A DNA stretch of 64,000 nucleotides from an uncultured Christensenellaceae bacterium (GTDB lineage: Bacteria; Bacillota; Clostridia; Christensenellales; UBA3700), in assembly GCA_944381365.1 (NCBI GenBank), contig CALWKW010000001.1, forward strand, positions 124,001-188,000, read 5' to 3'. Numbering within the stretch: the first letter of the stretch is position 1; each line of letters opens with the position of its first letter. Under the pieces are notes generated by a model. It made no database searches. It was not told the origin of the DNA and was given only the letters and a program-made list of their open reading frames with translations. The translations under genes and the position numbers were made by a program. Below are positions 1-64,000 of the stretch, in pieces.

Positions 1-539
1 CGAGTATCGACTCTTATTGTATCGCCTTCGTTTACAAACAAAGGAACTTGCAATGTATAACCTGTCTCCAAAGTAGCAGGTTTTGTAGCACCTTGAGCTG
101 TATTACCCTTTGCACCGGGTTCGCAATGTGTGATAAGAAGTTCTACAAAGTTGGGAGCTTCTACTTCGAAAGGATTGCCGTTGTAGAAAGATACGGTAAC
201 TTCGCCGTTCTCCATAACATACATCAAAGCATCTTCAGCATACTCCTTGTTGATAGGCAACATATCAAAAGTGTTGGGATCCATAAAGTAATAGAGATCC
301 CCGTCATTGTATGAATATACCATTGTTTTATGCTCGATATGAGCAGTCTGGAACTTTGCTGTGGGGTTGAAAGTCATTTCTACGGTGCCACCATTGATAA
401 CATCTCTCAACTTTGTACGAACAAAAGCCGCACCTTTACCGGGTTTTACATGCAAGAAATCAACGACAGTAACTACTTTGCCGTCCATCTCGAAAGTGAC
501 GCCCTTTCTGAAATCACCCGCCAATACAAAATCAGCCAT
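1..539 (-). CDS. efp: Elongation factor P, 3' end cut by window edge
   Basis: EF-P binds between the P and E sites of the ribosome and relieves stalling at polyproline. About 179 codons are visible from the ATG at 539 before the window ends; the family is about 185 residues, so only the last few are missing. The N-terminal KOW-like domain carries the loop KPGKG, whose lysine near residue 35 is the position modified in bacterial EF-Ps; the two OB-type domains follow. A strong GGAGG lies 8 bases before the ATG. It sits 18 bp downstream of pepP, a pairing common in Firmicutes, and is probably co-transcribed with it. I read this reading frame directly from the minus strand; confidence is high. 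Confidence 0.95.
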
Positions 540-557
540 AAAATACCTCCAATATAT

Positions 558-1592
558 TTAAAGAATAATTAATTGTTTATTAGCATTAGTCAATGATTTG
601 ACTGAATTCTCTTTTATAAGAGCCATATCTTCGATACGGACTCCGAATTTTCCGTCAATATACAATCCTGGTTCTACCGTCACTATCATATTGTGCCTTA
701 AGATATTCTCTTCTTTAGGTGTAAGTCCCGTACCTTCATGTATATCTATTCCCACTCCGTGTCCTAATGAGTGAGTAAAATACTTGTCCATAGAATATTT
801 TTTGAAATAATCTCTTGCAAGTTTGTCACCGTCTTTTCCTGTCATACCTGCTTTTAGATTATCCAAAGCATAAAGCTGAGCACCCAAAACTATGTCATAC
901 AAATCTTTTTGTTCTGACGAAGGATTGCCAAAACAAATTGTCCTTGTCATATCCGAACAATAACCATTGTATTTTGCTCCTATATCCATTGTGATAAAGT
1001 CGCCTTTTTTGAGCTTTTTATCGCTTCTGTGTGCATGAGGACTTGATGTATGTTCCCCAAAAGCCACAATACTGTCAAATGCTATGCCGCATCCGTTTTT
1101 GAGCATTTGATACTCGATGTATCCCGCAAGCTCATACTCTGTAATATCTTCTTTTATGAATTCAAGAGCTTTTTCGAAAGCAAGTTCTGTGACGGACTGA
1201 GCTTTTAATATATTGTCGATTTCATAATCAAATTTGATATCTCTTAAAAGATTTATCTCATTTGTTATGTCTACAAGGTTTTTGCCAAGACATAAATTCT
1301 GAAGATTTTTGTATTCAGAATATGTGATATTTTCTTCAAATCCTATGACATTGCCTTCGATAATATCGACATTTTCCTTTAAACTTCCGCAAATTACTTC
1401 AAATTTATCGCCAAGTTTTTGCTTTGCCTCAAAAAAATACCTCATATCCGTAAGAAAATATGATTTATCTTTTTTGATTACTATCTGACAATTTGTAGAA
1501 GAATATCCCGATAAATACAAAGTATTTGACGGCAAAAGCAAAATTATTGTATCGACTTTTGCACTATCATACAATTTTCTGCATATATCCAT
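558..1592 (-). CDS. pepP: M24 family Xaa-Pro aminopeptidase
   Basis: Cytosolic metallopeptidase predicted to remove an N-terminal residue preceding proline. The 344 residues comprise a creatinase-like N-terminal domain (about 1-120) and a pita-bread catalytic domain. The five expected metal ligands are present: Asp in MDIGA, Asp in SDMTRT, His in HSLGHGVGI, Glu in VEPGLY and Glu in RIEDMA. Length and motifs match the Firmicutes YqhT/PepP type adjacent to efp. The ATG has no Shine-Dalgarno sequence; instead a TAGAAT hexamer ends six bases upstream, so the mRNA is probably leaderless (separate promoter entry). The substrate specificity is inferred from the family only. Confidence 0.93.
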   Translation of the reverse strand: MDICRKLYDSAKVDTIILLLPSNTLYLSGYSSTNCQIVIKKDKSYFLTDMRYFFEAKQKLGDKFEVICGSLKENVDIIEGNVIGFEENITYSEYKNLQNLCLGKNLVDITNEINLLRDIKFDYEIDNILKAQSVTELAFEKALEFIKEDITEYELAGYIEYQMLKNGCGIAFDSIVAFGEHTSSPHAHRSDKKLKKGDFITMDIGAKYNGYCSDMTRTICFGNPSSEQKDLYDIVLGAQLYALDNLKAGMTGKDGDKLARDYFKKYSMDKYFTHSLGHGVGIDIHEGTGLTPKEENILRHNMIVTVEPGLYIDGKFGVRIEDMALIKENSVKSLTNANKQLIIL

Positions 1593-1598
1593 AGTGTT

Positions 1599-1627
1599 AT
1601 TCTACCATAATTTTATTTGTATGTAAA
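1599..1627 (-). promoter_or_regulatory. pepP promoter, leaderless arrangement
   Basis: TTTACA (1622-1627), 17-bp spacer, TAGAAT (1599-1604) with an upstream TG giving an extended -10. Six bases separate the -10 from the ATG at 1592, which puts the start of transcription on the A of the start codon. No ribosome-binding site is present. Confidence 0.75.
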
Positions 1628-1676
1628 GCCAAAATTTGCAGGACAGACCTCTTTTGACTAATTTTCATTATAAATT

Positions 1677-2531
1677 TTATTTATTTAAAGACATATAATA
1701 GGTTTTCATCGCCAAAGCGTCTCTTGTCTGAGTACCTGCCGATTCACATACAATATACGGATTGAGCTTATATTCTTTAAAGACTTCCAACAAAGGCTCA
1801 TAATCGGGTCCATATATATTATCGTCAAAAGTAAGATGTCTTAATTCGCCATTCGATGTATATTGAATTTTTGAAAAATGAACATGCATTCTGTCCACTT
1901 TACTCTCTCCGAGAGTATCTATCAATCTGTCAATCGTTTTTTTATAATCGTCTTTTGAATTATAAAGTCCGCATTCTCTGCTGTTGAGATGTCCGAAGTC
2001 TATACAAGGCACTATGGTTTCATCTCCGAGTTTACACATTTCTATTACTTCTTCGAGATTGCCAAGCTGTGCTTTTTTGCCCATGGTCTCCGGACACAGC
2101 AATAAATCTGAATATCCGTATTCATTTTTCAATTCAAGCACTTTTTCAAATCTTTTCAAGAGTAATTGCATTGCGTCTTCTCTTGTGGATTTCAAAGGGC
2201 TTCCAGGGTGAAAAACGCATCTTTTTCCGCCAAAAGCTCTCAATGCAGCGAGTGAATCAAATATATATCTGTGATTGTTCTGAGCTTTTTCTTCTTCTAT
2301 TGTGGCAAGATTTATAAAATAAGGAGCATGGACGCTTATTTCAATACCGCAATCGGCGAATTCCTTGCCTATTTCTTTTGCAGTATCGGCTTTTATCTGC
2401 ACACCTCTTCCAAAAGAATATTCAAAACAATCAAGGCCCAATTTCTTAAGCCAAGCTCCTGCCTGAATAGTATGTTTGTATCCTTGTTCTGAAAATTGAG
2501 CACATAGTCCGCTAGGTCCGAATTTTATCAT
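1677..2531 (-). CDS. nfo: Endonuclease IV family protein (AP endonuclease family 2)
   Basis: TIM-barrel metalloenzyme of the endonuclease IV / AP endonuclease 2 family, 284 residues, expected to incise abasic DNA. The trinuclear metal-site motifs appear in order: VHAPYF, VFHPGSP, CPETMGK, CIDFGHLN, RMHVHFSK and CESAGTQ. Start choice: an upstream in-frame GTG at 2537 is itself part of the GAGGTG ribosome-binding site, so the ATG at 2531 (5-base spacing) is used. The RBS overlaps the ribF stop region, and the gene is the last of the rimP-ribF transcription unit. The family also contains sugar isomerase-like folds, so the exact substrate is inferred, but the metal-site set favours DNA repair. 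Confidence 0.85.
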   Translation of the reverse strand: MIKFGPSGLCAQFSEQGYKHTIQAGAWLKKLGLDCFEYSFGRGVQIKADTAKEIGKEFADCGIEISVHAPYFINLATIEEEKAQNNHRYIFDSLAALRAFGGKRCVFHPGSPLKSTREDAMQLLLKRFEKVLELKNEYGYSDLLLCPETMGKKAQLGNLEEVIEMCKLGDETIVPCIDFGHLNSRECGLYNSKDDYKKTIDRLIDTLGESKVDRMHVHFSKIQYTSNGELRHLTFDDNIYGPDYEPLLEVFKEYKLNPYIVCESAGTQTRDALAMKTYYMSLNK

Positions 2532-2538
2532 AATCACC

Positions 2539-3462
2539 TCACAATTTGCTGTTCAAAGCAAATTTCACATCATTTGATATTTGTCTTGCAAGTTCTTCTT
2601 TTGAATCGAATTTTTTGATATCTCTTATGAATTCCAAAAATTTTACTACTATTTTTTTATCATAAAGTTTGTCATCATAATAAAGAATATGACTTTCTAT
2701 ATTAAAATTGTAGTCGTCAAAAGTAGGATGCTCGCCCACATTTGTCACGGCTTTATACCACACTCCATCCACAAGTACTCTTGTATAATATACTCCTGAC
2801 TTTATTTTGAGTTTGCTTGGTTCATACGCAAGATTTGCTGTGGCAAAACCTATATTTTTTCCTTGTTCTCTGCCTTTTTTGACAATTCCCATGACAAAAT
2901 ACGGCTCTCCGAGATACTTGTTTGCTTTTTGCAAATCGCCTTTTTCCAACAACTCTCGTATAGAAGTAGATGATATTTTAATGTCGCCGTCTTTTGCAAA
3001 TTCTACCACAGAAAGCTCTATATCTTTGCTATCGCACCATTTTTTGAGAGTTTCTATATTGCCCTCGCCTTTTTTGCCGTAAGTATAATCACTTCCGCAT
3101 ACCAAGGCTTTCACCTGCTTATTATCGACAAGTCCGTCTAGAAAATCTTCAGGCGAAAGCGAAGAAAACTCTTTGTCAAACTCTGCTTTAAGACAATAAT
3201 CCACACGAAGCTCATCCATTTTGAATACTCTTTCGTCAAAATTTAGAATTTGTTTTGTATCCTTATTCAGGACTTCAAAAGGATTGTTGGCAAAAGTAAA
3301 AATCGCACTGTTGCACTTAAATTTATTGGCAAGCCTTTTACATTCTCCGATAATTTTAATATGTCCGATATGCAAACAATCGAAAAATCCAAGTCCTATC
3401 ACCAAGGTAGGGCTGTAATCGCTCTTATAATCAATTATTTTTATACCTTTCCATCTACTCAT
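2539..3462 (-). CDS. ribF: Bifunctional riboflavin kinase / FAD synthetase
   Basis: Makes FMN from riboflavin and ATP, then FAD. The N-terminal nucleotidyltransferase domain (about 1-180) shows GLGFFDCLHIGH, the HIGH-type ATP site, and SSTSIRELL; the C-terminal riboflavin kinase domain (about 185-300) shows IGFATANL (canonical GFPTAN, here with Ala) and ESHILYYDDKLY. The 307-residue length is normal. The ATG overlaps the end of truB by 8 bases, indicating translational coupling; the upstream AGAAGAAG is only a weak RBS. The truB-ribF pair is typical of bacteria. No FMN riboswitch is seen because the gene is internal to an operon. Confidence 0.94.
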   Translation of the reverse strand: MSRWKGIKIIDYKSDYSPTLVIGLGFFDCLHIGHIKIIGECKRLANKFKCNSAIFTFANNPFEVLNKDTKQILNFDERVFKMDELRVDYCLKAEFDKEFSSLSPEDFLDGLVDNKQVKALVCGSDYTYGKKGEGNIETLKKWCDSKDIELSVVEFAKDGDIKISSTSIRELLEKGDLQKANKYLGEPYFVMGIVKKGREQGKNIGFATANLAYEPSKLKIKSGVYYTRVLVDGVWYKAVTNVGEHPTFDDYNFNIESHILYYDDKLYDKKIVVKFLEFIRDIKKFDSKEELARQISNDVKFALNSKL

Positions 3463-4342
3463 TTGCTTCTTCTAAAAAACAATCCGATTTAATCTGTCCT
3501 TCACATGCTTTTATAATAAAGCACAATTTTTTATTGTATTCTGCACCGTATAAGCCGTTTTTTATATCTTTTTTTACTATTTGTCCGTTTCGGATTTTTT
3601 TGTATTCGATATCATTCAACGATATTGTCGGCATAATCTTTGCCAACAGCTCTTTTGTGTCTTTTATATTGTTTAAAGGTGCCGTCAAAAAATCATTCAA
3701 TTCACAAGAATCTTTTGTGCTGTATCCGCCGCAACTTATGCGTTCCAGAGCCGACATAAATGCCAAAGTATTGGTCTTGTAAGCTATATCTCTGCAAATA
3801 CTTCTTATATATGTACCGCCTCCGCATTCAATCTCAAGCTTTATTTCTTTGCATTTATCGTCAGTTAATTCTTTGCTTAATATTTTTATTTTGTCAATTC
3901 TTACTTTTTTTGCTTTGATATCGAATTCTTTTCCGCTTCTTGCAAGGTCATAAGCTCTTTTGCCGTTTATATTGACTGCACTGTATTTTGGAGGAACCTG
4001 CTCTATTACTCCTACAAAACTATCTATCAAATTTTCTATATCCTTATAATCTGGTAAGTTAGAGAAGGCTGTCGTTTTTCCCGTGGCATCTAAAGTATCT
4101 CTTTCCTCTCCGAATACAAATATAGCAATATATGACTTTTCTTTGTCGAGAAGATAATCAAAAAGCCTTGTGGTATTGCCAAAAGCCACTATCAATACTC
4201 CGCTTGCCATAGGGTCCAATGTCCCCATGTGTCCGCATTTTATCTTTTGATTGATAGCTTTTGACAATGCGTTTCTGCATTTTATTACCACATCGCTTGA
4301 CGACATATCGACAGGTTTGTTTATTATAGCAAATCCGTTCAT
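3455..4342 (-). CDS. truB: tRNA pseudouridine-55 synthase
   Basis: Isomerises U55 in the T-loop of tRNAs. The 295-residue protein begins with NGFAIINKPVDMSSSDVV and carries the catalytic aspartate in GHMGTLDPMASG, followed by the RLFDYLLDKEKSY segment and the GTYIRSICRDI motif of the TruB family. A longer frame starts at a TTG at 4363, but the ATG at 4342 matches the family N-terminus and forms an ATGA overlap with the nrnA stop, so it is preferred. It lies in the usual rbfA-nrnA-truB-ribF order. Confidence 0.95.
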   Translation of the reverse strand: MNGFAIINKPVDMSSSDVVIKCRNALSKAINQKIKCGHMGTLDPMASGVLIVAFGNTTRLFDYLLDKEKSYIAIFVFGEERDTLDATGKTTAFSNLPDYKDIENLIDSFVGVIEQVPPKYSAVNINGKRAYDLARSGKEFDIKAKKVRIDKIKILSKELTDDKCKEIKLEIECGGGTYIRSICRDIAYKTNTLAFMSALERISCGGYSTKDSCELNDFLTAPLNNIKDTKELLAKIMPTISLNDIEYKKIRNGQIVKKDIKNGLYGAEYNKKLCFIIKACEGQIKSDCFLEEANE

Positions 4343-5307
4343 ATTCCCATTTCGTCTCTGCAAGCTTTTAAAAGCTTATCTTTTACATCTTCTAAAAATC
4401 CCGATATTCTGCATCCTGCGGCATTTTTGTGTCCGCCACCGTCAAATACCATTGATATTCTCGAAGCATCGACATTATCGCTTGTTCTGATACTCACTTT
4501 AAAGCTGTTTTTTGTCTCAAGTTCTGTTATTGCCAATGCTATTTCTACGCCTTCGACATTACGCACAAAGTTTATTGCTCCCTCTGTGTTGTCGGGAGAT
4601 GTATTTGTAGCTTTAAAATCATCCTGATAAAAGATAATCATACCAATTTTATCATTGTCAAAAAACTTTGTGTTTGACAATACTCTCGCTCTCAATTTGA
4701 ATGTATTTATCGGCACATTCTTCAAAAAATGCTCGCATATCAATGATGCGTTGAAATTATATTTTATCAATTCAGAAGCTATTTTGTGAGTTTGCTCGGA
4801 TACGCTTGAAAAAGTAAATCCGCCGCTGTCTGTCACAAGACCGCTATACAAAAGTTCGGCGATAGTATCATCGAAACAAGGCTTTAAAGAGTCCAATGCC
4901 TTTATTACTTTATACATAACTTCGCATGTAGCACTTACTCCGGCCTCTATGATATTGATATTGCCGTATCGACTATTTGTCTTGTGATGATCGATATCGA
5001 CCTTTATTCTCGCTTTTTTGTACATATCGAGATATATGCCCATGCGGTCAGCATCTGCACAATCGCATGCAATAGCGAGGTCACATTTTACAACCTCGCT
5101 TGTATTGTAATTCTCATGTCCTTTGAGCATTGTCAAAGAATGTTTTATCTGACTATCGCAAAAAAGATATACTTCATTTTTGCCAAAATTTTTCAATGCT
5201 CTATACAATGCCAAAGCACTTCCGCAAGTGTCTCCGTCAGGATTTTGATGGCTTATAATCGAAACTACTTTTGCATTTTGTACTGCATCTATAAAATCAT
5301 TATACAT
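4339..5307 (-). CDS. nrnA: DHH-family oligoribonuclease / pAp phosphatase
   Basis: Degrades 2-5 nt RNA fragments (nanoRNA) and probably dephosphorylates pAp, finishing mRNA turnover. The 322 residues contain the DHH domain with NPDGDT near the start, CDCADADR, DHHKTN and the VTDSGGF motif, then a DHHA1 domain ending in GGGHKNAAG. All metal-binding motifs are intact. The frame extends upstream to 5349 but would overlap rbfA; the ATG at 5307, just after the rbfA TAA and a GGTG-type weak RBS, gives the normal family start. Its place between rbfA and truB matches Bacillus and Clostridia. Confidence 0.93.
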   Translation of the reverse strand: MYNDFIDAVQNAKVVSIISHQNPDGDTCGSALALYRALKNFGKNEVYLFCDSQIKHSLTMLKGHENYNTSEVVKCDLAIACDCADADRMGIYLDMYKKARIKVDIDHHKTNSRYGNINIIEAGVSATCEVMYKVIKALDSLKPCFDDTIAELLYSGLVTDSGGFTFSSVSEQTHKIASELIKYNFNASLICEHFLKNVPINTFKLRARVLSNTKFFDNDKIGMIIFYQDDFKATNTSPDNTEGAINFVRNVEGVEIALAITELETKNSFKVSIRTSDNVDASRISMVFDGGGHKNAAGCRISGFLEDVKDKLLKACRDEMGI

Positions 5308-5317
5308 TTTACACCGT

Positions 5318-5674
5318 TTATTTGTTTTCTTTAGAATGAATTTCGTCAATAATCTTGGATATTTTCATTCCGTAATTAAGACTGTTGTCATAGAAAAATC
5401 TGAGTTCCGGCATAGCTCTCAACTTGATTTTTGTCTTAAGACAAGATTTTATAAATCCCTCGGCATTGTTAAGACCATCAATGACTTCGCTCTCTTTTCC
5501 TTGCTCTACACCGAGTACGCTTACATATACCTGTGCTAGCGTAAGATCTCTGTCTACACTGCAATCTGTCACGCAAATCATTTTTCCCTTAACTCTAGGG
5601 TCATTTATGCCATCTCTCAATACTATTGACAACTGCTTTTTAAGTTCTGCATTTATTCTGTCAATCCTATTCAT
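5318..5674 (-). CDS. rbfA: Ribosome-binding factor A
   Basis: Small KH-type protein that assists late maturation of the 30S subunit by acting near the 5' helix of 16S rRNA. It is 118 residues, the usual length, starting [15 protein letters not shown] with the conserved DPRVKGKMICVTDCSVDRDL stretch and the AQVYVSVLG strand. The ATG lies 8 bases inside the end of infB with GGAG upstream, so the two are translationally coupled. Part of the rimP-nusA-infB operon. Confidence 0.94.
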   Translation of the reverse strand: MNRIDRINAELKKQLSIVLRDGINDPRVKGKMICVTDCSVDRDLTLAQVYVSVLGVEQGKESEVIDGLNNAEGFIKSCLKTKIKLRAMPELRFFYDNSLNYGMKISKIIDEIHSKENK

Positions 5675-8222
5675 TTTCTATTCGCTCCAAAATATAGCTT
5701 TCTACTATATCTCCAACCTTGATATCGTTGAATTTTTCAAGACCGATACCGCACTCATAACCTGCTGCGACTTCTTTTGCGTCATCTTTTTCTCTCTTCA
5801 ATGAGCAAAGAGTACCTTCATATACCATTTCTTTGCCTCTCATGAGTCTTACCTTTGAATTTCTTGCTACCTTACCGTCTGTGACATAGCTACCTGCAAT
5901 GGTACCGACATTAGAAATTTTGAATGTAGCACGAACTTCTGCATGACCGATAACGACTTCTTTATAGGTAGGCTCGAGCATGCCTTTTAATGCTCTTGTG
6001 ATATCTTCTATCGCATCGTATATTATTGAATAATTCTTGATTTCTATACCACTTCTTTCTGCAAGAGCAGCAGCTTTTGATTCTGCTTTTACATTGAATG
6101 CGATAATTACTGCGTTTGCAGTATCAGCAAGCATTACATCTGACTCGTTGATAGCACCTACTGCTCCGTGAATGATGTTTATCTTTACATTATCATCTTT
6201 CATTTCGTCATTGAGCTTGAGCAAAGATTGCTTTACTGCTTCCACAGAGCCCTGTACATCGGCTTTGACAATCAAAGTCAATACCTTCATATCGGCAGAA
6301 TCGACATTCTTGAACATATCGTCAAGACTTCTTGCATTACTGCGACTTTGCATTTCTGCTCTTTCTTTATCAGCTCTTTCCTGAGCAACTTTCTTGGCGA
6401 GTTTTTCGTCTTTAACTGCTACCATTATATCGCCCGCATTAGGCACTTCGGAAAAGCCTTGCACCTGAACGGCATAAGAAGGAAATGCTTCTTTTACTCT
6501 CTTTCCCGAATAGTCCGTCATATCTCTTATCTTGCCGATAGCTGTACCGGCTACGATATAGTCGGATACTTTCAAAGTACCATTCTTTATCAATACGGTA
6601 GCAACAGGACCTTTACCTTTGTCAAGTCTTGCTTCGATAATCGTACCTGTGGCAGGACACTTTTTGTTTGCCTTCAAATCAAGCACTTCTGCTACGAGCA
6701 ATACATTTTCAAGCAATTCCTGAACACCTTGACCTGTCTTTGCACTTACAGGACAAACGATGATATCGCCGCCCCAGTCTTCAGGCAACAAATCATAATT
6801 GGTCATTTGCTGTTTTAACTTATCGAGATTTCCGTCTGTCTTATCAATCTTGTTTGCAGCAACGATTATTGCTACACCAGCTTCTTTTGCATGATTAATA
6901 GCTTCTACTGTCTGAGGCATTATACCGTCATCGGCTGCAATTACGATAATAGCAATATCCGTGACATTCGCACCTCTTCTTCTCATTGCTGTAAAAGCTT
7001 CGTGTCCGGGAGTGTCGAGGAATGTGATTTTCTCTCCGTTGAGGTCTATTGTATATGCACCGATATGCTGAGTAATACCGCCCGCTTCGCTCTTTACGAC
7101 ATTTGTCTTACGGATATAGTCCAACAAGGATGTTTTACCATGGTCTACATGTCCCATAATCGTAACGATAGGAGGTCTCTTTACGAGTTTTGTTGCATCC
7201 TTTGTATCTGCGATAATATCCTTAAGTTTGTCTTCAGCGGTCTTATCGACTTTCAATTCGAGAGTAATATCATAATCGACAGCTACAAGTTCTGCCTCTT
7301 CAAAAGAAATACTGTCGTTGATAGTAGCGAATTTGCCCATATCAAACAATTTCTTGACAATTTCTGTGGCAGATTTGCCGATTTTTTCACTGAATGCTTT
7401 GATAGATATGTTTTCGCTGTTGATAACGGCATGGTCAATTTTTACATATTGAGGAGTATTTGTTTCCTTCTTTGCCTTTTTGACCTTAACATATCTTGCC
7501 ATATCCTCGTCATCTTCGAGGGTTGTGTCATAAGAATAGCCTTTTTTGAACAAATCTCTTTTGCTCAATGACTTTTTGTTTTCGTCTTTAGAAAAAGCAT
7601 TCTTGTTGACATCTTTTTTCTTTTTATCATTTTTATTGAAATTATTGTTTGAAGAAGGAGGAGGTGCAACAGTCTCCGCTTTTCCTCTATTTTGAACAAA
7701 ATTGGGTTTCTGATTGGGGGTATTTCTGTTTTGTTGACCTTGTTTGTTTCTGTCAAAATTCTGCTGACGATTGCCGTCAGGTCTGTTGTTGGGGCGTCTT
7801 ATCATATCAGGATTGATATAGGTAGTCTTGACATTGTCATTGTTTTCTTTTTGAGAAATATTGACTTGTTTTTGTTCAGGCTCAGCCACAACCTCGCTTT
7901 CATTTTCAGTCTTTGACTCGACAACTTCCTGAGGTTTTGTCTTATTCTCTGTCTCAACGGTCTCTACTGCTTCGACAGAAACATTCTCTTCTTTTACAGA
8001 TTGTTCGTTTGAAACAATTGTATCCTCTTCTGCTTCTTCCGTCAAATTAAGACTAGCTTGCAAAATTTCTTGCTTCATTTCAGCGATTTTGCCAAGAATA
8101 TCTTTTACACGGCTTTTTTCCTGTGCAATATTGGACAAAAAAGGCTTTGATATGTCTTTTACAAAAGTCTCAATCTCCTTCAAATTCTTAAATTGTTCAT
8201 TCTTGTTTTCGTTGTTGCTCAC
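5667..8222 (-). CDS. infB: Translation initiation factor IF-2
   Basis: GTPase that places fMet-tRNA on the 30S subunit and promotes subunit joining. The 851 residues split into a low-complexity N-terminus (about 1-230, rich in N, Q, E and K), an IF2-N element, the G domain with G1 GHVDHGKTS (about 353-361), DTPGHE and NKID, and C-terminal domains II-IV. The start is a GTG at 8222 preceded by GGAGGTG at good distance; no nearby ATG fits better. The N-terminal composition is typical of IF-2 and not evidence of transfer. Confidence 0.96.
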
Positions 8223-8242
8223 AAAAACACCTCCAATATGTT

Positions 8243-8557
8243 TTATTCACAATAATTCAATATTGCTCCCCCCAAAGAGCTGTCTGTAATAGCTAATACT
8301 TTTACATTTTCTCTATGGAGTAATTTGTTCAGATAATCGCCGGGCAAAGGCAAAGCCTTTGTTTGTTTTTGCTGGATATATCTGTCAAGTTCCTTTTTGC
8401 TGTTCTGACCGATAGTTTCGTCAAAAAGGATAATTGTGATTTTTTTTCTTGTTTTTATCAGATTGTCTATGCCCCATATCACCTTACCGGCTTTTACGGC
8501 AAAATGTATATAACAATCAATTTTGCTTATCGGTATATTGCTTTTTAATTGCATCAT
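8243..8557 (-). CDS. ylxQ: YlxQ-type ribosomal L7Ae-family protein
   Basis: Small (104 residues) L7Ae/L30e-fold protein predicted to bind kink-turn RNA; its cellular role is not established. Recognised from the FAVKAGKVIWG segment near the N-terminus, the TIILFDETIGQNSKKEL strand-helix and the VLAITDSSLGGAI C-terminus, and from its place between ylxR and infB. The start (ATGATG at 8557) is supported by GAGGT directly upstream, which means it overlaps the 3' end of ylxR by 41 bases in another frame; no in-frame start beyond the overlap keeps the fold. Confidence 0.85.
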   Translation of the reverse strand: MMQLKSNIPISKIDCYIHFAVKAGKVIWGIDNLIKTRKKITIILFDETIGQNSKKELDRYIQQKQTKALPLPGDYLNKLLHRENVKVLAITDSSLGGAILNYCE

Positions 8558-8783
8558 AGACCTCTGTGCTTATTTCTTGCTCAAAAGCACGATTGAGTAT
8601 TTTGTTTTTTACGCATTTGTCTATACATTTGATATTATCGCAGATATATGCTCCTCGACCTGCTTTTTTACCTGTAAAGTCCAAAGATATGTTTCCGTCT
8701 TTGTCTTTTACAATTCTGAGCATCTGTTTTTTTTCGTATGCACCACGACATGCAATGCACATTCTTACAGGCGGTTTTTTCAT
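8517..8783 (-). CDS. ylxR: YlxR family RNA-binding protein (DUF448)
   Basis: An 88-residue nucleic-acid-binding protein of the YlxR/RnpM family, located between nusA and ylxQ as in most Firmicutes. The hallmark PVRMCIACRGAYEK near the N-terminus and GRGAYICDN in the middle are both present, with a lysine-rich C-terminus. Members of this family have been linked to RNase P and transcription regulation; that role here is by family only. It starts 2 bases after the nusA stop region, so it is tightly coupled, and its end overlaps ylxQ. Confidence 0.9.
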   Translation of the reverse strand: MKKPPVRMCIACRGAYEKKQMLRIVKDKDGNISLDFTGKKAGRGAYICDNIKCIDKCVKNKILNRAFEQEISTEVYDAIKKQYTDKQN

Positions 8784-8784
8784 A

Positions 8785-9864
8785 TTACTCCTGTGAAATG
8801 CCTTCGATACCGTTTTCTCCGGCTACTGAAGAATAAGGCTTGACATCGATTTTCCATTCAGTAAGTTTTGCTGCAAGTCTTACATTCTGACCAGCTTTAC
8901 CGATAGCAAGAGACAATTTGTCGTCCTCAACGATAGCCTTTGCACTCTTTTCTTCAGGTTTGAGCATAACAGCTATTACTTTTGCAGGAGACAAAGCTCT
9001 TGAGATATATTCGCCAATATCCTGACTATATCCGATAATATCGATCTTTTCTCCGCTGAGTTCTTGAACTACGCTGTTGATACGCATACCCTTTTGACCG
9101 ATACAGCTTCCGACAGCATCGATAGAGCTGTCATCAGCATATACTGCCATTTTTGTACGATATCCGGGCTCTCTGACAATCTTTTTGATATTTACGAGAT
9201 TAGCCTTGATTTCAGGCACTTCCATCTCAAACAATTTCTTTACAAAACCGTTGCAAGCACGAGATACCATAACTTGAGTATTGCCCTTGAATGTAGTACG
9301 AACATTCTTTACATACACATTTATAACATCGTTGACATTGTACTTTTCTCCCTTGATTTGTTCAGAAGGAAGCATAACGCCTTCAAGCTGAGTACCTGTC
9401 ATTTCGAGATAAACAGTATTGTTTTCTACTCTTCTTACGATACCTTTGACGATTTCCCCTTCTTTGTTGTTCATTTCGTCTTTGATGAGTTCTTTTACGA
9501 CCTCATTGTTTCTTTGCGTGATAACTTGTTTTGCATTCTGAGCGGAAATACGACTCAAGTTTTTGGGAGAAAGCTCTTCTTTTACCAAATCGCCTACTTT
9601 ATAAGTTGACTTGATAGCCTTTGCGTCTTCCAAAGAAATTTCCTTTTCGGGATCAGCTACTTCATCAACGACTGTCTTATAAGCAAAAATTTTTATTTCG
9701 GCACGCTGAGGATTGAGCACAACCATAACAGGTCTGTTCTCACCCGTTTCTTTCTTGTAAGCAGCCGCAAGACCAGCTTCAAGAGCCTCAATGTATTGAG
9801 CTTTTTCGATTTTCTTTTCTTTCTCCAACTCTTCTAGTGCAGCAAAGAAATCTTTGTTTAACAT
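8785..9864 (-). CDS. nusA: Transcription termination/antitermination factor NusA
   Basis: RNA polymerase-associated factor that modulates pausing, termination and antitermination. The 359 residues hold the N-terminal RNAP-binding domain (1-130), an S1 domain (about 135-200) and two KH domains (GSCIGQKGMRI and DDKLSLAIGKAGQNVRL). It lacks the C-terminal acidic repeats of proteobacterial NusA, as is normal for Firmicutes. AGGAGG precedes the ATG. It is the second gene of the rimP unit. Confidence 0.96.
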   Translation of the reverse strand: MLNKDFFAALEELEKEKKIEKAQYIEALEAGLAAAYKKETGENRPVMVVLNPQRAEIKIFAYKTVVDEVADPEKEISLEDAKAIKSTYKVGDLVKEELSPKNLSRISAQNAKQVITQRNNEVVKELIKDEMNNKEGEIVKGIVRRVENNTVYLEMTGTQLEGVMLPSEQIKGEKYNVNDVINVYVKNVRTTFKGNTQVMVSRACNGFVKKLFEMEVPEIKANLVNIKKIVREPGYRTKMAVYADDSSIDAVGSCIGQKGMRINSVVQELSGEKIDIIGYSQDIGEYISRALSPAKVIAVMLKPEEKSAKAIVEDDKLSLAIGKAGQNVRLAAKLTEWKIDVKPYSSVAGENGIEGISQE

Positions 9865-9873
9865 TTTGTCCTC

Positions 9874-10347
9874 CTAAAAGACGATAGCTTCTCTGATAAG
9901 AGCTACATCTTTGATATTAAGTTTTATATTTTTTGTTTTGTATTCCAATTCTATAATATTGTTTTCTTCGTCAAAACCGATAAGTTTTGCCACAAACTTT
10001 TTGTCTTTGCCCGTTTCTTGGCAAGGTTTGTACAAAGACACCTCTACATCATAATTCATTTTTCTCATAAAATCTTTTTTAGTCTTGAGAGGTCTGTCTA
10101 TACCGGGAGAAGAAACATTGAGATTGTATGCCTTTCCGCTTGTAGGGTCAAGCTCATCCAAGGGAGCATCGATAGCATTGTGCACTGCTTCGCAGTCATC
10201 AAGCGAAACGCCGCTGATTTTGTCTATAAAAACAGTCAAAGTATCTTGTCCGTAAAGCTTTTTGAATTCGACATCGACAAGTTCCATACCCATATTTTCG
10301 ATTATGGGTTCGACAAGATTTTTTACTGAATCAACTATTTTTGACAT
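9874..10347 (-). CDS. rimP: Ribosome maturation factor RimP
   Basis: Assists 30S assembly. The 157-residue protein has the two-domain RimP layout with GMELVDVEFKK, LTVFIDK, the VSSPGIDRPLK motif and a C-terminal Sm-like barrel. An in-frame upstream start exists at 10380, but the ATG at 10347 has an AAGGAG RBS 6 bases away and matches the family start. This is the first gene of the operon rimP-nusA-ylxR-ylxQ-infB-rbfA-nrnA-truB-ribF-nfo; its promoter and a leader hairpin are listed separately. Confidence 0.94.
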   Translation of the reverse strand: MSKIVDSVKNLVEPIIENMGMELVDVEFKKLYGQDTLTVFIDKISGVSLDDCEAVHNAIDAPLDELDPTSGKAYNLNVSSPGIDRPLKTKKDFMRKMNYDVEVSLYKPCQETGKDKKFVAKLIGFDEENNIIELEYKTKNIKLNIKDVALIREAIVF

Positions 10348-10359
10348 GCATTCTCCTTT

Positions 10360-10406
10360 ATAGTTTGAGAGCGACTGCATTGTGCAGTCGCTCTAGTATC
10401 AACTAT
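10360..10406 (-). promoter_or_regulatory. Leader hairpin of the rimP-nusA operon mRNA
   Basis: A perfect 12-bp stem (10368-10379 with 10383-10394) closed by a 3-base loop is flanked by a further 6-bp pairing (10360-10365 with 10401-10406) across a small bulge. It lies wholly in the predicted 5' UTR and ends at the RBS of rimP. It has no T-tract, so it is not a simple terminator; an RNA regulatory or stability element is more likely. Confidence 0.7.
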
Positions 10407-10415
10407 TGCAATAAT

Positions 10416-10444
10416 AATATATCATATTTATTAGCTTTTTGCAA
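10416..10444 (-). promoter_or_regulatory. rimP operon promoter
   Basis: TTGCAA (10439-10444), 17-bp spacer and TATATT (10416-10421) with TGA immediately upstream, giving an extended -10. The predicted start near 10409 leaves a leader of about 62 bases that contains the hairpin described above and a good RBS. Confidence 0.8.
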
Positions 10445-10520
10445 CCTTTTTATACAATAAATATATTATATCTATAATATAAAGAAAATTTATCGCTCGA
10501 TACAAAACAATTTTAATATA

Positions 10521-12122
10521 TCATTTACTTTCTTTTCTATAAAATTCATCCATAAGTTTGACAAAAACTTTTGCCGTGGCCTCTGCGTCTTCGTATGCTC
10601 TATGAGCATTCTTGTTGACGATATTATAATAATTACACAAGCTTGCAAGACTGTGCGAACGCTGTTTTTTAAGAATTTTTCTCGCTTCAGTCAATGAATC
10701 GACCAATTTGTTTTCAAAAGGCAAACCCATTTTGTTGCAATATTTTTCTATGAATTTAAAGTCAAAGCCTGCTCCGTTGTGAGCAATAAGAATATATCCC
10801 TTGCAATAATCCATAAAAAACGGCAAAACATCTTCGATGTAAGGTGCATTTTTGACATCTTCGTCATAAATATGGTTTACTTCGCTTGCTCCTTCGGGAA
10901 TATGCCTGTCGGGATCAACCAATGTATTATAGTATTCAGTAATTTTGCCTTCTTCGAGTTTTACGGCACCTATTTCGATTATCTCATCGCCAGAAATGCT
11001 TGTTCCCGTAGTCTCCAAGTCAAAGACCATAAACTTATTGTTCATTATATAATCGCAATGACCGAGTATATCAAACAAATTGTCTTTGATTTCTTCTTTA
11101 TAAGGTTGAGGCTTTTGGAAAACTTTGACTTTGTTTGCTCTCTTCAAGTTTTCTCTTCTCGCCTCAAGTCCTTCATAATTGATTTTGCAAAGTGCGAGTT
11201 TTAATACATTGAGCTCATTTTTCCCCGAATATTCGCTCATACGATAATTTCCGTAGATTACTACATCGTCCCCTTCTTTAAGTCCGTCCAGACAAGTCAC
11301 GAATTCTTTGTCGCTTTCGTGTTTTTTAGGCTTTCTGAGTTTTGCAAAATAAATGCAATCCATACTTCCCGTACTGTCGTCTATCGTAAATTTGAACAAT
11401 ACTTTTTTAACTCTTTTGTCAGGAGAATTTTTATCGAGAATATTGAAAGTCTTAAGCTCTTTTATAGTACCGCAGACGCAAATTCCCTCCATTTCCTTTT
11501 TGTATTTATCTATGTATCTTGGACGCTTTGTAATATCTTTGCCGACATAATAGTGATAATCTCCTATGATATCGATTTCGCCCATATCGACATATTTGAC
11601 ATTTTCTCTGTCAGTCAAAAGCTGTCCTGAATCCACTTCTTTAGAAACATGCAACTTTACCATAACCTTATCCGCACAATTTTGAGAATAAATATATTTT
11701 GCGAGATTTTCTTTCATTCCGCTTTTTTCGCAATAATCCACCACAGCACTCGACATATAGAGATTGATGACTACTTTGTCGTCATCCACTATATCTATAT
11801 CCGTCATGCCTGCGTCATACTGATTTGACAAAGTCTTATGCTTGTTGGACATAAAACTTATGACTTGTTTTAAAATGACTTCTTTGTTGAGTTTGTTTTT
11901 TATAAAAACAATTTTCAAAGAAAATTGCTGAGGAATTTCTTCTCTTAAAAAATCTTCTACAATTTTTTTGTCATCGTCCGTAAATTTTTCTTCTGCAAGC
12001 GTAGGAGGCAACAAGCAAACTATGGACAAAGAATTAGAGCCTATGTCCAGATTGAGATTGCTTACTCTTAAAAATTCGTATTTGTTGTTTGTAGCCTGAT
12101 TGAGCTTGTCCAAAAATTGCAT
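10521..12122 (-). CDS. PolC-like protein with exonuclease but no polymerase domain
   Basis: 533 residues in the position where Firmicutes carry polC (after ispG, before rimP). Residues about 1-210 resemble the PolC N-terminal domain, about 215-310 an OB fold (KVLFKFTIDDSTGSMDCIYF), and about 360-525 a DEDDh 3'-5' exonuclease with FDLETTGT, HNGAGFDFKFIE and HRAYEDAEATAK, so all catalytic residues are intact. In full PolC (about 1430 residues) the exonuclease is inserted in a PHP domain and followed by the polymerase; both are missing here. The frame is open throughout, so it is not a recent frameshift. No clear RBS precedes the ATG. Proposed role: a stand-alone proofreading or repair exonuclease; this is inference. 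Confidence 0.85.
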   Translation of the reverse strand: MQFLDKLNQATNNKYEFLRVSNLNLDIGSNSLSIVCLLPPTLAEEKFTDDDKKIVEDFLREEIPQQFSLKIVFIKNKLNKEVILKQVISFMSNKHKTLSNQYDAGMTDIDIVDDDKVVINLYMSSAVVDYCEKSGMKENLAKYIYSQNCADKVMVKLHVSKEVDSGQLLTDRENVKYVDMGEIDIIGDYHYYVGKDITKRPRYIDKYKKEMEGICVCGTIKELKTFNILDKNSPDKRVKKVLFKFTIDDSTGSMDCIYFAKLRKPKKHESDKEFVTCLDGLKEGDDVVIYGNYRMSEYSGKNELNVLKLALCKINYEGLEARRENLKRANKVKVFQKPQPYKEEIKDNLFDILGHCDYIMNNKFMVFDLETTGTSISGDEIIEIGAVKLEEGKITEYYNTLVDPDRHIPEGASEVNHIYDEDVKNAPYIEDVLPFFMDYCKGYILIAHNGAGFDFKFIEKYCNKMGLPFENKLVDSLTEARKILKKQRSHSLASLCNYYNIVNKNAHRAYEDAEATAKVFVKLMDEFYRKESK

Positions 12123-12131
12123 AATAGTAAA

Positions 12132-13178
12132 TTAATTTTTGCTTTGGTATTCCAATATATATTTTTTGAGTACAGGAAGAATTTCTTCATTGTTGACATT
12201 GCACACATACTCGCCATCGACAAATATGGCTGACTTGTCTTTTCCTCCCGCAACTCCGAGATTTGCTCCCTGAGATTCGCCTATGCCGTTTACTACACAT
12301 CCCATTACGGCGACTTTTATCGCTTTAGGAATATCCTTGCACATTTCTTCGACTTGTTCTGCAAGTTCTTTTACTTTGATATTGGTTCTTGCACAAGTAG
12401 GGCAAGATATAATCTCGCAGTATGGCTTGTTATATTTATCACATGCTTTGAGTATATCTTTTGCCGCCTCGACTTCCTTGACAGGATCATCGCTCAAAGA
12501 AACTCTTATGGTATCGCCTATTCCGTCACAAAGCAATGAGCCTATACCGACAGCCGATTTTACAAGTCCCGTGTGATATATACCCGCTTCTGTCACACCC
12601 AAATGCAAAGGATAGTCGCAAGCTTTGTCCAACAATCTGTATGTCTCTATCATTGTTTTTACATTTGAAGATTTTGCAGATATTACGATATCGTAAAAAT
12701 TGCATTTTTCCAATACAGAAACATACTCTAACGCACTTTCGCACATTGCTTTTGCCAAAGGCATAGACTTATATTTTGAATCGAGCGAACCGCCGTTTAC
12801 TCCGATTCTTAGTGCTATATTTCTCTCTTTGAGATAATCCGCAAGATATTTTGCTTTATCCACGCCGCCAATGTTGCCTGGATTTATTCTTATTTTATTT
12901 ACTCCTGCATCGGCAGACATCAAAGCTAGTTTGTGCGAAAAATGTATATCCGCTATCATAGGTATATGGATATTTTTTATGATTTCTTTTAAAGCAATCG
13001 CACTTTCTTCACCAGGAACAGAGCTCCTTACAAGCTCGCATCCAGCTTTTTCAAGTTGTAAAATCTGATTTATAGTAGCATCAATATCAGTCGTCTTTGT
13101 ATTTGTCATCGACTGAATACTCACCTTTCCGCTGCCTATCTCTACATTTCCTACTTTGACTATTCTTTTGTTTGACAT
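12132..13178 (-). CDS. ispG: 4-hydroxy-3-methylbut-2-enyl diphosphate synthase
   Basis: Penultimate step of the MEP isoprenoid pathway: MEcPP to HMBPP, using a [4Fe-4S] cluster and reduced ferredoxin or flavodoxin. The 348-residue form is the short bacterial type. The TIM barrel begins with VGNVEIGSGKVSIQSMTNT; the cluster ligands are the two cysteines in ISCPTCART, the cysteine in VMGCVVNGIGE, and a downstream Glu. AGAGGTG precedes the ATG. It follows dxr-rseP, so two MEP genes bracket rseP, a common arrangement. Confidence 0.96.
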   Translation of the reverse strand: MSNKRIVKVGNVEIGSGKVSIQSMTNTKTTDIDATINQILQLEKAGCELVRSSVPGEESAIALKEIIKNIHIPMIADIHFSHKLALMSADAGVNKIRINPGNIGGVDKAKYLADYLKERNIALRIGVNGGSLDSKYKSMPLAKAMCESALEYVSVLEKCNFYDIVISAKSSNVKTMIETYRLLDKACDYPLHLGVTEAGIYHTGLVKSAVGIGSLLCDGIGDTIRVSLSDDPVKEVEAAKDILKACDKYNKPYCEIISCPTCARTNIKVKELAEQVEEMCKDIPKAIKVAVMGCVVNGIGESQGANLGVAGGKDKSAIFVDGEYVCNVNNEEILPVLKKYILEYQSKN

Positions 13179-13187
13179 AATTCACCT

Positions 13188-14363
13188 CTATCCGAAAAAG
13201 TGCAACAAATCAAGTATAATCGCCAGTGCAAAAAGCACTATAATTCCCACAAAATGTATCATTCCCTCTACTTTCCTGTTGAGAGGTTTTCTTCTTATAC
13301 CTTCGATTATGGCAAAGACAATTCTCGAGCCGTCGAGTGCGGGCAAGGGCAAAATATTCATTATACCGATAGAGATAGAAAGCAGACAGAATCCGTAGAT
13401 TATCGCAGGAATACCTGCCTGAACAAGTTGAGCCAACGAATATATTGCGGTGGCCGTTCCGCCCATCGAATCGCTTACAGCTACACTGCCGTTGAATACC
13501 TGTCCCAATGATGTGAATGTGACTCTCAAGACATCGTATCCGAATGTCAAACCATGCACAAAAGCTCTTCCGAAAGGCAATCTCTGAACGCTGAATGTAG
13601 CCAATGACATACCTATGCCCTTATTTTCGCTCACTTTAGCTACTTTTATAGGATTGCCGTCCTCATCTGCTTCTTCGCCGTCCACATAAGTGAGATAATA
13701 ATTCTTTTCAAGCTCGATATTTATCTTCTTTCCGTCTCTTATTACCACTAAATCAAGCACATCTCCGCCCTCACTCACGAGATTAGAAAGTCTGTTGAAT
13801 TCAAGCAAACTATATACATATTTGCCGTTGACGGAATAAATAATATCGTTTTCCTGAAGTTTTTGAGAATCGGGTATTTCTGTATATGTGCCGTCTTCCT
13901 GATATTCTACATGCTGATATACATCACCGACTACGGGGAAATATTCGCCGTAAGCTGCAAAAAATATTGTGATTACAATAAGTGCAGACAAAAAATTGAA
14001 TCCTGCTCCTGCAAAAAGCACGATAATGCGTTGCCATACAGGACGATTGTTGAAATAATACTTTGCGTCAGAAATTTCCTCACTTTCCGTCACTTCTTCA
14101 TCTTCACCCGCAAACGCACAATAACCGCCCAAAGGCAAAGCTCTTACAGAAAATACTTCTCCTGTTTTTTTGTTTTTCTTGCTAAAAATTTTTGGTCCGA
14201 AACCGATAGAAAATTCGTTGATTCTGAATTTAAAAATTTTGCCGAATGTATAATGTCCCAATTCATGCAACATTACCATAAGCATAAGGCAAAGCAAAGC
14301 TACGATAAAATAGCCTATCCATTTGAATACTTCTACTGCACTTACAGCCAAACAAAAAGTCAT
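13188..14363 (-). CDS. rseP: Membrane-embedded site-2 zinc protease
   Basis: RIP metalloprotease that cleaves anti-sigma factors and signal peptides inside the membrane. The 391 residues carry HELGH in the first membrane segment (about 31-35), a PDZ domain (about 150-210; NDIIYSVNGKYV) and the NILPLPALDGSRI motif with the zinc-binding Asp in a later segment, plus C-terminal helices. GTG at 14369 is part of the GAGGTG RBS, so the ATG at 14363 is chosen; it sits just after the dxr stop. Probable substrates (for example RsiW-like anti-sigmas) are not in this window. Confidence 0.94.
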   Translation of the reverse strand: MTFCLAVSAVEVFKWIGYFIVALLCLMLMVMLHELGHYTFGKIFKFRINEFSIGFGPKIFSKKNKKTGEVFSVRALPLGGYCAFAGEDEEVTESEEISDAKYYFNNRPVWQRIIVLFAGAGFNFLSALIVITIFFAAYGEYFPVVGDVYQHVEYQEDGTYTEIPDSQKLQENDIIYSVNGKYVYSLLEFNRLSNLVSEGGDVLDLVVIRDGKKINIELEKNYYLTYVDGEEADEDGNPIKVAKVSENKGIGMSLATFSVQRLPFGRAFVHGLTFGYDVLRVTFTSLGQVFNGSVAVSDSMGGTATAIYSLAQLVQAGIPAIIYGFCLLSISIGIMNILPLPALDGSRIVFAIIEGIRRKPLNRKVEGMIHFVGIIVLFALAIILDLLHFFG

Positions 14364-14365
14364 TT

Positions 14366-15499
14366 TCACCTCGACTCAATAAGATTGAGAACATATTCTC
14401 TCACCTTATCGTCCGTATCATAAATTTGCTGCTCATCAGTTATCCTTTCGCCGTGATAGAAAGTTTTGAGAGCCTGTTCTATATAATATGGTATGTCGTA
14501 AAAACCGATTTTATTATCCAAATATGCTTTTACCAATATCTCGTTTGCTCCGTTCATGATTACAGGAGCCAAACCTCTTTGTTTTGCACAATATTTTGCA
14601 ATTTTAAGACAAGGAAATCTCTCTTCGTCAGCGTCTTCAAAAGACAGATTTTTTCCGACAAAATCAAATTTTTCAAAAGCAAAATTTCCTCTTTCGGGAT
14701 AAAGCATGGCAATCTGTATGGGAAGACGCATATCTGGATAACTAAGTTGTGCAATCACGCTTCCGTCCTGATATTCTACCATACTATGCACCACGCTTTG
14801 TCTATGAACGAGCACCTTTATATCATCGCAATCCACATCAAACAAATGCATTGCTTCGATAATTTCAAGACCTTTGTTCATCAATGTGGCACTGTCTATT
14901 GTGACTTTTGCCCCCATATCCCAATTGGGATGTTTGAGTGCATCGACAGCTTTAGCATTCACAAGTTCTTCCTTTGTCTTGTCTCTGAATGCTCCTCCGC
15001 TTGCAGTAAGTAAAATTCTAGAGACATTTTTTGCGGTAAGAGACTGCCATATCGCACTATGCTCGCTATCTACGGGCAATATTTTTATGCCTTTTTTCTT
15101 CGCTAAAGGCATTACTATATCGCCACCGGCGACCAATGTCTCTTTGTTTGCCAAAGCAATATTATTGTGTGCTTCTATTGCTGTTATGGTAGGTCTTAAT
15201 CCGCTTATTCCTACAAGTGCGTTTATAACTAGGTCATATTTTTTTTGAGCGATATTACATATTCCCTCATGACCTGTAAACACTTCGACATCATCAAATT
15301 TATTTTTTATTTCATTTGCAAGATTAGTGTCTAATATAGCCACGAATTTTGGCTTGTACTTTTCAATTTGTTTGAGTATAAGTCGATTAGAGGCACAGCA
15401 CAAAGCTTCTACCTCAAATTTGCCCTCATACTTGTCTACTACTTCCAAAGCCTGAGTGCCTATCGAACCCGTACTACCCAATATACAAATTTTTTTCAT
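14366..15499 (-). CDS. dxr: 1-deoxy-D-xylulose 5-phosphate reductoisomerase
   Basis: First committed MEP-pathway enzyme, converting DXP to MEP with NADPH. The 377 residues show the Rossmann motif LGSTGSIGTQALEV at the N-terminus, LTASGGAF, and the catalytic loop with HPNWDMGAKVTIDSATLM. AAGGAAAG lies before the ATG. Located between cdsA and rseP in the frr-uppS-cdsA-dxr-rseP-ispG series, the standard Firmicutes order. Confidence 0.96.
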   Translation of the reverse strand: MKKICILGSTGSIGTQALEVVDKYEGKFEVEALCCASNRLILKQIEKYKPKFVAILDTNLANEIKNKFDDVEVFTGHEGICNIAQKKYDLVINALVGISGLRPTITAIEAHNNIALANKETLVAGGDIVMPLAKKKGIKILPVDSEHSAIWQSLTAKNVSRILLTASGGAFRDKTKEELVNAKAVDALKHPNWDMGAKVTIDSATLMNKGLEIIEAMHLFDVDCDDIKVLVHRQSVVHSMVEYQDGSVIAQLSYPDMRLPIQIAMLYPERGNFAFEKFDFVGKNLSFEDADEERFPCLKIAKYCAKQRGLAPVIMNGANEILVKAYLDNKIGFYDIPYYIEQALKTFYHGERITDEQQIYDTDDKVREYVLNLIESR

Positions 15500-15511
15500 A
15501 TCTTTCCTTTA

Positions 15512-16393
15512 TCAGGCATTTACAGCACTGATTATATTGATAAGTATATATACCATCGGCAAAACAAAAATTATGCTGTCAAGTCTGTCCATCATGCCGC
15601 CGTGTCCGGGGAAAATCTTTCCAAAATCTTTAATTCCCGCTTTTCTCTTTATCCAGCTTGCACCGAGATCACCCACTTCGCTTAGCACACCGCCTACAAG
15701 TCCGACTGCAAGATATATAAATGCCGATGCCAAAAGACTGTCAGAAAGCTTCATAATTCCTACATTGTTGAAGTTGACAAACAAACCTGTCACATCAAAC
15801 AATACAAAAACAAGCATTGCTCCTATCATTCCGCCAAACAAACCGCCTATTGCACCGCTTATTGTCTTTTTGGGACTTATTTCAGGACAAAGTTTTTTGC
15901 CTTTGAATGTAATTCCTGTAAAATACGCCATAGTATCAGACATAACGGGAATAAGCAATGCGAGGAAAATTCCAAGCAATCCGTAGCTGCTGTGATTGAC
16001 GATAAAAAACAAAGAAAACATTGCCAAAGGATAAATCAAAATAAAGATGGTGGCAAGCAAATCTTTGAGCTCGTATTTATGTATAAAAGTAAATTCTACA
16101 ATGGCAATCATTACGCTTATAAAGAGAGTCGCCAAAATACCTACTTCTCCTTTACCCAAAAACTTTTCAAAAATCAAAGTCAAAGGATAAATGAGAATAC
16201 ATCCTGAAATAAGACTGAATTTCATTGTATTTCTCTCTGCTTTTTTGAAAGCTCCTGCCATTTCATAGACACCTAGACAACAAATCAACAATCCTACTAT
16301 ATCGGCAAATTCTACAAAAATTTGTCTAAATCCCAAAATAGTAGCAAAAACAAGCACCAAAAGTACCGTTGCCGTCAATATTCTCTTCAACAT
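15512..16393 (-). CDS. cdsA: Phosphatidate cytidylyltransferase
   Basis: Integral membrane enzyme making CDP-diacylglycerol from phosphatidic acid and CTP. The 293-residue sequence has about eight hydrophobic segments and the family signature near the C-terminus, SEVGDLGASWIKRK followed by DFGKIFPGHGGMMDRLDS with the essential Asp residues. It overlaps uppS by one base (TAATG), so translation is coupled. Confidence 0.95.
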   Translation of the reverse strand: MLKRILTATVLLVLVFATILGFRQIFVEFADIVGLLICCLGVYEMAGAFKKAERNTMKFSLISGCILIYPLTLIFEKFLGKGEVGILATLFISVMIAIVEFTFIHKYELKDLLATIFILIYPLAMFSLFFIVNHSSYGLLGIFLALLIPVMSDTMAYFTGITFKGKKLCPEISPKKTISGAIGGLFGGMIGAMLVFVLFDVTGLFVNFNNVGIMKLSDSLLASAFIYLAVGLVGGVLSEVGDLGASWIKRKAGIKDFGKIFPGHGGMMDRLDSIIFVLPMVYILINIISAVNA

Positions 16394-17088
16394 TATTTAA
16401 TTCCTCCGAATCTCCTATCTCTTGAAGAATACTCTTTGAGTATTTCAATCAAAGTATCCTTGTCAAAATCAGGCCAATACTTATCCAAAAAAATCAATTC
16501 GCTATAAGCACATTGCCATAGCATAAAATTGCTCAATCTCTTTTCTCCGCTTGATCGAACAATCAAATCAAGCTGTGGCAAACCTGCCGTATACAGGCAA
16601 TCCTCAAACATTTGCTCATCGATATTTCTTATACCTGACTGCAAAATCATATTGACAGCTCTCACAATCTCCTGTCTTGCACCATAATTCAATGCGATAT
16701 TGACAATCATGCCTGTATTGTTTTTGCTATAATCCATAACTTTTTTTATAGCATTTTTAGTGCTTTGAGGAAGTTGAGTCAAATCTCCGCTAAACATAAC
16801 TCTATAACCTCTATCGGCATAATTTTGCAATTCTTTTTTTGCAAACTTACTTATAAGCGAAAACAAAAACTTGATTTCCGATTGAGGTCTTGACCAATTT
16901 TCACAAGAAAAAGCATAAACAGTGACCACTTCTATGCCTTGCTCAGAACAAGCATCGAGCATATTCTTCAAAGCTTCCGCTCCTGCACGATGTCCATCGC
17001 TTCTTTGCAGTCCTCTTTGTGCTGCCCAGCGGCCGTTGCCATCCATGATAAAAGCTATATGTCTGGGTATTTTCAACTCATTTGCCAT
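16393..17088 (-). CDS. uppS: Undecaprenyl diphosphate synthase (cis-prenyltransferase)
   Basis: Builds C55 undecaprenyl diphosphate, the lipid carrier for peptidoglycan and other polymers, from FPP and IPP. The 231 residues begin with PRHIAFIMDGNGRWA (catalytic Asp), then SFSCENW-type YAFSCENWSRP, NIALNYGAR and the C-terminal LPQLDLIVRSSGEKRLSNF, all diagnostic. It lies directly upstream of cdsA and downstream of frr. Confidence 0.96.
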   Translation of the reverse strand: MANELKIPRHIAFIMDGNGRWAAQRGLQRSDGHRAGAEALKNMLDACSEQGIEVVTVYAFSCENWSRPQSEIKFLFSLISKFAKKELQNYADRGYRVMFSGDLTQLPQSTKNAIKKVMDYSKNNTGMIVNIALNYGARQEIVRAVNMILQSGIRNIDEQMFEDCLYTAGLPQLDLIVRSSGEKRLSNFMLWQCAYSELIFLDKYWPDFDKDTLIEILKEYSSRDRRFGGIK

Positions 17089-17146
17089 AAAAAAATCCTT
17101 TTAGCGACAACAAGTCGGTATTTGGGAACCGACCTGTATTTTTTGA

Positions 17147-17722
17147 TTATACTGACAAGACTTCCTGTTCCTTGTCTTTTGTCATCTTATCTACTACTTC
17201 TACCTGCTCGGCAAGTTTTTTATCGACATCCTTTTCATATATAGCTACTTCGTCTTCGCTGATAAGGTTGTCTTTTTTGAACTTCTTGATGCTATCATTG
17301 ATATCTCTTCTTGCGTTTCTCAAAGCTACTTTGGTGTTTTCTGCCAAAGCTTTGATACTCTTGCACAAGTCTTTTCTTCTTTCTTCTGTAAGCTCAGGAA
17401 AAATCAATCTTATTACTTTGCCGTCATTGTTTGGATTGATACCGATATTTGCGGCGATAATAGCCTTTTCTACTTCTTTAAGAATAGATGTGTCCCATAC
17501 CGTTATGAGCAACATTCTTGCCTCAGGTGTCTGAATGTTGCCAATCTGTTTGAGAGGTGTAGGAGTGCCGTAGTAATCTACGGTAATCTTGTCAAGAATA
17601 TGAGGGTTCGCTCTTCCCGCCTTCATATTATTGAATTCGTATTGTAGACTTGCAATGCTCTTACTCATCTTTGTCTCGAACTCGTCAAAAACTTCTAATA
17701 CTTCCATTTGGTCGTATGCCAT
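17147..17722 (-). CDS. frr: Ribosome recycling factor
   Basis: Works with EF-G to split the post-termination ribosome. The 191-residue protein has the RRF three-helix bundle with the conserved GRANPHIL segment, VDYYGTPTPLKQI and LTEERRKDLCKSIK; the N-terminal extension of a few residues is slightly longer than usual. AAGGAG precedes the ATG. A terminator separates it from pyrH and it has its own promoter, so the usual pyrH-frr operon is split here. Confidence 0.95.
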   Translation of the reverse strand: MAYDQMEVLEVFDEFETKMSKSIASLQYEFNNMKAGRANPHILDKITVDYYGTPTPLKQIGNIQTPEARMLLITVWDTSILKEVEKAIIAANIGINPNNDGKVIRLIFPELTEERRKDLCKSIKALAENTKVALRNARRDINDSIKKFKKDNLISEDEVAIYEKDVDKKLAEQVEVVDKMTKDKEQEVLSV

Positions 17723-17753
17723 AATAATTCTCCTTGCAATTTGCTACAATAAT

Positions 17754-17782
17754 TATACCAAAAGATAAAATCAAATACAATG
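17754..17782 (-). promoter_or_regulatory. frr promoter
   Basis: A TTGTAT, 17-bp spacer and TATAAT arrangement lies about 30 bases upstream of the frr start, downstream of the pyrH terminator; coordinates are approximate to a few bases. It would drive the frr-uppS-cdsA-dxr-rseP-ispG unit. Confidence 0.65.
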
Positions 17783-17854
17783 CTTTTTAATATATTTTTA
17801 TATTTATTATCTTTATATTACAAATATTTACAGAATATAAATATATATACGCAT

Positions 17855-17895
17855 AAAAAAATAGAGGACTCAAAGCTTGGATCCTCTATTTTTTT
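17855..17895 (-). terminator. Terminator after pyrH
   Basis: A 14-bp stem (17855-17868 with 17882-17895) made of a TAGAGGA core and flanking A/T tracts, giving a U-run on the minus-strand transcript just after the pyrH stop. It is symmetrical and could act in both directions. Confidence 0.9.
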
Positions 17896-17900
17896 AGTTT

Positions 17901-18674
<774 letters not shown>

Positions 18675-19550
18675 TTAAGCTTTCTTAGCACTAGCTATCT
18701 GAGCTTGTACTTCATCAGCAAGGTTTTCTTCCTTCTTTTCAAGACCTTCACCCATTACAAAACGAGTAAATTTCTTTACATCTGCATTGCTTGCTTTCAA
18801 CAAAGCTTTGATTGTCTTGTCGGGATCTTTTACAAAAGGTTGTTCTACAAGACAAACTTCTTTATAGTACTTATTGATACGGCCTTCAATCATCTTTTCG
18901 ATGATATTCATGGGCTTAGGCTTATCTTCGTTGAGAGCTTGAGCCTTGAGAATTTCCTTTTCTTTTTCGATTTCTTCACTGGGAACTTCGTCAATCTTAA
19001 CATAAGAAGGATTTGCAGCAGCGATTTGCATAGCAATATCATGAGCAAGTTCTTTGTCGCAATTAGCAGAAAGTTCTACCAAAACACCGATCTTTCCGCC
19101 CATGTGAATGTAGCTTTCAACCGTATTGTCATTTACTGCATACTTAACAAATCTGCGGATAGCAATCTTTTCGCCAATTTTTGCTACGGCTTCTGCCAAA
19201 GCAGTGCTCATACCTTCTGTCACTTCTTCTGCTGTGGTCACATTGTTGTTTGCGATATACTTTGCAACTTCCAAAACAAATGCCTTGTATTGTTCGCCAC
19301 GAGCAACGAAGTCGGATTCACAGTTTACTTCTACCAAAACAGCGTTCTTGCCGTCATTATAAGCTTCTACGATACCTTGAGAAGCAATCTTGCCTGCACG
19401 CTTAGCACTTGTAGCCATGCCTTTTTCTCTCAAGATTTCGATTGCCTTTTCCATATCGCCGTCAGACTCCATAAGAGCCTTCTTGCAATCCATCATACCA
19501 ACGCCTGTCTTAGCACGCAAGTCCATTACATCTTTATTTGTGAATGCCAT
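18675..19550 (-). CDS. tsf: Elongation factor Ts
   Basis: Nucleotide exchange factor for EF-Tu. The 291 residues start with the UBA-like domain containing TGVGMMDCKKALMES, then the core with NCESDFVARG and HIAMQIAA-type HDIAMQIAAANP motifs. The ATG is preceded by GGAGG and lies 20 bp after rpsB, the near-universal gene pair. Confidence 0.97.
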   Translation of the reverse strand: MAFTNKDVMDLRAKTGVGMMDCKKALMESDGDMEKAIEILREKGMATSAKRAGKIASQGIVEAYNDGKNAVLVEVNCESDFVARGEQYKAFVLEVAKYIANNNVTTAEEVTEGMSTALAEAVAKIGEKIAIRRFVKYAVNDNTVESYIHMGGKIGVLVELSANCDKELAHDIAMQIAAANPSYVKIDEVPSEEIEKEKEILKAQALNEDKPKPMNIIEKMIEGRINKYYKEVCLVEQPFVKDPDKTIKALLKASNADVKKFTRFVMGEGLEKKEENLADEVQAQIASAKKA

Positions 19551-19569
19551 TTGTAGTATTCCTCCAAAA

Positions 19570-20343
19570 TTATTCTTCTACGGGAGCAGCTTCCTGAGCT
19601 ACTTCTTCGTTCTTAACTTCATTTGCTTCCTCTTCACTCTCTTCTTCTACTGAGAAAGTAATACCCTCGTTTGCTTCGATTACAGCATTAGCGATAATGC
19701 TTGCAACCAACTTGATAGCACGAATAGCATCATCGTTGCCGGGGATAACATAATCTACGAGTTCAGGGTTGCAGTTTGTATCTACAAGACCTACTACGGG
19801 GATACCGAGCTTACGAGCTTCTTTTACAGCAATATCTTCGTTATTGATATCAACTACGAACATACAACCGGGAAGTTGAGTCATATCCTTAATACCGCCA
19901 AGGTTTGCTTCGAGTTTATCTCTTTCAGCCTTGAGCATAGCAACTTCTTTCTTGGGCAACAAATCGAATTGACCAATCAATTCCATTTGGTTGATTTTGT
20001 TGAGTTTTTCGATACGGCTTCTGATTGTTGAGAAGTTTGTAAGAGTACCGCCCAACCATCTTTGGTTCATATAGAACATACCGCAACGAGTAGCTTCTTC
20101 TTTGATAGCATCCTGAGCTTGCTTCTTTGTGCCGACAAACAAAATGCTCTTTCCTGACTTAGCAACATCTCTTACGAATGCATAAGCTTTTTCTACTTGC
20201 TCTACTGAGATTTGAAGGTCAATGATATGAATATCATTTCTAGCCGCATAGATGTATTTGCTCATCTTAGGGTTCCACTTCTTTGTTTGGTGACCAAAAT
20301 GTACACCTGCCTCGAGGAGGCTCTTCATTGTAACAACTGCCAT
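19570..20343 (-). CDS. rpsB: 30S ribosomal protein S2
   Basis: Structural protein of the 30S subunit. The family core starts [19 protein letters not shown] and includes [20 protein letters not shown] and [14 protein letters not shown]-like segments; 257 residues in all, with an acidic tail rich in E (about 225-257) beyond the core. A longer frame to 20418 runs through the leader, but the ATG at 20343 with AAGGAG upstream matches the family. Confidence 0.96.
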
Positions 20344-20451
20344 TTTAAAAATTCTCCTTTTTTTGTTTATTCTTCCCCGAAGTTTTCGCTTCTCGGCAAC
20401 TTGTTGGCAAACAAGCAACTGCCTGTGCTGACCTCGGGTGTTTATTTACCA
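20344..20451 (-). promoter_or_regulatory. Structured 5' leader of rpsB, candidate autoregulatory RNA
   Basis: The predicted 108-base leader can fold with an outer CCCGA/TCGGG pairing (20434-20438 with 20376-20380) enclosing two hairpins: a GGCA...TGCC stem stacked on CTTGTT/AACAAG, and a GAAG/CTTC hairpin. Leaders of ribosomal protein operons often bind their own product, which would make this an S2-responsive element; that is inference. Confidence 0.5.
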
Positions 20452-20457
20452 TTTGGT

Positions 20458-20487
20458 ATTCTATCATAAAAAATATAGCTTTGGCAA
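20458..20487 (-). promoter_or_regulatory. rpsB-tsf promoter
   Basis: TTGCCA (20482-20487), 18-bp spacer and TAGAAT (20458-20463) with TGA just upstream (extended -10). Start of transcription predicted near 20451. Confidence 0.7.
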
Positions 20488-20588
20488 ACGATTTTTACGC
20501 CAAACAGGATATTTTTTATAATTTATTATAATAATTTTGTTTCAATCCCGAAAATTTTATTAAGAAAATTAAATTTTCAGATTTTGAC

Positions 20589-21953
20589 TTATTTATTTTG
20601 CTCTGCACCTTCTATGGCATTTATTGCCAAAGAAAGCTCGAGTCTTCTTCTCATCATTTCGCAAGAAATATCATAAGGCTTGTCCATACTTCCCGTATAA
20701 TTGAGATTGTTTGCCGCACAACCACCGCTGCAATAGTATTTTGCCATACAATTTGCACAATCAGGTTTGTTTGTGACTATATTTTTTGCAAACTCTCTGC
20801 TGATATCGAGATTTATCTTGCCTTCAAAGACATTGCCCATATAATAGTCTTTGTTTTCTGCAAATTGGTGGCAAGGATATATACCGCCCGTAGGAGTGAC
20901 TGCAAGATATTCGCATCCAGAGCCGCATCCCGTAAGTCTTTTTACAAGACAAGGTCCGCCTTCCAAATCAATCATGAAATGGAAAAAGTTAAACCATTTA
21001 TCAGTCTTTCTTCTGTCGATATAGTTCTCTGCCAATCTGTCATATTCTGCCAATATTCTGGGCAAATGCTCTTTGGTGATTTTGAGGTCTTCTATTTCTG
21101 TCACTACGGGTTCCATAGAAATCTGGTCAAAACCCATATCGTTCAAGGCAAGCACATCATCGGCAAAATCAAGATTCTTTGCCGTGAAAGTACCTCTTAC
21201 ATAATAGGATTTTCCACCTCTTACCTTAGCGAATTTTATAGCATTTTTTGCTATGATACCATAACAATCTTTGCCGTTTACAGATTTTCTTACAGCATTA
21301 TGCACACATTCTCTTCCGTCTATACTGAGAACGACATTGTACATTTCTTTATTGAGCCATTCTATCGTATCGTCATTTAGAAGCACGCAGTTTGTGGTCA
21401 TTGTGAAGTGGAAAGTCTTTCCGCTCTCTTTTTCTCTTTGTCTTGCGTATTCGACTATCGCTTTTACGACTTTGAGGTTCATCAAAGGTTCGCCGCCGAA
21501 AAAGTCTACCTCGAGATTATGACGATTTCCTGAATTTGCAATCAAAAAATCAATAGCTTTTTTGCCGACTTCTTCGCTCATATATGCTCTTTCAGTGGTA
21601 TGATAAGTACCCTCATCGGCAAAACAATATCTACAACGCAAATTGCAATCATTGCAGATATGAAGACAAAGTGCCTTTATCTCGCCGATACGCTTGCTTT
21701 TTGCATAGTCAGATGCGGGGCTGTCAAGAACTCCTTCTTTTTCCAGCTCCGAAAACTCTTCTTCGAGTTGAGATATTTCCTGCTTATCGATTTTTGAATA
21801 GTCTTCCTTTTCCTGAGAAGTCATAGGAAGATTATACTTTACTTTGGCATACAAAAAAGCGACATAATCCACATTATGCAGACTGCCACTTTCATTGTCC
21901 CAAATAAAATGATAAGCTCTTGAGTGATAATTAAAACTAAAAGCGTGTACCAT
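20589..21953 (-). CDS. scfB: SCIFF peptide maturase, radical SAM/SPASM protein
   Basis: Predicted to install a thioether cross-link in the SCIFF peptide encoded just upstream. The 454 residues comprise an N-terminal peptide-recognition-like region (1-85), the radical SAM motif CNLRCRYC (C103, C107, C110), FFGGEP, and a SPASM region with CGSGCEYLAVTP, CHQF and the CANCMAKYYCSGGC cluster, ligating auxiliary [4Fe-4S] clusters. It matches the CteB/ScfB type known from Clostridia. There is no visible RBS; with only 23 bases after scfA it may rely on translational coupling. Confidence 0.95.
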   Translation of the reverse strand: MVHAFSFNYHSRAYHFIWDNESGSLHNVDYVAFLYAKVKYNLPMTSQEKEDYSKIDKQEISQLEEEFSELEKEGVLDSPASDYAKSKRIGEIKALCLHICNDCNLRCRYCFADEGTYHTTERAYMSEEVGKKAIDFLIANSGNRHNLEVDFFGGEPLMNLKVVKAIVEYARQREKESGKTFHFTMTTNCVLLNDDTIEWLNKEMYNVVLSIDGRECVHNAVRKSVNGKDCYGIIAKNAIKFAKVRGGKSYYVRGTFTAKNLDFADDVLALNDMGFDQISMEPVVTEIEDLKITKEHLPRILAEYDRLAENYIDRRKTDKWFNFFHFMIDLEGGPCLVKRLTGCGSGCEYLAVTPTGGIYPCHQFAENKDYYMGNVFEGKINLDISREFAKNIVTNKPDCANCMAKYYCSGGCAANNLNYTGSMDKPYDISCEMMRRRLELSLAINAIEGAEQNK

Positions 21954-21976
21954 TATTTATTTGAATTATTAAGAAT

Positions 21977-22150
21977 TTAGATCAAAGGTTTTCTTGTAGC
22001 GTTGATTTTCTCATCACGATTTTTACAGCTTTGATTGCCTACTGTGCAAGAAGTCTTGCATGCAGATTGACAGCTGGATTGGCATTCGCCACAACCGATG
22101 TTGCCACATTTTTTCATAGAATTTGTAACGATACTGTTAATATGTTTCAT
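21977..22150 (-). CDS. scfA: SCIFF ribosomally made peptide precursor
   Basis: A 57-residue precursor, read directly from the minus strand. It begins MKHINSIVTNSMKKC and has seven cysteines (15, 20, 23, 27, 31, 35, 42); the CQSACKTSCT core is the signature of the SCIFF family. By comparison with the characterised CteA peptide, the cross-link is expected between Cys31 and Thr36. GGAGGAGAT directly precedes the ATG. An upstream TTGCCA-17-TATCAT could be the promoter. The biological role of SCIFF is unknown; it is nearly universal in Clostridia. Confidence 0.95.
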   Translation of the reverse strand: MKHINSIVTNSMKKCGNIGCGECQSSCQSACKTSCTVGNQSCKNRDEKINATRKPLI

Positions 22151-22289
22151 ATCTCCTCCAAAAAAGACGATTTATTAATAATATGATATAATAAATTACG
22201 ATTTTTGGCAACTATTTTTTTAATATAAATTATTTTATAAACTCTAAAGCTTATTTTACCTTAAATATTAATCTCAAAAAAATTTTATA

Positions 22290-22685
22290 TTATAAATTAT
22301 CCTTTCCCTTTCTCACATTGACCGTAAATACTCCGCTCAGCAATCCTGCTATAAGCGAAAATATTACATCAAACGCAGTAAGAGGATTTGAAGAAAACGA
22401 GCCGTTTATGAGTGAAAACACCAGATAGGATATCAACACAAAAAACAATCCGATTATACACCCCTTAAAAAGTCCCTGCCTTCCCGAACCTATTGCCAGC
22501 AATGTACCGAAAAATATACTTATAATCTTCAATGCAATATTGACGATTTGAACGGCTTTTGAAGATAAATTTGCAAATTTCACTATTACAGCAAAAATTA
22601 TCACCAATAAAATAGACAATACTATCGAAAAAAGTATCCCCTTGAATATTTCAAAAAAATCTTTTTTATTCAACTTAACAGCCAT
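22290..22685 (-). CDS. TIGR04086-type small membrane protein
   Basis: A 131-residue protein with four predicted membrane helices (about 14-36, 42-62, 72-92 and 106-124) and a short basic tail. It matches the TIGR04086/YrzE-like family, which in Clostridia occurs between yajC and the SCIFF gene, exactly as here. The function is unknown. The ATG at 22685 has AGGAGG upstream; an upstream in-frame start at 22718 would place that RBS inside the gene. Confidence 0.8.
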   Translation of the reverse strand: MAVKLNKKDFFEIFKGILFSIVLSILLVIIFAVIVKFANLSSKAVQIVNIALKIISIFFGTLLAIGSGRQGLFKGCIIGLFFVLISYLVFSLINGSFSSNPLTAFDVIFSLIAGLLSGVFTVNVRKGKDNL

Positions 22686-22812
22686 AATATACCTCCTGTT
22701 AAGAGAATATGACGACAAAACTTATAATATTCAATAATATAGAATTTGTATAATAATTAGATAGATTTATTTATATAGTAATGCTTTTAGTTTCATATAG
22801 ATATACAAAATC

Positions 22813-22849
22813 AAAAAAATCAGAGGATACGAAGTATCCTCTTTTTTTC
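22813..22849 (-). terminator. Terminator after yajC
   Basis: A 9-bp stem, AGAGGATAC with its complement (22822-22830 and 22834-22842), 3-base loop, with A- and T-runs on both sides; the minus-strand transcript ends in a U-run. Confidence 0.9.
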
Positions 22850-22877
22850 TTAAATGGCTTTTAGAACAAATCAAAAA

Positions 22878-23387
22878 TTATTCGTTGAGCAAAGTCTCGT
22901 TGTCAGTCTTTTCCAAAGAATCAGTATTCTTTGTATCTTCAGCAACAACTTCTTTTGCTTCTTTCTTGCTCTTTTTGTTTGCTTTCTTCTCTTCTGCTAT
23001 TTTGTCAGCTTCGATATCGTCCATAGCAGTCACTTCAGGCTTTTCCTGTATAGTTGTTTCGCCTTCTACATTCTTTACCATTTCCATTACAGTATAGATA
23101 GCAGATCTGTCGATTACTACCATTGTGCTGCCATCGCCGTTTGCACTGAGGTCGAGAGTAAATGTATTTGAGGCATTGTCTATTTTCTTCACTTCGCCTA
23201 CAAAGCCGCCGATTGTCTTTACTTTTGTGCCGACAGCAATGCTATTCATCATTTCCTGAGCTTTCTTTTGACGCTTCTTTTGAGGGATGATTGACATTGC
23301 AAACATAGCAACCATCAATACAACCAATACCACTATCATTCCAATTGATCCACCGTCAAGTGCGGCAAGAGTAATCATATTTGTCAT
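22878..23387 (-). CDS. yajC: Preprotein translocase auxiliary subunit YajC
   Basis: Single-span membrane protein associated with SecDF-SecYEG. One helix at about 14-33 is followed by the family motif PQKKRQKKAQEMMNSI and the TKVKTIGGFVGEVKKID barrel. The C-terminal half (about 105-169) is a long charged, E/K-rich tail not found in short YajCs. AAAAGGAG precedes the ATG. It follows tgt, the classical tgt-yajC pair, but with a separate promoter. Confidence 0.92.
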   Translation of the reverse strand: MTNMITLAALDGGSIGMIVVLVVLMVAMFAMSIIPQKKRQKKAQEMMNSIAVGTKVKTIGGFVGEVKKIDNASNTFTLDLSANGDGSTMVVIDRSAIYTVMEMVKNVEGETTIQEKPEVTAMDDIEADKIAEEKKANKKSKKEAKEVVAEDTKNTDSLEKTDNETLLNE

Positions 23388-23434
23388 AAATTCTCCTTTT
23401 TGTCAAAACATTATTTGTTTTTACCAACTATTAA

Positions 23435-23463
23435 ATTTTATATAATTTAGATATAAATATCAA
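23435..23463 (-). promoter_or_regulatory. yajC promoter
   Basis: TTGATA (23458-23463), 17-bp spacer and TAAAAT (23435-23440) in the tgt-yajC gap, giving a leader of about 40 bases with a good RBS. Confidence 0.65.
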
Positions 23464-23541
23464 GTATTTTTTTGCTTTTTTTGAGAATTTAGTTAATATT
23501 TACAAAATATAACAATTATAAGCAAAAAAATTTCTGATATT

Positions 23542-24723
<1,182 letters not shown>

Positions 24724-24766
24724 TCAATATAGTATAGTGTAAAATTCTTTTGTTTTCGCTAAGCTC

Positions 24767-25801
24767 TTAAATCAAAAGCGTAGCATCGCCGAAAGAGAAA
24801 AATCTGTATTTTTCTTTGACTGCCGTATTGTACATATCAAGAGTGTTTTCTCTTCCTATAAATGCACTTACAAGCATTATCAATGTAGATTCGGGCAAAT
24901 GGAAATTTGTGATAAGTCCTTTTACTACCTTAAACTTATATCCGGGATAAATAAAAATCTGGGTATCTCCTTTTTGAGGTATGATATGTCCGCTTTCATC
25001 GCTTGAGCTTTCTACGACTCTTACAGAAGTAGTACCCACGCATATTACTCGCCTCCCCTCATCAAGAGCGTCATTGATAATCTTTGCATTTTCTTCGTCT
25101 ACTTCATAATATTCGCTGTGCATTTTGTGTTTTAGCACATCGGTTTCTTTGACAGGTCTAAAAGTTCCAAGTCCTACATGCAGCAATACTTTTGCAATCT
25201 GCACTCCTTTTTCCTGCACCTTTTTAAGAAGTTCGGGTGTAAAATGAAGTCCTGCCGTAGGCGCCGCAGCCGAGCCGTTGATTTTGCTATAAACAGTCTG
25301 ATATCTGTTTTTATCCTCGAGTTTTTTTGTGATATAAGGAGGAAGTGGCATATTGCCTATTTCGTCAAGGATATTCTCAAACACTCCGTCAAACTCAAAT
25401 TTCACGGTGCGAATACCCTCTTCGCCATATCCTACAATCTCGCCTTGCATTTTGCCAAAATCAAGTCTTGTGCCGATTTTTAGTTTTTTTGCGGGACGAG
25501 TAATACACTCCCATTTGTCATAATCGAGTCTTTTGAGAAGCAAAACTTCGGTATTATGCTCGATTGTTTTTTCTGTACGGGGCAATCTTGTGGCAAATAT
25601 TCTTGCAGGTATAACTTTTGTATTGTTTATGACAAGGACATCGCCTTTTTTAAGATAATCGCACAAATCATAAAAATGCTTGTGCTCTATTTGTCCGTTT
25701 TCTTTATGATAGACCAACATTCTCGAAGAATCTCTAGGCTCGACAGGAGTCTGAGCTATCAATTCTTTGGGAAGGTCATAATAAAAATCGCTGGTATTCA
25801 T
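24767..25801 (-). CDS. queA: S-adenosylmethionine:tRNA ribosyltransferase-isomerase
   Basis: Transfers the ribosyl part of SAM to preQ1-modified tRNA, producing epoxyqueuosine. The 344 residues show [49 protein letters not shown] and the C-terminal [16 protein letters not shown], diagnostic of QueA. An ATGA overlap with the ruvB stop couples the two. Confidence 0.96.
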
Positions 25802-26856
25802 TCTGTCTTTTCCTCATCATCGAGCATAGACATTTGTTCGTATGCCGATTGCAATATCTTTCTTCCGAAATGCTTATAAGCATCGGGCAAACATACTCTG
25901 CCTCTAGGGGTGCGTGCGATAAATGTAATTTGCATGAGATAAGGCTCATATACATCTTCGATAGTGCCTGCATCTTCTCCTATCGATGCGGCAAGAGTAT
26001 CAAGTCCTACGGGACCGCCATTGAATTTATCTATAATGGTCAAAATAAGCTTTCTGTCGATTGAATCAAGTCCCAACTTATCTATTTCCATTTTGCTAAG
26101 AGCATGGTCAGCCACTTTTGCGTCTATGACGCCGTTGCCCATAACTTCGCTATAATCCCTCACTCTCTTCAAAATTCTGTTGGCAATTCTGGGAGTACCT
26201 CTGCTTCGTCTTGCAATTTCAAATGCTCCGTCTTCAGTAATTTCTACATTCAAAAGTCCTGCACTTCTTTTGACAATCTTTGCAAGTTCTTCTGGAGTGT
26301 ACATTTCCAATCTGCAATTCACTCCGAATCTGTCTCTCAAAGGAGATGTGAGCATACCTGCTTTTGTAGTAGCTCCTATCAAAGTGAACTTTGGCAAAGA
26401 TAGTCTTATGCTTCTTGCACTAGGTCCCTTGCCTACCATAAAGTCAAGTGCATAATCTTCCATTGCAGGATACAAGACTTCTTCTACATTTCTGTTGAGT
26501 CTGTGAATTTCATCGATAAAAAGCACATCTTTTTCATTGAGATTTGTGAGAATAGCCGCCAAGTCAGCCGCTTTTTCTATCGCAGGTCCCGATGTGATTC
26601 TGATTTGGCTGTTCATTTCTCCTGCAATGATATGAGCAAGCGTGGTCTTTCCTAGTCCGGGAGGTCCATACAAAAGCACATGGTCGAGAGCTTCGTCTCT
26701 TGCTACCGCAGCTTTGATATAGATTTCCAGATTTTCTTTTATTTTTTCCTGTCCTACATAGTCCGCCATTGTCTTTGGTCTAAGCGTATTTTCGTTTTCG
26801 CTGTCGCCAAGACCTTCCATAGAGGACATAAAACGCTCTTCGTCTTCAAATTCCAT
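25798..26856 (-). CDS. ruvB: Holliday junction branch-migration ATPase RuvB
   Basis: Hexameric AAA+ motor that drives branch migration with RuvA. The 352 residues include Walker [13 protein letters not shown], Walker [10 protein letters not shown], sensor IGATTKAG, the arginine finger region RDRFG, and a winged-helix C-terminus ([16 protein letters not shown]). The start overlaps the ruvA stop as TAATG. Confidence 0.97.
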
Positions 26857-27461
26857 TATCTGTCAAAGCTCCTTAATGCTATTGTAATGATATCTTCGAG
26901 TTTTGTACTCTTTTGTCTTGCTGTCGATACCGCTTTGATTGCTTCTGTCTTGGATATGCCGAGACTTACCAAAGCAAGGACAGCATCATTTGTAATATCG
27001 TCTTTAGGCTGAACGCTTCCTTCAAGCAATCCGAAGAAAGAATCTTCTTCCTGACTTTCCAAATCTATCTTTTCTTTTAATTCGAGTATTATTCTTTCTG
27101 CCGTTTTTTTGCCTATACCCTTGACTTTTGCCAAAGTACGCACATCGCTATTTACTATACAAATTGCCAATCTTTGCAAATCTATGCCTGACAAAATCTG
27201 CAAAGCAATCTTAGGTCCTACACCGCTTATGCTTATAAGATTTATAAACATAGCCTTTTCTTCTTTTGTGGCAAATCCGAAAAGTCTCAAAGCGTCTTCT
27301 TGAACATGCAAATATGTAAAAGCGGTTACGATTTCGCCCTTTTTAGCAAATTTTGCAAGAGTATTTGCCGATACTCCGAGGTCATAACCTATACCGTTGT
27401 TTTCAAGTACGAGTCTTCCCTCTTCATAAAAAACTACTTTTCCCGTAATAGAATAATACAT
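26856..27461 (-). CDS. ruvA: Holliday junction-binding protein RuvA
   Basis: Tetrameric protein that recognises four-way junctions and loads RuvB. The 201 residues contain the OB domain (1-65; [14 protein letters not shown]), tandem helix-hairpin-helix motifs ([13 protein letters not shown] and [13 protein letters not shown]) and the C-terminal RuvB-binding domain (about 150-201). AAGGAAAT precedes the ATG. No LexA-type box was found in the 100-bp gap upstream. Confidence 0.96.
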
Positions 27462-27560
27462 AAAATTTCCTTATTTTTTGATACGACAATTCTTAAAATT
27501 CTATGGTCGTATATGTATGGACTTTCACAACGATATTTTATTGACAAAGTCAATAATGTA

Positions 27561-28055
27561 TTATCGAATAGAAAAGAGTCCTCCCAATCTCGCCGTCTGG
27601 GCATGAGTAAGAGCCACCGCAAGACCGTCCGCCGCATCATCGGGCTTTGGAACCGCTTTAAGATTGAGAAGTCTTGCAACCATAAACTGAATTTGTTTTT
27701 TCTCCGCTTTGCCATAACCCGTAAGAGCTTGTTTTATCTGCAAAGGCGTGTATTCAAACATTTTAAGTCCTTTTTGTTTGCAAGCAAGCAATACTACTCC
27801 TCTTGCCTGAGCGACATTTATACCCGTAGTGGTATTGGTATTGAAAAACAATTCTTCGATAGCAATGCAATCGGGATTATATTTTTCTATAAGTCCCAGC
27901 ATACCCTCATAGATTTTTTCAAGTCGTGTAGGTACGCTGTCCTCTTTGGGAGTATTTATCACTCCATAATCGATAACGCTGCTATTACCTTTTAAAGTAT
28001 TTATCACACCATAACCCACTATCGCAAGTCCTGGATCTATGCCGAGTATAACCAT
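27561..28055 (-). CDS. ruvC: Holliday junction resolvase RuvC
   Basis: Dimeric Mg-dependent nuclease that resolves Holliday junctions. The 164 residues hold the four acidic ligands: GIDPGLA (first Asp), AIEELFF (Glu) and PDDAADGLAVA (two Asp). Length is normal. It overlaps the proA stop by one base. Confidence 0.96.
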   Translation of the reverse strand: MVILGIDPGLAIVGYGVINTLKGNSSVIDYGVINTPKEDSVPTRLEKIYEGMLGLIEKYNPDCIAIEELFFNTNTTTGINVAQARGVVLLACKQKGLKMFEYTPLQIKQALTGYGKAEKKQIQFMVARLLNLKAVPKPDDAADGLAVALTHAQTARLGGLFSIR

Positions 28056-29299
28056 TATTTTCTTACTTGTCCCTGACCTTTTACGAGATATTTTTCACTC
28101 GTAAGCTGTTCTAGTCCCAAAGGACCTCTTGCGTGAAGTTTTTGAGTGGAAATGCCGATTTCTGCACCAAAACCGAACTCAAAGCCGTCTGTAAATCTTG
28201 TAGAAGTGTTTGTATATACACAGCCGCTGTCTACCATTTTATTAAAAGTATCGATGATGCTCTGATTGTTTGATATGATAGCTTCGCTGTGCTTTGTGCT
28301 GTTGGCATTTATTCTGTCGATAGCTTCTTTATAGTCATTTACTACATAAATCGTAAGAATATAATCGTTTTTTTCTGTCTTATAATCTTCTTCTGTCGCA
28401 GCGATTACTGAAGGAACGATTTTTCTTGTGTTCTCACAGCCCAAAACTTTGCAGTTGTTTTCCTGAAGTCTTGCTATCATTTTGGGCAAAAATTCCTCAG
28501 CAATATCCTTATCTACCAAAAGCTGTTCGCATGCGTTGCAGGTAGAAGGTCTTTGCATCTTTGCATTATAGACGATATCTTCTGCCATCTTCAAATCGGC
28601 AGTCTTTTCTACATAGACATGACAATTTCCGCCTGACGAAGCGATGACGGGAATCTGTGAGTTTGTGAGAATAAACTTCTTGAGATTCTCGCTGCCTCTA
28701 GGGATAATAACATCGATATATTTTGATTGCTGCAAAAGTTCATAGGTAGTTTCTCTTGACACATCGTCCACAAAACCTACTATGTCTTTGTCATAGCCGT
28801 TTTCTTCGAGAGCTTTTTGAATAATATTGAACAATGCTCTGTTTGAATTGATAGCTTCTTTTCCGCCTTTGAGTATTACGCAGTTTCCTGATTTAATACA
28901 AAGACTTGCCACATCTATCGTGACATTAGGACGAGATTCATAAATTACCGCAATTACTCCCAAAGGAGCTCTCACTTTTTTGAATTCAAGTCCGTTGGGT
29001 GTAGTCCAAGTATTTACTACTTTGCCCACAGGATCTTCCAAAGAAGCCACTTGTCTTACGCCTTCAGCCATAAGATTTATTCTGGCATCGGTCATGGTAA
29101 GTCTGTCTATCATGGCATTGGACAATACTCCCTGAGCATTGGCAATATCTATTGCGTTTTCCTTTTTTATGATTTCTTTGCTGTTTTCAATTTTTTCTGC
29201 AATAGCCAAAAGCATTTTGTTTTTGTCTTCATTTCCAAGCAAAGCGAGTTTGTATGAAGCATCTTTTGCTCTTTGGCATACTTCTTGCAAATTATTCAT
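28055..29299 (-). CDS. proA: Gamma-glutamyl phosphate reductase
   Basis: Second step of proline synthesis: NADPH-dependent reduction of gamma-glutamyl phosphate. The 414-residue aldehyde-dehydrogenase-fold protein has [35 protein letters not shown] and the catalytic cysteine in [14 protein letters not shown]. Upstream in-frame starts reach 29353, but the ATG at 29299 with GAGG 9 bases away matches the family. No proB lies nearby. Its position between yebC and ruvC, with tight overlaps on both sides, is not the usual arrangement. Confidence 0.95.
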
Positions 29300-30035
29300 C
29301 TTCTTCATCCTCATCGAGTTCTGCATTGTGATAAGTATTCTGGACATCGTCATTGTCTTCGAGCATATCCAAAAGCTTTAATACCTTTGCCTGAGTTTCC
29401 TCATCAGGTTTTACGGTGTTGCTGGGGATTCTGTCTACTTCGGCAGACAAAATCTTGAGAGTCTTTTGTTTTTCGAGCTCTTCTCTTACCTGACCGAGAG
29501 AGTTTGCATCTGTATAAATTTCAAATACATCTTCATCTCTTGCGATATCTTCTGCTCCGCAATCGAGTGCAATCATCATAAGTTCGTCTTCATCCACGCC
29601 TTCGCCGTCTACGACAATCACGCCCTTTGTGTCAAACATGTATGATACACAACCTGTTGTACCCATAGAGCCGCCGCATTTGTCAAAAATGTGTCTGATA
29701 TCGCCGGCTGTACGATTCTTGTTGTCTGTCAAAGTTTCTACGATGACAGCTACGCCGCCTGCGGCATAACCTTCATATACATTTTCTTCGTAGTTTACTG
29801 CACCGAGTTCTCCGCTGGCTTTTTTGATACCTCTTTCTATATTGTCATTGGGCATATTGTTTGCCTTTGCCTTTGCGATTACATCTCTCAATCTTGAATT
29901 GGAATTGGGATCGGGACCGCCTTGTTTTACGGCAACTGCTATTTCTCTGCCTATCTTGGTAAAAATACTTGCTCTTTTTGCATCGCTTTTACCTTTTTTA
30001 TTTTTAATATTCGCCCATTTGCTATGTCCTGACAT
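29292..30035 (-). CDS. yebC: YebC/TACO1 family protein
   Basis: A 247-residue YebC/PmpR-family protein, starting [20 protein letters not shown] with the [22 protein letters not shown] and [17 protein letters not shown] motifs. Family members were described as transcription regulators; more recent work connects some to translation of proline-rich stretches, so the exact role is open. GGAGG precedes the ATG. The stop overlaps proA by 8 bases. It heads the yebC-proA-ruvCAB-queA-tgt group. Confidence 0.93.
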
Positions 30036-30161
30036 AACTACCTCCGATAAAAATTTTAAAATTTACAAATATTTACATAAGTATTTTATATTATTTATAA
30101 GAATTTGGCAAGTGTTTTGACAAAGCATTAATATCCTTAGACACTACAATATTTTATTAAG

Positions 30162-30193
30162 AAAAAATGCGGACGCATTTGTCCGCATTTTTT
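30162..30193 (-). terminator. Terminator after ruvX
   Basis: A 13-bp stem (30162-30174 with 30181-30193) built from ATGCGGAC and its complement plus A/T tracts, giving a U-run on the minus-strand transcript. Confidence 0.92.
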
Positions 30194-30231
30194 CTGAACT
30201 TGATAATTATAAACTCAATATCGTTTTTCTA

Positions 30232-30636
30232 TCATTGTCTGTCGAGATATGCTTGAAGTATGATTGTAGCGGCAATCTTGTCGATGACTTTTTTTCTTTT
30301 GTCTCTTCTCATTCCGCTGTCTATGAGCATCTCTTCTGCCACAACCGTAGTGAGTCTTTCGTCCTCATAGTCTATTTTTGCTTGAATTCTCTCAGCGAGT
30401 GCATTTGCAAAATCATAAGTCTTTTGGACTCTGTCTCCTTTTGTACCATCCATATTGAGAGGCAAACCGAAAACCACCACATCGATTTTGAATTGATTGA
30501 CAAGGTCAACAATATGTTGCAAATCTCTTTCGATATCTGTTCGCTGATAAGTCTCATAGCCGCTTGCTATGATTCCGCTTTCGCTGATTGCTATACCCGT
30601 ACGGCTGTCGCCTAAATCTATTGCTAAATACTTCAT
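30232..30636 (-). CDS. ruvX: YqgF/RuvX family putative Holliday junction resolvase
   Basis: RNase H-fold nuclease of the YqgF family, implicated in Holliday junction resolution and in maturation of the 16S rRNA 5' end. The 134 residues contain AIDLGDSRTGIAIS, VVFGLPLNMDGTKGDRVQKT, YEDERLTTVVAEEML and the DKIAATIILQAYLD C-terminus with conserved acidic residues. There is no Shine-Dalgarno sequence; a consensus promoter abuts the ATG (separate entry), so the message looks leaderless. Confidence 0.93.
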   Translation of the reverse strand: MKYLAIDLGDSRTGIAISESGIIASGYETYQRTDIERDLQHIVDLVNQFKIDVVVFGLPLNMDGTKGDRVQKTYDFANALAERIQAKIDYEDERLTTVVAEEMLIDSGMRRDKRKKVIDKIAATIILQAYLDRQ

Positions 30637-30642
30637 ACTAAG

Positions 30643-30671
30643 ATTATCCTAGAGGAGAGCTTTTTTGTCAA
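30643..30671 (-). promoter_or_regulatory. ruvX promoter, leaderless arrangement
   Basis: TTGACA (30666-30671), 17-bp spacer and GATAAT (30643-30648), ending six bases before the ATG at 30636. The near-perfect hexamers make this the clearest non-division example of the leaderless layout in the window. Confidence 0.8.
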
Positions 30672-30679
30672 GCAAATTA

Positions 30680-32410
30680 TCATTCTATCTCTTCAAAGAG
30701 TCTTTCGACATTATCTTTTGTCTTTGCTTTGATTGCAAAATAATATATAAGGCTAATGCTTATGGTGACTACCATATAAATAGCCGATACTGCATATTTG
30801 TTGAGATTTATTACTGTAAAGACAAACGAAACAATCATCGCTACTACACCGCCGAGTCCGCTTACGAGCATAGGGAATAATGTAGCCAAATTGTTGTTTG
30901 TAATCTCTACGATATTTTTCCAATGCACTTTAGGTCTTTTGAGGTCCCTATAAACAGAATATCTGTTGATAGCCGACAAATAGATAATATTGCTGACAAG
31001 TATTGCGACAAAATCTATAATCGTACCGCTACCTGTAAGCATAAATGCTATTGACGACAAAACTATCATGACTATGGAAAGACAATTCGATACTTTAATC
31101 TTTACATCGACAATTTTGTTGAGGTCGACAGGATAAGTCTTGAGCATGAATATGCCCTCTCCTTCTCTCGATATCGCTATCGAAGCAGCTACGCTGCTCG
31201 CTCCCATGAGTTTTATCATAAGTTCGGCAATACCCACCGCTATAAATCCCGCATTGACAGATTCCGCTGCCGAGGCTCCGTTTATTTTTCCTAAGAAAAA
31301 TACAAGAATCGGGGGCAAAAGCGTCATCATGCCTATCTGAATAAACAAAGTGGTATTTTTGAAAATACTCTTGAATTCTCTTTTCATAAGAGCTTTTGAC
31401 GCGTCCAGCTGCACTACGGGTGCATTTGATTTTTTGACGGATACCGCCGCTCCGCTCTCCAACAAATTTGAAGTAAGTCTTTTGTATAAAAGTCCCGCAA
31501 GAAGCGTACCTATAAGAGCAAATCCTGCTACAATACCAAAAAATGCCATGGCATAGCCAAAACTTGACAATGATATGTCGCTTATCATCGACTTTGCCAA
31601 GAAATAGGTATGGAATGAATATCGACCTACTTTGCTGAATGCAGGCAAAATGCTTGCATAAATGTCAGACGCACTTACCTCTTCTCCGTCAGTTGTCGCA
31701 TCGCCGCTGTTTTCTATATCTCCGCTTTGAGAGTCTCCGCTAGGGATATTTTCTGCCGAATTTCCGCTGATCATGAGCATAGGCATATATATTGCCAAAT
31801 AAATTGCCACGACAAAAATTATCACGACAATCGCACCAAATGTAGGATGCTTTTTGAAAAATTTCAAAATAAACATAAGCGGATATGAGAGCAATGCCAC
31901 AAACAATATCGCCATCAAAGGCAATAAAAGAGTGGCTAGCAGCATCATTATAAAATATCCCGCACTCAAAGTCAGACCGCTGGCAATTATAGCCACCGCT
32001 CCCACGATGCACATCGGTATAATTATTACAGCAGAAAAAATCAGCTCATATATGAGAATTACTATAAGCTTTGCCCAAAAAATCGTGATGTTTTTTAATG
32101 GCAAAGTAAACAAAAACTCATTGTCTTTGCTAAAATACATTATATTTACATAGGCAAACAACCCTAAAAATACCGTTATTACCTGAGCTGACAGGAATAT
32201 CGTAGACAATACTTCATCAAGATAATTCAGATTTACGGCTTCTTTGATGAGGCCGTATGCCCCCACCACTCCCAACACGACAGGAATACCCAGACATACT
32301 ACCAAAGCTACCACTGTGATAATATATTTTCTTTTTTCCTTTTCATCGGCAAAAGTAGGTTTGAGTGTATTTTTTATGAGCTGTTTTGTTAAACAGGCAA
32401 AAGAATTCAT
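30680..32410 (-). CDS. ABC exporter permease, ABC-2-like
   Basis: A 576-residue membrane protein with about twelve predicted hydrophobic helices arranged as two halves (about 28-210 and 285-560), separated by an exported or cytosolic S/G/D/E-rich loop (about 215-260). I do not recognise a characterised family; it resembles putative ABC-2 permeases that occur next to a single ATPase gene. The gene follows the ATPase by 11 bp, so the two form an exporter of unknown substrate. Near the rarA-ruvX housekeeping genes nothing suggests the cargo. Confidence 0.75.
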   Translation of the reverse strand: MNSFACLTKQLIKNTLKPTFADEKEKRKYIITVVALVVCLGIPVVLGVVGAYGLIKEAVNLNYLDEVLSTIFLSAQVITVFLGLFAYVNIMYFSKDNEFLFTLPLKNITIFWAKLIVILIYELIFSAVIIIPMCIVGAVAIIASGLTLSAGYFIMMLLATLLLPLMAILFVALLSYPLMFILKFFKKHPTFGAIVVIIFVVAIYLAIYMPMLMISGNSAENIPSGDSQSGDIENSGDATTDGEEVSASDIYASILPAFSKVGRYSFHTYFLAKSMISDISLSSFGYAMAFFGIVAGFALIGTLLAGLLYKRLTSNLLESGAAVSVKKSNAPVVQLDASKALMKREFKSIFKNTTLFIQIGMMTLLPPILVFFLGKINGASAAESVNAGFIAVGIAELMIKLMGASSVAASIAISREGEGIFMLKTYPVDLNKIVDVKIKVSNCLSIVMIVLSSIAFMLTGSGTIIDFVAILVSNIIYLSAINRYSVYRDLKRPKVHWKNIVEITNNNLATLFPMLVSGLGGVVAMIVSFVFTVINLNKYAVSAIYMVVTISISLIYYFAIKAKTKDNVERLFEEIE

Positions 32411-32421
32411 AAACTCACCTC

Positions 32422-33213
32422 TTATTCCGTAAATTCGTCTTCGCTTTCGTTGTTTTCAGAAAACTGTATGGTTTCTTTATCGTTTTGAGTAACTGATATA
32501 AAGAAATCTTCAAGGCTGTTTTCTCTGTCTTTTGCTCTGATTTCTTCCATGCTTCCGCTTATGAGAAGATGACCTTTGTCGATAATAGCAACTTTATCGC
32601 AAAGTTTTTCCACTACTTCTATTATGTGAGAAGAGAAAAATACGCTGTTTCCCTCTTTGCAATGCTCTTTCATAAGCTCTTTAAGATTATATGCCGACAT
32701 AGGGTCAAGTCCCGTCAAAGGTTCGTCAAGTATCCAAAGCTTGGGATTGTGAATCAATGCTCCTATTACACATACTTTTTGTTTCATACCATGAGAAAAA
32801 CTGCTCAAAGGTTTGTTCTGCGAATCAGTCAAAGAAAACAATTCGAGATATTTTTTGCTTCTCTCTTTTCTATCGTTGACTCCTACTCCGTATATATCAG
32901 CCATAAAATTGATATATTCGTTTGCCGTCATGCTTTCATACAAAAAATGATTATCCGGCACATAACCGATATTTTTCTTTGCTTCCACAGGATTGTCATG
33001 CAGATTGTATCCGCATATATTTATGCTGCCCTCTTTGTATGGCAAAGCTCCCGTAATACATTTTATAGTAGTACTTTTACCGGCACCGTTTGGTCCCAAG
33101 AATGCATACAGTTCGCCCTCTTTTACTTCAAATGATAAGTCTTTTACAGAATAATTTTCGTTTCCTCTGTATTTTTTGCTTAAATTGTTTATGCTTAAAA
33201 TTGAATTTGACAT
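32422..33213 (-). CDS. ABC transporter ATP-binding protein
   Basis: Nucleotide-binding subunit pairing with the downstream permease. The 263 residues have Walker A GPNGAGKST, Q-loop region NIGYVPDN, a variant signature SFSHGMKQKV (canonical LSGGQ-type), Walker B LWILDEP and a switch His in SSHIIEV; the C-terminal 30 residues are acidic. This matches the ABC-2-type exporter ATPases (drug or antimicrobial peptide efflux). AAAAGGAG precedes the ATG. Confidence 0.92.
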   Translation of the reverse strand: MSNSILSINNLSKKYRGNENYSVKDLSFEVKEGELYAFLGPNGAGKSTTIKCITGALPYKEGSINICGYNLHDNPVEAKKNIGYVPDNHFLYESMTANEYINFMADIYGVGVNDRKERSKKYLELFSLTDSQNKPLSSFSHGMKQKVCVIGALIHNPKLWILDEPLTGLDPMSAYNLKELMKEHCKEGNSVFFSSHIIEVVEKLCDKVAIIDKGHLLISGSMEEIRAKDRENSLEDFFISVTQNDKETIQFSENNESEDEFTE

Positions 33214-33244
33214 ATTTACTCCTTTTTAGGATTAGTATACATTG

Positions 33245-33273
33245 ATTATACATAAAAACCAAACTCAAATCAA
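33245..33273 (-). promoter_or_regulatory. Promoter of the ABC exporter operon
   Basis: TTGATT (33268-33273), 17-bp spacer and TATAAT (33245-33250). Predicted start near 33238 gives a leader of about 25 bases with RBS, unlike the leaderless promoters nearby. Confidence 0.75.
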
Positions 33274-33316
33274 TACCTCTATATTGCAATTAATAATATT
33301 TTCTTGCAAAACTTAC

Positions 33317-33345
33317 AAAAAAAAAGAGCGAATATCTATCCGCTC
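33317..33345 (-). terminator. Terminator after rarA
   Basis: GAGCG/CGCTC stem (33326-33330 with 33341-33345) followed by a nine-base U-run on the minus-strand transcript, shortly after the rarA stop. Confidence 0.85.
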
Positions 33346-33369
33346 ATCTTTATCTTTTGATTTTTACTA

Positions 33370-34677
33370 CTATTCAGGTCTTTTGTTTTCTTGTTTGTTT
33401 GCCTTGATTTCTTTTGCTCTTACAAGATATTTTTCAAATCCGTTCTGAGAAGGAATATAAAATTTTTCGCTCTTCAATGAATCAGGCAAATATTGTTGGT
33501 CTACCCAACCTCCGAAGTCGTGAGGATATTTATATCCTCCGATTTTTTGCACCTTATAATTTGCATCTCTAAGATACATAGGCACTACATCGTCTTTTTT
33601 CTCGGATACGATTTTTTCCACTGCGTATTTTGCGACTACCACACTGTTTGATTTTGGTGCTTCGCACACATAAATTATCGCATTAAACATAGGAATTTTG
33701 CCCTCAGGCAATCCTATATTCTGAAAAGCCGTCATTGCCGAAACGGCAACCACCAAAGCCTGAGGATCTGCCATGCCGACATCTTCACTGCTATGAACAA
33801 TGAGTCTTCTGAATATGAGCATAGGGTCGCAACCTGCCTGAAGAAGTCTTTCTGCCCAATACAATGCAGCATCGCTGTCACTACCTCTTAAAGACTTGCA
33901 AAATGCAGAAATCATATCATAGTACATACTTTCGTCTATACTCATTGACTTCTTTTGAGAAGATTGCTCTGCGACAGTCAGATTGACATCTATCACGCCA
34001 TCTTTATTCGGAGAAGTACTCATACAAGCAAGCTCTAAAGCATTGAGTGCATTCCTCAAATCGCCATCGCTCGCCCATACAAAATGATTGTATGCGTCAT
34101 CGCTGACTTTCAGATTATAGTTTCCAAGTCCGTTTTCTTTGTCATTGACTGCTCTTATGAGAGTCTTTTTTATATCGTCATCGCTCAAAGGCTTGAATTC
34201 GAATATCCTGCATCTCGAGACAATAGCTCTTGTCATGGAGACAAAAGGATTTTCCGTGGTCGAACCTATAAAAATGATATCGCCCTTTTCTATTGCTTCG
34301 AGCATACAATCTGACTGAGCCTTGTTCCACCTGTGACACTCGTCAAGCAAAAGATATGTCTTTATGCCATATCTTTCTTTTTCATTTTTTGCATCCTCGA
34401 TGATTTTTTTTGCATCGGATATGCCTGACGATACAGCATTGAGCTGTACAAAATTTGAATGAGTAGTGTTGGCAATAATATGAGCAAGAGTGGTCTTTCC
34501 ACAGCCGGGAGGACCATAAAAAATACAACTTCCCAAAGTATCCGTCAATATTGCTCTTCTCAAAAGACTGTTTTTGCCGACAATATGACTTTGACCTACA
34601 AATTCGTCAAGCGTCTTTGGTCTCATTCTTTGTGCCAAAGGGGCATTATCCTTGTTGATAATATCAAATAAATCCAT
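33370..34677 (-). CDS. rarA: Replication-associated recombination protein A
   Basis: AAA+ ATPase of the RarA/MgsA/WRNIP1 family acting at stalled replication forks. The 435 residues include Walker A GPPGCGKTTLAH, Walker B LLLDECHRW, IGSTTENPF, and the C-terminal tetramerisation region with EDVGMADPQAL and PHDFGGWVDQQYLP. The gene has no downstream operon partner. Upstream, TATAAT ends six bases before the ATG; an AAAGG run lies upstream of that hexamer and would not be in the transcript, so the mRNA is probably leaderless. Confidence 0.95.
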   Translation of the reverse strand: MDLFDIINKDNAPLAQRMRPKTLDEFVGQSHIVGKNSLLRRAILTDTLGSCIFYGPPGCGKTTLAHIIANTTHSNFVQLNAVSSGISDAKKIIEDAKNEKERYGIKTYLLLDECHRWNKAQSDCMLEAIEKGDIIFIGSTTENPFVSMTRAIVSRCRIFEFKPLSDDDIKKTLIRAVNDKENGLGNYNLKVSDDAYNHFVWASDGDLRNALNALELACMSTSPNKDGVIDVNLTVAEQSSQKKSMSIDESMYYDMISAFCKSLRGSDSDAALYWAERLLQAGCDPMLIFRRLIVHSSEDVGMADPQALVVAVSAMTAFQNIGLPEGKIPMFNAIIYVCEAPKSNSVVVAKYAVEKIVSEKKDDVVPMYLRDANYKVQKIGGYKYPHDFGGWVDQQYLPDSLKSEKFYIPSQNGFEKYLVRAKEIKANKQENKRPE

Positions 34678-34683
34678 AATTTG

Positions 34684-34713
34684 ATTATATCCTTTTATAC
34701 CCCTTCAAGTCAA
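34684..34713 (-). promoter_or_regulatory. rarA promoter, leaderless arrangement
   Basis: TTGACT (34708-34713), 18-bp spacer and TATAAT (34684-34689), with six bases to the ATG at 34677. Confidence 0.78.
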
Positions 34714-34733
34714 TGATATTTATCCAATAATAT

Positions 34734-37700
34734 TTATCTGAAAGATACTATTATTTCGCATTTTCCTTTGTCTTCCTGAAGTTTTAGCGACATGTCGCCC
34801 TTAAAGCAAATTCCGTCCGACTTTATGAGATTTTCTCTTCCTTTTGAAAAAAGTATGTTGTATATAGTACCTTTATATCTGTATACGAGTTTTGTACCTT
34901 CCCAATCTCTTAACTTTGGTTTTGAAAATACAATACAGTTTTCTATAATGCTTATACCAAGAAAATCTTTTATAATAGTATCATACAATATCGATGCCGA
35001 GCCAGTGTACCAGCTCCACCCCATTCTGCCATAATTGTCTTTGTTGGTATAAATATCGCCGGCAAGCACATAAGGTTCGCCCATATAAGAGCTGACAAGA
35101 TTTGATTTTTGTCCTCTTGAAATAGGATTGAGCATATTGAGCAAATCGTTGCAATCCAGCTCTACTCCGTCTTTTACAATTTTTTCGTCAAGCATCGCCA
35201 AAGCTTTTACATACCATACAGAAGCATGAGTATATTGTCCTCCGTTTTCTCTTACGCCTTCGGGATAGGAGGATATATAGCCGTAATAATGTTGTTTTGT
35301 CTGAGGCGGATACAACAATTTTATTATATTGTATTCGTTGTCTATCAACAAGCTTACCTTTTTCAATGCACTTCTTTGATTTTGCTTGGACGATATATTT
35401 GCAATGACGCTCCAGCTCTGACACAATATATCATACATAAAATGAGGACAATTTTGAGTGCCAAGCAGCTCTCCGTCATCTGTAGTCGCTCTCATAAAAT
35501 ATCCGTCTTTGAAAGCTTTATCCAATGCTTTTTGAAGTCTTTCTATGTGAGTAAGATACTCTCTTCTTTGTTCAAAATCGACATATTTCAAGAATTTTCT
35601 CAAGACATAGACGCAAAACATACTAAGCCATATGCTTTCGCCTTTTTCTCTCATACCGATTTCGTTGATAGCATCGTTCCAATCTCCACCACCTATCAAC
35701 AATAATCCGTTTTGTCCATATTTTAAAGTGCTGTCAATCGCCCTTTTGATATGATTAAATACGCTTTCGCCCATTTTGCTGATTTGAGGCACTTCGAGCC
35801 TTGATTCTTCCTGAGGATTCAATGGCGAAGATATAAGATATTTTACTCTTTCTTCAAGCAATGACTTATCTCCCGTATGCTCCACATACTCAAATACCAA
35901 AAGCGGCAAAAACAACTTGTCATCGCTGATTTGCGTCCTCACTCCGAATCTTTGAGGGTGCCACCAATGCTGTACATCTCCTTCGAGATATTGATGCTCT
36001 GCACAAAGCAAGATATGATTTCTCACTCTTTTGCTGTCCATATAAAGCATTGTGAGATTGTCCTGAAGCTGATCTCTGAATCCTATTGCTCCGCCTGCTT
36101 GATAATATCCGCACTTTCCGTTTATTCTCGAAGACACGACTTGATAAGGCAACCATTTGTTGAACAAAAGATTGAGATTTTTGTCTTTTGAACATAGTTC
36201 AAACTTGTTGAGCTCTTTGAATTCACACAATGTTTCCTCTATATAATCATTTATTCTCGTCATATCGATTTTTGATATAAAATCATAGCTGTTGCTGATT
36301 AATATCGACAATTCGGATATTTTTTTGTCGCCGACTTTTATTCTTATCGCATGAGAAGGCTCATAATGATTTGATTTCGTTTCGCTAAGTCTTATGTCAT
36401 TGTATATTCCATAAAGATTGGACTTATCCCACAACAAATCGCTCGGCTTGTTTGTGCGGATATAAACGATTTTGTTGTTCAGAGCATTTGTGATTTTTAT
36501 CGTATGCGAATCTATCTGTTCGTCAAAGAGCATATCGAGTCTCGGCAAATCTCCGAGCATTGCATTCAGTCTGAATATTATCTCCCTTTGACTTTTTGAA
36601 GATTTTGACAAATTTATATTGATTGCTTTTGCTTTGCCTTTTGAAATTATGCTTTCAGTGAGCTCATACTCTATACCGTTGATGTTCCCTCTAAAAGTAG
36701 TTTTTCCTACAGAATGTTTGACAAAACCGCCTTTTACAAGCCTGTTTATTCTTATCAAAGACTTATCGAATAGATAAATTTCTTCGCACGGATTATCATA
36801 TATAGGATTGTTTTCCCATATGCTCGCACGAGATAGATTGCTGTTTTCAAAATAATCAAATCCGCCACCGTTTGTAGTGATTACAAAACCGCCATATTCG
36901 CCGCATATTACATTCGAATAAGGAAGCAATGGCGATTTTTTTATTATATAATCTCCGTTTTTGTCAAATCCGCCATCTCCGCATTCTCTTTCTATTTCTG
37001 CATTGCAATATCCATACAAAATATTGTTTTGAACACTGTTTTTTATATCGTCAAGTTTTGGCAGAACAATGTTCAGTTCTGATGTGATTTTTTCTCCTTT
37101 CTTAGGTTTTTCGTCAATGACGATAAAAGCATTGAGCTTTATCAAGTCCAAAGTGCTTTGCTCTACTCCGTTTGTCTCCAAAAATTTTATTTGTTGAAGC
37201 TTTAGTATATCTCCTACTCCCGTTATGTCGACAAAGGATTTCAGCATACTCTGACTATCGCCTGTCTTTAATTCATAGGCGATTACAAGATTGAATTTTA
37301 CAGATGCCATATTGAGATAAATTGTAGTATAGACAATATTTTTCAGCATATCGTCCTGATTGTAATAGACAAAATATATATATTTTGTGTTTTTATCCAA
37401 TCCCATAGGAAGCACATCCTGATAGTTGTTGCCTATCTCAACTAGTTGTTGTCTGTCATATTTTTTGTACAAGACATTTGTACCTATTCTGCAAATCAAA
37501 TCGCTTATTTTATCGTTGATTTGATACTTATAGGTCTTCGACAAAAGCGTGAGCCTTGCACTTTCGTATGCATATTTTACAAAATCTTGCTTTTTGCATT
37601 CGCTGAGTGAGCTTTTCAGCGAATTGATATCTGTATCAAAAAACTTTATACAATAAATATCCTTTGAAGAATATGGTGCTATCTCTACTTCTCCTACAAA

Positions 37701-40700
37701 TCCTAGACACGCATTGAGGACATCGCCTATACTTACCGACTTAGCTTCTTTATTATCGAATATTATAGGATTTTCAAATCCTCTTTCTCGTCCTATAAAG
37801 TTGCGAATATTGCTCTCGTATCTTATCTTGTCAGCTCCCAATACCGTCAACGAAGAATAGCAATCTCCCAAAAATTGTCTCGATTGTCTTCTTGCTATCA
37901 AAGAATCCAATGACAGACAATATGAAGTCGAAACAAACATATCGGCAAAAGCAGGATGAGCAAATGCTCCGCCAAAATCTGCCAATGCTATATCCTCGCA
38001 AAAACCGCACATATATTTTTTCGTATAATTTTCTTTGTTGTATATTGTAATTTTTCTTATTTCGCAATTTGAATTTTGCGGAATATATACAGTCATCTTG
38101 CAATTTTTGTCAAGATTTTCAAATACGCTTTCATAAGGTCTGAAAGAAAATGTGCATCTGTCTCTTCTGAAAGGGGCAAAAGTGGGAGAATAAAGCTCTT
38201 TATCGTCTTTTATATAGAAAAATCCTCCCTGATTTTTGTACGGATCGCCCAAAAATCTGTTGAGATATTTGCCTTTTGAAAAACAATATCCGTTTCCAAA
38301 CGAATCCGTAACAGATGAAAAATGTCCGTTTGACATAACATTGACGATAGGAAAGCCTTTGCACTCTCCGCCGTATTGATAGCAATTCTCTTTTGCTTCT
38401 TCATACACAAAATCGCTTTTTTGTGCATTTTTTGTCTTGTATTCAGGCATTTTTGTTTCTAAAAGCAACTTCCCGCTCTGCATGCTTTCATCACTCATAA
38501 AAAGTCGTACAAAATAGTCGTCATACAACACATTGATTATACTGCACAATGTCATGCCCTGATGATGCGACATAAGACTTGCCACAATATCTTCTCCCTT
38601 TGTCATATCCAAAGCTTCATACATACCCATAGAAGAAAGCATTTTTTTGTCGATAAGGCTGCGAATGTTTTCCATAGACTCTTTTGGTGCATACTTTAGT
38701 GACAGCATTGTAGAATAAGGACTTATGACGCATCTGTCATCAGCTGACCTAAGACTTAAAGTGCCGATACCGAATGCTTTATATTTGTAATGATTGTCTT
38801 CATTGAATTCGTAATAACCGCTTTCGCTTATACCCCAAAGTTTGTTGCACTTTGTATTTATCATTATCTTTACCGCATTTTTTATGCTTTTTGTCAAAAG
38901 ACTTCCCTCACAATCTGACAAGAATATCTGAGGCATGAGATATTCAAATGCCGTACCTGACCATGACACGAGAGTATTGCCCTTTATGTTTACGATATTT
39001 TTTGCAAGACCTTCCCAATATTTTGTATCGCTTCTAAGACAACTTGCCACATAACAAAGAATTCTCGATTCGCTTGCAAGCATGTCATAGTGTCCTTTAA
39101 ATTTATTATCCTGTCGATTATATCCGATAAAAAACTTTCCTTTTTCGCTATCAAACAATTTGTCAAAATCCACCTCATCCAGCATATCGCAAATTCTTGA
39201 ATATAATTTCAAATCATAATCTTTTACGAATTGCTTTGCCACAACAAGGCATGCCAAAAAATTGCCGCTGTCCACGCTTGACACAAAATACGGCGGCAAA
39301 GCTTCGTGCGTAGCTAAAGAATACCAATTATAAAGATGTCCGTGATATTTTTTAAGACTTTCGATAAGCTCGATTGACTTTTCTAAATCAGCCACACATT
39401 CTTCTATCGATTTTCTGCCGATTTTATATTCCGCTATATGCGACAACAAAGCAAATCCTATATTTGTGGGCGAAGTAAAATTGTTGGCTTGTTTGTTGGG
39501 AAAAGCCTGATAATTATCACATATAAGACAATTTTCCTGCAAATTGCTCTCAAAATATCTTGAAGTCTTTTCTGCAATGCTTTTTAAAAGCTTTTTATCG
39601 CTTTCACTGAGTTCTATACTTTTTTGAGTAGATTTATATGTGAAATACAACGCATTTGCAAATAGTACAAATATACCCGCATATACCAATACCGCTATAT
39701 CAAAAAATGCTATTGCTATCAATACCATTACAAACACAGACGGAAAAATTATCGCAATATGATTTTTGAAAGTTCCTGCTTTTTGCGAAGAATAAAATGT
39801 CTTCCAATCAAGCAAATTTTTTCTTGCGAATACAGCCTTAAAAATCGTCTTTAGCCAAAGCCATACAGAGCTTAAGGCAAAAAAAGGAAACATTATAAAA
39901 TCATATATAGTGCAAGCAATCTCTTTTGACAATGCTTTCAACACATATCTCATTCTTTTGTCTTTGTTCAAAGAATTGAGACATAATCCGTATCTTATGA
40001 GATATACGCCTATAAAAGTTATGCCAAACGGCAACAGGAGCATTAGATTTTTTGTCCATAATAGAGCAATCAACAATACAAAATTCAATACAGGAAGTAT
40101 TGTCTTTAGGATATTGTATGAAATCACATATTTATAAAAAGGTTGTTGCACTTTTTTAGAAAAGACATAAGGCATAAGAAGTATATCTCCCCTTTGCCAT
40201 CTGTTTTCTCTCATAATATGACTTGCAAAATTTTTGGGAGCATCTTCATAGGTAGGAATAGCCAAACTTCCCGTAGACAAAATCGCTCCTTCAATGATGT
40301 CGTGACTCAATACTCTGTTTTCAGGCAAAGCATTATCCAAAGCCGAATAATAATCCTTCAGTCTGTATATACCTTTTCCGCAATAAATACTGTGAGCGGA
40401 TATTTTATAGTAAAAATCTCCATAAAAACAATATGAATCCACTCCGCTGTTTTCCATATACTGCTTTGACCAAATCGTAGACAAAGACGACATTCTGTAT
40501 TTTGCATCGAATGTCATAAGAGAATACTTTTTGTTCAAGGGATGAAGCATTGTATTTACGGCCTGACTCAATGCTCCCGGCATGAGAATATTGTCATCAT
40601 CCAAAAGCACTACAAATTCTGGTGTTTTTTGAATTTTTTGCACATAGAAAAAAGATGAAAAATCATTGTTTGTCAATGCACGATTCAAGGCATTGATTGC

Positions 40701-42281
40701 TCCTCTTTTTCTCTCATAAGCCACCCATTTTTTGCCGTTATAGGTTCGTTTTCTGACAAATACATTAATATTTGAGTATTCTCTCAAAGTCTCAAAAGCA
40801 TCGATTATTTCTTCGTCATTTTCGGATACTTCCTTATCTGACGACTTTAAGTCTACAAGAAGCGAATACTCTATCATTTTGTCTTTGTCGGACGCAGACA
40901 AAGCGATAATTTTTTTGCAAGCTTGTATTGCCTGCTCTTTGTCGCAAATGTATTCGCTCACAACACACAATGTTCTTCCCTCTTCGGGAATAGAAGCAAA
41001 ATTCATTCTAGCCACATTTCTCGATGGCAAAATATGATCTATTATTATACTAATAATAAATCTCGACAAGGGAACGCTCGCAAAGAAAGTGATTATTCCC
41101 GAAAATATCATCAAAAATGCATTGGGAAGAAAAACAAGCGTACTCAATGTAGTAAAGGCCAAACTAAGCAATGCCACTACGCTTGCATACAATCTCTGGT
41201 CCACTTTTGTAGTGGGCTTTTTGAGTACTTTCGGAGTGAAAGAATGCAAATAACCTTTTATGGCATATCTGTAATCATATATTATTTCTCCGAAATGCAC
41301 ATTGTATATTTTGGCAAGTTCTAAAGCCGTCTTTGCGACCGACCTTTCGCTCGCACCATACAATCTCGATAATGTTTCAATGGCGTTTATATATGCATAT
41401 TGAGAGCACAAATCCATATTTCTGTATATCTCATCTTCTTGGAGTATGTCATATACAGCACAAAGTTTTATCACAAATTTGTCAGAAAAAATATCCCCCA
41501 GCTCTTTCAACGATTTTACGCAATTTGATATAATCACGCTGTTGTCTACAAGCTGATTTGAGAATGACAACTCGATATTATCGGGATTTATGTCATTGAT
41601 TTTATAAAAATACTTTTCATCGAGAAGTTTTCCCGAATGTTTGAAATAATAAAGATATTCGTCATATTTGCACAATCTTTTTACGGGTTCGACATCATTT
41701 TGTGCATGATTTTTGAGTTTGTCGAGCAAGACTATTCTTTCGCAGACTTTTGCCATTCTTTCGATAAGAGCATAATCAAAAGCCTTCTTGAGATTCAATA
41801 TCTCGTCATAATGCAAAGGCGTGTATCCGTTGAAGCCCTTTACTGCTCTTTTTATCACTTCTTTGTCTGTATTGCAATTTGACGAAGCTACGACAAATCT
41901 TGCCAGCTCTATTATTCTGACATTATTTTTTTTGTGCGTAAGTCTGGCAAAACTTTTGTAATCGCTTTGCTTTATGTCCAAAGTCACAGAATAAAAATTT
42001 TCATACAACCATCTTTCACATTCGTATAGTTGTATTTTTTCTGAGACTTTTTGCACTACGATTTTGTAGGCTTTTTTTATTTTCTTCAGATATTTTTCGA
42101 TATTGGGAATATTTCCTACCACCTCACCGCTTCTGAGACTTATAGCAAGTCTTTTGATATTGTCATCGATATCCTTTTCGTTCATATCCGACAACATATC
42201 TTCTCTTCCTTTAGGTCTTTTCTGAAGAAGAATCAAAACCAATAAAATTATAAATAAAACAATAATTATAGCGTACAACAT
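34734..42281 (-). CDS. Cyclic beta-1,2-glucan synthase-like membrane enzyme
   Basis: A 2515-residue homologue of Cgs/NdvB. Order: N-terminal membrane helix (1-20), GT84-type glucosyltransferase (about 400-780; VLLDDDN, RENRWQRGD) with flanking helices near 370-400 and 735-880, a glycoamylase-like domain (about 930-1260; SHHQGMT) of the type assigned to GH189 that cyclises the chain, then GH94 phosphorylase-like modules with the catalytic Asp in GGDWNDAINE (about 2200) and GRMGWSWYTGSA. It would polymerise and trim beta-1,2-glucan at the membrane. Start: a TTG at 42317 lies within the -35 element, so the ATG at 42281 is preferred; no RBS. Confidence 0.9.
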   Translation of the reverse strand: MLYAIIIVLFIILLVLILLQKRPKGREDMLSDMNEKDIDDNIKRLAISLRSGEVVGNIPNIEKYLKKIKKAYKIVVQKVSEKIQLYECERWLYENFYSVTLDIKQSDYKSFARLTHKKNNVRIIELARFVVASSNCNTDKEVIKRAVKGFNGYTPLHYDEILNLKKAFDYALIERMAKVCERIVLLDKLKNHAQNDVEPVKRLCKYDEYLYYFKHSGKLLDEKYFYKINDINPDNIELSFSNQLVDNSVIISNCVKSLKELGDIFSDKFVIKLCAVYDILQEDEIYRNMDLCSQYAYINAIETLSRLYGASERSVAKTALELAKIYNVHFGEIIYDYRYAIKGYLHSFTPKVLKKPTTKVDQRLYASVVALLSLAFTTLSTLVFLPNAFLMIFSGIITFFASVPLSRFIISIIIDHILPSRNVARMNFASIPEEGRTLCVVSEYICDKEQAIQACKKIIALSASDKDKMIEYSLLVDLKSSDKEVSENDEEIIDAFETLREYSNINVFVRKRTYNGKKWVAYERKRGAINALNRALTNNDFSSFFYVQKIQKTPEFVVLLDDDNILMPGALSQAVNTMLHPLNKKYSLMTFDAKYRMSSLSTIWSKQYMENSGVDSYCFYGDFYYKISAHSIYCGKGIYRLKDYYSALDNALPENRVLSHDIIEGAILSTGSLAIPTYEDAPKNFASHIMRENRWQRGDILLMPYVFSKKVQQPFYKYVISYNILKTILPVLNFVLLIALLWTKNLMLLLPFGITFIGVYLIRYGLCLNSLNKDKRMRYVLKALSKEIACTIYDFIMFPFFALSSVWLWLKTIFKAVFARKNLLDWKTFYSSQKAGTFKNHIAIIFPSVFVMVLIAIAFFDIAVLVYAGIFVLFANALYFTYKSTQKSIELSESDKKLLKSIAEKTSRYFESNLQENCLICDNYQAFPNKQANNFTSPTNIGFALLSHIAEYKIGRKSIEECVADLEKSIELIESLKKYHGHLYNWYSLATHEALPPYFVSSVDSGNFLACLVVAKQFVKDYDLKLYSRICDMLDEVDFDKLFDSEKGKFFIGYNRQDNKFKGHYDMLASESRILCYVASCLRSDTKYWEGLAKNIVNIKGNTLVSWSGTAFEYLMPQIFLSDCEGSLLTKSIKNAVKIMINTKCNKLWGISESGYYEFNEDNHYKYKAFGIGTLSLRSADDRCVISPYSTMLSLKYAPKESMENIRSLIDKKMLSSMGMYEALDMTKGEDIVASLMSHHQGMTLCSIINVLYDDYFVRLFMSDESMQSGKLLLETKMPEYKTKNAQKSDFVYEEAKENCYQYGGECKGFPIVNVMSNGHFSSVTDSFGNGYCFSKGKYLNRFLGDPYKNQGGFFYIKDDKELYSPTFAPFRRDRCTFSFRPYESVFENLDKNCKMTVYIPQNSNCEIRKITIYNKENYTKKYMCGFCEDIALADFGGAFAHPAFADMFVSTSYCLSLDSLIARRQSRQFLGDCYSSLTVLGADKIRYESNIRNFIGRERGFENPIIFDNKEAKSVSIGDVLNACLGFVGEVEIAPYSSKDIYCIKFFDTDINSLKSSLSECKKQDFVKYAYESARLTLLSKTYKYQINDKISDLICRIGTNVLYKKYDRQQLVEIGNNYQDVLPMGLDKNTKYIYFVYYNQDDMLKNIVYTTIYLNMASVKFNLVIAYELKTGDSQSMLKSFVDITGVGDILKLQQIKFLETNGVEQSTLDLIKLNAFIVIDEKPKKGEKITSELNIVLPKLDDIKNSVQNNILYGYCNAEIERECGDGGFDKNGDYIIKKSPLLPYSNVICGEYGGFVITTNGGGFDYFENSNLSRASIWENNPIYDNPCEEIYLFDKSLIRINRLVKGGFVKHSVGKTTFRGNINGIEYELTESIISKGKAKAININLSKSSKSQREIIFRLNAMLGDLPRLDMLFDEQIDSHTIKITNALNNKIVYIRTNKPSDLLWDKSNLYGIYNDIRLSETKSNHYEPSHAIRIKVGDKKISELSILISNSYDFISKIDMTRINDYIEETLCEFKELNKFELCSKDKNLNLLFNKWLPYQVVSSRINGKCGYYQAGGAIGFRDQLQDNLTMLYMDSKRVRNHILLCAEHQYLEGDVQHWWHPQRFGVRTQISDDKLFLPLLVFEYVEHTGDKSLLEERVKYLISSPLNPQEESRLEVPQISKMGESVFNHIKRAIDSTLKYGQNGLLLIGGGDWNDAINEIGMREKGESIWLSMFCVYVLRKFLKYVDFEQRREYLTHIERLQKALDKAFKDGYFMRATTDDGELLGTQNCPHFMYDILCQSWSVIANISSKQNQRSALKKVSLLIDNEYNIIKLLYPPQTKQHYYGYISSYPEGVRENGGQYTHASVWYVKALAMLDEKIVKDGVELDCNDLLNMLNPISRGQKSNLVSSYMGEPYVLAGDIYTNKDNYGRMGWSWYTGSASILYDTIIKDFLGISIIENCIVFSKPKLRDWEGTKLVYRYKGTIYNILFSKGRENLIKSDGICFKGDMSLKLQEDKGKCEIIVSFR

Positions 42282-42287
42282 ACCATT

Positions 42288-42317
42288 ATTATTGACGCAT
42301 AAAAATTCTTTAATCAA
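42288..42317 (-). promoter_or_regulatory. Glucan synthase promoter, leaderless arrangement
   Basis: TTGATT (42312-42317), 18-bp spacer and AATAAT (42288-42293), six bases before the ATG at 42281. The -10 matches consensus in five of six positions. Confidence 0.65.
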
Positions 42318-42361
42318 AAATAGGGATAATAAAAGCCTTTCTTTATAATACGATAAATATT

Positions 42362-42388
42362 AAAAAAAAATACACCTTAGAAGGTGTA
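42362..42388 (-). terminator. Terminator of the RNase P RNA gene
   Basis: An 8-bp TACACCTT stem (42371-42378 with 42381-42388), 2-base loop, and a U-run of nine on the minus-strand transcript, right after the RNA 3' end. Confidence 0.92.
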
Positions 42389-42390
42389 TA

Positions 42391-42717
42391 ATTGGCAAGA
42401 CAGTCTATAAGCCGAGTTCTGTATTTGACTATCATCTGTCTAGGCATATTGTTGCCAATATGCTCAAGCGATTTTACGACAAGCAGGCTACTTATAGTCG
42501 ATTTCTCTTGCACCGAGTGGGGTTTACATGGCTCCCCGAGTCACCTCGGGGACGGTGAGCTCTTACCTCGCCTTTCCATCCTTACCTACAATGTAGGCGG
42601 TCTATTTCTGTTGCACTTTCCTTCAGGTCACCCTGACTGGTAATTAGCCAGCACTCTGCCTTGTGGTGCTCGGACTTTCCTCATACCTTACGGTCTGCGA
42701 TAGTCTGGCTGTCTTGC
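42391..42717 (-). ncRNA. rnpB: RNase P RNA, catalytic subunit, type A-like
   Basis: Catalytic RNA that removes the 5' leader from pre-tRNAs. Recognised by GAGGAAAGTCCGAGC near the 5' end, GGAAAGTGCAACAGAAA, GGTAAGAGCTCACCG and the 3' GGCTTATAG; the two ends pair as P1 (GCAAGACAG with CTGTCTTGC). The P7-P12 region looks like the ancestral type A form rather than the Bacillus type B. About 327 nt, on the short side. Ends are set by the promoter and P1 and may be off by a few bases. Confidence 0.95.
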
Positions 42718-42723
42718 TATGTG

Positions 42724-42752
42724 ATTATAGCATAAGGATATTTTATTGTCAA
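42724..42752 (-). promoter_or_regulatory. rnpB promoter
   Basis: Perfect consensus: TTGACA (42747-42752), 17-bp spacer, TATAAT (42724-42729). The predicted start at about 42717 coincides with the first base of helix P1. Confidence 0.9.
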
Positions 42753-42761
42753 ATACACTTT

Positions 42762-43463
42762 CTAAAAGAAGATTTTTTCTCTTGTGAGATATGCCTTTAG
42801 TTTTGCCAAAACCTTGGTCTCTATTCTCGATACATACGACCTAGAGATATCAAAGTGTTTTGCCACTTGTTTTTGAGTCAAAGGCTCTTTCCCCTCAAGT
42901 CCGTATCTCATGGCGATTATCTTATATTCTCTGTCCGTAAGCTGAGTTTTTATGATTTCCATGAGTTTTTGTGTGGCAAATTTGTTTTCGATAAGTCCGA
43001 TTACGCTTTCTTCGTCCTGTCCGATTAAGTCAATAAGCGTAACTTCATTGCCTTCTTTATCAAAACTTATCGGCTCATAAAGGGACTTATTGTTCATATT
43101 CTTTTTGTTGGCTCTTAAAGTCATGAGAATTTCGTTTTCTATACATCTTGCTGCATAGGTGGCAAATTGCGTGCCTTTGTCCTGAGAATAGCTGTTGAGA
43201 GCTTTGACAAGTCCTATCGAGCCTACACTTATAAGTTCGTCATTATCGTGAAAATTCGAATATTTTTTTACTATATGCACGACAAGTCGCATATTGTGTT
43301 TTGCAAGTTCTTCTTTGGCTTCTTTACTGCCTTTAAACATCTCTTCCAAAAGCTCTTTTTCTTTTTCAGGATCAAGGGGTTTTGGAAAAGCGTTTGTGTT
43401 TTGAATATATCCGCTAAAGAAAAATATATTGCTTAATATTGCCAAAAGTCCCGATAAAATCAT
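42762..43463 (-). CDS. sigK: Sporulation sigma factor sigma-K precursor
   Basis: Late mother-cell sigma factor. The 233 residues begin with a hydrophobic pro-sequence (about 1-20) followed by GYIQNTNAFPKPL, aligning with the processing region of Bacillus pro-sigma-K; region 2 ([37 protein letters not shown]) and region 4 helix-turn-helix (TQKQVAKHFDISRSYVSRIE) follow. The gene is continuous, so there is no skin-type interruption. GAGGTG precedes the ATG. A CATAAAAT at 43491-43498 could be a sigma-E/K-type -10, but no convincing -35 accompanies it. Confidence 0.93.
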   Translation of the reverse strand: MILSGLLAILSNIFFFSGYIQNTNAFPKPLDPEKEKELLEEMFKGSKEAKEELAKHNMRLVVHIVKKYSNFHDNDELISVGSIGLVKALNSYSQDKGTQFATYAARCIENEILMTLRANKKNMNNKSLYEPISFDKEGNEVTLIDLIGQDEESVIGLIENKFATQKLMEIIKTQLTDREYKIIAMRYGLEGKEPLTQKQVAKHFDISRSYVSRIETKVLAKLKAYLTREKIFF

Positions 43464-43564
43464 AACGCACCTCTTAATTTGATACGCTAAATTTTATGCT
43501 GAATTTTGACAAAAAATTACAGAAAATATTATTTCTACATTATAATTAAAGTTGTAAATTATAT

Positions 43565-43603
43565 AAAAAAACCGAATTAATATTACAATATATCAATTCG
43601 GTT
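43565..43603 (-). terminator. Terminator after the small membrane protein
   Basis: A 9-bp stem AACCGAATT (43595-43603 with 43570-43578) followed by a U-run on the minus-strand transcript. Confidence 0.85.
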
Positions 43604-43655
43604 CGTATTCAAAGTTTGATAATAAATATCATCTTTAATATTTATATTCTTTTGC

Positions 43656-43877
43656 CTAAATTATAAGGAAGAAATACAATATCCAGAAAATTGCTATTAG
43701 CAAAATCGCTAATGTAGAAATTATGCTACAAAGCTTTAAAATCTTTACATTTTCTTGAATTTGCTTAATGCCCTCTTTCAGCTCTTTGTATGATTGAGTA
43801 TTTTTATCCACTTGAGTCTTATTGGTTTGAGAATTTTGAGATTGATTTTCTTTTAGTCTGTTTGTATTATTATCCAT
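43656..43877 (-). CDS. Small C-tail membrane protein of unknown function
   Basis: A 73-residue protein I do not recognise. The first half is N/Q/K-rich (about 1-28), residues about 30-48 look like a charged helix, possibly a short coiled coil, and residues about 49-73 form one hydrophobic helix reaching the C-terminus, so it would be tail-anchored with its N-terminus in the cytosol. The ATG at 43877 has AAAGGAG 8 bases upstream; in-frame codons extend to 43934 without an RBS. It is monocistronic between nrdR and sigK, with its own terminator. A sporulation role is possible from context only. Confidence 0.7.
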   Translation of the reverse strand: MDNNTNRLKENQSQNSQTNKTQVDKNTQSYKELKEGIKQIQENVKILKLCSIISTLAILLIAIFWILYFFLII

Positions 43878-43971
43878 ATAAATTTCTCCTTTGATTAATA
43901 CAATACATTTAATTTTATAATTATAGTTTATCATAACATCTTGTTAAAATCAATACAATTATTTATAAGAT

Positions 43972-44000
43972 GAAAAAAGATGCCAAAAGGCATCTTCTTT
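43972..44000 (-). terminator. Terminator after nrdR
   Basis: An 8-bp stem (43977-43984 with 43989-43996) around AAGATGCC, 4-base loop, with a U-run on the minus-strand transcript. Confidence 0.88.
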
Positions 44001-44022
44001 GTTATCATCAACAAAATATTGT

Positions 44023-44499
44023 TTATTTTTCGCTTGAATCGTTGTTTTTATCTTTCAATATAGTATTGATTTCGCTGAGCCAGCTTTCGATATCCTTGAA
44101 TTCTCTATAAACCGCCGCAAATCTTACATAAGCTACTTCGTCTATCTTCTTCAAGCCTTCCATGACATACTCGCCTATTTGCTTGGAAGTGACTTCCTGA
44201 GAAAGATTGTTTGCGATTTTTCTCTCAATATCTTCTACAAGTTTGTCAATAAGCATCATAGGTACAGGACGCTTTTCGCATGCACGCAAAATACCAGCCT
44301 TGAGCTTGGATGCAGAAAATTGCTGACGACCACCGTTTTTCTTTACGACCATCACAGGTGTGGTCTCTATTGTCTCGTAAGTAGTAAATCTCTTACCGCA
44401 ATTCATACATTCTCTTCTTCTTCGAATAGATGTACCCTCTTCGTTTTGTCTGCTATCTACGACTTTGCTGTCAAGACAACCGCAATAGCTGCACTTCAT
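44023..44499 (-). CDS. nrdR: Transcriptional repressor NrdR
   Basis: ATP-cone repressor of ribonucleotide reductase genes. The 158 residues have the zinc ribbon (C3, C6, C31, C34; RRRRECMNCGKRFTTYE) and the ATP-cone domain (about 48-138; VMVVKKNGGRQQFSASKL). GAGGGTG precedes the ATG. A consensus promoter and a palindrome resembling an NrdR box lie at the 5' end, suggesting autoregulation. No nrd structural gene is in the window. Confidence 0.95.
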   Translation of the reverse strand: MKCSYCGCLDSKVVDSRQNEEGTSIRRRRECMNCGKRFTTYETIETTPVMVVKKNGGRQQFSASKLKAGILRACEKRPVPMMLIDKLVEDIERKIANNLSQEVTSKQIGEYVMEGLKKIDEVAYVRFAAVYREFKDIESWLSEINTILKDKNNDSSEK

Positions 44500-44510
44500 A
44501 AATCACCCTC

Positions 44511-44528
44511 CAATATATTAATATATTG
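44511..44528 (-). promoter_or_regulatory. Palindromic operator-like site at the nrdR start of transcription
   Basis: A perfect 18-bp palindrome, CAATATATTAATATATTG, covering about +1 to +19 of the predicted nrdR transcript and ending at the RBS. Each half matches nine of ten bases of the NrdR-box core CWATATATWG. A full core match, CAATATATTG, lies at 44604-44613. Confidence 0.45.
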
Positions 44529-44535
44529 CAAGATA

Positions 44536-44564
44536 ATTATATTACAAATTTATTGTTTTGTCTA
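44536..44564 (-). promoter_or_regulatory. nrdR promoter
   Basis: TAGACA (44559-44564), 17-bp spacer and TATAAT (44536-44541); the start is predicted near 44529. Confidence 0.78.
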
Positions 44565-44624
44565 CATTTTGATAGAATATTGTATTAATTGACCGATTTT
44601 ATACAATATATTGATGTTTTCAAA

Positions 44625-44909
44625 TTATCGGCAGGTATTGCAAGGCTTGCAAGAGCCTTGAACAGTCAAGTCGCCTTTGAGCTCTACAAGAATGGTATCT
44701 TCGCCGATTTTAACAATACATCTCCAAGGTATGTATATGCTGTCACCTGCCGAAAAGGATTTTATGAATTTTTTATCCCCCGGCACGATTATTCCGAGAA
44801 TTTGTCCGTGAGAATTAAAATTGATATCTATGATATGTCCCAATCTTTTTCCGTCACATACATTTATCACTACTTTTTCTCTAAGTACACAAAAAGATAA
44901 ATCTGCCAT
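44625..44909 (-). CDS. ylmC: YlmC/YmxH family sporulation-associated protein
   Basis: A 94-residue PRC-barrel-like protein of the YlmC/YmxH family, starting MADLSFCVLREKVVINVCDG and including LGHIIDINF, GIIVPGDKK and the IPWRCIVKIGEDTILVEL strand pair; the C-terminus is cysteine-containing (CKPCNTC). The family is common next to sigG/sigE in spore formers, as here, but its molecular role is not established. The start at 44909 has GAGAGGAAAG upstream; a longer frame to 44939 lacks an RBS. Confidence 0.85.
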   Translation of the reverse strand: MADLSFCVLREKVVINVCDGKRLGHIIDINFNSHGQILGIIVPGDKKFIKSFSAGDSIYIPWRCIVKIGEDTILVELKGDLTVQGSCKPCNTCR

Positions 44910-44965
44910 ACTTTCCTCTCCGTACAATAATTTATGCACGAAAAAAGAAAGTATGACAGATTATG

Positions 44966-45730
44966 TCAAAAACACTCTTTTATTTTGCTGAGTGCATTTT
45001 TTTCAAGTCTGCTTACTTGAGCCTGAGATATACCCAATGATTGAGAAATTTCCATTTGAGTCTTTCCCGAATAATATCGCATTGTAAGCACATCTTTTTC
45101 TCTTTGAGGCAAAGCCTTTATGCCCTCTCTCAAAGCAAGGCTTGTGGACCATACTTCTTCATTCTGGGAACTGTCGGCAATCTGCTCCATCAAAAGCAAA
45201 CCGTCTTCTCCGTCATTATATACGCATTCTTGCAAAGATACCGTCTCACTCACAGCATCGAGTGCACACACCACTTCTTTTAAAGGTATGTCAATTTCTT
45301 CGGCAATTTCAAGCATTGTGGGAGATGTGGCATTCTTTAATTCTAAAAGCTCTTTTGCTTTTAAAGCTTTGTATGCCGTATCCCTCATGCTTCTGCTTAC
45401 TTTTATGCCCGTATTGTCTTTTATAAATCTTCTTATTTCACCGGATATCATCGGTACCGCATAGGTCGAAAATCTGACATTGAATTTGCTGTCAAAACCA
45501 TCGATTGCTTTCATAAGTCCTACCATACCCGACTGAAACAAATCATCGCTGTTTGCCCTGTTTGAAAATCTTTGCACAATAGACAAAACAAGACGAATAT
45601 TTGCAATGACGAGTTTGTCTTTTGCGTCTTTATCACCTTGTTTTGCTTTTATCAACAAGTCTTCGCACTCTTTTTGTTTGAGTTTTGGAAGGGAGTGAGT
45701 ATCTATACCGTTTATTACAACTTTGTGCAT
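44966..45730 (-). CDS. sigG: Forespore sigma factor sigma-G
   Basis: Late forespore sigma factor. The 254 residues begin KVVINGIDTHSLPKL, typical of sigma-G, then region 2 (NIRLVLSIVQRFSNR, DDLFQSGMVGLMKAID, FSTYAVPMISGEIRRFI), region 3, and region 4 (GKTQMEISQSLGISQAQVSRLE). No pro-sequence is present, as expected. GGAGG precedes the ATG. A CATAATT about 25 bases upstream might be a forespore-type -10; this is weak. It follows sigE by 110 bp, as in Bacillus and Clostridia. Confidence 0.95.
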   Translation of the reverse strand: MHKVVINGIDTHSLPKLKQKECEDLLIKAKQGDKDAKDKLVIANIRLVLSIVQRFSNRANSDDLFQSGMVGLMKAIDGFDSKFNVRFSTYAVPMISGEIRRFIKDNTGIKVSRSMRDTAYKALKAKELLELKNATSPTMLEIAEEIDIPLKEVVCALDAVSETVSLQECVYNDGEDGLLLMEQIADSSQNEEVWSTSLALREGIKALPQREKDVLTMRYYSGKTQMEISQSLGISQAQVSRLEKNALSKIKECF

Positions 45731-45840
45731 AATTACCTCCGCTATGATATGTAAAAACGCAATTATGACAAAATAAAATATAAACAGTATTGTAGTTTAA
45801 TGGTATTATTTGCAATAATTTGTAAATTATTCGTAGAAAT

Positions 45841-46542
45841 TTATACCATTTTTGACATTTCTTTTTTGAGTTTGTTTATTACCTTCTTTTCAAGTCTCGA
45901 TATATATGACTGAGAGATTCCAAACATATCGGCTATTTCCTTTTGAGTTTTTTGAGGCGAACCCAAAATTCCGAATCTTAATTTGACGATTTGCCTTTCT
46001 CTTGGCGGCAACTTATTGAAAGAGGCAATAAGTATGTCTTTTTCTACATCGCTTTCCAAATCTTTGTATATTACATCGCTTTCAGTGCCGAGGACATCTG
46101 AGAGCAAAAGCACATTCCCTTCTCCGTCAACATTCAAAGGTTCGTCCAAAGACAATTCGTTGCGAGTTTTTACGACCTTTCTCAAGTGCATCAAAATTTC
46201 ATTTTCTATACACCTGCTTGCGTATGTGGCAAGTTTTATTTGTTTGCTGTCATCAAATGAATTTACGGCTTTGATAAGTCCGATAGTGCCCACCGATATC
46301 AAGTCTTCTATATCCACATTGGTATTTTCGAATTTTTTTGCAATATAGACCACAAGTCTTAAATTGTGCTCTATAAGCATTGTTCTGGCATTGCTGTCAC
46401 CTTGAATGTATTTTGCCACAAGAAGTTTTTCTTCTTCAGGGTCCAAAGGCTCAGGCAAAGCCTCGCCTCCGCCGATGAAATCCACTGTTTTGTCGTCAAT
46501 ATTGAATATCTTTGACAAAAACCTTTTAATTTTTTCCCACAT
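45841..46542 (-). CDS. sigE: Sporulation sigma factor sigma-E precursor
   Basis: Early mother-cell sigma factor. The 233 residues have a pro-sequence of about 22 residues ending near [14 protein letters not shown], equivalent to the Bacillus YIGG processing site, then region 2 ([46 protein letters not shown]) and region 4 ([21 protein letters not shown]). GGAGGAG precedes the ATG. It lies 14 bp after spoIIGA, whose product should activate it. Confidence 0.97.
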
Positions 46543-46556
46543 AGCTCCTCCAAACG

Positions 46557-47330
46557 CTATAAATCACAATGCAGAACGACTTTGTATTCTCCTTTTATAC
46601 AATCGGATATCGCTGCCATAACTCCGTATATCTTGTCTTTTGTATTTTCTACCTCAAGATACTCCAATGGAAAAACTTTAAGCTTTTGTTCGCCTGATAC
46701 GGTGTTTACTTTTGTATTGTCTTTTATATTTATAAGCTCATTGGGCTCATAAAGCTCCAATGCTACGCTTTTATCTATAATCACTGTGGGCTTATTGTGA
46801 AAATAAAGTTTGTTTCCGCTGTCAAAATAAGCCTTGCATTTTATTTTTTTGCCGTTTGCGGCAATAATTATCTCACTTTCAAAGCTGCTTTTTCGTTTTG
46901 CAAGCGTAATGTACTTATACAATAATTTATATAGACAAATCAGCACAATACCGCCTGTTCCTACATAAAATGGTACGAGAGACGCACTGACTTTTCCTGA
47001 ATTGACGCTAAAAATATTTTCTATTCCCGATGTAATTCCTCCGAGAGCAAAAGTAAGAGCAAAAAATACCACACACAATACGATATATTTTTTTACCTTG
47101 CACTTTCCCGCAATGATTCCGACCATTACCATAGAAAGCAATATTTTCAATATAAATATATTGAGCCAATCATAAAGCGGCAATAATACTGCATACACGG
47201 TGCCTATTGCCGAGGACAAAAACACCGCCAATTTGTTTATTTTCCACCTTGTGAATTTGAGTGTCAATGTCAATACCAACGCATTTATGAGAAGGTTGTT
47301 TAGTACCACATATTCTATATACACCTGCAT
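46557..47330 (-). CDS. spoIIGA: Pro-sigma-E processing protease SpoIIGA
   Basis: Membrane aspartic protease that matures pro-sigma-E in the mother cell. The 257 residues comprise five hydrophobic helices (about 5-25, 34-52, 56-76, 81-98, 117-138) and a C-terminal protease domain with the catalytic Asp170 in [11 protein letters not shown]. It is shorter than the Bacillus protein (309), mainly after the membrane part. The ATG at 47330 fits the family start but has no RBS; TATAAT ends six bases upstream. Confidence 0.93.
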
Positions 47331-47336
47331 ATACGC

Positions 47337-47380
47337 ATTATAAAATATAATATATAAAAAAAAGTTCCAATCATGTCGAA
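47337..47380 (-). promoter_or_regulatory. spoIIG-type promoter with 22-bp spacer and 0A box
   Basis: TTGGAA (47365-47370) and TATAAT (47337-47342) are separated by exactly 22 bp, the unusual spacing of the Bacillus spoIIG promoter, which needs Spo0A~P. A perfect 0A box TGTCGAA (47374-47380, plus-strand reading) lies at about -44 to -50. A weaker box (TGTCAAT on the minus strand) is at 47396-47402. Confidence 0.65.
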
Positions 47381-47389
47381 AGGAACTTC
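47355..47389 (-). terminator. ftsZ terminator, overlapping the spoIIGA promoter
   Basis: AAGTTCC/GGAACTT stem (47382-47388 with 47362-47368) followed by a U-run of eight on the minus-strand transcript. The downstream arm contains the -35 element of the spoIIGA promoter and the loop contains the 0A box. Confidence 0.8.
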
Positions 47390-47488
47390 TTTTGTATTGA
47401 CATTTTTTGTTTGTTTCTCGATATCAAATTGACAAATCTTTTGATTTTTTTATCAAAAATCTAGGATATAGGTCTATAATCAAGAAAA

Positions 47489-48745
47489 TTATTGATTATT
47501 TCTCTTTCCAAACAATCTCTTCATAAATGAAGGAGGTTCGGGGTTGTTGTCCTGTTGTTTGGGCAAAGAATCTATTCTTGTAGGCTGAACAGGTTGTTGT
47601 TGAGGCTGTCCCATGGGAGCAGGTCTTTGTCCCATCATAGGAGGAATATTCTGTTGAGGTTGACTATCATAAATACGAGGTCTTACGGGCTGTTGTTGTG
47701 CCATACCTGCAAAATTAGGTCTTACCTGTCCTTGAATTTGTCCGTTTTGTTGGATACCCTGCTGAGGATTGGGAATATTGTCTGCCTTACAACCTGTAGC
47801 AATCAAAGTGACAACGACTTTGTTTGTCATATTCTTATCAAAGCTGTGTCCGAATATATAAGTAACATCCTTTGAGATAAGACTAGAGATATAGTTGTTG
47901 GCATCTTCAAGTTCGCCGTTTGTTAGGTCATAACCTGTCTGAATACTGAAGATGATACCCGTAGCTCCTGCAATACTTGTGTTGAGAATATCAGCATTTG
48001 CTGCCATCTTAACAGCTTTGAGCATTCTGTCAGAAGAGCTGTCGCCTTCGCACTCGCCTATACCCATGTGTGAATATCCTTTGCCTTTCATAATCGTCTT
48101 GATATCTGCAAAATCAAGATTTACAAGACTAGGATAATTGATAAGGTCACTTATGCTCTTTATAGAGTTCTTAAGAATCTCGTTTGCTTTTGAATAAGCT
48201 TCTGTCATGAGAATATTCTTGTCATATTCAAGCAACTTCTGATTGGGTATAACAATAAGAGAATCGACATATTGTTTAAGTTTTTCAATACCTGCTTCCG
48301 CAACAGCCATTTTTCCTGCCTCAAATCTGAAAGGCTTTGTGACTATTGCTATAACAAGCATATCGGGATTGAGTTCTCTTGCAAGTTTTGCAATCACAGG
48401 AGAAGCTCCCGTACCTGTACCGCCACCCATTCCGGCAGCAATAAAAAGCAAATCGGTGTTTTCGAGCATATCCATCAAAGTCTTTCTGGATTCTTCAGCG
48501 GCTTTTTCGCCGATTTCGGGTTTTGCTCCCGCACCCTGACCTCTTGTAAGCTCTACACCTATCTGTATTCTTTTGTCTTCATCTACTTTTGACATATTGA
48601 GATGCTGGAGATCTGTATTGACTACATAAAAATCCACATCCGTAACACCAAAATCAATCATACTGTTGACAGCATTAGCACCGCAACCGCCTACGCCTAC
48701 GACCTTTATTTTTGTAGCTGTCTGCAATTTGCACTCCTCAGGCAT
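47489..48745 (-). CDS. ftsZ: Cell division GTPase FtsZ
   Basis: Tubulin-like protein forming the Z-ring. The 418 residues carry VVGVGGCGANAVNSM, the GTP-binding GGGTGTG (107-113) and a GTPase core to about 315, then a Q/P/M-rich linker of about 85 residues and the C-terminal peptide PPSFMKRLFGKRNNQ for partner binding. The core residues before the T7 loop are slightly divergent (NLDFADIKTIMKG retains the catalytic Asp). GGAGGT precedes the ATG; it follows ftsA by 15 bp. Confidence 0.96.
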   Translation of the reverse strand: MPEECKLQTATKIKVVGVGGCGANAVNSMIDFGVTDVDFYVVNTDLQHLNMSKVDEDKRIQIGVELTRGQGAGAKPEIGEKAAEESRKTLMDMLENTDLLFIAAGMGGGTGTGASPVIAKLARELNPDMLVIAIVTKPFRFEAGKMAVAEAGIEKLKQYVDSLIVIPNQKLLEYDKNILMTEAYSKANEILKNSIKSISDLINYPSLVNLDFADIKTIMKGKGYSHMGIGECEGDSSSDRMLKAVKMAANADILNTSIAGATGIIFSIQTGYDLTNGELEDANNYISSLISKDVTYIFGHSFDKNMTNKVVVTLIATGCKADNIPNPQQGIQQNGQIQGQVRPNFAGMAQQQPVRPRIYDSQPQQNIPPMMGQRPAPMGQPQQQPVQPTRIDSLPKQQDNNPEPPSFMKRLFGKRNNQ

Positions 48746-48760
48746 AATTCGTACCTCCGA

Positions 48761-49954
48761 TTAACCAAATATTTTTTGTAATAAACTGTTTTTACTATTC
48801 ATTTTGTCCGCAACTTCCAATGTCGCAAACGCTGAAACAAAATAAGGCTTGTCCCATCCTGCCGTATTGCCTTTGAGCAATTTTACTTCTTTTGCAAGCA
48901 AACGCTCAAAATATTTTGTCGCACCTCTTATCTCGCTCAATCCACCGCCTGTAAGATAAAAATTCGTAAGATAATTTATCGAACATACAGCATTGGAAGC
49001 ATAATTCGTGCGAGAATTTGTGAGTTCGTCAATCTCTTTTATTTCATAAATGCACGCATTTACAAAATCCACAAGATTTTCTGCAATCTGACAATGCAAC
49101 AAATTGTTTATATCACGAGCTTTGCACTCATATTGTACATTGCCTCTCATATATTGGTATGTGCTCATCTCATCGCTTTCTATATTGAGAGTAATCTGCG
49201 ACAGCATTTGTTCGGCTGTCTCATAACCTACTCCGAGAGCCTGAGCCAAAGCATCAACCATAAAGCCATATCCGTAAGAAGCGGTCTTTTTGTATTTGAT
49301 GCCGTCCCCTTTGACAAAAGCCAAAGTAGTGGAAGCATACCCCACATCTATGAGTATAGCACCGTTTATTCTAGATTCTTTGTCTATAAACTGAGTACCC
49401 TCAGCCCATACAGAATCTATAAACTTGACATATTTAAAACCTATCTTTGCCGCTATGTCGCAAACCGAATGAATAAATTCGTCTTTTAAGAAAATATACG
49501 ACATATTTGCATAAATGCTTGCGGCACTTTCGCCAATAGGCGAAATGGTGTGCTCTTCTCCATCGAGAATATACTCGAGTGCTGACGAACACAATACGCT
49601 GTAATCAGCCACATTGAAGCTGTCAGCCTTGTTGTGAATATCTTTTATCATAGACTCGTTTATGGTTTTTTTCTTTTTGAGATTTGACAATAACCCGCTT
49701 GTCTTAATAAAAGTAAACTCTGACGGAACGGATACATACAAAGTCTTGCTTTTGAGATTATAATTGCTTTTCTTTATGACTTCGGCAATATAAGAAGGCA
49801 AAGAATCCTTGTCTACCCACTCGCCGTTGTAATAGCCTGGATATTGTACAGATGCAAAATTTTTGATGTTGAAATTATTGTCGGAGGATTTTTGTCCCAC
49901 AACAAACACCAATTTTCCTGAACCTATATCCAATACAGCAATTTCTTCTCTCAT
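48761..49954 (-). CDS. ftsA: Cell division protein FtsA
   Basis: Actin-fold protein that tethers FtsZ to the membrane. The 397 residues show AVLDIGSGKLVFVVG (phosphate 1), LIDVGYASTTLAFVKGDGI (phosphate 2) and YLTGGGLSEIRGA (adenosine motif); a C-terminal amphipathic segment (NSLLQKIFG) is compatible with membrane targeting. It is rather divergent from model FtsAs. The ATG lacks an RBS, and a consensus promoter abuts it, so ftsA is probably leaderless; this promoter sits outside the rest of the dcw series and drives ftsA-ftsZ. Confidence 0.92.
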   Translation of the reverse strand: MREEIAVLDIGSGKLVFVVGQKSSDNNFNIKNFASVQYPGYYNGEWVDKDSLPSYIAEVIKKSNYNLKSKTLYVSVPSEFTFIKTSGLLSNLKKKKTINESMIKDIHNKADSFNVADYSVLCSSALEYILDGEEHTISPIGESAASIYANMSYIFLKDEFIHSVCDIAAKIGFKYVKFIDSVWAEGTQFIDKESRINGAILIDVGYASTTLAFVKGDGIKYKKTASYGYGFMVDALAQALGVGYETAEQMLSQITLNIESDEMSTYQYMRGNVQYECKARDINNLLHCQIAENLVDFVNACIYEIKEIDELTNSRTNYASNAVCSINYLTNFYLTGGGLSEIRGATKYFERLLAKEVKLLKGNTAGWDKPYFVSAFATLEVADKMNSKNSLLQKIFG

Positions 49955-49960
49955 AACTAT

Positions 49961-49989
49961 ATTATAATATTATAATATTATTAAGTCAA
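49961..49989 (-). promoter_or_regulatory. ftsAZ promoter, leaderless arrangement
   Basis: TTGACT (49984-49989), 17-bp spacer and TATAAT (49961-49966), six bases before the ATG at 49954. A second TATAAT at 49969-49974 has no matching -35. Confidence 0.8.
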
Positions 49990-50059
49990 TAAAAAATTAA
50001 AAATTAAAAAAATTATACAAAATATGTCTAAAAATTATTTTAAATAAAATTTCTGTCTT

Positions 50060-50800
50060 TTAATTCTCTACCCAAGTCCAGCCTTTTTTCTCGCCTTCAG
50101 AAATAAGAACGATTTTTCCGCCGGATTTGCTTGTCTCATTTGTATGCTCGAGATAATAGCCATAACAATTTATCATGCTTTCGTCAATATTAGAAGATAT
50201 GGGAAGGCAGAATACCACTCCCGTGTTTGTAGTAAGCCAAATTTCCTCTTCTTTTACTTCAGTCTTTTTGATAAATGAATAAAATCTTGCATTGATAAAC
50301 GAGCACTTCTCTGCTCCCTTTATCATATTGAGCAATGTTTCGGATTTTTCCAATACATATCCGATTTTGACATTTTGAGTGTCGACACCCTCAAGCTGAC
50401 AAAGTTTTTGATCATTTTCGGTGACGATATCGATTACTTTCAATTCTCTGTCGAGTACGGCATATCTTCTGTCAGGCAAAAGCAAAGAAAATACTCCCGT
50501 TCTGTCCGTAACATATATGTAGACATTGTTTGGAAATTTTCTTTCTATCGACAAGACTTTGATTTTGGGAAAACTTATCTCGATATTTTGAATGGCGATA
50601 CCTTCGTCTATGGCAAAAATATTATTTCCGCCTTTTATACCGCTCAATTTAATTATGTCTGACTTTTGCTGTTCGGTCAAAGTAATGTTGTTGGTAGTAT
50701 TGACATTCACATTGCCTACGGCAAAAATAATGTACAACAATACTGCCAACAAAACTACTGTCGCTATTATACCGAAAATAATCAAAAGCCTTTTGTGCAT
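50060..50800 (-). CDS. ftsQ: Cell division protein FtsQ/DivIB
   Basis: Single-span division protein with an external POTRA domain. The 246 residues have a short basic N-terminus, one helix (about 7-30), then the POTRA-like segment with LSGIKGGNNIFAIDEG and the IERKFPNNVYIYVTDR motif, and a beta domain to the end (KVIDI, LEGVDTQNVKIG). The ATG at 50800 has AAGGA 7 bases upstream and lies just after the murA stop. Confidence 0.9.
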   Translation of the reverse strand: MHKRLLIIFGIIATVVLLAVLLYIIFAVGNVNVNTTNNITLTEQQKSDIIKLSGIKGGNNIFAIDEGIAIQNIEISFPKIKVLSIERKFPNNVYIYVTDRTGVFSLLLPDRRYAVLDRELKVIDIVTENDQKLCQLEGVDTQNVKIGYVLEKSETLLNMIKGAEKCSFINARFYSFIKKTEVKEEEIWLTTNTGVVFCLPISSNIDESMINCYGYYLEHTNETSKSGGKIVLISEGEKKGWTWVEN

Positions 50801-50802
50801 CT

Positions 50803-52053
50803 TCAAGTCCTTCTTATGTGTGCTCCGAGGTCGCCCAATACTTTGGACATATCCTCATAACCCCTATCGATATGATGTATTTCTTTGACTATGGTCTGCC
50901 CTTTTGCCACAAGTCCTGCCAATACCAAAGAAGCTCCGCCCCTCAAATCTGTCGCAAGCACTTCTCCGCCGACAAGTTCTTTGACTCCTCTTATGACGGC
51001 TACTCTGCCTTTGATTGTGATATCGGCTCCCAACTTTTTGAGCTCGCTTGCAGTCTTGAATCTTGTCTCAAAAATATTTTCAACAATGACGCTCGTACCT
51101 TTGGATATCGACTGCATAGCCATAATCTGAGATTGCAGATCTGTGGGAAATCCGGGATAGTACATTGTTTCTATACAATCCAGACTTTTTTGTCTGCCTT
51201 TACTCTTTATAAGTATTCTATCATTTTTTATATATATTTTGCAAGTAGTTTTGGATAATTTAGATATAAGCGAAGATATATGTTCGCTGTTGACATTGAC
51301 GAGTTCGACATTTCCGCCGCACATTGCCGCCGCTATAAGATATGTACCCGCCACTATTCTGTCGGGAATAGGAGTGTATTCTGTGCCGTGCAACTTGTCT
51401 ACGCCCTCGATGACGATTACGCTGCTTCCCGCACCTTTTATCTTTGCCCCCATACAATTCAAGAATTTTTGAAGGTCGCAGATTTCCGGCTCTTTTGCAC
51501 AATTTCTTATTACCGTTCGTCCTTTTATGAAGACAGCCGACATCATGAGATTTTCTGTGGCACCTACGCTCGGCAAATCCAATACGATATCGCCGCATTT
51601 GGTGTTTGCCGAATTGCAAAGTATATAGCCGCCCTGCTCCTGTATGTCAATCCCCAATTCTCTGAGTCCTGCGATATGTATATCGATTGGTCTCAATCCG
51701 ATATCACATCCGCCGGGATAAGCCACTTTTGCTTGTTTGAGTCTTGACAACAACGAGCCCAACAAGAATATCGAAGATCTAAGCTCCTTTGCAATTCCTA
51801 CGGGAATCTGAGCATTGGCTACATTTGAATTGTCGATTATGAGATCTCTTCCGTTTTTTATAATTTTGCTACCCAATCCTTCGAGTATTTTTATCATACT
51901 GTCGACATCGCTTATGTCAGGACAATCGTGCAAAACCACTATTTCATCTGTTAATATACTTGCTGCCATAAGAGGTAATATGCTGTTTTTTGCACCGCAG
52001 ATATTTACCTGCCCCTCCAAAGGCAAGCCTCCGTCTATTATGTATTCTTTCAT
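50803..52053 (-). CDS. murA: UDP-N-acetylglucosamine 1-carboxyvinyltransferase
   Basis: First committed peptidoglycan step: PEP plus UDP-GlcNAc. The 416 residues start with YIIDGGLPLEGQVNICGAKNS and carry the catalytic Cys loop YPGGCDIGLRPID, the site of fosfomycin action in the family. Other conserved parts are ENLMMSAV and PGFPTDLQSQIMA. GGAGAG precedes the ATG. Its place between ftsW and ftsQ is where murG or murB often lies. Confidence 0.95.
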   Translation of the reverse strand: MKEYIIDGGLPLEGQVNICGAKNSILPLMAASILTDEIVVLHDCPDISDVDSMIKILEGLGSKIIKNGRDLIIDNSNVANAQIPVGIAKELRSSIFLLGSLLSRLKQAKVAYPGGCDIGLRPIDIHIAGLRELGIDIQEQGGYILCNSANTKCGDIVLDLPSVGATENLMMSAVFIKGRTVIRNCAKEPEICDLQKFLNCMGAKIKGAGSSVIVIEGVDKLHGTEYTPIPDRIVAGTYLIAAAMCGGNVELVNVNSEHISSLISKLSKTTCKIYIKNDRILIKSKGRQKSLDCIETMYYPGFPTDLQSQIMAMQSISKGTSVIVENIFETRFKTASELKKLGADITIKGRVAVIRGVKELVGGEVLATDLRGGASLVLAGLVAKGQTIVKEIHHIDRGYEDMSKVLGDLGAHIRRT

Positions 52054-52106
52054 ATTTCTCTCCTGTTGTAATGAGCTTGGTCAGATATAGACAGCCGAAT
52101 AAGCTC

Positions 52107-53222
52107 TCAATACATTTTATGATTGAGCCAACTTTGTTGTGATTTTGCATCGATATTAGTCAAAATTCCAATGCTCGCCATAAAGCATACCAATGAGGTA
52201 CCGCCATTGCTTACAAACGGAAGAGGCAGACCTGTGGGCGGAATACTTCCCGAAACTACCGCCACATTAAGGAGAGTTTGCACAGCGATTACAGAAGTGA
52301 TGCCTACCGCAAGATATGTATCGAATCTCGTCTTTGCTTTGAGTGCGATTCTTATGCCGCAAACAGAGAGAAAAATAAATACCGTAAGAACGATTACGAT
52401 TCCTACCCAGCCCAATTCTTCTCCTATAATCGAAAGAATAAAATCGCTTTCTGAAAAAGTGAGAAAGAGATATTTTTGTCTTGAATTGAAAAGACCTAGC
52501 CCAAACAATCCGCCGCTGCCCAAAGCATAGTATGACTGAATGAGCTGATATCCTTCCCCCAAAGGAGAAGCCCAAGGGTCGATAAATGCCATAAGTCTTT
52601 TGAGTCGGTATGGCTCTAAAAAGATAAGCCCCACAACTCCCGCAACCACAGGTATTGCCATAATTGCAAAATGCTTTGCTTTGCAACCTCCTGCAAACAG
52701 CATTATCACAACCATTATGCCCACGCACATTGTCACCGACATGTTTGGCTCGAGCATTATCAACAAGCACACTGCCGCTGTCGCCAAAAGAATGGGTATC
52801 ATGTTTTTAAATGTCAAAGCACTCTTTTTGTCAAGACATCCCGCAATAAAAATTACCAATCCGAATTTTGCCAAATCTGACGGCTGAAAAGTAGTGAAAC
52901 CGAGATTTATCCATCTTGTAGCACCATAATTTTCTACACCGAGTCCGGGGACAAATACTAATGCCAACAATACGCACGACAAAATAAGAATATATAATCT
53001 CAATTTTCTAAGTAGTTCAGTGCTTATAAAAGAAAAACCTGCCAAAGCGACCAAAGCGAATACCAATGCTATCGCCTGTTTTTTTACATAGTAAAAACTG
53101 TCGCCGAATTGCATACTCGCCGAATACGAGCTTGCACTATACTGCATTACAAGTCCGAAAACCGACAACAGCACAACACAAGCTATCACACAACTACCTT
53201 CCCAATTTAATTTTCTTTTCAC
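52107..53222 (-). CDS. ftsW: SEDS glycosyltransferase FtsW
   Basis: Septal peptidoglycan polymerase working with a class B PBP. The 371 residues have about ten membrane helices and the SEDS signature (WINLGFTTFQPSDLAKFG, RLMAFIDPWASPLGEGYQLIQS, FILSIIGEELGWVG, PLPFVSNGGTSL). The start is GTG at 53222 with AGGGGA upstream. It follows murD, as usual. Confidence 0.94.
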   Translation of the reverse strand: MKRKLNWEGSCVIACVVLLSVFGLVMQYSASSYSASMQFGDSFYYVKKQAIALVFALVALAGFSFISTELLRKLRLYILILSCVLLALVFVPGLGVENYGATRWINLGFTTFQPSDLAKFGLVIFIAGCLDKKSALTFKNMIPILLATAAVCLLIMLEPNMSVTMCVGIMVVIMLFAGGCKAKHFAIMAIPVVAGVVGLIFLEPYRLKRLMAFIDPWASPLGEGYQLIQSYYALGSGGLFGLGLFNSRQKYLFLTFSESDFILSIIGEELGWVGIVIVLTVFIFLSVCGIRIALKAKTRFDTYLAVGITSVIAVQTLLNVAVVSGSIPPTGLPLPFVSNGGTSLVCFMASIGILTNIDAKSQQSWLNHKMY

Positions 53223-53235
53223 GAATTTTCCCCTA

Positions 53236-54546
53236 TCAAGAAATCAGGCTTTTGATAATCATATTAAAATGTTCGCCTCTTTCCTCATACCCCGAATATC
53301 TGTCAAAACTCGAAGTCGTGGGAGAAAACAAGATATTGCAAACTTTCTTTTCTTTTGCAAGTTCTACCGCTCTTTCCAAAGAAGATGTTATCTCAAAAGT
53401 ATATTCGTGATATGACGGCAAAAAAGACATAATCGAATATACATTGTCTCCGGTAGCGACAATATGTTTGATATTTGAAGGAAGAGAAGCAAAAAAGCCG
53501 TCATAAGCTATGCCTTTATCATAGCCACCCACTATTAAAGCCGTATCTCCGTGCATAGAATTGCATGCTTTGAGAGTGCTGTCGATATTGGTGGCTTTTG
53601 AATCGTTGTAATAGTTTATGCCTTGGATATTTGCGACAAATTCGTTTCTGTATTTCGGAAGACTGAAAGATTTTATGCCATCGATAATATATGTATCCTC
53701 TATTCCTATGAGCTTGCAACAAAGCACCGCAGTCATGACATTATGATAATTGTATTCGCCTTTTATCGGCACTTCGTCCAAAGACATCAAAGGATAGACA
53801 TTTCCTATATCTACCATGATTTTTCCATCCTCCAAAAAACTTCCTTTTACTTTATTCTTGGTACTTACAAAATAAACTTCTGAACTGACCATATCGCAAA
53901 AATCTCTTATGGTCTTATCATCGTAATTCAAAACGGCAAAATCTTCGCTTTTCTGATTTATAAAAATTTTGAATTTTGCCAATGTGTAATTATTAAAACT
54001 CTTGTGTCTTTCATAATGATCGGGAGTAATATTGAGACAAGCCGCCACATCGGGACAAAAATCCCTTATGCTTTCAAGCTGAAAAGAAGACACTTCAAGC
54101 ACCGCTATGTCATCGCTCTCTATATTCAGCACATTATCGCAAAAAGATGTGCCGATATTTCCCAAAGTAAAAGCTTTTTTGTGGCTTTTGTTTATTATTT
54201 CTCCGATTAATTTTGTCGTTGTGGTCTTTCCGTTTGTTCCCGTAACGGCTATGATTTTGCCTTTGCAAAACTTATATCCTAATTCTATCTCTCCTATTAC
54301 GGGCACTCCCAATCTTCTGGCATACCTTACAATCCTATGTTCTTCGTCTATACTAGGGCTTATCGCCACAAATTCTTTGTCGCCGACTATCTCAAAATCT
54401 GTAAGACTGCTTACATCCTCTACTTCTTTGTCATCTATATTCAAAGGAGTATCCGAATATACGCTGACTTTGTATCCGCTTTTTTTGAGAAGATTTACGG
54501 CACCCTTTCCGCTGATGCCATAACCCACTACCAATGCTTTTTTCAC
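53236..54546 (-). CDS. murD: UDP-N-acetylmuramoylalanine-D-glutamate ligase
   Basis: Cytosolic Mur ligase adding D-Glu to UDP-MurNAc-L-Ala. The 436 residues contain an N-terminal Rossmann domain (VVGYGISGKGAV), the ATP loop VTGTNGKTTTTKL, LEVSSFQLE, LNITPDHYERH and the C-terminal YNDSKATN. The start is GTG at 54546 with AGGAGG. Intact and normal in length. Confidence 0.95.
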   Translation of the reverse strand: MKKALVVGYGISGKGAVNLLKKSGYKVSVYSDTPLNIDDKEVEDVSSLTDFEIVGDKEFVAISPSIDEEHRIVRYARRLGVPVIGEIELGYKFCKGKIIAVTGTNGKTTTTKLIGEIINKSHKKAFTLGNIGTSFCDNVLNIESDDIAVLEVSSFQLESIRDFCPDVAACLNITPDHYERHKSFNNYTLAKFKIFINQKSEDFAVLNYDDKTIRDFCDMVSSEVYFVSTKNKVKGSFLEDGKIMVDIGNVYPLMSLDEVPIKGEYNYHNVMTAVLCCKLIGIEDTYIIDGIKSFSLPKYRNEFVANIQGINYYNDSKATNIDSTLKACNSMHGDTALIVGGYDKGIAYDGFFASLPSNIKHIVATGDNVYSIMSFLPSYHEYTFEITSSLERAVELAKEKKVCNILFSPTTSSFDRYSGYEERGEHFNMIIKSLIS

Positions 54547-54554
54547 AAATCCTC

Positions 54555-55562
54555 CTATACGAGGACAGATATCAAAGCTACTCCGCTCATAAAGAATGTA
54601 ATCAAAGCATAAAAGCCTGTAATTCTGTTCTCGTGCACACCTTTATATTCGAGATGATGATGATAAGGAGCTATGAGAAAAACTCTCTTTTTTCTTATCT
54701 TAAAACTCATCACCTGCACTATTACTGATATGCACGATACTATATACATTATGCCTATAAAGAGAATAATCAGAGGCTGAGAAGTAAACAAAGCTATCGA
54801 TACCAATGCTCCCCCTACCGCAAGCGAACCTGTATCTCCCATGAATATTTTTGCAGGATAATTGTTTTGCCATAAAAAAGCAAGCATACCGCCGAGCATA
54901 GCTCCTACAAAATAATTCAAAGATTCTAGATGCTTTGCATAAAAAGTCTGCCCCATCTGATTGGCTTCATAGTATAAAGCATAGATTATGACTGCGAGAA
55001 ACAAAAAATTCACTGACGAAGTTTTTGCCACAAGACCGTCAAGCCCGTCCGTAAGATTGACCGCATTAGTAGTGGCAATATACACAAAAAGACAAAGAGG
55101 GATATACCACCACTCCAAATCGATTGTTTTGTCAGTGAACGGCAAATTCACTACCGTACCGATAAAAAAATTCTTATAGCAATATATCGTGGCGATAACT
55201 GCTATACCCACTTGTCCGATGACTTTTTGATATGCTTTTAGTCCCATATTGTGGTGAGATTTTACTTTCAAAAAGTCATCCAAAAGTCCCACCAGTCCAT
55301 AGCTCAATGTGATTGCCATAGCCACAATACCGCTTCTTTCTCCGCCTACATCGAATATAAGCGTGATAACAATCATCGGCAAAAGAAAAATGATGCCGCC
55401 CATCGTAGGCGTTCCGCTTTTCCCTTCGTGCTTGTCCACATATTCGAGAATAGGTTGTCCCGCTTTTAAAGCTCGCATAATTCTGATTATAAGAGGCGAT
55501 ATTATGAGTGCCGTCAAAAAAGCACTCAATATCGCCAATATCAATTTTACCCCGACCGTCAT
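54555..55562 (-). CDS. mraY: Phospho-MurNAc-pentapeptide transferase
   Basis: Membrane enzyme producing lipid I. The 335 residues have about ten helices, with KSGTPTMGGIIF, the LLDDFLKV Asp pair, NAVNLTDGLDGLV, FMGDTGSLAVGG and the HHHLEYKGVHE loop. The ATG at 55562 (GAGGTGG upstream) is preferred over an in-frame start inside murE at 55586. Note that murF is not between murE and mraY. Confidence 0.96.
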   Translation of the reverse strand: MTVGVKLILAILSAFLTALIISPLIIRIMRALKAGQPILEYVDKHEGKSGTPTMGGIIFLLPMIVITLIFDVGGERSGIVAMAITLSYGLVGLLDDFLKVKSHHNMGLKAYQKVIGQVGIAVIATIYCYKNFFIGTVVNLPFTDKTIDLEWWYIPLCLFVYIATTNAVNLTDGLDGLVAKTSSVNFLFLAVIIYALYYEANQMGQTFYAKHLESLNYFVGAMLGGMLAFLWQNNYPAKIFMGDTGSLAVGGALVSIALFTSQPLIILFIGIMYIVSCISVIVQVMSFKIRKKRVFLIAPYHHHLEYKGVHENRITGFYALITFFMSGVALISVLV

Positions 55563-55573
55563 TTTTCCACCTC

Positions 55574-57010
55574 TCAACCAATCCAACGCAAGACTTCGTT
55601 CATATCACTATACGGAATCTTTGTGTTGTTTTCATCGATATAATTTTCACTGCCTTTTCCTGCAACAAATACCACATCGCCTTTGTCCGCCAATTCGACA
55701 CCCAGCTTTATTGCCTTTGACCTGTCCAATTCGACATACAATTTTCCTTTGGGATTTACTCCTTGCAAAATATCTCCTGCGATACCTTCTCTGCTTTCTG
55801 TACGAGGATTGTCTGATGTAATAATAACGATATCGCTCATTTCGCTGGCAATCTTTCCCATTATCGGTCTTTTGCTGACATCTCTGTCGCCACCGCATCC
55901 GAATATCGTGATAATCTTTTTGTCAGTCATCTCTCTTCCCTCTTTGAGAAGATTGTAAATGCCGTCAGGCGTATGAGCAAAATCCACCACATAAGTAATA
56001 TCGTCTTTTCTCACAACATTGAATCTTCCCTCTGGAGATTTGATTTTTCCTATCGTTTGCATTATTTGAGCATTAGTAAGTCCCACTCGCTTTGCCACCA
56101 CAAGAGCGGACAATAGATTGTAAACATTGAATTTCCCATACAAATTGCAATGTATGTCCATTATGTCGTCAAGCACATTTGCCACAAAGCTTTCTCCCTC
56201 TTTTGTAGATGTGACATTTATCGCAAAAGCATCGCTGGGATTTTCAAGGCCGTAAGTGATTATCGGCAGCTTTTCTTCGCTGACGATTTCAAATCCCAAT
56301 CTGTCGTCCACATTCACGATAGCGAGTTTTGTATTTTTTTTGTCAAAATAACTCTTCTTGCATTTTGCATATTCATCCATATTTCCGAAAAAGTCCAGAT
56401 GATCCTGTGAAAGATTTGTAAAAACCGTCATTTCGCTTAATACCCCGTAGAGCTTTTCGAGATATATGGCATGAGCAGACAATTCCATTACCACATACTC
56501 CATTCCCGAATCGAGCATTTCTCTGAACAATCCGTGCAACATTGAAGGGTCTGGAGTGGTAAGACTTGAAGCTATTCTCTTGTCTGAATATTCATAATAC
56601 ATCGTGCCTATAAGACCGCAATTTATTCTGTTTTGCTGAAGCAACTCTTTTATAAGATAAGCGGTGGTCGATTTGCCGTTTGTTCCCACGACAGTAATTA
56701 TTTTGAGTTTATCGGCAGGATTGCCAAAATAATTTGCCGACATCATGCTGTATGCTTTGCGTGTATCATCGACTTTGATTACAGTCACAAGCGGATTTTG
56801 ATAGTCATTGTTGCACACTATCGCCTTAGCACCTCTTGCTACGGCTTCGTTTGCAAAATTATGGCCGTCTGCCCTGACGCCCGACAAACATATAAAACAA
56901 TCGCCTTCCTCTACTTCTTGCGAATTGATTCGTATGTTGTTTATATCCTTGTTTATATCACCGTATACAGATATGACATTACAATTTTTGACCAATCTTT
57001 CCAATAGCAT
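55574..57010 (-). CDS. murE: UDP-MurNAc-tripeptide synthetase, meso-DAP type
   Basis: Adds the third stem-peptide residue. The 478 residues carry the ATP loop VGTNGKSTTAYL, TTPDPSMLHG, a carbamylated-lysine region, and the substrate-selecting DNPRTE, whose Arg is characteristic of meso-diaminopimelate enzymes as opposed to L-Lys types. GAGG lies 9-10 bases before the ATG. The 194 bp between it and the PBP gene holds no clear promoter, although one TGTCGAA is present. Confidence 0.94.
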   Translation of the reverse strand: MLLERLVKNCNVISVYGDINKDINNIRINSQEVEEGDCFICLSGVRADGHNFANEAVARGAKAIVCNNDYQNPLVTVIKVDDTRKAYSMMSANYFGNPADKLKIITVVGTNGKSTTAYLIKELLQQNRINCGLIGTMYYEYSDKRIASSLTTPDPSMLHGLFREMLDSGMEYVVMELSAHAIYLEKLYGVLSEMTVFTNLSQDHLDFFGNMDEYAKCKKSYFDKKNTKLAIVNVDDRLGFEIVSEEKLPIITYGLENPSDAFAINVTSTKEGESFVANVLDDIMDIHCNLYGKFNVYNLLSALVVAKRVGLTNAQIMQTIGKIKSPEGRFNVVRKDDITYVVDFAHTPDGIYNLLKEGREMTDKKIITIFGCGGDRDVSKRPIMGKIASEMSDIVIITSDNPRTESREGIAGDILQGVNPKGKLYVELDRSKAIKLGVELADKGDVVFVAGKGSENYIDENNTKIPYSDMNEVLRWIG

Positions 57011-57204
57011 ATTCTTTTACCTCGCCGTCTTACCGACTTGCTCCTTATTATTTATATTAATAATGCATATATGTTATGTCTTTTTCCTTCATAATACAAT
57101 AGCTTTAACAATCTTCGACATTATCGTATCGTATTACAAATAATTATCATTTTTAAATGTTATAGCATCGCAAAATACGGCATTATTCCCCTTATTTTGA
57201 TTGA

Positions 57205-59106
57205 CTATTTTGCATTAAAATATACCACCTGATTATTCCTTACATTTTGCCCTGCGACAGGAAATTGATAGAATACTTTTCCTTTTTCTCCTACAAATTC
57301 ATAATCGAGTCCTGCTTTTTTGAGTTCGACAATGGCATCGGCAATACTCATATCCATGATATTGGGCATTATCACTTCTTCATAGCCCTGTTCATCCTTA
57401 TCCGAATATACGGGAGCAATGTTTTTATAGTTGAAAATACTCGAAAAAATCTGCCCGACATAAGGTGCCGCTACTATACTTCCGTAATATACATATCCTT
57501 GCGGTTCATCTACCAACATAAGACACACCAAAGTATCGTCTCCCACATCGCTGAAACCTATAAATGAAGATATATATTTTCCAGAAGCTATCGCACCGTT
57601 TTCGTATTTTTGAGCTGTTCCCGTCTTTCCGCCGATATTATAACCGGGGACATAAGCATTTTTTCCGCTGCCCTCCGATACTACGCTGTAAAGATATTCT
57701 TTAAGAGTCTTGCTCGTACTTTCGCTTATAGTCTTGTTTTTTATTTCTGCGACATGCGAATATGCTATGTTGCCGTTGATATCTTTTATATTGTCTACCA
57801 CATAAGGCTCATAAATTTTTCCTCCGTTTACGACCGAACAAACCGCACTTGCAAGCTGGATAGGCGTTACGGCAATAGCCTGCCCGAATCCTATTCTGGC
57901 GATATCGACATTCTGCACCCTGTCAAGATTGAGCATTATTCCGCTTGCTTCTCCCGATATATCCACTCCTGTCTTTGCACCGAGTCCGAATTTGTCAAAA
58001 TATTCGTACATTTTTTCTTTACCTACCGTCAGAGCCACATCCATAAACACGCAGTTGCAAGAATTTTGAATTCCCTCCTCAAAAGTCTGACTGCCATGTC
58101 CTATACTTCTCCAGCACTTAATTCTTTGTCCGTCCACCATAGAACTGCCACCGCAATAATACGAATGCTTTATAGCATTGTTTTCAAGTCCTATTGCCGA
58201 TGTAAGAATTTTAAAAGTCGAGCCAGGCTCGTACGCATCTGTCACGAGAAGATTTCTCGAGCCTTGCAAAAGTAAGTCCATATCATCTCTCGGGATATCG
58301 TTCAAGTCATAAGTGGGGGCACTTGCCATTGCAAGCACTGCTCCCGTGTTTGCACTCATGATAATGCAGCTTGCTGATTTTGAGTTGTATTTGATTTGAG
58401 CGTCCTCTACCGCTTTTTGAGCAAATGACTGCATATAATAATCTATCGTAAGCTGAGTCGTCATGCCTTTTATCGAATCCACATATATGGTCTTATTGCT
58501 GTCTAATTCTCGTCCTATAAGGTCTGTCTGCGTATAAGAAGCTCCGTCCACACCTTTTAGATACTCGTCATAATACATTTCAATTCCGCTTTGACCTACT
58601 CCGTCACTGTTTGTAAATCCCAATACCTGAGTAAGAAAGTTGCCATAGCTATAATATCGATTGCTGTCAGCAGTAAGATACAAGCCGTTTATATCCGTAG
58701 ATATAAGTTGAAGCATCTGCGATTTTGACAAATTTTTTGCTACCGTTATTTCGCTTACTCCTGTCTTAGAAAGCTTTTTTTCAAGGCTTTGAGCATCTAC
58801 TCCCAAAATAGAAGAAATATTCTCGGCAATAAACTTAGGGTCATCTATTTCGTTTGGTCTTACATAAAGCGTATAAACAGTGCTGCTTTTTGCCAATACT
58901 ATGCCGTTTGAATCGACAATATCTCCTCTGTCCGCCCTGAAAGGCAGTTCTCTCGTCCATTGGTCATAAGCAAGATACTGAAGACCTTCGCTCCAAACTA
59001 CCTGAAGATAAAATAATCTGCCAAATAAAAGCGTAAATAAAAACACGACCAAAACTATTACAATTATCAATCTTTTTTTGAGAAAAAAATGAGCAATCTT
59101 ATCCAC
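57205..59106 (-). CDS. Class B penicillin-binding protein (PbpB/SpoVD type)
   Basis: Transpeptidase cross-linking peptidoglycan at the septum or spore. The 633 residues have a cytosolic basic N-terminus, one helix (about 13-35), a dimerisation domain (about 50-220), and the transpeptidase with STFK (about 295), SCN and GGKTGTAQ, then one C-terminal PASTA domain (about 575-633). A single PASTA suggests the SpoVD type, but only one class B PBP is present, so it may be the division PBP. The start is GTG at 59106 with AGAGGTG. Confidence 0.93.
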   Translation of the reverse strand: MDKIAHFFLKKRLIIVIVLVVFLFTLLFGRLFYLQVVWSEGLQYLAYDQWTRELPFRADRGDIVDSNGIVLAKSSTVYTLYVRPNEIDDPKFIAENISSILGVDAQSLEKKLSKTGVSEITVAKNLSKSQMLQLISTDINGLYLTADSNRYYSYGNFLTQVLGFTNSDGVGQSGIEMYYDEYLKGVDGASYTQTDLIGRELDSNKTIYVDSIKGMTTQLTIDYYMQSFAQKAVEDAQIKYNSKSASCIIMSANTGAVLAMASAPTYDLNDIPRDDMDLLLQGSRNLLVTDAYEPGSTFKILTSAIGLENNAIKHSYYCGGSSMVDGQRIKCWRSIGHGSQTFEEGIQNSCNCVFMDVALTVGKEKMYEYFDKFGLGAKTGVDISGEASGIMLNLDRVQNVDIARIGFGQAIAVTPIQLASAVCSVVNGGKIYEPYVVDNIKDINGNIAYSHVAEIKNKTISESTSKTLKEYLYSVVSEGSGKNAYVPGYNIGGKTGTAQKYENGAIASGKYISSFIGFSDVGDDTLVCLMLVDEPQGYVYYGSIVAAPYVGQIFSSIFNYKNIAPVYSDKDEQGYEEVIMPNIMDMSIADAIVELKKAGLDYEFVGEKGKVFYQFPVAGQNVRNNQVVYFNAK

Positions 59107-59278
59107 TATTCACCTCTTTTCTACAATATTCTATTGGCAAAATGTCAAAATTATTCGTATGAAGAAATTGCTTTATAAAAGTTGTGATAACGATAAAATT
59201 GCCCTAAGCGTAAATAAATTTAATAATAGATATTCTTATTTGATACCAAATAAAAAATTTAAAGCAAAAAAGACAAAC

Positions 59279-59305
59279 AAAAAAGCGGCTGATGACCGCT
59301 TTTTT
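59279..59305 (-). terminator. Terminator splitting the dcw cluster
   Basis: A 10-bp stem AAAAAAGCGG (59279-59288 with 59296-59305) symmetrical enough for both directions. It ends the mraZ-rsmH transcript before the PBP gene. Confidence 0.9.
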
Positions 59306-59341
59306 GTTGTTAAATATATTAAGATGGAGTGTGTGAAAGTC

Positions 59342-60112
59342 TTAATTTAATTTTCCGCCGAAAAAGTCGCAAACTTTATCAAACCAATTCGTACTTTTTT
59401 CGTATTCGTATGCGGGAATGGTGTATTTGCTTGAATCTATTGTTTGTGTGCCGTCAGCCGTAACTGCACTTGCTACTGTGGAGCTTTCGATAGATTGAGA
59501 TACTCCGCTGTCAGCTACTGCTTGTCCGCTTATCATAAACTGATTTGCTATAAGCATTCCGCAAATTGCCAAAGCTACTACCATAATCGTAACGACAATT
59601 TTTATCATGTCAGCATTGACATTCTTTTTCTTGCTTGCTACTCCGCTTCTCTGATCAACGATTCTTCTCGTTTGATTCATATAGTCGTAGTTTTGGTTGA
59701 TAAGCATATCGTTCTGATATTGCTGCTGTTGATAATTCAAGCTGTTGTCAAAACTCTGTTGAGGAGCTACCCAACCGTTTGACAAATACTGACTTGCCTG
59801 ATTTTGATAAAAACTTGCTACGAATTGAGGAGGCTGCTGAACTTGTTGGGGAGCAACATTCTGCATGTTCTGAACAGGTTGTTGTACAGGCTGAACGACT
59901 TGCTGTTGTACAGGTTGAGGCATAGGCTGCTGGATAGGTGCAGCATTATAAGGTGTTGTGTATTGAGGAGCATTTGCAAAATTGTTGTATTGAGCATAGC
60001 CTTGCATATCGACAGGGTTTGCCTGTCTGTAATAAAACTCTCTTTCGGGAGCCTGCTGCTCATAATTAGCATATTGCTCTTTTTGTTTTTTCTCTCTTGT
60101 CAAAAGTCCCAT
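59342..60112 (-). CDS. P/Q-rich membrane protein in the ftsL slot
   Basis: 256 residues in the place of ftsL, between rsmH and the class B PBP. Residues about 1-160 are cytosolic low-complexity sequence rich in Q, N, P, Y and A (several PVQQ/VQP repeats), a short basic patch (ASKKKN) precedes one membrane helix (about 172-194), and the outside part of about 60 residues is S/T-rich without the leucine-zipper heptads of FtsL/DivIC. I recognise no family; an FtsL-like role is inferred from position and topology. The GTG at 60118 adjoins the AGAGGAGGT RBS, so the ATG at 60112 is used. Confidence 0.75.
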   Translation of the reverse strand: MGLLTREKKQKEQYANYEQQAPEREFYYRQANPVDMQGYAQYNNFANAPQYTTPYNAAPIQQPMPQPVQQQVVQPVQQPVQNMQNVAPQQVQQPPQFVASFYQNQASQYLSNGWVAPQQSFDNSLNYQQQQYQNDMLINQNYDYMNQTRRIVDQRSGVASKKKNVNADMIKIVVTIMVVALAICGMLIANQFMISGQAVADSGVSQSIESSTVASAVTADGTQTIDSSKYTIPAYEYEKSTNWFDKVCDFFGGKLN

Positions 60113-60132
60113 ATACACACCTCCTCTAAACT

Positions 60133-61065
60133 CTATACTCGTTTAGCTATTCTCAATTTTGCACTCGCTGCTCTGGAATTTTCAGCAAGTTCTTCTTCAT
60201 TTGCCACTATCGGCTTTTTTGTGATTATTTCCACTTCTCGCCTTTTATTACAAGTACATATAGGCTGATGCGGTGAACAGATACAATCTTTGTTAAGTTC
60301 TACAAAAGCTCTTTTGACTATTCTGTCCTCAAGCGAATGGAAAGTAATTATACAAATTCTTCCGTTTTCTTTAAGTCTCAGACTTAATTGCGTGACCGCT
60401 CTGTCCAAATCCTTAAGTTCGCCATTTACTTCTATTCTTATTGCCTGAAATGTTCGTTTGCAAGGATTGCCGAATTTCCATCTCAGTTTTGCAGGATAAC
60501 TTTCTTCTACTATTTTGGCAAGTTGCCCTGTTGTCTTTATTTCTTGTTTTTGTCTTGCTGATACAATGTTCTTTGCTATTTTTCTGGAGAGCTTATCTTC
60601 TCCGTATTGCCATATTATGTCAGCAAGTTGATTTTCATCGTATTCATTTACTACATTATAGGCACTCAGGTATTGTTCTCTGTCCATTCTCATATCGAGC
60701 GGTGCGTCTACATTGTAGGAAAATCCTCTTTCTCCGTTGTCCAGCTGATATGAGGAAACTCCCAAATCTATGAGTATTCCGTCCAGCTTGTCCACATTGA
60801 GTTCGTCAAGTCTTGAAAGTGCATTCTTAAAGTCATCGTGGATAATAGTGATTTTTTCGAGATAATCATTAAGTTTTTGTTTTGCACTGTTTATTGCTTC
60901 TATATCTTTATCTACTGCGTACAGGTGTCCGGTCGTAAGCCTTTTTACTATTTCCAAGCTATGTCCGCCGCCGCCTAATGTACAATCGAGATAAATTCCG
61001 TCAGGCTTTATGTCCAAGCCTTCGATACATTCATTTAGCAGTACAGGTATGTGTCTGAATTCCAT
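60133..61065 (-). CDS. rsmH: 16S rRNA (cytosine-1402-N4) methyltransferase
   Basis: SAM-dependent methylation of C1402 in the P-site region of 16S rRNA. The 310 residues begin MEFRHIPVLLNECIE, with the SAM motif LDCTLGGGGHS, DLGVSSYQLD, ERGFSYNVDAPLDMRMD and KRTFQAIRIEVN. The ATG at 61065 lies just after the mraZ stop without a recognisable RBS, so translation is probably coupled; a TTG at 61071 is also possible. Confidence 0.95.
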   Translation of the reverse strand: MEFRHIPVLLNECIEGLDIKPDGIYLDCTLGGGGHSLEIVKRLTTGHLYAVDKDIEAINSAKQKLNDYLEKITIIHDDFKNALSRLDELNVDKLDGILIDLGVSSYQLDNGERGFSYNVDAPLDMRMDREQYLSAYNVVNEYDENQLADIIWQYGEDKLSRKIAKNIVSARQKQEIKTTGQLAKIVEESYPAKLRWKFGNPCKRTFQAIRIEVNGELKDLDRAVTQLSLRLKENGRICIITFHSLEDRIVKRAFVELNKDCICSPHQPICTCNKRREVEIITKKPIVANEEELAENSRAASAKLRIAKRV

Positions 61066-61067
61066 AA

Positions 61068-61517
61068 TCAATATGTGAGAGGCTTGCCGTCTTTGGTCGT
61101 AACTACACCCGACTTTTGTCTTCTTTGTTTTGCGTACTCGTCATAAGCGACTTTGTCCCACAATTCGATTTTCTTACCCATACCGACAAAGACAACATCT
61201 TTTGTGAGATTAAGTTCTTCTCTGATATGAGGGGGAATTGTAAATCTACCCTGCTTGTCTTCCTGAATGTCGAAGATGTTCATATAAATATCTCTGACAT
61301 TTTCTACATCTTCGCTTTCTTCTACCCCAACGCCATCGCTCAATTTTTCAAGCAAGTCATTGAGAGTGTCCTGACCGAAGATATTGAGGTAGTTGCCGTT
61401 TTTGTTTTTGAAGCCATACAAAATGGTCTCGCCCAAAGCAGTACGGTACAAAGCAGGAATTCTCATTCTTCCACGCTCGTCAGCTTGAATACATATCGTT
61501 CCAAAAACCGGCTTCAT
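61068..61517 (-). CDS. mraZ: Transcriptional regulator MraZ
   Basis: AbrB-fold protein that binds repeats upstream of its own operon and controls dcw expression. The 149 residues include two SpoVT/AbrB half-domains with DERGRMRIPALYR and DKQGRFTIPPHIREEL. GGAGGT precedes the ATG. It is the first gene of the division cluster with a consensus promoter. Candidate binding boxes are listed separately. Confidence 0.95.
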   Translation of the reverse strand: MKPVFGTICIQADERGRMRIPALYRTALGETILYGFKNKNGNYLNIFGQDTLNDLLEKLSDGVGVEESEDVENVRDIYMNIFDIQEDKQGRFTIPPHIREELNLTKDVVFVGMGKKIELWDKVAYDEYAKQRRQKSGVVTTKDGKPLTY

Positions 61518-61547
61518 ACCCTACCTCCATTTTTTTATTACACACTC

Positions 61548-61576
61548 ATTATAGCTGCATACGAAAAATTTGTCAA
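61548..61576 (-). promoter_or_regulatory. mraZ (dcw) promoter
   Basis: Perfect consensus: TTGACA (61571-61576), 17-bp spacer, TATAAT (61548-61553), leaving a leader of about 24 bases with GGAGGT. This leadered start contrasts with ftsA. Confidence 0.92.
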
Positions 61577-61584
61577 TAGTTTTT

Positions 61585-61600
61585 TCCAATTTTTTCCCAT
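61585..61600 (-). promoter_or_regulatory. Candidate MraZ boxes upstream of the mraZ promoter
   Basis: Minus strand: TGGGA (61595-61599) and TTGGA (61585-61589), each followed by an A-tract and spaced exactly 10 bp, just upstream of the -35 element. MraZ is known to bind TGGG-type direct repeats with about one-turn spacing. Confidence 0.55.
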
Positions 61601-61741
61601 AAATTTTGAAATGTTTTATTATGCCATAAATAATCAAATATTATATACTATTTATAGTATATAATAACATAAATTTTTCAATTTTTGAAGTCGTATTTTG
61701 TCTAAAAATAAAATAATTGCTGAGAATATTTGTTTCGATTT

Positions 61742-61785
61742 TGGGAAAAATTACCCTATTTCGGGAAAAAATTGGAAAAAATTGA
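61742..61785 (+). promoter_or_regulatory. Phased GGGAAAAA/TTGGAAAAA repeats
   Basis: On the plus strand, G-run plus A-tract units recur about every 10 bp (starts near 61743, 61763, 61773 and 61783, with a reverse ACCC at 61753). They could be additional MraZ sites in inverted orientation or phased A-tracts giving bent DNA; the sequence cannot decide. Confidence 0.4.
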
Positions 61786-62132
61786 AAATATGCGTTATAA
61801 GTCGATATAGACAAATATCTTGTTTACGCCCTATTTATGACTTTTTATTGTGATTTTTACCTAAACAAATCATTAAACAAAACTTTAAAAATATTTTGTT
61901 TTACAAAAACTTTACATTGCTTTTAATCAACTTTTATTTGAATTTTAAAATTTATTCAGAAGGTACAAGTCTTTAGATTATGTTAAATTTAAAAAAAATT
62001 TTTCAAAAATTGATTCCGCCTTGCATAGAAGCATTATCTCAAAAATATTATATATTACCCCGCTCCTAAGAACCTGCAATCCCCTATAATAAAATCGGCC
62101 ACTCTCTTACTTGCCTGACAATTAATCTATAC

Positions 62133-62255
62133 TACTTACAAAGTAATTCTATAATATTTATGCACTTACTTTTATCTTGACTGTATGATAAAAATATTTT
62201 CTTATGCTCTTTTTATTTAATCAAAAAGCTTACTTAGTATTTCTATTTTCTTTAT
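62133..62255 (+). repeat. Direct repeat copy 1, at least 123 bp
   Basis: Identical base for base to 63878-64000. The match starts abruptly at 62133 (previous base differs) and the second copy is cut by the window edge, so its full length is unknown. Confidence 0.95.
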
Positions 62256-62845
62256 GAAACTTTATATATTATATTTTCGCAAATTATTTCATTAATTGAA
62301 TTTCTTACAAAATCTATCTTTCATTATTTGAAAGTATTCTTTGGCTTTTTTATTTTATTGTACTTCTTAAGTATTCTATCTTTTCTTCTTTGATACTTCT
62401 ACCTAAAATTTTTATGATTTATTCTACACAGCTTACTTTTCTATCATTTTCCATTTTTGAGATTATACATAAAAAGTCTTTTATTAATTAAACTTCTTAC
62501 TTTTTTCTATCTTTCAATTCTTGAAATTACTATATAAATTCTCCCCTACACTTATCAGAACTCGATACGATTTTTCTTCATTTATCAAAACTATTTACAT
62601 ACAAATTCTATTTATTCTTATGAACTTACTATAAAATACTTTATTATTCAAAACTTCTTTTTCACATATTCTATATATACTTTATGAAATAACTAATAAA
62701 TAAAAATACATACGAGAACTTTTATATCTTTTCTTTTATAGAGCTTTTTAGCTATACTATCTAATATACTTCTATGAAACTCTTATAAAATAAATCTAAA
62801 TAAAATATTTTATAGAATTACTTAGTAAGTTCTATAAATATTACT
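62133..62845. repeat. Degenerate tandem repeat, period about 65 bp
   Basis: A motif close to CTTACTTNNTTCTATNTTT followed by TTTGAAA/TATGAAA and TATAAAA recurs at about 62163, 62229, 62304, 62364, 62431, 62494, 62587, 62652 and 62716, intervals mostly 60-75 bp. Copies are strongly diverged, so the unit is a visual consensus only. Confidence 0.55.
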
Positions 62846-62913
62846 ATATTATTATTGCAAAAAAATAAATTTATAAATTAAAACTAAAGCTCTATTTTAA
62901 ATTAAATAAGCCA

Positions 62914-62940
62914 CAAAAAAAAGCAAGCCATAAGACTTGC
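62914..62940 (-). terminator. Terminator after the metallophosphoesterase gene
   Basis: GCAAGTC/GGCTTGC stem (7 bp with one G-U pair, 62923-62940) with a U-run of eight on the minus-strand transcript. Confidence 0.85.
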
Positions 62941-62948
62941 TAAAAACC

Positions 62949-63635
62949 TTAATATATTTTTATGAGTTTATTATCCACCTGATCGCATGAAGTAAGATAA
63001 TATTTGATTTGATTTTTTTCTACATACTTGACCGCCCTGCACTCTTTTCCGTGCAAATGTCCATACACCACACTATCTACTTTATATTTTTCAAAAAGCT
63101 TTGTGTACTCACTATCCGACAAAGTAGCATCAAAAGGAGGAAAATGACACATAGCTATCAAGATATCTCCTTCTTCTCTTAACATCTCAGCTTTTTGCAA
63201 AGACATCTCCATTCGCATCAACTCTCTTGCATTTATCTTTTTATCTTCAGCTGTCTGATTGGCAAGATTCCAAAGTCTGCTTCCCGCAATGACTATATTT
63301 CCAAACTTTATTGCGTCATTTTGAAGAATATACATATTTTCATCTAGACTTGCTCTTATTTTTGATAGTGACGACCACCAATAATCATGATTGCCTTTAA
63401 TAAAAACCTTAATTCCCTTGAGTTTAGCGATTTCTTTTAAATCCACAAGTGCATTTTCCAAAGTCATTGCCCATGAAATATCTCCGGAGATAAGAACTAT
63501 ATCCCCTTCATTTACTTTTATATTCCAATCATCACATATCTTTTGCCAATAATTATCCCAACTACCGCCAAAAATATCCATTGGCTTGCTGCTTGAAAAA
63601 GATAGGTGCAAATCGCTTATTGCATATACATTCAT
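62949..63635 (-). CDS. Calcineurin-like metallophosphoesterase
   Basis: A 228-residue phosphoesterase with the full metal-site series: ISDLHLS, LISGDISWAM, IKGNHDYWW, MCHFPPF and YGHLHG. It belongs to a group of small cytosolic metallophosphoesterases widespread in Clostridia; substrate unknown. It is monocistronic, isolated between repeat regions. No RBS: TATAAT ends six bases before the ATG. Confidence 0.9.
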   Translation of the reverse strand: MNVYAISDLHLSFSSSKPMDIFGGSWDNYWQKICDDWNIKVNEGDIVLISGDISWAMTLENALVDLKEIAKLKGIKVFIKGNHDYWWSSLSKIRASLDENMYILQNDAIKFGNIVIAGSRLWNLANQTAEDKKINARELMRMEMSLQKAEMLREEGDILIAMCHFPPFDATLSDSEYTKLFEKYKVDSVVYGHLHGKECRAVKYVEKNQIKYYLTSCDQVDNKLIKIY

Positions 63636-63641
63636 GTTCTT

Positions 63642-63670
63642 ATTATAACAAAATCACTTTGCTTATACAA
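63642..63670 (-). promoter_or_regulatory. Metallophosphoesterase promoter, leaderless arrangement
   Basis: TTGTAT (63665-63670), 17-bp spacer and TATAAT (63642-63647), with six bases to the ATG at 63635. The -35 element is weak. Confidence 0.68.
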
Positions 63671-63877
63671 CCGTTTACAAATTATTTTCGCCATCAATTC
63701 TACATCACATATACCCGCAAGCACCCACCGCCCGCAGCCACGCACGATAATCATATTGATATCGCATACATACGCAGTCGCCCGCTCACACACCCTACAC
63801 CTCAAAATAAAAAGCATCCGTATAGATTAGAATTTTATCGAAAATTCATTGCCTATTTATTTTTATTAATTCAAGAT
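63671..63877. other. Intergenic stretch with a C-rich patch
   Basis: No gene recognised. Between about 63708 and 63800 the plus strand is unusually C-rich (runs such as CACCCACCGCCCGCAGCC), unlike the surrounding A/T-rich DNA. Short frames here lack an RBS and family resemblance. Confidence 0.6.
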
Positions 63878-64000
63878 TACTTACAAAGTAATTCTATAAT
63901 ATTTATGCACTTACTTTTATCTTGACTGTATGATAAAAATATTTTCTTATGCTCTTTTTATTTAATCAAAAAGCTTACTTAGTATTTCTATTTTCTTTAT
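63878..64000 (+). repeat. Direct repeat copy 2, cut by window edge
   Basis: Identical to 62133-62255 over all 123 visible bases; the two copies flank the metallophosphoesterase gene 1745 bp apart in the same orientation. Confidence 0.95.

Follow-up and report, generated by a model that had tools for sequence, protein, structure and literature searches.

The spoIIGA gene of this uncultured Christensenellaceae bacterium lies directly behind ftsZ, and the short DNA between the two genes holds the marks of a promoter and of a terminator in the same place. How spoIIGA is started from such a site, and whether the sharing of DNA between the end of one gene and the start of the next has a regulatory role, are the questions raised by this locus. 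The window, meaning here the whole stretch of 64,000 nucleotides that was analysed, carries ftsA, ftsZ, spoIIGA, sigE and sigG in this order on its minus strand (Table 1). The gap between ftsZ and spoIIGA is 158 bp and contains, in the reading direction, a stem-loop followed by eight T, then TATAAT and the ATG of spoIIGA. The promoter directly adjoins spoIIGA-sigE, as identified by the PF03419 match and by sigE and sigG downstream, and a full-length Spo0A is encoded in the genome (C-terminal domain match 140 bits). A second ORF of 115 residues, holding the Spo0A C-terminal domain only (64.6 bits), was noticed at L002 (G000:C1:48323-48631, minus). An Rfam search gave RNase P as its sole result. 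Judged from the sequence, the locus most probably harbours a Spo0A-activated spoIIGA-sigE promoter of leaderless form, which shares its DNA with the ftsZ terminator.

Table 1. Features of the ftsA-sigG region, with positions counted in the window
Feature	Position	Strand	Remarks
ftsA-like gene	48761..49954	minus	predicted leaderless; TTGACT-17-TATAAT (49989-49961), 6 nt, ATG
ftsZ	47489..48745	minus	named by sequence character and position; strong Shine-Dalgarno CGGAGG
ftsZ intrinsic terminator stem (47390-47378 with 47372-47360)	47360..47390	minus	fold, covariation
0A box TTCGACA (plus strand TGTCGAA)	47380-47374	minus	perfect consensus; -50 to -44 from A of ATG
TTGGAA hexamer (-35 of the earlier note)	47370-47365	minus	22 bp to TATAAT
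TTGGAAC, candidate degenerate second 0A box / -35 region	47364..47370	minus	10 bp behind strong box, 21 bp before -10
T8 run	47356..47363	minus	overlaps stem foot, in promoter spacer
22-bp spacer TTGGAA-TATAAT	47343..47364	minus	contains T-run; length fixed in genus
-10 element TATAAT	47337..47342	minus	ends 6 nt before ATG
spoIIGA start codon ATG	47328..47330	minus	A = predicted +1 (leaderless)
spoIIGA (pro-sigmaE protease), 257 aa	46557..47330	minus	Pfam PF03419 match 118 bits
sigE	45841..46542	minus	named by sequence character and position; strong Shine-Dalgarno GGAGGAG
sigG	44966..45730	minus	named by sequence character and position

Promoter elements and their conservation

Read 5' to 3' on the minus strand, the DNA upstream of spoIIGA is AAGAAGTTCC TTTCGACATGATT GGAACTTTTTTTTATATATTATATTT TATAAT GCGTAT ATG. 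An earlier note on this DNA had described a 0A box, the hexamer TTGGAA as -35, a 22-bp spacer and TATAAT, and all of these are present where it had placed them. It had further proposed a promoter of the spoIIG type under Spo0A control and suggested examining the spacing in relatives. For this, 17 genomes of the genus were sampled, 14 of which have a complete SpoIIGA start, with SpoIIGA proteins 58-68% identical to that of the window. A 0A box at most one base off the consensus is found exactly at -50 to -44 from the ATG in 14 of 14 congeners, and each of them has TATAAT, or in one case TATACT, at -12 to -7, although these loci are related and the counts therefore not independent. The family sample consists of 33 loci from six genera; here, as in the distance counts for the outgroups below, a box was counted as present when at least 5 of 7 positions matched the 0A consensus. 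In 29 of the 33 family loci, exactly 31 bp separate the end of the box from the -10, and any other distance occurs in 0-2 loci. The spacing is thus strongly conserved, and the spoIIG-type reading has in this respect survived. One family locus, L039, is exceptional in having a weak -10 and lacking a good 0A box.

The part of the proposal that did not stand is TTGGAA as a conserved -35. Within the family, the 0A box, the -10, RGAA at -38 to -35 and T as the base at -1 stand out as conserved, and they do so equally in the 17 family loci that have no strong hairpin. The -10 and its distance are kept, but the hexamer at -35 is degenerate: relatives carry ACGGAA, ATAGAA, TCGGAA and the like in place of TTGGAA, with RGAA alone preserved. 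TTGGAA is a poor -35 to begin with, and was rejected as a true one because it is not conserved. Since its GA follows that of the 0A box at a distance of ten bp, we infer that RGAA may represent a degenerate second Spo0A half-site; the candidate second box matches about 3-4 of the 7 0A positions.

The specificity of the arrangement was assessed by searching 84,980 named genomes (257 Gb) for the fixed-geometry pattern TTCGACA-N5-RGAA-N22-TAWWAT-N6-ATG. Only 25 matches were obtained. Of these, 20 coincide exactly with the beginning of a SpoIIGA gene, and the remaining five precede ORFs of at most 32 codons. The occurrence of this promoter pattern at spoIIGA is beyond chance. A cultured species, Anaerocaecibacter muris, shares the element and is among the matches; its SpoIIGA is nearest to those of family f32, which belongs to this order too.

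Within the genome of the window itself, looser combinations of a 0A box and a -10 were found 26 times. Of these, 20 were inspected, and the majority proved to be intragenic. The layout was consequently set aside as a general Spo0A arrangement in this genome, as placement at a start codon was seen, besides spoIIGA, only at L324 (20 of 26 inspected). The gene at this locus (G000:C2:193813-193853) encodes a lipoprotein with a HEAHEWW metallopeptidase-like motif; its tandem 0A-like boxes read TGTGACA GCT TTCGACA, and its -10 and ATG are five nt apart. It is a possible second leaderless Spo0A target.

The predicted leaderless start

The earlier note had overlooked the position of the -10 relative to the start codon. 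In 33 of 33 family loci, six nt lie between the -10 and the ATG, and with these six intervening bases the +1 falls on the A of the ATG. In the window no Shine-Dalgarno sequence is found at spoIIGA, in contrast to the strong ones at sigE and ftsZ, and a strict test for a leaderless start, which requires that a Shine-Dalgarno be lacking, is passed by 32 of the 33 family loci, the exception being L039 with its weak -10. A pyrimidine just before +1 is the usual initiator preference, and the base at -1 is a pyrimidine (T or C) in all 33 family loci; outside the family, this holds for 28 of 31 leaderless-type loci compared with 18 of 57 loci with a Shine-Dalgarno.

In an alternative view the translated spoIIGA message has a leader, being made from a different promoter or by read-through out of ftsZ, and the TATAAT near the ATG is fortuitous. 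This view could draw on the poor -35 and on the AT-rich DNA, in which TATAAT-like words are common. A consensus scan of the minus strand between the two genes revealed no alternative sigma-A-like site with 16-18 bp spacing, however, and such a transcript would have the terminator in its way and no Shine-Dalgarno at spoIIGA to be translated from. A fortuitous TATAAT is also difficult to reconcile with a six-nt gap that is invariant in the 33 family loci and recurs at 31 of 39 leaderless-type loci elsewhere. We regard a leadered spoIIGA message as very unlikely.

Beyond the family, a leaderless spoIIGA is predicted for at least eight further families within the order. Outside the window's family, the order comprises 37 leaderless-type loci, 37 loci with a Shine-Dalgarno and 31 fitting neither description, the leaderless type being represented in families f3, f7, f9, f16, f18, f19, f20 and f32 and by single loci of three others. 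Among the class outgroups, 2 of 67 look leaderless and starts are mostly led by a Shine-Dalgarno, so that, as far as start regions tell, a leaderless spoIIGA is not the case in most Clostridia. In family f28, genomes of 0.8-0.9 Mb that were scored 98-100% complete (G072, G095, G115, G150 and G164) still carry spoIIGA.

The same signature was surveyed at gene level in 400 kb of this genome (G000:C1:1-400000; 334 genes). Exact TATAAT-N6-ATG occurs at nine of the 334 genes, compared with 0-3 genes for each of the gaps 0-5 and 7-16. All nine have a pyrimidine at -1 and one has a Shine-Dalgarno, which is found in 26 of 39 genes when TATAAT stands 20-35 nt away. Among the nine, a 22-bp spacer is required to reach the best -35 match only at spoIIGA. 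Across the 17 congeneric genomes, TATAAT-N5-Y-ATG was counted 667 times, against 196 times at two nt more and 295 times in reversed form. In the same 400 kb, roughly 5% of genes carry a TATAAT-like -10 at this six-nt distance from their ATG and mostly no Shine-Dalgarno (L228-L247), and these genes resemble uvrC, miaB, rimO, surE, tlyA and others; leaderless initiation looks common in the genus. The six-nt form is also that of the neighbouring ftsA (48761-49989), which has a good -35 spaced at 17 bp and no Shine-Dalgarno at its start. Gap profiles were also made for single relatives from 100 kb each, a sample too small for ranking families by their use of leaderless starts.

In Clostridioides difficile, 15 potential leaderless cases have been described, and leaderless starts are uncommon in the Clostridia that have been studied (PMC7438776). 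The predicted leaderless spoIIGA, together with dozens of further genes, suggests that a large and mostly uncultured lineage of Clostridia uses leaderless initiation more than its studied relatives do. Such wider use would affect gene calling and models of translation, and is testable in the cultured relative A. muris.

The ftsZ terminator and its overlap with the promoter

Besides the stem-loop with its T8 run, no terminator was found in the window between ftsZ and spoIIGA. The folding energy of the strand is -16.8 kcal/mol compared with -7.5 +/- 2.4 for shuffled sequences (z -3.9), the 0A box spans the loop side of the stem, and the 5-nt loop GACAT belongs to the 0A box region. When 11 sequences with the hairpin were aligned on a fixed centre, 91.6% of cells were paired, a percentage that is flattered by the choice of sequences that fold, and compensatory changes are seen in 6 of 13 pairs. 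Sliding one of the arms as a control gave 34-62% pairing and zero or one compensated pair; neither the compensations nor this control depends on the fold-based choice alone. The hairpin is conserved as an RNA structure with the T-run directly after the stem. These compensatory changes, and the finding that the overlapping hairpin is the only terminator detected in 10 of the 14 congeners and in both loci of genus g3, bear out the earlier statement that the terminator is made from the same DNA as the promoter.

One may ask whether the stem-loop is no terminator and merely results from the near-inverted orientation of two 0A half-sites (TTTCGACA...GGAAA), with ftsZ and spoIIGA forming one transcription unit. 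Relatives without the hairpin do still show a short TTTC/GGAA complementarity derived from the half-sites. Yet the stem reaches well past the half-sites and is covariant, a run of seven or eight T comes after it in the hairpin bearers, and a conventional terminator replaces it in several relatives, all of which makes such an origin highly improbable. The preferred reading remains that of a true terminator sharing promoter DNA.

The distribution of the hairpin is uneven. Two of the congeners (L008 and L012) have a weak hairpin plus a separate stem further upstream, and two (L007 and L010) have none, though their contigs end nearby. It is absent from the sampled members of three sister genera, where the promoter is unchanged. 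Genera g2, g4 and g5 contribute several loci in which a conventional terminator precedes the ATG by 60-340 nt. L056 and L058, which belong to the distant family f18, carry an overlapping hairpin of different sequence and another terminator further upstream too. The hairpin was rejected as an essential part of the promoter, since many relatives have the same promoter without it. By the compensatory changes and this distribution, the hairpin is real but optional. The constant need appears to be the insulation of spoIIGA from ftsZ, to which sharing DNA with the promoter would be one recurrent solution.

This variation also bears on whether the overlap is a regulatory device, in which Spo0A~P or a parked polymerase alters ftsZ termination, ftsAZ expression or read-through into spoIIGA. 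The 0A box, the downstream arm and the T-run do physically coincide, and they do so in the 10 congeners, in both members of a sister genus and, similarly, in L056 and L058. Against this, four congeners and the sampled members of the three sister genera keep the promoter without a strong overlapping hairpin, several of them have a terminator at the distances from the ATG given above, and L056 and L058 possess an additional one. A promoter that stays while the hairpin varies does not need the overlap, and compaction is the simpler explanation; a regulatory device is unlikely. The suggestion in the earlier note that the overlap couples division to entry into sporulation found no support, the hairpin being absent, weak or moved upstream in 4 of 14 congeners with the promoter unchanged. 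It is likewise distinctly doubtful that Spo0A~P bound in the terminator DNA switches 3'-end formation of ftsZ, such that one 60-bp element would control both the end of ftsZ transcription and the leaderless opening step of the sporulation programme in the mother cell.

For the Spo0A-activated leaderless promoter that we favour, the following course of events may be envisaged. During growth, polymerase leaving ftsZ would form the hairpin and stop in the T-run, leaving spoIIGA insulated. At the onset of sporulation, if the analogy with Bacillus spoIIG holds, Spo0A~P would bind the perfect box at -50 and would also occupy the degenerate one lying ten bp further downstream, at about -40 to -34, in the place of the -35. 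Bound Spo0A~P would then, by the same analogy, place sigma-A polymerase on TATAAT despite the poor -35. From the spacing, transcription is predicted to begin at the A of the spoIIGA ATG and the message to be translated from its bare 5' AUG without a Shine-Dalgarno. A start at this A would leave the hairpin outside the spoIIGA mRNA.

Relation to known systems

The spoIIG promoter of Bacillus subtilis is a sigma-A promoter activated by Spo0A~P, with a 0A box upstream of the -35 region and a spacing that exceeds the usual 17 bp, and is a textbook case of activator-dependent transcription from a badly spaced promoter. A search across the phylum turned up no locus recognisable as one of Bacillus. 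The spoIIGA locus of the window resembles the B. subtilis layout in gene order, sigma-A -10, 0A box upstream of the -35 region and long spacing, and differs from it in its degenerate -35, in the -10 abutting the ATG of a predicted leaderless gene, and in the overlap with the ftsZ terminator.

Other Clostridia share the -10 and the long spacing, C. difficile being an example. Among 44 class outgroup loci with an exact TATAAT, a strong 0A box stands 21 bp before the -10, over the -35, in 26 (T[TC]GACA-21-TATAAT). This placement agrees with the sigma-A promoter GTGACA/TATAAT mapped for C. difficile spoIIGA, and in a spo0A mutant of that species sigE was down 240-fold (PMC3789822); Spo0A also binds the spoIIGA region (PMC3485338). 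The strong box of the window's family thus lies one helical turn (ten bp) further upstream than in the class outgroups, as if the family had kept the register and shifted the strong site upstream, a shift whose direction is inferred. In the outgroup loci L097-L100 and L102, a pair of 0A-like boxes was observed, at 34 and at 21 bp upstream of the -10; their period is 13 bp and not 10 bp, and a box at 34 is present in 11 of the 44 loci. Natural variants such as those of the window's family, with a strong 0A box one turn upstream and a decayed -35, offer test pieces for the positioning of polymerase by Spo0A. In the other Clostridia, with the strong box over the -35 at 21 bp, spoIIGA mostly has a leader and a Shine-Dalgarno, whereas in the window's family the leader is predicted to be absent.

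As an intrinsic terminator, the element is conventional in being a stem-loop followed by a T-run between tandem genes, and differs from others in that its loop and arm also serve the gene behind it, as activator site and -35 region. Leaderless mRNAs are common in mycobacteria (PMC4633059). The predicted spoIIGA message is like known leaderless mRNAs in having a -10 about 6-7 nt before ATG or GTG, no Shine-Dalgarno, and a purine at +1 after a pyrimidine; it is unlike them in belonging to a lineage of Clostridia in which most genes have a Shine-Dalgarno, and in that the trait is fixed at a key sporulation gene.
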